Of a DNA stretch of 35,512 nucleotides, positions 1 through 35,512 are shown one piece after another (within the stretch, counting starts at the first letter, position 1; each line of letters begins with the position of its first letter). The stretch lies in contig JAPYOW010000016.1 of assembly GCA_029937975.1 (NCBI GenBank), positions 1-35,512 on the forward strand. Reading direction: 5' to 3'. This DNA is from Methylococcaceae bacterium (GTDB taxonomy: Bacteria > Pseudomonadota > Gammaproteobacteria > Methylococcales > Methylomonadaceae). The translations under genes were made by a program, and so were the position numbers. The notes under the pieces are model-generated. The model was given only the letters and a program-made list of their open reading frames with translations, was not told the DNA's origin and searched no databases.

Positions 1-91
1 GGTTCAGTGATTTTATGACTGATCCTGATGGCATGGTTCAACAGGGAATTTGTTGTCTGTCAAGTATTTTTTCAGTTTTAAAATTGAGCCA

Positions 92-100
92 TGTTATAAT
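92..100 (+). promoter_or_regulatory. Extended -10 promoter candidate for rhlE
   Basis: A perfect TATAAT (95-100) is preceded by TG plus one base, which is the extended -10 form. No good -35 box stands at the usual distance. Transcription would start near 107 and give a leader of about 150 bases before the helicase gene. The call rests on sequence match only. Confidence 0.45.
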
Positions 101-257
101 AATCAGTTGTTGGCCTGCAGGTCACTGGTTTTGGTTGCGGTTCTTGTGCTAAATAACAGGATATAAGGGCCGTTAGCAAAGCGTTTGAAGTTACCTTCTA
201 CACAAGACATGCAGGGCATGTTCCTAATCGTTATCATCCACTAATTCCAATTAATCT

Positions 258-1583
258 ATGTCATTTTCCTCTTTAGGGCTTTCTGCGCCTCTTCTTCGTG
301 CCATTGAAGAAAAAGGTTATTCTTCTCCTTATCCTATCCAGACCGAAGCCATACCGGTTGTGCTATCCGGCAAAGATGTGATGGCTGCCGCTCAGACAGG
401 TACCGGGAAAACAGCCAGTTTTACGTTGCCCTTGTTGCAGCGTCTTGATGAGGGGGAAAGGACTCGATCAAATCATATTCGCGCTCTGGTATTAACCCCC
501 ACACGTGAATTGGCTGCACAGGTTGCAGACAGTGTGGAGACCTATGGTCGGCATATGGATTTAAGATCTGCGGTGGTATTTGGTGGCGTTAAAGCTAATC
601 CGCAAATACAAAAATTGCGTGGAGGAGTGGATATATTAGTGGCGACCCCTGGGCGATTGCTTGATTTGTATATGCAAAATGCTGTGAAATTTTCACAAGT
701 TGAAATTCTGGTGTTGGATGAAGCTGATCGAATGCTGGATATGGGGTTTATCAGGGATATTAAGAAAATCCTTGCCTTGTTACCGAAAAATCGACAAAAC
801 CTGCTGTTTTCAGCGACCTTTTCAGATGATATTCGTCGATTGACTGATAAATTACTCAATAATCCGGTGCAAATAGAAGTCAGTCCCCGAAACGCTGCGG
901 CACAAAGTGTCAAGCAATCTGTTTACGAGGTTGATAAAAGTCAGAAAACAGCCTTGTTAAGTCATTTAATCAGTGACAATAATTGGGATCAGGTGCTGGT
1001 GTTTACCCGGACCAAACATGGTGCCAATCGATTGACTCAGAAGCTGAATAAGGATGGTATTGCTGCCTTGGCTATTCATGGTAACAAAAGCCAAGCGGCA
1101 CGGACTCGCGCATTGGCTGAATTCAAATCCAATAAAATTCGTGTTTTAGTGGCGACAGATATTGCAGCAAGAGGGATTGATATTGTTGAATTGCCGCATG
1201 TTGTTAATTTTGAACTGCCTAATGTGTCTGAAGATTATGTGCATCGCATCGGGCGCACGGGACGAGCAGGAACAGAAGGCGAGGCAATATCACTGGTGAG
1301 TGCGGATGAAGTCAAGTTGCTTGCTGACATAGAAAAACTGATTCAACAGACCTTGGTGCGTGAAGTCGAAACAGGTTTTGTGCCCAGTCACAGCGTGCCC
1401 ATCACTCAGTTGATGGATCGATCGAGTAAGCCGAAGAGGTCTAAAAAACCGCAACATAATACCGGTGGCCAACCTAAAGCTGCGAACAAATCGCCTTCAA
1501 GTCGTGGAAAAAAACCAGCTCGTGCCGGCAAAAGCCAGCAAAGAAAAAACAGTCATTCTCCCCGTTCTGCGGGAAACAATTAG
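258..1583 (+). CDS. rhlE: DEAD-box ATP-dependent RNA helicase, RhlE type
   Basis: Cytoplasmic ATP-dependent RNA-unwinding enzyme of 441 residues, of the kind linked to rRNA maturation, RNA decay and growth in the cold. The visible motifs are in family order: Q motif with F3 and PIQTEAIP (26-33), Walker A AQTGTGKT (45-52), PTREL (81-85), DEAD (154-157), SAT (185-187) and HRIGRTGR (330-337). After about residue 388 comes a low-complexity tail rich in Lys, Arg, Ser and Pro, typical of RhlE and probably RNA-binding. The ATG start gives a complete Q motif, although no Shine-Dalgarno sequence is obvious before it. The gene stands alone behind a leader of about 150 bases. Assignment to RhlE rather than another DEAD-box paralogue rests on the short core plus basic tail and the MSFSSLGL start. 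Confidence 0.9.
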
Positions 1584-1677
1584 TCTCGGTAAAGTCGGCA
1601 GCGGTTTCGTGGAGACGATGCTGATTCCGGTTTACCCCTGAGCATCAGGATGTCTGGCGAAAATGACTGGGTAGTTT

Positions 1678-1710
1678 AAACACAACTGTTGCTGTGGGGG
1701 CTGTGTTTTT
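1678..1710 (+). terminator. Weak hairpin with T-run downstream of rhlE
   Basis: AAACACA (1678-1684) pairs with TGTGTTT (1702-1708) and the T-run continues to 1710. The stem is only seven pairs, AT-rich, and closes a 17-base loop, so termination here is uncertain. I see nothing else recognisable in the roughly 300 bases between rhlE and the next gene; open frames on the minus strand here do not look like protein. Confidence 0.25.
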
Positions 1711-1886
1711 AGCGAACATTGCTGCTTGGGCGGGTGATGACACGGCGCTGCATGTTGTTTTAAGATGCTTTAAAAGTCGCAATGTCATTGATATGATTGT
1801 GGCCGTAACAATCCCGCGCTGACGCTTTAGTTTTATAGACTGTTTTTTTGTGGTGTTTGTTTTAAAGTGAGAGTTTAGGGTTAAAG

Positions 1887-2081
1887 ATGAAGCAGAGTGA
1901 TGTAGAAGAAAATGAACAAATAATTTGTACGTGTACGGGGACAACAAAAACTAAAATTTTGCAACTGATTGACCAGGGAGCGAAAGACCTTGATCAAATT
2001 GCCTCTGCTACCGGTGCATCGACGGGGTGTGGTTCTTGTGATGTGGAAGTGATGGATATTTTGGATGAACATGTTTCATGA
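1887..2081 (+). CDS. BFD-like [2Fe-2S]-binding protein (bacterioferritin-associated ferredoxin family)
   Basis: Small cytoplasmic protein of 64 residues with the four-cysteine pattern of the BFD-like [2Fe-2S] domain: C14-x-C16 followed by C48-x2-C51. The length and a near-total fit to one domain match stand-alone Bfd proteins, which pass electrons to bacterioferritin to release stored iron. The same domain also occurs in nitrite reductase and NifU-like proteins, so the partner is not certain, and no bacterioferritin gene lies next to it. The start is well supported: AGGG (1877-1880) sits six bases before the ATG. I found no clear Fur box upstream. It is a single gene, convergent with the oxidoreductase downstream. 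Confidence 0.75.
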   Translation: MKQSDVEENEQIICTCTGTTKTKILQLIDQGAKDLDQIASATGASTGCGSCDVEVMDILDEHVS

Positions 2082-2174
2082 TCATGGGGCTGTTTTGCTC
2101 GACAGCGTAGCAGCAGTGCTTTCTTAACAGCGAGGCAACTTGTTAGTTTGCACGGCAGGGCGCTTATCCCGGCT

Positions 2175-2226
2175 CAGCATGCTGTCCGTTGTTGCTGCCG
2201 CTTATCAGCAGGACGGCTGCATGCTG
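2175..2226. other. Nested stem-loop between convergent genes
   Basis: Three pairs of complementary arms are nested: CAGCATGC (2175-2182) with GCATGCTG (2219-2226), GTCC (2184-2187) with GGAC (2211-2214), and TGCTG (2193-2197) with CAGCA (2206-2210). It lies between two convergent genes, where a bidirectional terminator is expected, but no T-run follows on either strand. It may instead be a repeat or a block to RNA decay. Confidence 0.45.
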
Positions 2227-2251
2227 TTAGTCAACCTGTTGTTACTGAGGG

Positions 2252-3265
2252 CTAGGCAATTTTAATATGTTTGCTGTGTCTGATCGATTCGAGTACGGCA
2301 TGGATGATCTGGCAGTTTTCTTTAGCATCGTCTAAAGACAGTCGGGGGGTTTCCTTATGCAGTACGCAATGACTGAAATGTTCAATTTCCAGGCAGAAAT
2401 GGTTGGCTAGCTCTAAGCTTTCCTGTGCTTGTTCCCCGGCTTCTGTCCACCATGAAATAACCGGTGTTTCAGTTGATTTAGCCCAGACATTATGGCATTT
2501 TAATCCGCCTTTGCTACCGATGACTTCATATTCTGCTCGACGGGCATGTTCAAAGCCAAAATCAAATTGCGCGTATTTGCCATCGCCAAAATCAATGATG
2601 CCATTGCAGCTGATATCAGCCCCACTATCGATATGTTTGGCCATGGCAGAAACTGCCAGGGGGGCGGCACCAAAAAAAGGTAGCCGGGCAGCATGAATGG
2701 CATAACAACCTATGTCCCACATGGCACCACTGCCGTTTGCTATTGTATCGGCAATACGATAATGACGTGCAGGCTGCATCATATAAGAGAAGCAGGACCT
2801 TACTGAGCGCACTTCACCAATGACGCCGGAATCAATAATTTCCTGAACACGCAGATGTTGAGGGTGAAAACGATACATGAAGCCTTCCATGACTGTGACA
2901 TTGTGTTGTTGTGCAGCGGCTGCTATGGCCTCAATATCGCTGACTTTAATGGCCATCGGTTTTTCGCATAACACATGCTTGCCTTTTGCTATGGCACGTA
3001 AAGTCCATGATGCATGTTCGTGAGTGGCTAAGGGGATATAGACAGCCTGTATACTATTATCATCCAGAAGTGCTTCGGGGCTGTCATAAAGGGTGACATT
3101 TTTCTGCTCGGGTGCATATTGCGCCAGAGTTTTTGCAGCTGCACCGGGACGGCGACTGGCTATGGCAACGAGTTCACTGTTCCTGGCTTCAACAATAGCA
3201 GGCATGAGTTGTTGATTAATTCGAGCTGCACCTAATATTCCCCAACGTAGTTTTGCATTATTCAT
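2252..3265 (-). CDS. Gfo/Idh/MocA family NAD(P)-dependent oxidoreductase
   Basis: A 337-residue soluble dehydrogenase. The N-terminal Rossmann fold opens with WGILGAARI (8-16). The family signature EKP with the catalytic Lys is at 101-103, followed by EGFMYRFHP, and a DIGCYAIH segment lies in the C-terminal alpha/beta domain. The set resembles dihydrodiol or D-xylose dehydrogenase-like members, but the substrate cannot be read from sequence. I chose the ATG at 3265, which has AGGAA six bases upstream. A GTG 15 bases earlier would overlap bioA and lacks a ribosome site. The SD lies inside the end of bioA and the start is two bases after the bioA stop, so the two are probably co-transcribed and translationally coupled. 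A role in biotin synthesis is not implied by the family. Confidence 0.85.
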   Translation of the reverse strand: MNNAKLRWGILGAARINQQLMPAIVEARNSELVAIASRRPGAAAKTLAQYAPEQKNVTLYDSPEALLDDNSIQAVYIPLATHEHASWTLRAIAKGKHVLCEKPMAIKVSDIEAIAAAAQQHNVTVMEGFMYRFHPQHLRVQEIIDSGVIGEVRSVRSCFSYMMQPARHYRIADTIANGSGAMWDIGCYAIHAARLPFFGAAPLAVSAMAKHIDSGADISCNGIIDFGDGKYAQFDFGFEHARRAEYEVIGSKGGLKCHNVWAKSTETPVISWWTEAGEQAQESLELANHFCLEIEHFSHCVLHKETPRLSLDDAKENCQIIHAVLESIRHSKHIKIA

Positions 3266-3267
3266 AA

Positions 3268-4560
3268 TTATTCCTGACACAGTGTTGAAACTATTTTAGT
3301 AATAGCATGGGTTAAAACATTTAATTGTTGCGTATCTATTATATAAGGTGGCATTAAATAAATTAAGCGATTAAAAGGGCGTACCCAGACCCCGGCATCC
3401 ACAAATTGGGGTTGCAGGGTTTTTAAATCAATCGCTTGATGCATCTCAACCACACCAATGGCTCCAAGCACACGCACATCTTTGACTTGTGGGAATTGTT
3501 TACAGGGGGCTAAACCTGTGGTTAGATGTTTTTCTATTTGTTTGATTCGCTGTTGCCAGGGAGAGTCTAGCAGTATTTTTAAGCTGGCTAATGCAGCGCT
3601 ACAGGCGAGGGGGTTGGCCATAAAGGTTGGGCCATGCATAAATACCCCGGGTTCACCGTTACTGATGGTCTGTGAGATATCCAGGGTGCTTAAGGTAGCA
3701 GCTAATGTCATATAGCCCCCTGTCAGTGCTTTACCCAGACACAGTATGTCGGGTTCAATGGCGGCATGCTGGCAGGCAAATAATTGGCCGGTGCGGCCAA
3801 AACCCGTGGCGATTTCATCCAGAATTAATAAGACCTGGTATTGGTCGCAGAGGCTGCGGACTTGTTTTAAATAATCAGGCGAATAGAAATTCATTCCACC
3901 TGCACCTTGTACGATAGGCTCTAAAATAACTGCGGCAATGTGCTGATGGTGGTTTTGTAGTTGCAGAGCAAGCGGGGCAATGTCCGCTGCTAAACAGGGT
4001 TGATCAAATCGGCAGCGGGGAGCGTCGGCAAAAAACTGGGGGCTTAACGATTCAGCAAATAAACGGTGCATGCCATTCACCGGGTCGCTGACCGACATAG
4101 CACCAAAGGTATCACCGTGATAGCCTTGACGGATCGTTAGTAGCTTGTTTTTTTCGGGTTGTTTTCTGGCATACCAGTATTGAATGGCCATTTTTATCGC
4201 GACTTCCACAGCGACTGAGCCTGAATCGACAAAAAAAACAGTTTGTAATGACGCGGGTGTTATCTCAACTAATTGTGTAGCCAGGTCAGCAGCAGGCTGA
4301 TGGGTTAAGCCGCCAAACATGATATGAGACATGTTTTGGAGTTGATCGCAGATGGCCTGATTGATCACGGGATGATTATAGCCATGTATTGCACTCCACC
4401 AGGATGACATGCCATCGATTAACTGCCGGCCATCTGCCAGTTTAATATGTACACCATGTGCTGAAGAAACGGGATATATGGGGTGATCGCTGTGCATTGC
4501 ACTGTACGGATGCCAGAGGTATTGCTGGTCACGTTCCAGGATTTTTGAGTAATTTGTCAT
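3268..4560 (-). CDS. bioA: Adenosylmethionine-8-amino-7-oxononanoate aminotransferase (DAPA synthase)
   Basis: PLP enzyme that moves the amino group of S-adenosylmethionine to 8-amino-7-oxononanoate to give 7,8-diaminononanoate, the step before dethiobiotin in biotin synthesis. In the 430-residue product WHPYSAM starts at 16, SSWWSAIHGYNHP follows near 53, the PLP-contacting Asp of LDEIATGFGRTG is D248, and the Schiff-base Lys of LGKALTGGY is K277, close to D245 and K274 of the E. coli enzyme. The ATG at 4560 is preferred over a TTG 12 bases upstream; neither has a strong ribosome site. Other bio genes are absent from this window, so the pathway is split. It leads a two-gene unit with the downstream oxidoreductase. 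Confidence 0.93.
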   Translation of the reverse strand: MTNYSKILERDQQYLWHPYSAMHSDHPIYPVSSAHGVHIKLADGRQLIDGMSSWWSAIHGYNHPVINQAICDQLQNMSHIMFGGLTHQPAADLATQLVEITPASLQTVFFVDSGSVAVEVAIKMAIQYWYARKQPEKNKLLTIRQGYHGDTFGAMSVSDPVNGMHRLFAESLSPQFFADAPRCRFDQPCLAADIAPLALQLQNHHQHIAAVILEPIVQGAGGMNFYSPDYLKQVRSLCDQYQVLLILDEIATGFGRTGQLFACQHAAIEPDILCLGKALTGGYMTLAATLSTLDISQTISNGEPGVFMHGPTFMANPLACSAALASLKILLDSPWQQRIKQIEKHLTTGLAPCKQFPQVKDVRVLGAIGVVEMHQAIDLKTLQPQFVDAGVWVRPFNRLIYLMPPYIIDTQQLNVLTHAITKIVSTLCQE

Positions 4561-4621
4561 TAACTTAAGCAAGAACTGTAATTTAATCAGCTTTAGGGTA
4601 CATGAAAGTGCGTAATTTGGG

Positions 4622-4627
4622 TATAAT
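4622..4627 (+). promoter_or_regulatory. Possible -10 box for the aceEF-lpdA operon
   Basis: TATAAT stands about 108 bases before aceE in the gap after the divergent bioA start. There is no convincing -35 box and no recognisable PdhR operator. A near-repeat GAAAGTG(G)CGT occurs on both sides (4604 and 4651), of unknown meaning. Confidence 0.3.
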
Positions 4628-4734
4628 TGTAGAATTAAACTGTCTTTGTTGAAAGTGGCGTGTTGGTGGAGTGAAGTCTGTACGCACGCTTAAGCAGAGT
4701 AGTATCGGTATTAGGGTGAAAACTGGAGTTTTTA

Positions 4735-7413
4735 ATGAATAAAATGTTAATTACGGATGGCTTGGATCATGATGATGTTGATCCGGTTGAAACACAGGAA
4801 TGGATTGATGCCTTGCAGTCTGTTCTTGCAAAGGAAGGTCATGAGCGTGCACATTTTCTGGTTAATCAGTTATTGGCATCCGCAAGAAAGTTTGGATCAG
4901 ATATTCCGTTTAGTGCAAATACCGAATATGTGAATACTATTTCAGTTGAACAGCAACCCCAAATGCCGGGTGACGGCACGATAGAACAAAAGGTACGTTC
5001 TTATATTCGCTGGAACGCCATGATGATGGTGTTAAGAGCTAATAAAAATACCAATGTAGGCGGACATATTGCCAGTTTTGCCTCTGCGGCCACATTGTAC
5101 GATGTCGGTCAAAATCATTTTTGGCATGGCAATGTAGGCGAACAATCAGGCGATTTGGTTTTCTCTCAAGGGCATTCTGCTCCGGGCATGTACGCAAGGG
5201 CTTTTTTACAAGGCCGTCTCAGCAGTGAGCAACTCGATAACTTTCGTCAGGAAGTCGATGGCAACGGTTTACCCTCCTATCCCCACCCTTGGCTGATGTC
5301 GGATTTCTGGCAGTTCCCAACGGTTTCTATGGGGCTTGGACCGATTATGGCGATTTATCAGGCGCGTTTTATGCGTTATTTGCAAGGTCGTGGATTTGCC
5401 GATACTTCAGCACGTAAAGTCTGGGCATTTTTAGGCGATGGTGAAACCGATGAACCGGAATCTCTAGGTGCTATTGGTATGGCGGGTAGAGAACAGCTGG
5501 ATAACCTGATTTTCGTTATCAACTGTAATTTACAGCGTCTGGATGGCCCTGTTCGCGGCAATGGTAAAATCATTCAAGAGCTGGAAGCTGAATTTCGTGG
5601 TGCTGGCTGGCAAGTCATTAAAGTGGTCTGGGGACATGGATGGGATGCTTTATTAGCGCGTGATAAAGAGGGTTTATTGGCCCAACGCATGATGGATTGC
5701 GTGGATGGTGATTTCCAGACTTTTAAATCTAAAGATGGTGCTTATGTTCGTGAACACTTCTTTAATACCCCTGAATTAAAAGCTATGGTCAGTGACTGGT
5801 CAGATAAAGATATCTGGCAGCTAGATCGTGGCGGTCATGATCCCTCTAAAGTATTCGCTGCGTATCAAAAAGCAGTCAATCATAAAGGCCAGCCTACTGT
5901 TATTTTAGCCAAAACCATTAAAGGTTATGGCATGGGGTCTTCCGGTGAGGCGCAAAACACTTCGCACCAACAGAAAAAAATGAGCATGGAGTCGTTACGA
6001 CGCTTCAAAGAGAAATACTCATTACCCTTGGAAGATTCAGAATTAGAAGACTTACCTTATCTGAAATTTGCAGAAGGTTCGCCAGAACTGACTTATATGA
6101 TGGATAGACGCAAGGAATTAGGCGGCTTTATTCCTTCCAGACGGAGTCAGACAATTCCTTTGGATGTGCCTGCCTTAGCTGATTTTAAACCGTTATTAGC
6201 AGGTTCGGGCGAAGGACATGAAAGCTCAACTACGATGGCTTTTGTGCGTATGTTAGGTATTCTGGTAAAAGATAAAAACATCGGCAAACGGATAGTACCG
6301 ATTGTGCCTGATGAATCGCGTACCTTTGGTATGGAAGGCATGTTCAGACAGTTGGGTATCTGGTCTCAAGTGGGTCAGCTCTATACCCCGCAAGATGCTG
6401 AGCAATTAATGTATTACAAGGAAGACAAACACGGTCAGGTATTGCAGGAAGGGATTAATGAAGCCGGTGGCATGTGCGATTGGATAGCCGCGGGTACCGC
6501 CTATTCAGCACATAATGTGCCGATGATTCCTTTTTATATTTTTTATTCCATGTTTGGTTTTCAACGGGTGGCAGATCTTATCTGGGCCGCAGGCGACCAA
6601 TGTACTCGTGGTTTCTTATTAGGCGCTACCGCGGGTAGAACAACCTTAAATGGCGAAGGCCTGCAGCATGAAGATGGTCACAGCCAGGTTTATGCCGCCA
6701 CGGTGCCCAATTGTGTGTCTTATGATCCTACCTTTGCCTATGAAGTTGCCGTCATTATTCAAGATGGCATGAAGCGTATGTATGTTGACCGGGAAAATGT
6801 TTTTTATTACATCACTGTGATGAATGAAAACTATGGACAACCGGCCTTACCCAAAGGCACTGAAGAAGATATTCTGAAAGGCATGTATCTGTTTCAGAAA
6901 GGTAAAAACAATAAATCCCCCCGGGTACAATTATTGGGTTCAGGCACTATTTTTAATGAGTCCGTCGCCGCTGCGCAATTATTACGTGATGACTGGAAAG
7001 TAGAAGCCGATATATGGAGTTGTCCGAGCTTTAATGAGCTGGGTAAAGACGGTCAAACCTGTGAGCGCTGGAATCGTTTGCATCCGACAGAACCTGCTAA
7101 AGTGCCTCATGTCACGCGTTGTTTAAGTGGTGCTGAAGGGCCTGTCATAGCCAGTACCGATTATGTGCGCGCCTTTGCTGAACAAATCAGAGCTTATATA
7201 CCCAATTCATATACAGTGCTGGGTGCTGATGGTTTTGGTCGATCAGATACCCGAGAGAATTTACGTCGTTTCTTTGAAATTAATCGATACCATATAGTGG
7301 TTGCAGCACTGAAAAGTTTAGCCGATAACGGTAAGTTTGATTTGGCTAAGGTCGATGCGGCTATTAAAAAATATGATATTAACCCTGATATATCAGCGCC
7401 TTGGCTGGTTTAA
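4735..7413 (+). CDS. aceE: Pyruvate dehydrogenase E1 component, homodimeric type
   Basis: Thiamine diphosphate enzyme that decarboxylates pyruvate and acetylates the lipoyl arm of E2. At 892 residues it matches the single-chain AceE of gammaproteobacteria (887 in E. coli), not the alpha/beta type. Visible features are GHIASFASAATLYDVG and FSQGHSAPGMYARAF in the N-terminal region, then the ThDP motif beginning GDGETDEPES and ending NCNLQRLDGPVRGNGKI. The transketolase-like central domain and C-terminal domain are complete. GGAG lies eight bases before the ATG. It is the first gene of the complex operon, and aceF begins 11 bases after its stop. Confidence 0.97.
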   Translation: MNKMLITDGLDHDDVDPVETQEWIDALQSVLAKEGHERAHFLVNQLLASARKFGSDIPFSANTEYVNTISVEQQPQMPGDGTIEQKVRSYIRWNAMMMVLRANKNTNVGGHIASFASAATLYDVGQNHFWHGNVGEQSGDLVFSQGHSAPGMYARAFLQGRLSSEQLDNFRQEVDGNGLPSYPHPWLMSDFWQFPTVSMGLGPIMAIYQARFMRYLQGRGFADTSARKVWAFLGDGETDEPESLGAIGMAGREQLDNLIFVINCNLQRLDGPVRGNGKIIQELEAEFRGAGWQVIKVVWGHGWDALLARDKEGLLAQRMMDCVDGDFQTFKSKDGAYVREHFFNTPELKAMVSDWSDKDIWQLDRGGHDPSKVFAAYQKAVNHKGQPTVILAKTIKGYGMGSSGEAQNTSHQQKKMSMESLRRFKEKYSLPLEDSELEDLPYLKFAEGSPELTYMMDRRKELGGFIPSRRSQTIPLDVPALADFKPLLAGSGEGHESSTTMAFVRMLGILVKDKNIGKRIVPIVPDESRTFGMEGMFRQLGIWSQVGQLYTPQDAEQLMYYKEDKHGQVLQEGINEAGGMCDWIAAGTAYSAHNVPMIPFYIFYSMFGFQRVADLIWAAGDQCTRGFLLGATAGRTTLNGEGLQHEDGHSQVYAATVPNCVSYDPTFAYEVAVIIQDGMKRMYVDRENVFYYITVMNENYGQPALPKGTEEDILKGMYLFQKGKNNKSPRVQLLGSGTIFNESVAAAQLLRDDWKVEADIWSCPSFNELGKDGQTCERWNRLHPTEPAKVPHVTRCLSGAEGPVIASTDYVRAFAEQIRAYIPNSYTVLGADGFGRSDTRENLRRFFEINRYHIVVAALKSLADNGKFDLAKVDAAIKKYDINPDISAPWLV

Positions 7414-7424
7414 GAGTTGAAATA

Positions 7425-8708
7425 ATGAGCGAAATTATAGAAATAAAAATACCTGATCTGGGTGGTGCTGATTCTGTCGAAATCGTTGAGATTTTGATTA
7501 AAGCCGGAGATACTGTCGAAAAAGAACAGACTCTGGCAGTGATGGAAAGTGACAAAGCCACCATGGACTTACCCGCCAATGAAGCAGGTACGATTCAGGA
7601 AGTAATTTTTAAAGTCGGTGATAAGGTATCCCAGGGAACTCTGGTTGCCATGCTGAAAATTGGGGGAGGAGCCGCTGCCGCTGTAGAAGAAAAACCTGCG
7701 GAAGAAGCTAAGGTTGCAGCGCAGCCAACAGCAAAAGTGGAACCGGTTAAAGTGGTAGCCGAGGTTAAAGCACCGGTTACTGCCGTTGTTTCAGAAGCTG
7801 TGGTCAGTCAAGGTAAGGCACATGCAACACCCAGTGTGCGATTGTTTGCCAGAGAACTGGGCGTGGACTTAAGCCGGGTTACGCAAGGCAGTGGGCGAAA
7901 AGGTCGCATTCTACGAGAAGATGTTCAGGCTTTTGTTAAAAAAGTCATGAGCCAAGGCGTGACCCAAGGGACTGGCGCAGGCATTCCGTCCATTCCTGAA
8001 GTGGATTTCACACAATTTGGCGAAATTGAAACTCAGCCACTGAGTAAGATTAAACGCCTGACAGGCGACCATATGGTGCGTGTTTGTTTGAATGTGCCAA
8101 TGGTGACACAGCATGATGAAGCAGATATCACTGAAATGGAAGATTTCAGAAAAATCAATAATGCAGGAAAACCGGAAATTAAATTAACCGGTCTGGTTTT
8201 TATTATCAAAGCACTGGTAGCTGCGCTTAAAAAATTCCCACAATTTAATAGCTCATTGTCTGCGGATGGCCAGTCATTAATTTACAAAAAATATTTTAAT
8301 ATTGGGATTGCTGTTGAAACTCCCAATGGCCTGATGGTGCCAGTGATACACGGTGCTGATCAAATGAGTCTGAATCAGTTATCTGAGGCTCTAGGGGATT
8401 TAAGTAGTAAAGCCCGTGAAGGTAAATTACCTCCCTCAGCGATGCAAGGAGGCTGCATGGCAATTTCCAGTCTAGGTGGCATTGGCGGCACTGCATTTAC
8501 CCCGATAGTCAATGCGCCGGAAGTAGCCATATTAGGCGTTAGTCGTTCTAAAATGCAACCGGTCTGGAATGGTACTGAATTTGTACCTCGCTTAATGTTG
8601 CCTTTGGATTTAACGTATGATCATCGTGTGGTTGATGGGGCAGAGGCTGCTCGGTTCTTAGTGGCATTAACCCAGTACCTGGGTGATATTCGCCGATTAT
8701 TATTGTAA
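7425..8708 (+). CDS. aceF: Dihydrolipoyllysine-residue acetyltransferase, pyruvate dehydrogenase E2
   Basis: Core of the pyruvate dehydrogenase complex, transferring acetyl from lipoyl to CoA. The 427-residue chain has one N-terminal lipoyl domain (about 1-75, lipoylated Lys K44 in ESDKATM), an Ala/Pro/Lys/Val-rich linker (about 80-130), a peripheral subunit-binding domain beginning ATPSVRLFARELGVDLS, and a catalytic domain ending in DHRVVDGA with H400 and D404. E. coli AceF carries three lipoyl domains, so this is a short-armed form. The ATG at 7425 is chosen because the sequence then opens directly with the lipoyl domain. Possible starts further upstream lie inside aceE. Confidence 0.96.
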   Translation: MSEIIEIKIPDLGGADSVEIVEILIKAGDTVEKEQTLAVMESDKATMDLPANEAGTIQEVIFKVGDKVSQGTLVAMLKIGGGAAAAVEEKPAEEAKVAAQPTAKVEPVKVVAEVKAPVTAVVSEAVVSQGKAHATPSVRLFARELGVDLSRVTQGSGRKGRILREDVQAFVKKVMSQGVTQGTGAGIPSIPEVDFTQFGEIETQPLSKIKRLTGDHMVRVCLNVPMVTQHDEADITEMEDFRKINNAGKPEIKLTGLVFIIKALVAALKKFPQFNSSLSADGQSLIYKKYFNIGIAVETPNGLMVPVIHGADQMSLNQLSEALGDLSSKAREGKLPPSAMQGGCMAISSLGGIGGTAFTPIVNAPEVAILGVSRSKMQPVWNGTEFVPRLMLPLDLTYDHRVVDGAEAARFLVALTQYLGDIRRLLL

Positions 8709-8722
8709 GCAGGGATTTAATT

Positions 8723-10135
8723 ATGAGCGATATACATGCAGAAGTATTAGTTTTAGGTGGCGGCCCAGGGGGCTACACCGCTGCTTTTCGTGCCGCAGAT
8801 TTAGGTAAAAAAGTGACATTGATTGAACGTTACCCCGTGATTGGTGGCGTCTGTCTTAATGTCGGCTGTATTCCTTCAAAAGCCTTGTTACACATGGCTC
8901 AAATCATCCATGAAGTGGATGAAGTGGCCAGTCATGGTATTAAATATGGCAAGCCCAGTTTTGAGCTGGAAAAAATCAAAGGCTGGAAGGAAGGTATTAC
9001 TAAATCCTTAAATACTGGTTTAGCAGCACTGATCAAACAACGTAAAATCACTTTGGTGCACGGGGTAGGTTCATTTGCATCAGCCAACTCTATAGTGGTG
9101 GAGTCAGAGTCGGGAAGTCAAACCATTAGCTTTGATCATGCCATTATTGCTGCCGGTTCGCAACCGACTGAAATCCCGGTTTTTCCCAATGATGATCCTC
9201 GACTATGGGATTCAACGGATGCTCTAGAGCTACATGAAGTGCCTAAAAAACTGTTAATTGTCGGTGGCGGCATTATCGGTCTGGAAATGGCCACGGTTTA
9301 TCATGCTTTAGGGTCTCAAATCAGTGTGGTTGAATTGATGGATCAAATTATTCCTGGTTGTGATGCCGATTTAGTCAGACCGTTACATAAGCGCATTAAA
9401 AAACAGTACGAGAATATCTGGCTGGAAACTAAAGTTGAAGAAATAAAATCGTTAAAGAAAGGTTTGAAGGTCTCTTTTTCGGGTAAGAAAGCACCGGAAT
9501 CTGAAACTTTCGATGCGGTTTTAGTTGCGGTAGGCCGCAGACCCAATGGCTTTAAAATAGCGGCAGAAAAAGCAGGCGTTAAAGTCGATGACATGGGTTT
9601 TATTCAAGTGGATGAGCAACAAAGAACCAATATCGATAATATTTTTGCGATTGGTGATATAGCCGGTAATCCCATGTTGGCACATAAAGCAGTGCATGAA
9701 GGTAAGGTGGCAGCAGAAGTCATTTCTGGTATTAAGGCAGGTTTTGATGCGTTAACAATTCCAGCCGTTGCCTATACAGATCCTGAAGTTACCTGGATGG
9801 GTTTGACTGAAAATCAGGCCAAAAAAGACGGTATTGAATATGACAAAGCGTCATTTCCCTGGGCAGCCAGTGGCCGTTCATTAAGCCTGGGTAGAAACGA
9901 AGGCATTACTAAAATACTGTGTGATAAGGAAACAGGCAGAATATTAGGGGCTGGTATGGTGGGGCCGAATGCCGGTGAATTAATCGCAGAAGCGGTGTTA
10001 GCTTTGGAAATGGGTGCCGATGCTGAAGATATCGGCTTATCAATTCATCCACACCCTTCATTATCAGAGACCTTTGGGTTTGCAGCTGAAATGATTACGG
10101 GTACCATTACCGATCTTTATATCAAGAAAAAATAA
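8723..10135 (+). CDS. lpdA: Dihydrolipoyl dehydrogenase (E3)
   Basis: FAD enzyme that reoxidises dihydrolipoamide and reduces NAD+. It serves pyruvate dehydrogenase and probably also the 2-oxoglutarate dehydrogenase and glycine cleavage complexes. In 470 residues the order is: FAD-binding GGGPGGYTAAFRAADLG near the start, the redox disulfide C44/C49 in GGVCLNVGCIPSKA, the NAD-binding segment IVGGGIIGLEMA, the second FAD motif NIFAIGDIAG, and the C-terminal HPHPSLSETF with the catalytic His-Glu pair. There is no extra N-terminal lipoyl domain. The start is supported by AGGGA upstream and lies 14 bases after aceF, as third gene of the operon. Confidence 0.97.
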   Translation: MSDIHAEVLVLGGGPGGYTAAFRAADLGKKVTLIERYPVIGGVCLNVGCIPSKALLHMAQIIHEVDEVASHGIKYGKPSFELEKIKGWKEGITKSLNTGLAALIKQRKITLVHGVGSFASANSIVVESESGSQTISFDHAIIAAGSQPTEIPVFPNDDPRLWDSTDALELHEVPKKLLIVGGGIIGLEMATVYHALGSQISVVELMDQIIPGCDADLVRPLHKRIKKQYENIWLETKVEEIKSLKKGLKVSFSGKKAPESETFDAVLVAVGRRPNGFKIAAEKAGVKVDDMGFIQVDEQQRTNIDNIFAIGDIAGNPMLAHKAVHEGKVAAEVISGIKAGFDALTIPAVAYTDPEVTWMGLTENQAKKDGIEYDKASFPWAASGRSLSLGRNEGITKILCDKETGRILGAGMVGPNAGELIAEAVLALEMGADAEDIGLSIHPHPSLSETFGFAAEMITGTITDLYIKKK

Positions 10136-10265
10136 AACAGAAGTTGCGCTTAAGTTAGCTACTTTTACCATTGCTGGGTGCGGCTATGGCTAAGGCAATA
10201 TACGGCTGGGTTCACCAGACGGCAATAACATAGCAGTATCGAATAAAAAAAGAAAACAGGAACGT

Positions 10266-10754
10266 ATGACAGTTAACGATCAAGACTTTAAACAGGCGCT
10301 TAAATTATGGGCCAGTGGCGTTACCGTAGTGACGGCACAAACCGAGCAATGCGGTATAAAGGGCATGACAGCGACATCCTTTACCAGTGTCTCTGTAGAT
10401 CCTCCTCAAGTTCTGGTTTGCCTGAACCAGACAGCAGATACCGGTGATGCGGTTTTAGAGGGGAAGTCATTTGCTGTTAACATTCTAACCGCTGAGCAAC
10501 AAGAGGTATCCAATCAGTTTGCGGGAGGCGCGAGTCAGGAACAGCGTTTTGCTAATGTAAAATGGCATGCCGGACAAACAGGTTCTCCCATTTTTGATGA
10601 TGCTCTGGTATCCCTTGAGTGTAAAGTCGTTCAGCAAGTGCGGGCAGGAACCCATTGGGTGGTGATTGGTGAAGTGCAAAAAGTGAGTTGTCGAACGGGT
10701 GAGCCTTTGCTTTATTATAATTCTGCTTATCGGGATTTTATGGTGAATGAATAA
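10266..10754 (+). CDS. Flavin reductase-like domain protein (RutF/HpaC type)
   Basis: A 162-residue single-domain protein of the FMN-binding flavin reductase family, which uses NAD(P)H to supply reduced flavin to a partner such as a two-component monooxygenase. The family pattern is visible in ASGVTVVTA (17-25), GMTATSFTSVSVDPPQVLVC and the C-terminal HWVVIGEV segment. AGGAA lies just before the ATG. It follows lpdA by 130 bases, so it may be read from the same transcript, but no oxygenase partner is nearby and the biological role is unknown. In the 130-base gap I see no strong terminator. Confidence 0.8.
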   Translation: MTVNDQDFKQALKLWASGVTVVTAQTEQCGIKGMTATSFTSVSVDPPQVLVCLNQTADTGDAVLEGKSFAVNILTAEQQEVSNQFAGGASQEQRFANVKWHAGQTGSPIFDDALVSLECKVVQQVRAGTHWVVIGEVQKVSCRTGEPLLYYNSAYRDFMVNE

Positions 10755-10892
10755 AATTGCGAATTATTTACGGTAATTTTCTAAGCTAGCAGACGGTTGA
10801 CTGATCAGGTAGGTCTGAGGGTCTTTAGAGACTGGCAAACGGGCGGTGACGTTGCGTTGCGCGGGTGCTACCATTAATAGCTTTATTCTGCG

Positions 10893-10944
10893 GTAAAGTG
10901 CCTGAGCCACCAGCTTGAATACGCTGGTGGCTCAGGCACTTTGC
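10893..10944. terminator. Long perfect hairpin between convergent genes; likely bidirectional terminator
   Basis: The arms 10895-10914 and 10923-10942 are perfectly complementary over 20 bases and close the eight-base loop TTGAATAC. One wobble and one G-C pair extend the stem to 10893/10944. The arms begin AAAGTGCC and end GGCACTTT, so a run of three T follows the GC-rich part on both strands. It lies about 140 bases past the flavin reductase stop and 55 bases past the pntB stop. The perfection of the stem is visible directly; the terminator role is inferred. Confidence 0.65.
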
Positions 10945-10998
10945 AAAGGGTATAAACAGTAGGGTGCTCTTCACATGCCGTGCACTCTTATGATGTTA

Positions 10999-12390
10999 TT
11001 ATGCATTCAAGGATTTTAACACGGCTTGCATACTTTCATTGGCATCACCAAATAACATACGCGTATTTTCGTGGATAAATAAGGGATTGCCAACACCGGC
11101 ATAACCCGTTGCCATACTCCGTTTTAACACAATAGTCGTGGTGCTTTTCCAGCACTCCAATACCGGCATACCGGCAATAGGGCTATTCGGGTCATCTAAT
11201 GCGGAAGGGTTCACGATGTCATTAGCCCCGATGACGATAGTCACATCAGTCTGGGGGAAATCCGGGTTAATTTCATCCATTTCAAACACAATATCATAGG
11301 GAACTTTGGCTTCTGCCAGTAGTACATTCATATGCCCCGGCATGCGGCCTGCAACAGGATGAATGCCGAAACGTACATTTTTGCCTTTAGCCCGTAGCAG
11401 TTTAGTGATTTCATTAACCGTATGCTGGGCTTGTGCGACGGCCATGCCATAACCCGGGATAATCACAATATTGTTGGCGGCATTTATTATCTGCACGGTT
11501 TCATCATTTTCAATAGGGGCGACATCACCTTCAACAGTGGCAGCTTCTCCGCTAGCTGAGCCAAAGCCACCGGCAATCACACTAAGAAAATGGCGATTCA
11601 TTGCCTTGCACATAATGTAACTTAAAATCGCCCCGCTACTACCGACTAAAGCGCCGGTGACGATTAATAAATCATTGTTCAGCATAAAGCCGGTAGCCGC
11701 GGCGGCCCACCCGGAATAACTATTGAGCATGGAAACCACGACGGGCATATCTGCACCACCAATAGCCATAACCATATGAACGCCAAAAGTCAGGGCCAGT
11801 AAAGTCATCAGTATTAAGGCAAAAGTACCGCCTCCTGTTGCTACTCCGTCCAAGAACACCCCAGCCAGCCAGAATGTAGCGACAAACAGGGATAAATTAA
11901 GCCAGTGACGGCCTGGTAATAAAACAGGTTTTCCATCAATTTTCCCGCACAGTTTGCCAAAGGCAATAACAGAACCGGAAAAGGTTACGGCACCAATAAA
12001 AACCCCAATATAAATTTCAACTTCATGAATGGTATGCTCTATACCCACCAAGCTATTGGAACTGTCCATGAAGTTGGCATAACCGACCAGAACGGCCGCC
12101 ATACCAACTAAACTATGCATTAAAGCAACCAGTTCCGGCATTTGCGTCATTTCAACTTTTAATGCGGCTTTAGTGCCTATAAAGCCGCCAATAGCCAAGG
12201 CGATGATCAGCACGACATAAGAATCAACAGCATCACTGAATAAAGTGGCAAGAATGGCAATTGACATGCCCGCCATCCCCAAATAATTACCGCGACGGGC
12301 TGTTTCCGGATGACTTAATCCGCTTAAACTCAGAATAAAAAGTATGGAAGCGATTACATACGACATTATGACTAAACCTTGAGACATCAT
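10999..12390 (-). CDS. pntB: NAD(P) transhydrogenase subunit beta
   Basis: Inner-membrane subunit of the proton-translocating transhydrogenase, which uses the proton gradient to drive NADH + NADP+ to NAD+ + NADPH. The N-terminal part consists of hydrophobic helices beginning [20 protein letters not shown] and includes the conserved [23 protein letters not shown] region. The C-terminal soluble NADP-binding domain (dIII) shows [33 protein letters not shown] and [10 protein letters not shown]. The length of 463 equals that of E. coli PntB. AGGAAA stands seven bases before the ATG at 12390; the next ATG immediately after is equally possible. It lies nine bases after pntA, in one operon. Confidence 0.96.
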
Positions 12391-12399
12391 TAGTATTTC

Positions 12400-13962
12400 C
12401 TATTTTCTGAACATTTCAAGCATGCGGCGGGTCACTAAAAACCCCCCTGCAATATTAATGGCAGCAATCAAAATGGCTAATCCTGAAAGCAGTGTAATGA
12501 AGAATCCAGGTGCTGATATTTGCACCACAGCACCGATAATGATAATGCCGCTGATCGCATTGGTCACACTCATCAACGGAGTGTGGAGGGATGCGGAGAC
12601 ATTCCAGATGACTTGATAACCAATAAAACAGGCCAGTACAAAGACCGTAAAATGCGACATAAATGATGCCGGTGCAATAGAGCCTAAAGCAAATAAAGCT
12701 ATACCTATGGCAGCTAATAAAATGAGTTGTTTGGTCGCGTCGGAAATTAAGGCCGGTTTTTCTTCGACCTCTATATTAATCGGTGGGGCTGCGTTATTAA
12801 GCTTGGGGGTTGCCGATAATTTGGGGGCTGGCGGTGGCCAAGTGATTTTTCCATCCTTGATGACAGTCGTGCCGCGAATAACTTCATCTTGCATATTCAC
12901 ATCAAGAATGCCATTTTTTTCAGGCGTTAATTCAGTCAGCAGGTGCTTAAGGTTAGTGGCATAAAGCTGACTGGATTGTGCGGCCAGTCTGCTGGGTAAA
13001 TCGGTATATCCAATAAGGGTGACGCCATGTTTGACCACGACTTTGTCTTTTTCGGTCAGGGCACAGTTTCCGCCTTGTTCAGCGGCAAGATCGACAATCA
13101 CGCTGCCTGGCTTCATGCTTTCTACCATACCCTGGGTGATCAGTTCCGGTGCCGGTCTTCCGGGTATCAGGGCGGTGGTGATAATGATATCCACTTCCAT
13201 GGCTTGTCTGGCAAACAAGGCCATTTCTGCTTCAATGAATTCTTTGGACATGGTTTTGGCATAACCGCCTTCACCGGAGCCATCTTCTTCGAATTCAAGC
13301 ATCAGGAATTCGGCATCCATACTTTCTATTTGTTCTTTGACTTCGGGGCGAGTATCAAAAGACCTGACAATAGCTCCCATGCTTTTAGCTGCACCAATGG
13401 CGGCTAATCCGGCAACACCGGCACCAATGACCAATACTTTGGCCGGGGGCACTTTGCCCGCAGCGGTAATTTGTCCGGTAAAAAACCGGCCAAAATGTTG
13501 AGCGGCTTCCACCACTGCGCGATAACCTGCGATATTGGCCATCGAGCTGAGGGCGTCCAGTTTTTGTGATCTGGATATGCGGGGGACGCTATCCATAGCA
13601 AATACAGTGGCTTTTCTGGCGGCGAGTTGATCCATCAACGTGGCATTCTGGGCAGGCCAGATAAAACTGATTAAATGCCCACCTTGCGATAACAGCTGAG
13701 TTTCATCAATAGCCAGTTCTGGATGTATTTCAGGAGGCCGTATTTTGAGTATAATATCCGCATTTTTCCATAAGGTTTTAGCGGTTTTTCTGATTTTACA
13801 GCCCGCTTCTTTATAGGCTTCATCAGAGTGATTGGCAGCAAGTCCTGCACCACTTTCAATATTTACTTCAAAGCCCAGTTTAATGAGCTGTTCGGCAACT
13901 TCTGGCGTGGTCGCCACGCGTTTTTCACCAGGATGAATTTCTTTAGGCACACCGATTTTCAT
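12400..13962 (-). CDS. pntA: NAD(P) transhydrogenase subunit alpha
   Basis: Carries the NAD(H)-binding domain (dI) and the first transmembrane helices of the proton-pumping transhydrogenase. The protein begins [20 protein letters not shown], has the Rossmann motif [20 protein letters not shown] near 180-200, and ends with about four hydrophobic helices from residue 405 on. At 520 residues it is the fused E. coli-like form rather than split pntAA/pntAB. A Pro-rich linker (WPPPAPKL) joins soluble and membrane parts. A GGGGGA ribosome site precedes the ATG. A promoter-like pair lies at 14014-14042. In a methylotroph this enzyme would help supply NADPH, since much formaldehyde-derived reductant can be NADH. 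Confidence 0.96.
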
Positions 13963-14013
13963 TTACGTCCCCCTTAATGGTTATTAAACTGGAAAAAAGC
14001 AAATTTATGACTG

Positions 14014-14042
14014 AGCATATGTGATAGAACAATTTATATCAA
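14014..14042 (-). promoter_or_regulatory. Sigma-70-type promoter for pntAB
   Basis: On the minus strand TTGATA (14037-14042) and TATGCT (14014-14019) are spaced by 17 bases, matching the consensus at 5 and 4 of 6 positions. The predicted leader is about 45 bases to the pntA ATG. Confidence 0.5.
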
Positions 14043-14094
14043 TAGATTTTTAATAGTCATTTATGGCGTAAATATTTATGCTAAAGTAAGTTAG

Positions 14095-14274
14095 TTAAGC
14101 GATAACTGCTCCCAATGGTAAATAATATTCTTGCTGGCTTGTTACCTTAAACAGCGATGAAAGTTTTAGGGGTGGATGATAGTCAAACCATTGCTCCGGT
14201 TCTTTAAATGCATAAGGTTTTAGCGGCTGATAATGCTGAATAAGCCATGCCGCTACTAACGTTGCTGATGACAT
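14095..14274 (-). pseudogene. Unidentified 59-codon ORF, probably the 3' part of a decayed gene
   Basis: The minus strand is open from ATG (14272-14274) to TAA (14095-14097), encoding a 59-residue peptide with ordinary protein-like composition (MSSATLVAAWLIQHY at the start, YYLPLGAVIA at the end). The frame is open nine codons further upstream to a TGA. Just upstream, another minus frame (14259-14360) is open for 34 codons and reads like protein too (LVGDPHPCIYLNWLDTS). The two overlap around 14275-14305 as though one frameshift had split a longer gene whose 5' end is gone. No ribosome site is seen before the ATG. I do not recognise the family. It could also be a genuine small protein encoded upstream of pntA on the same strand. 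The rest of the 13963-14397 gap holds only the pntAB promoter and a weak hairpin near 14343-14362. Confidence 0.4.
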
Positions 14275-14397
14275 ACCGCTGAGCTTGGAGATACTGAGGT
14301 ATCAAGCCAGTTTAAATAAATGCAGGGATGAGGGTCGCCGACAAGGCTCTTATACAGAGCTTAAAGAGAATGGTCGGAATCGTGTGGAAAGTAATTA

Positions 14398-15330
14398 ATG
14401 TTTTTAGCTAAAGATTTTATAGAAACTGCTGAAGGTCTGGTTTTTGCAGTGGTAGACAATGGCACGGAGCAAGGAAAAGCCCTTTGTTTTCTTCGTTATA
14501 TGCAGAAGGATCAGCAATGGAAAAAAGTAGATACTGCGGTAGCTAACCAGCTTTTATCCGAGCAATATCCGCAATATTTATACTTTTCAGCGAGTAAAGA
14601 AGCCTATTTACATGCTGTTTCTGCCGAACAAATAATGACACATTATCAGCCCCGGCATAGACTTAAACAGTTGTTGAATAGTCAGCCTGTGGATGATGTA
14701 GAAGTTGATTTGCTTATACTTTGTCGTTTGTTTGCAGCGCAGGGAATCAATCTTGAAGAGATAGGTGTGACCGGATCCATTTTAATATCTGTGCAACAGA
14801 AAAGTTCTGATATTGACCTGGTTTTTTATTGCAGAGAGGCTTTTCATCTGGCCAGACAGGTAACTCGCCTCTTGATTCAGCAGGGGGAGTGTGCAGAGCT
14901 CAGTCATCATGATTGGGAAGCCTCTTATGATCGAAGGGGTTGTGATTTAACGTTGGATGAGTACTTATGGCATGAACAACGTAAATATAATAAGGTGCTG
15001 ATCAATCAGCGTAAAGTCGATTTGAGTTTTGTCAGTGATAGCCCTCAAGAGACAGGCGTGACAAAGTATAAGAAATTGCAAGCAGTTACTCTTAAGGTCA
15101 GGGTCACTGATGATTCTTTGGCATTTGATTATCCGTCAAGTTATGCCATTCATCATCCGCAGATTTCTTTTATTATCTGTTATACCGCCACTTATACCGG
15201 TCAGGCAAAAACTGGGGAGTGGATCGAGGTGTCCGGTGTTTTAGAGCAGGCCAGTGATGGCATTCAGCGGATAGTGGTTGGCTCCAGTCGTGAAGCACGC
15301 GGGGAATATATCAAAGTGGTTCATGAATAG
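14398..15330 (+). CDS. Predicted nucleotidyltransferase (polymerase-beta superfamily, archaeal-like architecture)
   Basis: A 310-residue soluble protein. Residues 105-145 hold a minimal nucleotidyltransferase core: G126-S127 followed by S137-D138-I-D140-L-V-F, with the third acidic residue probably D208 in INQRKVDLSFV. All three metal-binding carboxylates therefore appear intact. An N-terminal domain (about 1-90, DFIETAEGLVFAVVD then LRYM) resembles, from memory, the leader domain of predicted nucleotidyltransferases in archaea. The last 80 residues are beta-rich and may be an OB fold. The substrate is unknown. Its stop overlaps the start of the HAD gene by eight bases, so the two are coupled, and mptG follows. 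The ATG has GGAAAG about eight bases upstream. A role in H4MPT synthesis or nucleic-acid repair is inference from neighbours and fold only. Confidence 0.75.
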   Translation: MFLAKDFIETAEGLVFAVVDNGTEQGKALCFLRYMQKDQQWKKVDTAVANQLLSEQYPQYLYFSASKEAYLHAVSAEQIMTHYQPRHRLKQLLNSQPVDDVEVDLLILCRLFAAQGINLEEIGVTGSILISVQQKSSDIDLVFYCREAFHLARQVTRLLIQQGECAELSHHDWEASYDRRGCDLTLDEYLWHEQRKYNKVLINQRKVDLSFVSDSPQETGVTKYKKLQAVTLKVRVTDDSLAFDYPSSYAIHHPQISFIICYTATYTGQAKTGEWIEVSGVLEQASDGIQRIVVGSSREARGEYIKVVHE

Positions 15331-16012
15331 AAAAGATCAGTACCCACAATTTTCAGCGGTTATTTTTGATCTGGACGGTCTGGTATTAGACACAGAATCC
15401 ACTTATTTTCTGGCCTGGAAAGAAGCGGGATCGGTCATGGGTTGTGAGTTCTCAGATGATTTCTGTTATTCCCTTTCCGGACTGCAATTTCAAGATATTG
15501 AGCAGCGACTATTCAAACATGGCGGCGCTGATTTTGATTTAAACCGGTTTTATCAGTTAAGCGGAGAATTCTGGCGACAAATTGTTGCTCAACAGGGTAT
15601 TCCAGTGAAAAAAGGTTTTTTTAACTTACTTGAGCAATTAAACCGCCAGCAAGTCCCTTTTTGTTTGGCTACCAATAGCCGTCAAATCAATGCGCTAGAA
15701 TGTCTTGAGTTGGCCGGGCTAAGTCAGGTTTTTTCAACTATCATCAGTCGAGATCAGGTGAGTCAGGGTAAACCCGCCCCCGATATTTTTTTAGCGACTG
15801 CGCAAGCATTGTTAACACCTATTGCTCAGTGTCTAGTGCTTGAGGATTCAGCGATAGGAATTCAAGCGGCTGTCGATGCTGGCGCTATTTCTGTCTTGGT
15901 TCCTTCCATACAGCCTGTTCATACTGGCGCTGCTTATATGGCGGATTATATCTATACGGACCTGGATCAGGTCGCTGAAATTATTAAATACTGTCGCCCC
16001 CCTGCTGTATAA
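15323..16012 (+). CDS. HAD-superfamily hydrolase, beta-phosphoglucomutase/phosphoglycolate phosphatase-like
   Basis: A 229-residue cytoplasmic phosphatase-type protein. All four HAD motifs are visible: FDLDGLVLDTES with nucleophile D16 and acid D18, the Thr/Ser motif CLATNS, the Lys in QGKPAPDIF, and the acidic LVLEDSAIGIQAA. A helical cap (about 25-90) between motifs I and II makes it a subclass I member. The substrate cannot be assigned. The ATG at 15323 overlaps the preceding stop as ATGAATAG, which argues for translational coupling with the nucleotidyltransferase. Starts further upstream inside that gene would add residues that do not belong to the HAD fold. Its position before mptG makes a phosphate-removal step in cofactor synthesis conceivable, but this is inference. 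Confidence 0.85.
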   Translation: MNRKDQYPQFSAVIFDLDGLVLDTESTYFLAWKEAGSVMGCEFSDDFCYSLSGLQFQDIEQRLFKHGGADFDLNRFYQLSGEFWRQIVAQQGIPVKKGFFNLLEQLNRQQVPFCLATNSRQINALECLELAGLSQVFSTIISRDQVSQGKPAPDIFLATAQALLTPIAQCLVLEDSAIGIQAAVDAGAISVLVPSIQPVHTGAAYMADYIYTDLDQVAEIIKYCRPPAV

Positions 16013-16194
16013 TTCCTGTCATGTTTTTCACCAGCATTAGAATGGCTGTGGCTGATCAAGCACAGTTCATATCGGTAGTCTGGGGAGAGTGGATAACGCC
16101 GTTCAGTGTTTTTATGTTGCTGTTTGTTGCTATTTGTTCTGCCAGATCTACCTTCTGAGCCATTCAAGGTGCTACATTTCAATAAATAATTGTA

Positions 16195-17151
16195 GTGAAT
16201 AAAAAAGTTTCCGTTATTGCTCCCGCTAGATTACACATGGGCTTTATAGATATGAGTAGCTCTCTGGGACGTGAATTTGGCAGTATTGGTGTTGCCTTAG
16301 ATGAGATAGCCACGCGACTGTCTGTCAGTTATGCCAAGCAATTTGTCGTGACCGGGCCGTCATCGCAAAGAGCTGAAAAATGGGTCCATATTTTATGTCA
16401 AATTTTGCAGGTTTCAGATCAATTACAGATAGAGATCGAAACGGCCATTCCTGAACATGTGGGGCTGGGGTCAGGGACACAAATGGCATTAGCGATAGGT
16501 TCTGCGTTAAATGCATTTTATGATTTGGACCTAACAATTCGTGAAATTGCTGAACTAACAGATCGTGGTATGCGTTCGGGTATTGGTATTGGTGTTTTTG
16601 AGCAAGGGGGGTTGGTTGTTGATGGGGGCAGAGGTGCCTTGACCAAGACGCCACCGGTTATTTCCCATATGGATATTCCGGCCGATTGGCGATTTATTCT
16701 GGTGTTTGATGAAACAGATCAAGGCCTGCATGGTGAGCAGGAAATCAAAGCTTTTAAGGCCTTGCCCGCTTATCCCAGTGAAGAAGCAGCCAGGCTTTGT
16801 TATTTGCTGTTAATGCAAGGATTGCCCGCAGTGGCAGAACAGCATATACACTTGTTTGGTGATGTGATTACACAGATTCAACGATCTGTAGGTGAACATT
16901 TTGCCTCAGTACAAGGCGGTGTTTTCAGCAGTAGTGAAGTGGCAGAAGTAATGCAGTGGTTGGAGCAGAACGGCGCTGTGGCCATAGGTCAGACTTCGTG
17001 GGGGCCTACCGGTTTTTGTGTGGTTGATAATGTGCAGCAAGCGGAAAGTCTGGTAAGCAAGATGCAGCAAAAATTTTCACATTTTGAGCGCCTTAGTTTT
17101 GTCACTGCCAGCGCAAGGAATAGTGGCGGAAGCATCGTTATTACTGTTTAA
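16195..17151 (+). CDS. mptG: Beta-ribofuranosylaminobenzene 5'-phosphate synthase
   Basis: Joins p-aminobenzoate (or 4-hydroxybenzoate in some archaea) to phosphoribosyl pyrophosphate with loss of CO2 and pyrophosphate, the first committed step to tetrahydromethanopterin. The 318-residue protein has a GHMP-kinase-like fold: APARLHMGFIDM (9-20), PEHVGLGSGTQ (86-96), SGIGIGVFEQGGLVVDGGRG, and a C-terminal SWGPTGFCVVD. The start is GTG: the RLH motif lies only 12 residues in, so later starts would remove it, but no Shine-Dalgarno sequence is visible. It follows the HAD gene by 182 bases, with a TATAAT over the HAD stop that could serve as a separate promoter. In bacteria this gene marks H4MPT-linked formaldehyde oxidation, hence the methylotroph assignment. 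Confidence 0.92.
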   Translation: MNKKVSVIAPARLHMGFIDMSSSLGREFGSIGVALDEIATRLSVSYAKQFVVTGPSSQRAEKWVHILCQILQVSDQLQIEIETAIPEHVGLGSGTQMALAIGSALNAFYDLDLTIREIAELTDRGMRSGIGIGVFEQGGLVVDGGRGALTKTPPVISHMDIPADWRFILVFDETDQGLHGEQEIKAFKALPAYPSEEAARLCYLLLMQGLPAVAEQHIHLFGDVITQIQRSVGEHFASVQGGVFSSSEVAEVMQWLEQNGAVAIGQTSWGPTGFCVVDNVQQAESLVSKMQQKFSHFERLSFVTASARNSGGSIVITV

Positions 17152-17206
17152 GTCTGTTTTATAACTCAGGCAGTCCAGACTTGCAGGGCCGCTTTTCATG
17201 CATTAA

Positions 17207-19345
<2,139 letters not shown>

Positions 19346-19629
19346 GCGTTTGCTGAGGCACTGTGCATTAGTGTTCGAAGGGGCGGTATTTTTTGATTTG
19401 CTCGGCACATTAGCACGACCTTGAAAAAGCCAGATAAAACACGGGATAAAAAGATTTTTTGCAGAATGGATTGGATGGGCTAAAGTCGAGCATGATACGA
19501 ACCATTTGGGTGCGTATGTCGCTATACTAAAGCGGTATATTTATTATAAATCAATGCTATATGCTAAATCGGTTCAATTCTTGCTTGGTTAGCAGGGATA
19601 AAGCCTAATTTAGCGGAGCGTACTTTAAG

Positions 19630-21093
19630 ATGAACACTTCTGTGAGAACGAATTTTCTCTCATTCACGGGTAGAACCAGAATATTGCATATGACTTGGTT
19701 TGCCTTCTTTGTGACTTTCTTTGTTTGGTTTAGTCATGCTCCTCTATTATTAGCTATTCAAGAATCATTTGGTTTATCTGATCAGCAGATTAAAACATTG
19801 TTGATTCTTAACGTGGCGCTGACCATCCCGGCACGCATTGTAACGGGCATGTTGGTTGATGTTTATGGCCCAAGAAAAACATACTCTGCCATGTTAGTGG
19901 CTACAGCAGGTCTGTGTTTTTTCTTTGCCTCTGCGACCAGTTTTGAGATGTTAGCTTTATCCCGATTTTTACTAGGTTTTGTGGGTGCAGGTTTTGTTAT
20001 CGGTATTCGTATGATTAGTGAATGGTATCCTTCAAAACAACTGGGTTTGGCTGAAGGTATCTATAAAGGTCTGGGTAATGTCGGTTCCGCTGTAGCAGCA
20101 ATAACCTTGCCTACTCTGGCGCTGATGTTTGGGGGCGAAGATGGCTGGCGGTATGCGACGGCCTTATCCGGTCTGGTTGCGCTGATTTATGCAGGCATAT
20201 ACTATGCTTTTGTGAGAGATACTCCGGCAGGCTCTACTTATTTCAAACCGAATAAGTCAGGAGGACTGGAAGTTACCAGTAAGCGAGATTTCTTTTTCTA
20301 TCTGTTCATGAATATCCCCATGTACGGTGCCATGGCAGTGCTGACCTGGAAGGTTGAGCTGCTGGGTTTGATCACCGCTGTTGCTGCTACCACTATCTAT
20401 TCGCTTTTAGTGGTGATTTATCTGCTGCAGGCAAGACAGATCTATAAGGTCAATCAGATGATCTTCAGCAAGCCCGTTGATACCATTCTGCAATATGATT
20501 TCAAGCAAGTTGCCATACTCAGTATCGCTTATGCGGTGACCTTTGGCTCGGAACTGGCGGTGGTTTCTATGTTGCCTTTGTTTTTTAAAAATACTTTTCT
20601 GATCCCCGTGTCTCTTGCGGGTATACTGGGCGCCAGCTTTGCCATTACTGATGTCTTATCTTGTCCATCAGGTGGCTGGATCAGTGATCGGTTTGGACGA
20701 AAAATGCCCTTACTGCTTATGTTAACAGGTGCTTCCATCGGTTTTTTAGCCATTTCACAAATAAATAGTGAATGGCCCATTGCTTTGGCTGTAGTCGTCT
20801 TCATGATGTGTTCTTTTTTTCTGGGTGCGGGGGCAGGCTGTGTTTTTGCTGTGGTGCCTCTAATCAAACGGCGCTTGACCGGCCAGATTGCTGGAATCGT
20901 TGGTGCATACGGTAATGTTGGAGCGGTGTTGTTTTTGACGATATTTTCGATGGTTCCTCCTGCTGTATTTTTTATGACTATTGGTGGGGGTATTGCCTTT
21001 GCTGCAATTTGCTCTTTGTTTCTGGATGAGCCTAAAAGTACAATGGCTGAGGTCTTACCCGACGGCACTATTCAGCTGATAGAAGTACATTAA
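19630..21093 (+). CDS. Nitrate/nitrite transporter of the NarK/NasA (NNP) branch of the MFS
   Basis: Inner-membrane carrier of 487 residues with about 12 hydrophobic helices. NNP-type features are visible: the first substrate-site Arg R69 in TIPARIVTGM, MFS loop LVDVYGPRK, the Gly-rich KGLGNVGSAVAA, and the nitrate signature GAGAGCVFAVVPL ... GIVGAYGNVGAV. The second Arg expected in helix 8 (family pattern ARPxGG) reads SCPSGG here, so Cys345 replaces it. Transport of nitrate or nitrite is thus likely by family, but substrate handling may be altered. The gene stands alone with no nitrate or nitrite reductase near it. The 284-base gap upstream shows no operator I can name. Confidence 0.8.
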   Translation: MNTSVRTNFLSFTGRTRILHMTWFAFFVTFFVWFSHAPLLLAIQESFGLSDQQIKTLLILNVALTIPARIVTGMLVDVYGPRKTYSAMLVATAGLCFFFASATSFEMLALSRFLLGFVGAGFVIGIRMISEWYPSKQLGLAEGIYKGLGNVGSAVAAITLPTLALMFGGEDGWRYATALSGLVALIYAGIYYAFVRDTPAGSTYFKPNKSGGLEVTSKRDFFFYLFMNIPMYGAMAVLTWKVELLGLITAVAATTIYSLLVVIYLLQARQIYKVNQMIFSKPVDTILQYDFKQVAILSIAYAVTFGSELAVVSMLPLFFKNTFLIPVSLAGILGASFAITDVLSCPSGGWISDRFGRKMPLLLMLTGASIGFLAISQINSEWPIALAVVVFMMCSFFLGAGAGCVFAVVPLIKRRLTGQIAGIVGAYGNVGAVLFLTIFSMVPPAVFFMTIGGGIAFAAICSLFLDEPKSTMAEVLPDGTIQLIEVH

Positions 21094-21156
21094 GATGTAA
21101 GGCCGGTTTTTAACAGCCACCTTGCTTTTTTGTTGGGTTAAAATCCCGTTATTTCA

Positions 21157-21177
21157 TTATTTTTCAGGAAAAAATAA
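21157..21177. other. AT-rich palindrome upstream of accA
   Basis: TTATTTTT (21157-21164) and AAAAATAA (21170-21177) are perfect inverted arms around CAGGA. It lies in a strongly AT-rich stretch just before the likely accA promoter and could be an operator, an UP-like element or chance in AT-rich DNA. Confidence 0.3.
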
Positions 21178-21195
21178 ATTATTAAACATTTATTT

Positions 21196-21224
21196 TTGTT
21201 TTTCGATAAAATCTAAAGAATAAT
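21196..21224 (+). promoter_or_regulatory. Sigma-70-type promoter candidate for accA
   Basis: TTGTTT (21196-21201) and AATAAT (21219-21224) are spaced by 17 bases. The -10 box matches at five of six positions and the -35 at three. The leader would be about 34 bases. Confidence 0.4.
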
Positions 21225-21264
21225 TACTAAACTTACTCATTCATTATTTATTTCCAGAATTTTT

Positions 21265-22233
21265 ATGGACCTTAAATTTCTAGACTTTGAACAACCTATT
21301 GCTGAGCTTGAAGCAAAAATTGAAGAACTCCGTAAAGTAGAGTTTGATAATGATATTAATATTTCAGATACGTTGGTACAGCTTGAAGAAAAGAGTCGTA
21401 ACCTGACGGAGTCGATTTTTTCCGACTTGTCTGATTGGCAGTTTTCTCAGTTGTCACGCCATCCTGAGCGCCCCTATACGCTGGATTATATTAAATATAT
21501 GTTTACTGATTTCCAGCAGTTGCATGGCGATAGACTTTATGCAGATGATCCTGCCATAGTATGTGGGATCGCCAGGTTAGAAGATCAGCCAGTGATGGTG
21601 ATCGGCCATCAAAAAGGACGCGATACCAAAGAAAAGATATATCGCAACTTTGGCATGCCTCGACCCGAAGGCTATCGTAAGGCCTTGCGGATGATGAAAA
21701 TGGCTGAACGTTTTAAAATGCCCATTATTAGCTTAATTGATACGCCAGGGGCTTATCCAGGCATAGGCGCTGAAGAACGTGGGCAAAGTAGTGCGATTGC
21801 TACCAATTTGTTTGAAATGTCTAAACTCAAAACACCTATTATTTGTGTAGTCATAGGTGAAGGGGGTTCAGGCGGGGCATTAGCGATTGGTGTCGGTGAT
21901 CGTTTGATTATGCTGGAATACAGTACCTATGCGGTAATTTCACCTGAAGGCTGTGCTTCCATTTTATGGAAAAGTGCTGAAAAATCGGTATTGGCTGCTG
22001 AAGCTATGGGCATAACCTCAGATCGTGTGCGTGAACAGGGTTTGCTGGATGAGGTGGTGCGTGAACCGGTCGGAGGCGGGCATCGAAATCATCAAAAAAT
22101 GGCTTTAAGTTTGCGGGAAACCCTGATCAGGCATCTTGACGAGTTAAAAAGTGAGGAATTGGATGTCTTGCTGGAGAAACGTTATCAGCGAATTATGTCT
22201 TTTGGTTCGTATGCCGAGGAAGTAGTGAAATAG
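21265..22233 (+). CDS. accA: Acetyl-CoA carboxylase carboxyltransferase subunit alpha
   Basis: With AccD forms the carboxyltransferase that moves CO2 from carboxybiotin to acetyl-CoA, giving malonyl-CoA for fatty-acid synthesis. The 322 residues match the family length (319 in E. coli). The N-terminus is helical ([20 protein letters not shown]). The crotonase-like core shows [38 protein letters not shown] and [16 protein letters not shown]. The gene begins a long collinear housekeeping block but is separated from tilS by a strong terminator. The ribosome site is weak. Confidence 0.97.
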
Positions 22234-22314
22234 CTTCTTTTTAGGGGTTTTCAGTGTATTTGTAACTTAAGGTGTTGTTTGCCTTTTATAACTAATGAAA
22301 CCGAAGGTGCATTT

Positions 22315-22340
22315 AAAAAACCGGCTTATGTCGGTTTTTT
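22315..22340 (+). terminator. Rho-independent terminator after accA
   Basis: AAAAAACCGGC (22315-22325), loop TTAT and GTCGGTTTTTT (22330-22340) form an 11-pair stem with one G-U pair, ending in six T. The A-run before the stem would let it act on both strands. It ends nine bases before the tilS ATG. Confidence 0.85.
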
Positions 22341-22349
22341 GCGTTATTT

Positions 22350-23681
22350 ATGCTGACATCTCAATTTATTCTTTCCATTTTACCTCAACATACTGAAAAG
22401 ATTTATCTGGCTTTTAGTGGGGGTAAAGATTCTCATGTGTTGTTGCACCTGCTGAGTTCAATTCCAGACATCAGGCATAAAGTCACTGCGGTTTATGTGA
22501 ATCATGGTCTACAGTCTGAAGCGCTGGCTTGGGAGAAGCATTGTCAGGCGATTGCATTGGGCGTGCATGTTGATTTTCATTGTTTAACGGTGAATGCACA
22601 CAAAGAACCCAGACAAAGCCAGGAAGAGGTTGCAAGGAATGCGCGCTATCAGGCACTCCAGCCTTTATTGGCTGAAAAAGATGTTTTATTGCTGGCCCAG
22701 CATCAGGAGGATCAGTTGGAAACGGTATTGCTACAACTGTTTCGGGGTGCCGGGGTTCAAGGTCTGGCAGGCATGCCCTTGTCCACTGGCTTTGGCAAGG
22801 GGCAAATGATTCGACCGTTGCTTGATGTGTCACAAGCGGCGATTAGTGCGTATGCAGAACAGCATAATTTGCACTGGATCGAAGACCCTAGTAACCAAGA
22901 CAATACGTTTGACCGAAATTTTTTACGTAATCAGATTTTGCCTCAGCTGAAACAACGCTGGCCTGCTTTAGATAAAACCGTTTCCCGAGCGGCAAGACAT
23001 TGTGCCCAAAGCCATTTTTTAAATGCCGATTTATCGCGGCAATTATTGCATCCTCTTTATGATAAAGAAGATCAATCACTCGCTATTCAACCATTACTTG
23101 AGCTGGATGATAACCAGCAATATCTGGTTATCCGGCAATGGTTTGCAATGTTGCATTTGAGGATGCCGTCTGAAAAAACAGTTATTACGATAGTTGCTGA
23201 GGTACTGGGAGCAAAACCATCGGCAAACCCGGAGATTAAGAATAAAAGGTATTGTATTAAACGGTATCGAAAAAAATTGTATTGTTTTAAAGCCGATACG
23301 ATGCCTCGGGAAGAAGGCGAACAGCACTGGAAAAAAGGGTTTGAGCAATTGGCGTTAAAGCACAGTACTTTAACGCTTTGTCGGGCTTCAACAGGGATTT
23401 CCCGCGCATTGTGGGATAGTTCGACGGTTTGGGTGCGCTTCAGGAAGGGGGCTGAAAAGATTCAGCTACCAGGTCGGCAGGGGCATCATACCTTAAAGAA
23501 ATTGTTTCAGGAAATAGCCATGCCACCCTGGGAAAGGGGGTCTATCCCTTTAATTTATATGAATGGGGAGTTGGCCGCTGTTGCTGATTTATGGGTCAGT
23601 GCTGATTTTATGTGTGATAGCGAAGAGGAATGCCTGCAATTTAAGTGGAACAGAACAAATGCAGCGCAAGAAGTAAAATAG
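22350..23681 (+). CDS. tilS: tRNA(Ile)-lysidine synthase
   Basis: Modifies C34 of the CAU-anticodon isoleucine tRNA to lysidine with ATP and lysine, changing both codon reading and charging; essential in most bacteria. In 443 residues the PP-loop SGGKDS is at 23-28, QHQEDQLETVLLQLFRGAG gives the second conserved block, and EDPSNQDNTFDRNFLRNQILP the third. A full C-terminal tRNA-binding domain follows, as in the E. coli form. The start lies directly after the accA terminator with no visible ribosome site, so expression depends on read-through, a leaderless transcript or a start further in. The next possible N-termini would approach the PP-loop, so this start is kept. Confidence 0.92.
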   Translation: MLTSQFILSILPQHTEKIYLAFSGGKDSHVLLHLLSSIPDIRHKVTAVYVNHGLQSEALAWEKHCQAIALGVHVDFHCLTVNAHKEPRQSQEEVARNARYQALQPLLAEKDVLLLAQHQEDQLETVLLQLFRGAGVQGLAGMPLSTGFGKGQMIRPLLDVSQAAISAYAEQHNLHWIEDPSNQDNTFDRNFLRNQILPQLKQRWPALDKTVSRAARHCAQSHFLNADLSRQLLHPLYDKEDQSLAIQPLLELDDNQQYLVIRQWFAMLHLRMPSEKTVITIVAEVLGAKPSANPEIKNKRYCIKRYRKKLYCFKADTMPREEGEQHWKKGFEQLALKHSTLTLCRASTGISRALWDSSTVWVRFRKGAEKIQLPGRQGHHTLKKLFQEIAMPPWERGSIPLIYMNGELAAVADLWVSADFMCDSEEECLQFKWNRTNAAQEVK

Positions 23682-23746
23682 TGAGCCTCAGTTTTGTGCT
23701 GGATTATGCTGTTTTAGCGATAAAACCAGAAAAATAAGGCCAATAA

Positions 23747-23755
23747 TGATATAAT
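23747..23755 (+). promoter_or_regulatory. Extended -10 promoter candidate for pyrG
   Basis: TGATATAAT is an exact extended -10 element, 55 bases before the pyrG ATG. There is no clear -35. The transcript would carry a leader of about 50 bases and could also cover kdsA and eno. Confidence 0.5.
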
Positions 23756-23780
23756 TGAAGGTTTTAAATTTAACTATTAG

Positions 23781-25439
<1,659 letters not shown>

Positions 25440-25441
25440 TA

Positions 25442-27564
<2,123 letters not shown>

Positions 27565-27607
27565 ATCAAGACTTGGTTTTTACTCCTCTCACAAGAGAGT
27601 ATGCTGC

Positions 27608-27699
27608 TTCCCACGCTCTGCGTGGGAACGCAGTCAGTAACGCTCCTCATCACAGGACGCGTAGCATCCTCTCACTCATTTCCGCGCAGAGCGTGGGAA
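27608..27699. repeat. MITE/REP-like palindromic repeat between eno and ftsB
   Basis: Perfect 15-base inverted ends, TTCCCACGCTCTGCG (27608-27622) and CGCAGAGCGTGGGAA (27685-27699), bound a 92-base element with no coding capacity. The left end is itself a hairpin (CCCACG, loop CTCTG, CGTGGG at 27610-27626). Elements built on this CCCACGC-CTGCGTGGGAA core are, from memory, dispersed in many gammaproteobacterial genomes including methanotrophs. Copy number cannot be judged here. The right end stops 10 bases before the ftsB start. Confidence 0.75.
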
Positions 27700-27709
27700 C
27701 TTGTCAACT

Positions 27710-27988
27710 ATGAATGTTTTTAAAATTCTTGCAGTCATTCTTTTTCTGCTGATTATCCAGTTGCAATATCGTCTATGGTTTGGTGATGGAAATGTGCAAC
27801 AGGTTAAAGTCTATCAACAGCGTCTGGATACGCTAAAAATAGAAGTTCGATTGAAACAAGAACGCAATGAAAAACTCTATGCAGAAGTGCTGGATTTACG
27901 CAAAGGTGAGGCGGCAATAGAGGAAAGAGCGCGATATGAGTTAGGCATGATTAAACACAATGAGACGTATTTTCAGGTGATTGAATAA
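27710..27988 (+). CDS. ftsB: Cell division protein FtsB
   Basis: Small bitopic inner-membrane protein of the FtsQLB complex that licenses septal wall synthesis. The 92-residue product has one N-terminal membrane helix (about 4-20), the family sequence QYRLWFGDG just after it, a periplasmic coiled coil (about 28-65) and the conserved ERARYELGMIKHNETYF near the end. I chose the ATG at 27710, which begins right before the membrane helix; a TTG nine bases earlier is less likely. The only purine-rich stretch upstream, GGGAA, belongs to the end of the repeat element and is 10 bases from the ATG. Confidence 0.92.
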   Translation: MNVFKILAVILFLLIIQLQYRLWFGDGNVQQVKVYQQRLDTLKIEVRLKQERNEKLYAEVLDLRKGEAAIEERARYELGMIKHNETYFQVIE

Positions 27989-28096
27989 CGCTATTTCTGA
28001 CTATTTCGGGTTAACGCTGCTTTACCGAGTCAACGCATAAGGTAAGAGTATTTTCATACTACAGAATTTTTAACCTCAATGATTCCATAATACGAT

Positions 28097-28816
28097 ATGA
28101 CCGAGTCTGTAAATTTCTGGGCTGTTGTTCCTGCTGCCGGTGTTGGTAAAAGAATGCAAGCGGACAGACCCAAACAATATCTTCCCCTGGCGGGCAAAAC
28201 AGTTTTAGAACATACCCTGAATTGTTTATTACAAGCGGATGTTTTTTCTGCCCTGGCTGTTGCTATTTCCAAAGAAGATCCCTATTGGCCTGAATTAGAC
28301 TGCAGTCGACATGAACACATCATCACCGCAGCCGGAGGTCAAGAACGAGCAGATTCAGTACTATCTGCCTTAAAATCATTAAGTGCACAGGCGGCCGACA
28401 ATGACTGGGTGTTGGTACATGATGCTGCACGACCTTGTTTAACTGTTGCCGATATCAGACAGCTGATTAATACCCTGCAACAGGATGAGGTGGGGGGGAT
28501 TTTGGCATTACCTTCCCACGATACACTCAAAAATGTGGCTGCTGATAGCATCACCCAAACCATCGATAGAAGTGTCATCTGGCGAGCGTTAACGCCGCAG
28601 ATGTTTCGTTATGGTATGTTAAAGCAGGCGTTGCAAGCAGCAGAGGGCAATCCGGCAATTACAGATGAAGCCAGTGCTTTGGAAATGCAAGGTCTGCAAC
28701 CCAAAATTGTAGAAGGCCGTCCGGATAATATTAAAATAACCCGACCCGAAGATTTAGCACTTGCACAGTTTTATATGAAGCAACAAGCACAACAACGGGA
28801 ACAGCAAAATGATTAG
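28097..28816 (+). CDS. ispD: 2-C-methyl-D-erythritol 4-phosphate cytidylyltransferase
   Basis: Third step of the MEP isoprenoid pathway: MEP + CTP to CDP-methylerythritol. The 239-residue protein begins with the nucleotide-binding motif [20 protein letters not shown], then has [11 protein letters not shown] and [11 protein letters not shown], and ends [19 protein letters not shown], all typical of IspD. There is no strong ribosome site before the ATG. Its stop overlaps the ispF start by eight bases, as commonly seen for this pair. CTP is supplied by PyrG in the same block. Confidence 0.95.
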
Positions 28817-29282
28817 AATTGGACAAGGTTATGATGTACATCGTTTTATAGATGAAGGTGAGGTCATACTGGGTGGCGTAACCATTGATTATGACAAAGG
28901 TCTGGAAGCGCATTCGGATGGTGATGTGGTGTTACATGCACTGTGCGACGCATTACTTGGGGCGGTTGCGCTAGGTGATATTGGGAAACATTTCCCGGAT
29001 ACTGATGCTGAATTCAAGGGCGCAGATAGCCGTGTTTTATTACGCGATGTCTATGGTAAGGTGCAAGAAAAAGGGTATCAGCTGGTTAATGCGGATATTA
29101 CCATCATTGCTCAGGCACCCAAAATGGCACCTCATATTGTTGCGATGTGTCGCAATATTGCAGCGGATTTACAGGTTGATATTGAGTTCATTAATGTCAA
29201 GGCAACAACTACGGAAAAATTGGGTTTCGAAGGTCGTAAAGAAGGTATCGCGGTACAAGCCGTGGTATTAGTCGAAAAATAA
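28809..29282 (+). CDS. ispF: 2-C-methyl-D-erythritol 2,4-cyclodiphosphate synthase
   Basis: Cyclises CDP-methylerythritol 2-phosphate to the 2,4-cyclodiphosphate with loss of CMP, the fifth MEP step; a zinc trimer. In 157 residues the metal site GYDVHRF (D9, H11), [31 protein letters not shown] and [17 protein letters not shown] are all present. The ATG sits in ATGATTAG across the ispD stop, with GGGA upstream, so translation is coupled. The 285 bases that follow hold only weak hairpins (for example CGCT..GATC/GATC..AGCG at 29297-29319) and no gene I can support. Confidence 0.96.
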
Positions 29283-29567
29283 GCGGAGCAGATACTCGCT
29301 GCAGATCACGAGATCAGCGTATTTAACAAGCTCGAGTTGCTAGCAGCTCACGACTGCTGTGTACTGGCCGTGTAGGGTCAAGTATACGGTATGTTGATGT
29401 CTCCGGATATGACACTGTGCTCGGTTAACGCATCTGCAATGCTAGATTTCAGGCGTTAGTTAAATTAACCAGCGGTCACGGGAGTTCTGTTAAAGGGCAT
29501 GTTGGTAAATTGTTTTTTCTTTATTTCTCTCGTATCCTTCATTAGCAAAATAGCATAAACGGTTCAC

Positions 29568-30614
29568 ATGACTAACAGTGTTCAGCATCCACAACCAGCA
29601 ATAAGCATCCCCCTTTGGCCGCACGTTTACGGAGGCCCAGCCAGTACCGGAAAAATAAAATCCATCCCGGATGATTTTATGGTGCAAGAAATATTGTCTT
29701 TTCAGCCTGAAGGCTCTGGAGAACATGCCTTTTTGCAGATACAAAAGCAAGGCGAAAATACAGAATATGTTGCGCGTTTATTAGCCCGGTTTGCAGGGGT
29801 GAGACAGCGTGATATTGGTTATGCCGGGTTAAAAGACCGTCATGGTAGGACAACGCAATGGTTCAGTGTCTGGTTGCCCGGTAAAGAGGACCCTGACTGG
29901 AGTCAGCTGGAAACGCCCAGCATTCAAGTGTTACAGGCGGTTCGACATGCCAGAAAACTCAAGCGTGGGGTGTTGTCTGGTAATCGATTTCAACTGTTAA
30001 TTCGCGACTGGGCAGGTGATAAAAGTCGCCTTGAAATGCAGCTACAATGCATCAAAAAAAGTGGGTTTCCTAATTATTTCGGCTCTCAGCGTTTTGGTCA
30101 TCAAGGCCAAAATGTCAACAAAGCCCTGGCTTTATTGCAAGGCGCAAAGGTCAAGAGAGAGCTACGTAGTATTTATTTATCGGCTGTTCGCTCCTATTTA
30201 TTCAATCAAATCCTGTCCCAACGAATTATTGCCAACAACTGGAATCAGGCCATTGCGGGTGATGTTTTTATTTTTAATCATTCCAACAGTTATTTTAAAC
30301 CTGAGCAGATTGATGATTGCGTGAGGCAACGTATTGGTCAGGGAGAAATTCACCCCACAGCTATCATGTATGGAAAGGGTGTACTAGAAACTCAGGCTGA
30401 GGCATTAGCGATAGAGGAAAAGGTTATCTCTCAACATCAATGCTTGAGTGATGGGCTTATTGATTATGGCTTGGAGGCGAGTAGACGGGCATTACGGGTG
30501 ATGCCTGATGATTTAAGCTGGGAATTTATAGCCGATGACGGCTTGTTACTGCGTTTTTGCTTGCCTGCCGGCTGTTATGCAACGTCTTTATTAAGAGAAA
30601 TCGTCGACTGCTGA
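29568..30614 (+). CDS. truD: tRNA pseudouridine(13) synthase TruD
   Basis: Isomerises U13 of glutamate tRNA to pseudouridine. The 348-residue protein (E. coli 349) has IPDDFMVQEIL near 33-43, the catalytic Asp D90 in GYAGLKDRHGRTTQW, RHARKLKRGVLSGNRF, and PNYFGSQRFGHQGQN before the inserted TRUD domain, ending LPAGCYATSLLREI. The ATG gives the family N-terminus, though no ribosome site is obvious. It is the last gene of the plus-strand block and converges on uvrA. The surE and pcm genes that often follow are not here. Confidence 0.95.
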   Translation: MTNSVQHPQPAISIPLWPHVYGGPASTGKIKSIPDDFMVQEILSFQPEGSGEHAFLQIQKQGENTEYVARLLARFAGVRQRDIGYAGLKDRHGRTTQWFSVWLPGKEDPDWSQLETPSIQVLQAVRHARKLKRGVLSGNRFQLLIRDWAGDKSRLEMQLQCIKKSGFPNYFGSQRFGHQGQNVNKALALLQGAKVKRELRSIYLSAVRSYLFNQILSQRIIANNWNQAIAGDVFIFNHSNSYFKPEQIDDCVRQRIGQGEIHPTAIMYGKGVLETQAEALAIEEKVISQHQCLSDGLIDYGLEASRRALRVMPDDLSWEFIADDGLLLRFCLPAGCYATSLLREIVDC

Positions 30615-30726
30615 AGCTTGATCGACAGCGCTAAAGCACCACAACTTGCCCGTTCAAAGCCAATCTGTGTTGTCATTCCCTAAGTGTTGTCTGTCTGCTT
30701 CAACTACAGCCCGATATAGCGGCATG

Positions 30727-30750
30727 CTCTTCGGCCATTATTGGCCAGAG
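30727..30750. other. Hairpin between convergent truD and uvrA
   Basis: CTCT (30727-30730) and GGCCA (30733-30737) pair with TGGCC (30742-30746) and AGAG (30747-30750) around the loop TTAT, with a two-base bulge. There is no T-run, so termination is only possible. The rest of the 261-base gap contains nothing else I can support. Confidence 0.35.
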
Positions 30751-30875
30751 GGGAGGCTATCATCACATACCGAGGTATTTCGTTACCACGTCCAACAGCA
30801 TGCATCTGTGTGGTTAATGTTGGGGTAAAAGCGGCATGTTGTCTCAAAGTTCAGGATATACCTCAGCCCCAGGCT

Positions 30876-33695
30876 TTAGTCACTAAAAAAACGGTTTAAA
30901 TAATGCCCGGTATATGAATGCTTGTTTTTTGATACCTCGGCAGGTGTGCCTTGTGCAACGAGCATGCCGCCTCCCACACCGCCTTCAGGCCCCATGTCAA
31001 TGACCCAGTCCGCTGTTTTAATGACATCCAGATTATGTTCAATAATGATAATAGTATTGCCATGGTCGCGTAGGGTATGCAGCACGGTAAGTAATTGCTT
31101 AATATCGTGAAAATGCAGGCCAGTGGTCGGTTCGTCTAATATATACAGCGTTTTCCCCGTATCGCGTTTGGATAATTCTTTAGCCAGTTTTACCCGTTGT
31201 GCTTCTCCGCCTGATAGAGTAACAGCATTTTGTCCCAAGCTGATATAGCTGAGCCCGACATCAATCAGGGTCTGCAGTTTTTTTGCCAGAACCGGGACCG
31301 GGCTAAAAAATTCAGCCGCATCCTCAATGGTCATTTCCAGAATTTCATTAATGGTTTTTCCTTTATAACGAACGGTCAGGGTCTCCCGGTTATAACGCTT
31401 ACCTTTACAGATATCGCAAGCCACAAAAATATCAGGGAGAAAATGCATTTCTACTTTAATGACACCATCCCCTTTACAGGCTTCACAGCGACCACCTTTT
31501 ACATTAAAGCTGAATCGTCCCGGGGTATACCCTCTGGATCTGGCTTCCGCTGTGGCGGCAAACAATTCACGGATAGGGGTAAAAATACCGGTATAAGTGG
31601 CTGGGTTTGAGCGGGGCGTCCGGCCGATAGGATTTTGATCAATATCAACGACTTTATCGATTTGCGCTAAGCCGCTGATTTTATCGCAAGGTGCTGGGAT
31701 ACAACTGGCTTTATTAATGATGCGAGCGACATTCCGGTACAACGTGTCATTGATTAACGTAGATTTTCCTGAGCCGGAGACACCGGTGACACAGGTTAAA
31801 AGTCCAACCGGAAAAGAGATGGTTAGCTGTTGTAAATTGTTACCTGTGGCATTATGAACCGTGATTAATTTTTTGGGGTTAATAGCGGTTAAAACGGTCG
31901 GAATCTCAATTTTCTGTTGTCCCGATAAATACTGTCCTGTCAAAGAGGCCGGGTTGTTTTTAATTTCTTCTGCCGTGCCTGTGGCTACGATCTCACCGCC
32001 ATGAATACCGGCACCAGGGCCAATATCGACGATATATTGTGCCGATAAAATCGCATCTTCATCATGCTCAACCACAATAACGGTATTGCCCAGGTCACGT
32101 AGGCGAAATAGGGTATTGAGTAGGCGTTGATTATCTCGTTGATGCAGCCCGATGGATGGTTCATCCAGAACGTACATGACGCCCATTAACCCCGCACCGA
32201 TTTGACTGGCAAGTCTAATGCGCTGGGCTTCCCCGCCCGACAGCGTATCAGCGCTTCGATCCAGCGTGAGATAATCCAATCCAACATTGACTAAAAACTC
32301 TAACCGCTCTTGAATTTCTTTATTGATTTTTTCGGCAATTTCACCGCGATGCCCCGGTAAATGTAGCTGACTAAAAAATTCCAGCGTTTGTTTAATCGGC
32401 AGACAGCTTATTTTATGCAAGGGTTGCTGATTAATAAGAACATGGCGTGCGGCAGTATTCAATCGCGCGCCCTGGCATTGCTCACAGGTTTTTTGAGCCA
32501 GGTATTTGGCCAGTTCATCTCTCACCATTTGAGATTCTGTTTCATGATAGCGTCTTTCCATGTTGGAAATAATGCCCTCAAACGGGTGGCTACGGCTTGA
32601 TTTTTTGCCAGTGGCTGAGCCAAATTGAAACTTGATTTTTTGCGTACCACTGCCATAGAGAATAATGGCTTGTATGTCTTTCGGTATTTCAGAAAAAGGG
32701 GCTTCGGTATCAAAACCATAATGCTGCGCTAAAGAGCAAATGATTTGGTAATAATAAGCATTGCGACGGTCCCAGCCCCTTATGGCTCCACCTGCCAGGC
32801 TGATATCAGCACTATGGATGACTAAGGCAGGGTCAAAATGCTGCCTCACGCCTAAGCCATCGCACCCAGAACAAGCCCCTTTGGGGTTGTTAAAAGAAAA
32901 GATACGGGGTTCCAGTTCAGAAATGCTATAACCACATTGTGGACAGGCATAACGTTCGGAGAATAATAATTGCTGCTGGCCATCCATACGGGTGGCAATC
33001 GCAATACCTTCAGCAATTCTTAAGGTGGTTTCAAAGGATTCAGATAAACGCAGACGAATATCATCACGAATTTTAAAACGGTCAACGATTACTTCAATAG
33101 TATGTTTCTTTTTTAAATCCAGTGAAGGGGGTTCATCCAGTTCATAAATCTCGCCATCTATTCTGGCGCGAATAAAGCCCTGTGCGCGTAAATCATCCAT
33201 GAGTTGAATGTGTTCACCTTTACGTTCATTAACCACAGGGGCAAGCAACATCCAGCGCTCGCCTGCTGTCTGAGATAGAACCTGATCAACCATTTGACTG
33301 ATCGTTTGTGCTTCTAAAGAGCTGCCATGCTCGGGACAATGAGGGATGCCAGCCCGAGCGTATAATAATCTTAAATAATCATGAATTTCTGTGATGGTTC
33401 CGACGGTAGAGCGTGGATTGTGCGAGGTGGATTTTTGTTCAATGGAAATGGCCGGAGAAAGCCCTTCAATATGATCTACATCGGGTTTTTCCATCATGGA
33501 CAGGAACTGTCTGGCATAGGCAGACAATGACTCCACATAGCGTCGTTGGCCTTCTGCATAAATAGTGTCAAAGGCCAGTGAAGATTTGCCTGAACCGGAA
33601 AGGCCGGTAATGACAATCAGTGAATCTCTGGGTAAATCAAGGTTTATATTTTTCAGGTTGTGTGTTCTGGCACCTCGAATACTAATTTTGTCCAC
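30876..33695 (-). CDS. uvrA: Excinuclease ABC subunit A
   Basis: DNA-damage sensor of nucleotide excision repair, an ABC-type ATPase that loads UvrB. The 939-residue chain has two ATPase modules: Walker [10 protein letters not shown] (31-39) and GVSGSGKST (near 640), with signatures [16 protein letters not shown] and [16 protein letters not shown]. Zinc-binding Cys clusters occur in [11 protein letters not shown]...CSGCDGLG and in [13 protein letters not shown]...CDICKGKRY. The start is GTG with GGAA eight bases upstream; the N-terminus [17 protein letters not shown] is that of the family. I see no CTG-N10-CAG LexA operator near its promoter. It diverges from the MFS gene on the other side. 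Confidence 0.97.
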
Positions 33696-33727
33696 TAATT
33701 GAATTCCGACAATTTAAAGAACCTGAT

Positions 33728-33757
33728 AATATACGTCTTTTTATCACTAAATAGCAA
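33728..33757 (-). promoter_or_regulatory. Sigma-70-type promoter for uvrA
   Basis: On the minus strand TTGCTA (33752-33757) and TATATT (33728-33733) are 18 bases apart, with 4 and 5 of 6 consensus matches. The leader would be about 26 bases. The 335-base divergent gap also contains the palindrome at 33801-33825 and a TATAAT on plus at 33842-33847 that may serve the MFS gene. Confidence 0.5.
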
Positions 33758-33800
33758 AGTTAGGTGATTTTCCATTACTGAATAATCCAGGTTAGCGGGT

Positions 33801-33825
33801 GTTTTTATTTTAATTAAATAAAAAC
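33801..33825. other. AT-rich inverted repeat in the uvrA/MFS divergent region
   Basis: GTTTTTATTT (33801-33810) and AAATAAAAAC (33816-33825) are perfect ten-base arms around TAATT. It lies between the two divergent promoters, where an operator or a nucleoid-protein site would be plausible. No known operator matches. Confidence 0.4.
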
Positions 33826-34030
33826 GAAGGCGTGGTATTAATATAATGTTTCCAGTATTTGTGTGAACTGGGTACAGTGAATTGCGAAAGCCGGGGCATG
33901 TGTTGCTGGTTTTTGTTGCTTGCTCTGCCTATCGACATTAAATCCACATTAAATTAATCCCCCTGAAAAACATACGCGATCTAGAATTGTTTAAAATGGG
34001 AGCTACTTTAAATTACAGGAGATTTAAGTT

Positions 34031-35422
34031 TTGGCACATATGCAGGATATAACCAGTCCAATGACAGCATTGGAGAAACGCGCAACGTTATCGTTAGCCA
34101 GTATTTATGCTTTGCGCATGTTGGGTCTGTTTATGATCTTGCCAGTATTGTCATTATTTGCCGAACAAATGGAGGGTGCCACACCGATGTTAATTGGTCT
34201 GGCTATCAGTGTGTACGGTTTAACCCAAGCGGTTTTACAAATTCCCTTTGGTTTGCTATCTGATCGGTTTGGCCGAAAAAAAATAATCATTATTGGCTTG
34301 ATCCTGTTTTCAGCCGGTAGTGTGGTTGCGGCCCTCTCTACCAATATTTATGGTGTATTACTAGGGCGAGCCATACAAGGCGGGGGAGCTATTGCCGCGG
34401 CTATTATGGCTTTGCTTGCGGATTTAACGCAAGAAGTGCATCGTACTAAAGCCATGGCAACCATCGGTGCCAGTATTGGTATTTCATTTGGTATAGCCAT
34501 TACCTTAGGCCCTATCTTGGCCGGGTATATCGGGATTTCTGGTATTTTCTGGTTAACCGCTATTCTCTCGTTATTAGCCATTTTGGTTGTCCTGTTTATT
34601 GTGCCCAACCCAGAAAAGTCGATAGTGCATTGTGATGCCCAATTAGTGCCTGCGCAGTTTTTTAGTGTCTTGAAAATGCCCGATTTATTAAGACTGGATT
34701 ATGGCATTTTTATTTTACATTTATGTTTAACCTCCTGTTTTGTTGTGCTGCCTTTATTGATCAGGGATGCAGGCTTAATCCCTGAAAATCACTGGATGGT
34801 GTACTTGCCGGTACTCATTGGCTCGATGGCATGTATTGTGCCCTTTGTCATCATTGCAGAAAAAAAACGCCAGATGAAGAAGGTTTTTATAGGCGCTATC
34901 ATTACCCTTATGCTGGCTAATCTGGGCTTATTTAAATATTATGATGACTTGTATGGGATTATTGGGTTTTTATGGTTGTTTTTTTGTGGTTTTAATTTGT
35001 TAGAAGCCACTTTACCCTCCTTAATATCCAAAACCGCACCCGGTGATTTAAAAGGTACCGCGATGGGGGCCTATTCGAGTTCACAGTTTATGGGTGCTTT
35101 TGTGGGGGGTGTAGCGGGTGGCTGGCTTTATGGTGAAATGGGTGCAGAAATGGTATTTTTATTTTGTGCCGTTGCCACATGTACCTGGGTTATTGTCGCC
35201 ATGTTTATGAATACGCCTAAATATCTGGCAAACATGTTGATTTCTCTGGATGACATTAATGCAGCTAAAGAAGAAGCTTTTGTAGCAGAGTTACTTGATA
35301 TCACGGGAGTAGAAGAGGTCACCTTGCATTTTGAAGAAAGTGTGGCTTATTTAAAAGTGGATAATAAGGTGCTGCAAAAAACCGATTTACAGACTTTATT
35401 AAATCAGTGGGCTGTGAGTTAG
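34031..35422 (+). CDS. MFS transporter, YajR-like, with C-terminal ferredoxin-fold domain
   Basis: Inner-membrane secondary carrier of 463 residues, probably 12 helices, closely resembling E. coli YajR along its length: LRMLGLFMILPVLSLF, GLAISVYGLTQAVLQIPFGL, motif A LLSDRFGRKK, GAIAAAIMALLADLTQE, and LPSLISKTAPGDLKGTAMG. After about residue 390 a soluble tail (LLDITGVEEVTLHFEESVAYLKVD) corresponds to the small cytosolic domain of YajR. The substrate is unknown for the family. Start: TTG at 34031 lies nine bases after AGGAG, whereas the ATG at 34040 is 18 bases away, so TTG is preferred. It is divergent from uvrA, a common arrangement in which ssb often follows; the window ends before that can be seen. 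Confidence 0.85.
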   Translation: MAHMQDITSPMTALEKRATLSLASIYALRMLGLFMILPVLSLFAEQMEGATPMLIGLAISVYGLTQAVLQIPFGLLSDRFGRKKIIIIGLILFSAGSVVAALSTNIYGVLLGRAIQGGGAIAAAIMALLADLTQEVHRTKAMATIGASIGISFGIAITLGPILAGYIGISGIFWLTAILSLLAILVVLFIVPNPEKSIVHCDAQLVPAQFFSVLKMPDLLRLDYGIFILHLCLTSCFVVLPLLIRDAGLIPENHWMVYLPVLIGSMACIVPFVIIAEKKRQMKKVFIGAIITLMLANLGLFKYYDDLYGIIGFLWLFFCGFNLLEATLPSLISKTAPGDLKGTAMGAYSSSQFMGAFVGGVAGGWLYGEMGAEMVFLFCAVATCTWVIVAMFMNTPKYLANMLISLDDINAAKEEAFVAELLDITGVEEVTLHFEESVAYLKVDNKVLQKTDLQTLLNQWAVS

Positions 35423-35462
35423 TACTCTGCGACTGAAACGGAAGCTGTCCGGTGATTACTGC

Positions 35463-35505
35463 AACCGGTCAGGGTCCTGAATGATGCTTTGACCATTGCC
35501 CGGTT
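35463..35505. other. Inverted repeat in the last bases of the window
   Basis: AACCGG (35463-35468) and CCGGTT (35500-35505) enclose the small palindrome TCAGG-GT-CCTGA. TCCTGAATGATG is echoed by TCCTGATG at the window end. This may be the start of a repeat or a hairpin after the MFS gene, cut by the window edge. Confidence 0.25.
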
Positions 35506-35512
35506 CCTGATG

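Follow-up and report, generated by a model that had tools for sequence, protein, structure and literature searches.

Three genes lie in close succession on the forward strand of the window, that is, of the whole stretch of 35,512 nucleotides analysed here. The first (14398-15330, ATG start) encodes a pol-beta-type nucleotidyltransferase (NTase) of 310 amino acids; the second (15323-16012, ATG at 15323) a HAD hydrolase of 229 amino acids from the beta-phosphoglucomutase/sugar-phosphatase branch; and the third (16195-17151, GTG start) is mptG, of the beta-RFAP synthase family. The end of the NTase gene and the start of the HAD gene share eight bases on the same strand (15323-15330), and among relatives one again finds either this overlap or a fusion of the two genes; a gap of 182 bases separates the HAD gene from mptG. 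An earlier note on this DNA had described precisely this arrangement, and its coordinates and single orientation are right. Downstream, mptG is followed by ligA, while the mch-CitG-fae genes of the same genome are found on a separate contig (C93, locus L074). Upstream of the NTase, on the opposite strand, transhydrogenase-like pntA and pntB genes are present (window positions 10999-13962), and they also occur near the NTase in five relatives (L036, L037, L038, L042, and L043). The genome (2.2 Mb, 97.8% complete) carries Mch, a CitG-like protein, hexulose-phosphate synthase and PQQ alcohol dehydrogenase, and for this reason it is taken to be that of a methylotroph. Most likely this is a gammaproteobacterial methanotroph of the order Methylococcales, in part because one of the three named NTase matches came from a Methylococcaceae genome.

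Judged together with its divergent relatives, the NTase clearly belongs to the pol-beta superfamily. It shares with the superfamily the GS motif, the D-x-D and the distal Asp, all located in a central pol-beta domain (residues about 95-217, GS...SDID plus K206-x-D208), and differs from it in two additional beta-rich stretches without a clear match, one N-terminal (residues about 1-95) and one C-terminal (residues about 218-310). The GS..DxD core with its distal Asp (D138, D140, D208), which the earlier note considered intact, proved to be identical in all members aligned (G126-S127, D138, D140, and D208 in 20 of 20); in a second alignment, D208 is retained in the 11 non-Streptomyces rows and replaced in the four Streptomyces ones. 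The best Pfam match of the window protein is NTP_transf_2 (E 0.0022, 18.8 bits, below the 21-bit cut-off), no NCBIfam match was obtained up to E 1, and the protein scores under every curated cut-off. The superfamily assignment is made firmer by its divergent relatives, since 14 of 15 NTase members have a match to NTP_transf_2 with E no higher than 0.1, the best value being 2.3e-6. The MdcG family of phosphoribosyl-dephospho-CoA transferases (PF10620) was rejected as evidence: the window NTase reaches 13.6 bits against a cut-off of 26.5, only one of the 15 members matches it at E up to 0.1, and sub-cut-off matches appear in six control genomes too.

A second-look comparison, made with a structure model that was built from four sequences and has a pLDDT of 70, aligned residues 95-217 to chains of the pol-beta superfamily with Z scores of about 5-6 (maximum 6.1), the matched chains being pol-beta (DNA polymerase X), ANT(2'')-Ia and the archaeal CCA-adding enzyme. 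Foldseek gave no match to this model at E 0.001 or better, and a sequence search of the PDB gave none below E 0.2. The N-terminal part of the model bears a weak likeness to Sm-type barrels (Z up to 5.0), and the C-terminal part (pLDDT 63) was too poor for a structure search.

In the HAD protein, residues D16, D18, T117, K150, and E174-D175 are invariant in all 13 sequences aligned, and the protein thereby possesses the DxD, the Thr/Ser, the Lys and the acidic motif IV of a HAD phosphatase. With these intact catalytic residues and 129.5 bits against the PGMB-YQAB profile, it resembles the beta-phosphoglucomutase/sugar-phosphatase HADs, but it stays under the cut-off of that model (153.35) and is distinguished by its tie to the NTase and mptG. 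The mptG product scores over the cut-off of TIGR00144 (177.3 versus 113.5 bits) and under that of the stricter equivalog NF040726 (200.3 versus 328 bits).

Within the family of the window's genome, the NTase is found in 113 of 121 genomes (100 of the 104 of good quality) and in all 29 genera, and mptG in 116 of 121. The earlier note made its case depend on a link to mptG that other methylotrophs should conserve; this link is kept in 80 of the 113 NTase-bearing family genomes, which have mptG on the same strand at 733-1703 nt downstream, and it is more than chance. The other 33 genomes have mptG elsewhere on the same contig (10 genomes) or on a different contig (23 genomes), and the latter cases may partly be an assembly effect. 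The pairing of the NTase with the HAD is conserved too: of 45 distinct family genomes inspected (the 30 best NTase matches and 20 chosen regions, five of them shared), 40 have a HAD gene within 300 nt after the NTase; in one of the five misses (G010), the HAD gene is about 340-370 nt from the NTase. A count based on motifs located the HAD in 43 of 54 loci, with the eight-base overlap in 16 of these 43 (13 distinct genomes). Moreover, two genomes of different genera, G075 and G083, have no stop between the two genes, which results in single frames of 533 amino acids (L005:1495-3093) and 560 amino acids (L008:1483-3162), respectively; both sets of active-site residues are kept and the linkers differ. 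These natural fusions are good evidence that the NTase and HAD proteins work together. In G024, the HAD gene adjoins mptG and the NTase is far away; the HAD is therefore linked to mptG independently of the NTase. The overlap of NTase and HAD is also present in a genome from another family of the same order (G597). The fullest gene order among relatives is NTase-HAD-mptG-ATP-grasp-mch-MyfB-like-CitG-like-fae, and mptG and mch are found together in 12 of 20 regions from relatives.

Eight of the 121 family genomes are devoid of the NTase. Five of these also miss mptG, a joint absence that linkage in incomplete assemblies can explain. Of the remaining three, G064 has mptG 43 nt from a contig end, G116 has a divergent paralogue as its sole mptG-type gene, and G019 (98% complete) possesses mptG with neither an NTase nor, in the 620 nt before mptG, a HAD, which may be a real NTase absence.

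The wider distribution was assessed with Mch as the marker of H4MPT in a class sample of 293 Gammaproteobacteria and a phylum sample of 349 genomes, some genomes being common to both. In the class sample, Mch is present in 39 genomes and the NTase in eight, all of them Mch-positive, and none of the 254 Mch-negative genomes has the NTase (P 5e-8 when genomes are counted, 4e-7 when genera are counted, kinship ignored). In the phylum sample, Mch occurs in 15 genomes and the NTase in the window's own genome only, again with none among the 334 Mch-negative ones. The co-occurrence with mch that the earlier note had asked for is thus seen throughout the sampled Pseudomonadota, where the NTase appears only together with Mch, and the association of the NTase-HAD pair with the H4MPT/methylofuran system is well supported. 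The proposal of a step in the synthesis of H4MPT or a related cofactor gains from this association and loses in generality, as the NTase is missing from 31 of the 39 class-sample genomes with Mch and from 14 of the 15 in the phylum sample. A role as a core enzyme of bacterial H4MPT synthesis, with presence in only 8 of 39 Mch-positive genomes, is not supported; the same absences indicate a lineage-specific add-on. The CitG-like protein (PF01874), in comparison, accompanies Mch in 39 of 39. A gene named k5, whose occurrence in the Mch stretches (22 of the 39 genomes, but only three of the eight NTase carriers) suggested a possible substitute for the NTase, was rejected in that role, as it carries Mpt_N, the methylene-H4MPT dehydrogenase domain. 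No cluster of genes from the Mch stretches (clusters present in at least four genomes) was found in most NTase-negative genomes and in zero carriers, in a clustering where several stretches end at contig ends and ORF picking dropped overlapping genes.

Outside the window's family, the gene links are looser. The five NTase carriers from beyond its order have no close HAD (best E 1.3e-9), and relatives of the HAD with 34-39% identity (E 2e-28 to 5e-41), about as close as the HAD of G597, are present in three NTase-negative genomes (G581, G670, and G553), for which reason the HAD alone is not specific; neither the NTase nor mptG nor any further H4MPT gene of the reference set occurs within about 1.5 kb of these relatives. 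In other families, the NTase is mostly away from H4MPT genes, with neighbours such as 6-phosphogluconate dehydrogenase (L069), a SurA-like chaperone (L068), and a methyladenine glycosylase (L073), and in UBA662 it lies beside SHMT. A scan of genome contigs with the NTase, which finds close relatives only, returned three gammaproteobacterial loci, belonging to a Methylococcaceae genome, Ca. Thiodiazotropha endolucinida and a Ctena symbiont. The last two have a DHPS-like gene, DUF447 and mfnB followed directly by the NTase. The H4MPT pathway is described as conserved in sequenced Ctena symbionts and Ca. T. endolucinida in the portion of PMC6712303 used here.

The only remote homologues found are encoded by 20 Streptomyces plasmid records. 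They can be aligned with the window NTase over about 80-94% of the protein, but differ from it in their low identity (23-26%), in the replacement of D208 in the four aligned, and in their gene context. In the four records opened, a phosphotransferase gene adjoins; three of them have SAM methyltransferases, and three a histidine phosphatase. Their tables, which are incomplete and rich in hypothetical proteins, name no H4MPT gene. The earlier note had counted homologues widespread in bacteria lacking H4MPT against its proposal; none were seen in the sampled Pseudomonadota, but the plasmid proteins are distant homologues from outside that sample. In a tree, the 15 NTases of this group fall into a single clade, well separated from the four Streptomyces sequences, with most inner forks unresolved. 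Viral contigs yielded no relative of the NTase; among phages, one search found nothing and another gave weak partial matches with E no better than 0.4, most of them to entries labelled as ssDNA-binding proteins.

The genes around the NTase-HAD pair in the family (mptG, mch, MyfB-like, CitG-like, and fae) are those of the archaeal-like H4MPT/methylofuran island, but no such NTase or HAD figures in the parts of the island papers considered (PMC8141765, PMC5020050). In the main text of the former, "nucleotid" occurs once (for ATP-grasp nucleotide binding) and "phosphatase" is absent. The word "nucleotidyltransferase" is likewise absent from the passages of the Methylococcus genome paper covered here (PMC517821), those of PMC12997859 hold nothing on point for such an NTase, and PMC1852104, as far as its accessible part goes, concerns a CCA-adding enzyme. 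Among the open-access papers listed, judged by title and start of abstract, none paired such an NTase with the H4MPT pathway.

With moderate confidence, we propose that the NTase and the HAD are a functional pair that works alongside the H4MPT/methylofuran system for carrying C1 units in one group of gammaproteobacterial methylotrophs. The proposal draws on co-occurrence, gene order, overlap, fusion and intact active-site residues, all of which are observed; from them we infer a small-molecule cofactor precursor as the substrate, as well as the chemistry. The pairing of a nucleotidyltransferase with a phosphatase beside mptG suggests the handling of a phosphorylated cofactor precursor. The NTase would most likely catalyze a nucleotidyl (or phosphoribosyl) transfer to or from this precursor with release of pyrophosphate, and the HAD would dephosphorylate that precursor, either ahead of the NTase or following it. 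Since most of the sampled pathway-bearing bacteria lack the NTase, the step would be accessory tailoring and not a core reaction. To our knowledge, no enzyme has been assigned to several of the steps that follow MptG in building the H4MPT side chain, and we know of no full structure published for the H4MPT of gammaproteobacterial methanotrophs. A conserved and sometimes fused enzyme pair tied to mptG offers two concrete candidate genes for this side-chain work. Within the functional-pair proposal, the likeliest step is one that tailors the H4MPT side chain at its ribose-phosphate end, an assignment that is tentative and that we ourselves hold to be unlikely; a side-chain addition limited to some lineages would fit the lack of the NTase in most Mch-positive genomes.

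A more detailed scheme can be drawn around the CitG-like protein, which may act as the second ribosyltransferase in the synthesis of H4MPT-type pterins. Among 14 control genomes it was found in the same four archaea as MptG, plus E. coli, and this shared occurrence naturally suggests it as a candidate for transferring the second ribosyl group; one of these archaea is S. acidocaldarius, in which Mch was not detected. In this scheme, the CitG-like protein would add a second ribose from ATP, leaving a 5-triphosphate, and the NTase would pass this phosphoribosyl group on to another moiety, with pyrophosphate being lost. Phosphoribosyl transfer with pyrophosphate loss is the chemistry of MdcG/CitX. 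The HAD would take off the phosphate left on the MptG-derived intermediate, and the H4MPT of these methanotrophs would, like that of archaea, carry a phosphodiester. M. extorquens makes dephospho-H4MPT without the phosphate and hydroxyglutarate, according to the sections of the study by Hemmann et al. (PMC8141765) relied on here. That the NTase and HAD finish in this way a side chain that other bacteria leave bare is a very doubtful suggestion.

The best surviving of the other explanations, although an unlikely one, is that the NTase acts on a protein or RNA of C1 metabolism, to regulate or modify it, and that the presence of the NTase tracks methylotrophy and hence H4MPT. GlnD and GlnE are pol-beta-type enzymes that modify proteins. 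The extra beta-rich stretches at both ends of the NTase speak for such a role, the weakly Sm-like N-terminal part would fit an RNA target, and in some genomes 6-phosphogluconate dehydrogenase or SHMT adjoins the NTase or G6PD is near it. In the same direction points hexulose-phosphate synthase, which scores over its cut-off in five of the 39 Mch-positive genomes, all five with the NTase (P 1e-4); three NTase carriers, however, have no such protein over the cut-off, and PQQ alcohol dehydrogenase does not separate carriers from non-carriers (7/8 versus 19/31, P 0.23). Nor does a role in protein or RNA modification by itself account for the partner phosphatase and the fusions.

A narrower form of the functional-pair proposal would have the two enzymes serve the biosynthesis of methylofuran, the formyl carrier, and not that of H4MPT. 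The position of the NTase directly after mfnB in both Ca. Thiodiazotropha-type loci agrees with this, as do the methylofuran-type genes (MyfB-like RimK) of the fullest operon of the family. The partner in the window's family, however, is mptG, an H4MPT gene, and in G024 the HAD stays with mptG without the NTase; a service to methylofuran seems quite improbable. Least probable of all, and only a slim chance, is that an NTase acting on small molecules and a sugar phosphatase, both with unrelated functions, became fixed beside mptG in an ancestral methanotroph as passengers: the broad family of the HAD, with relatives in NTase-negative genomes, and the looser gene link outside the window's family would allow it, but the NTase-HAD fusions, the separate link of the NTase to mfnB in another lineage, and its occurrence only with Mch in the samples argue against it.

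Finally, a second, divergent MptG-like protein was noticed, with 24-25% identity to the MptG of the window and a score over the TIGR00144 cut-off (L176:1809-2798, L177:3196-4236, and L175:979-1977). In these three loci, no further gene of the H4MPT pathway could be recognised among its neighbours. Its small operon also holds an unknown protein of about 240-250 amino acids; L176 and L177 have a Ham1-like/P-loop kinase fusion next to the gene, and L176 additionally a D12-class adenine DNA methyltransferase. The operon may represent a locus for modification or a mobile one.
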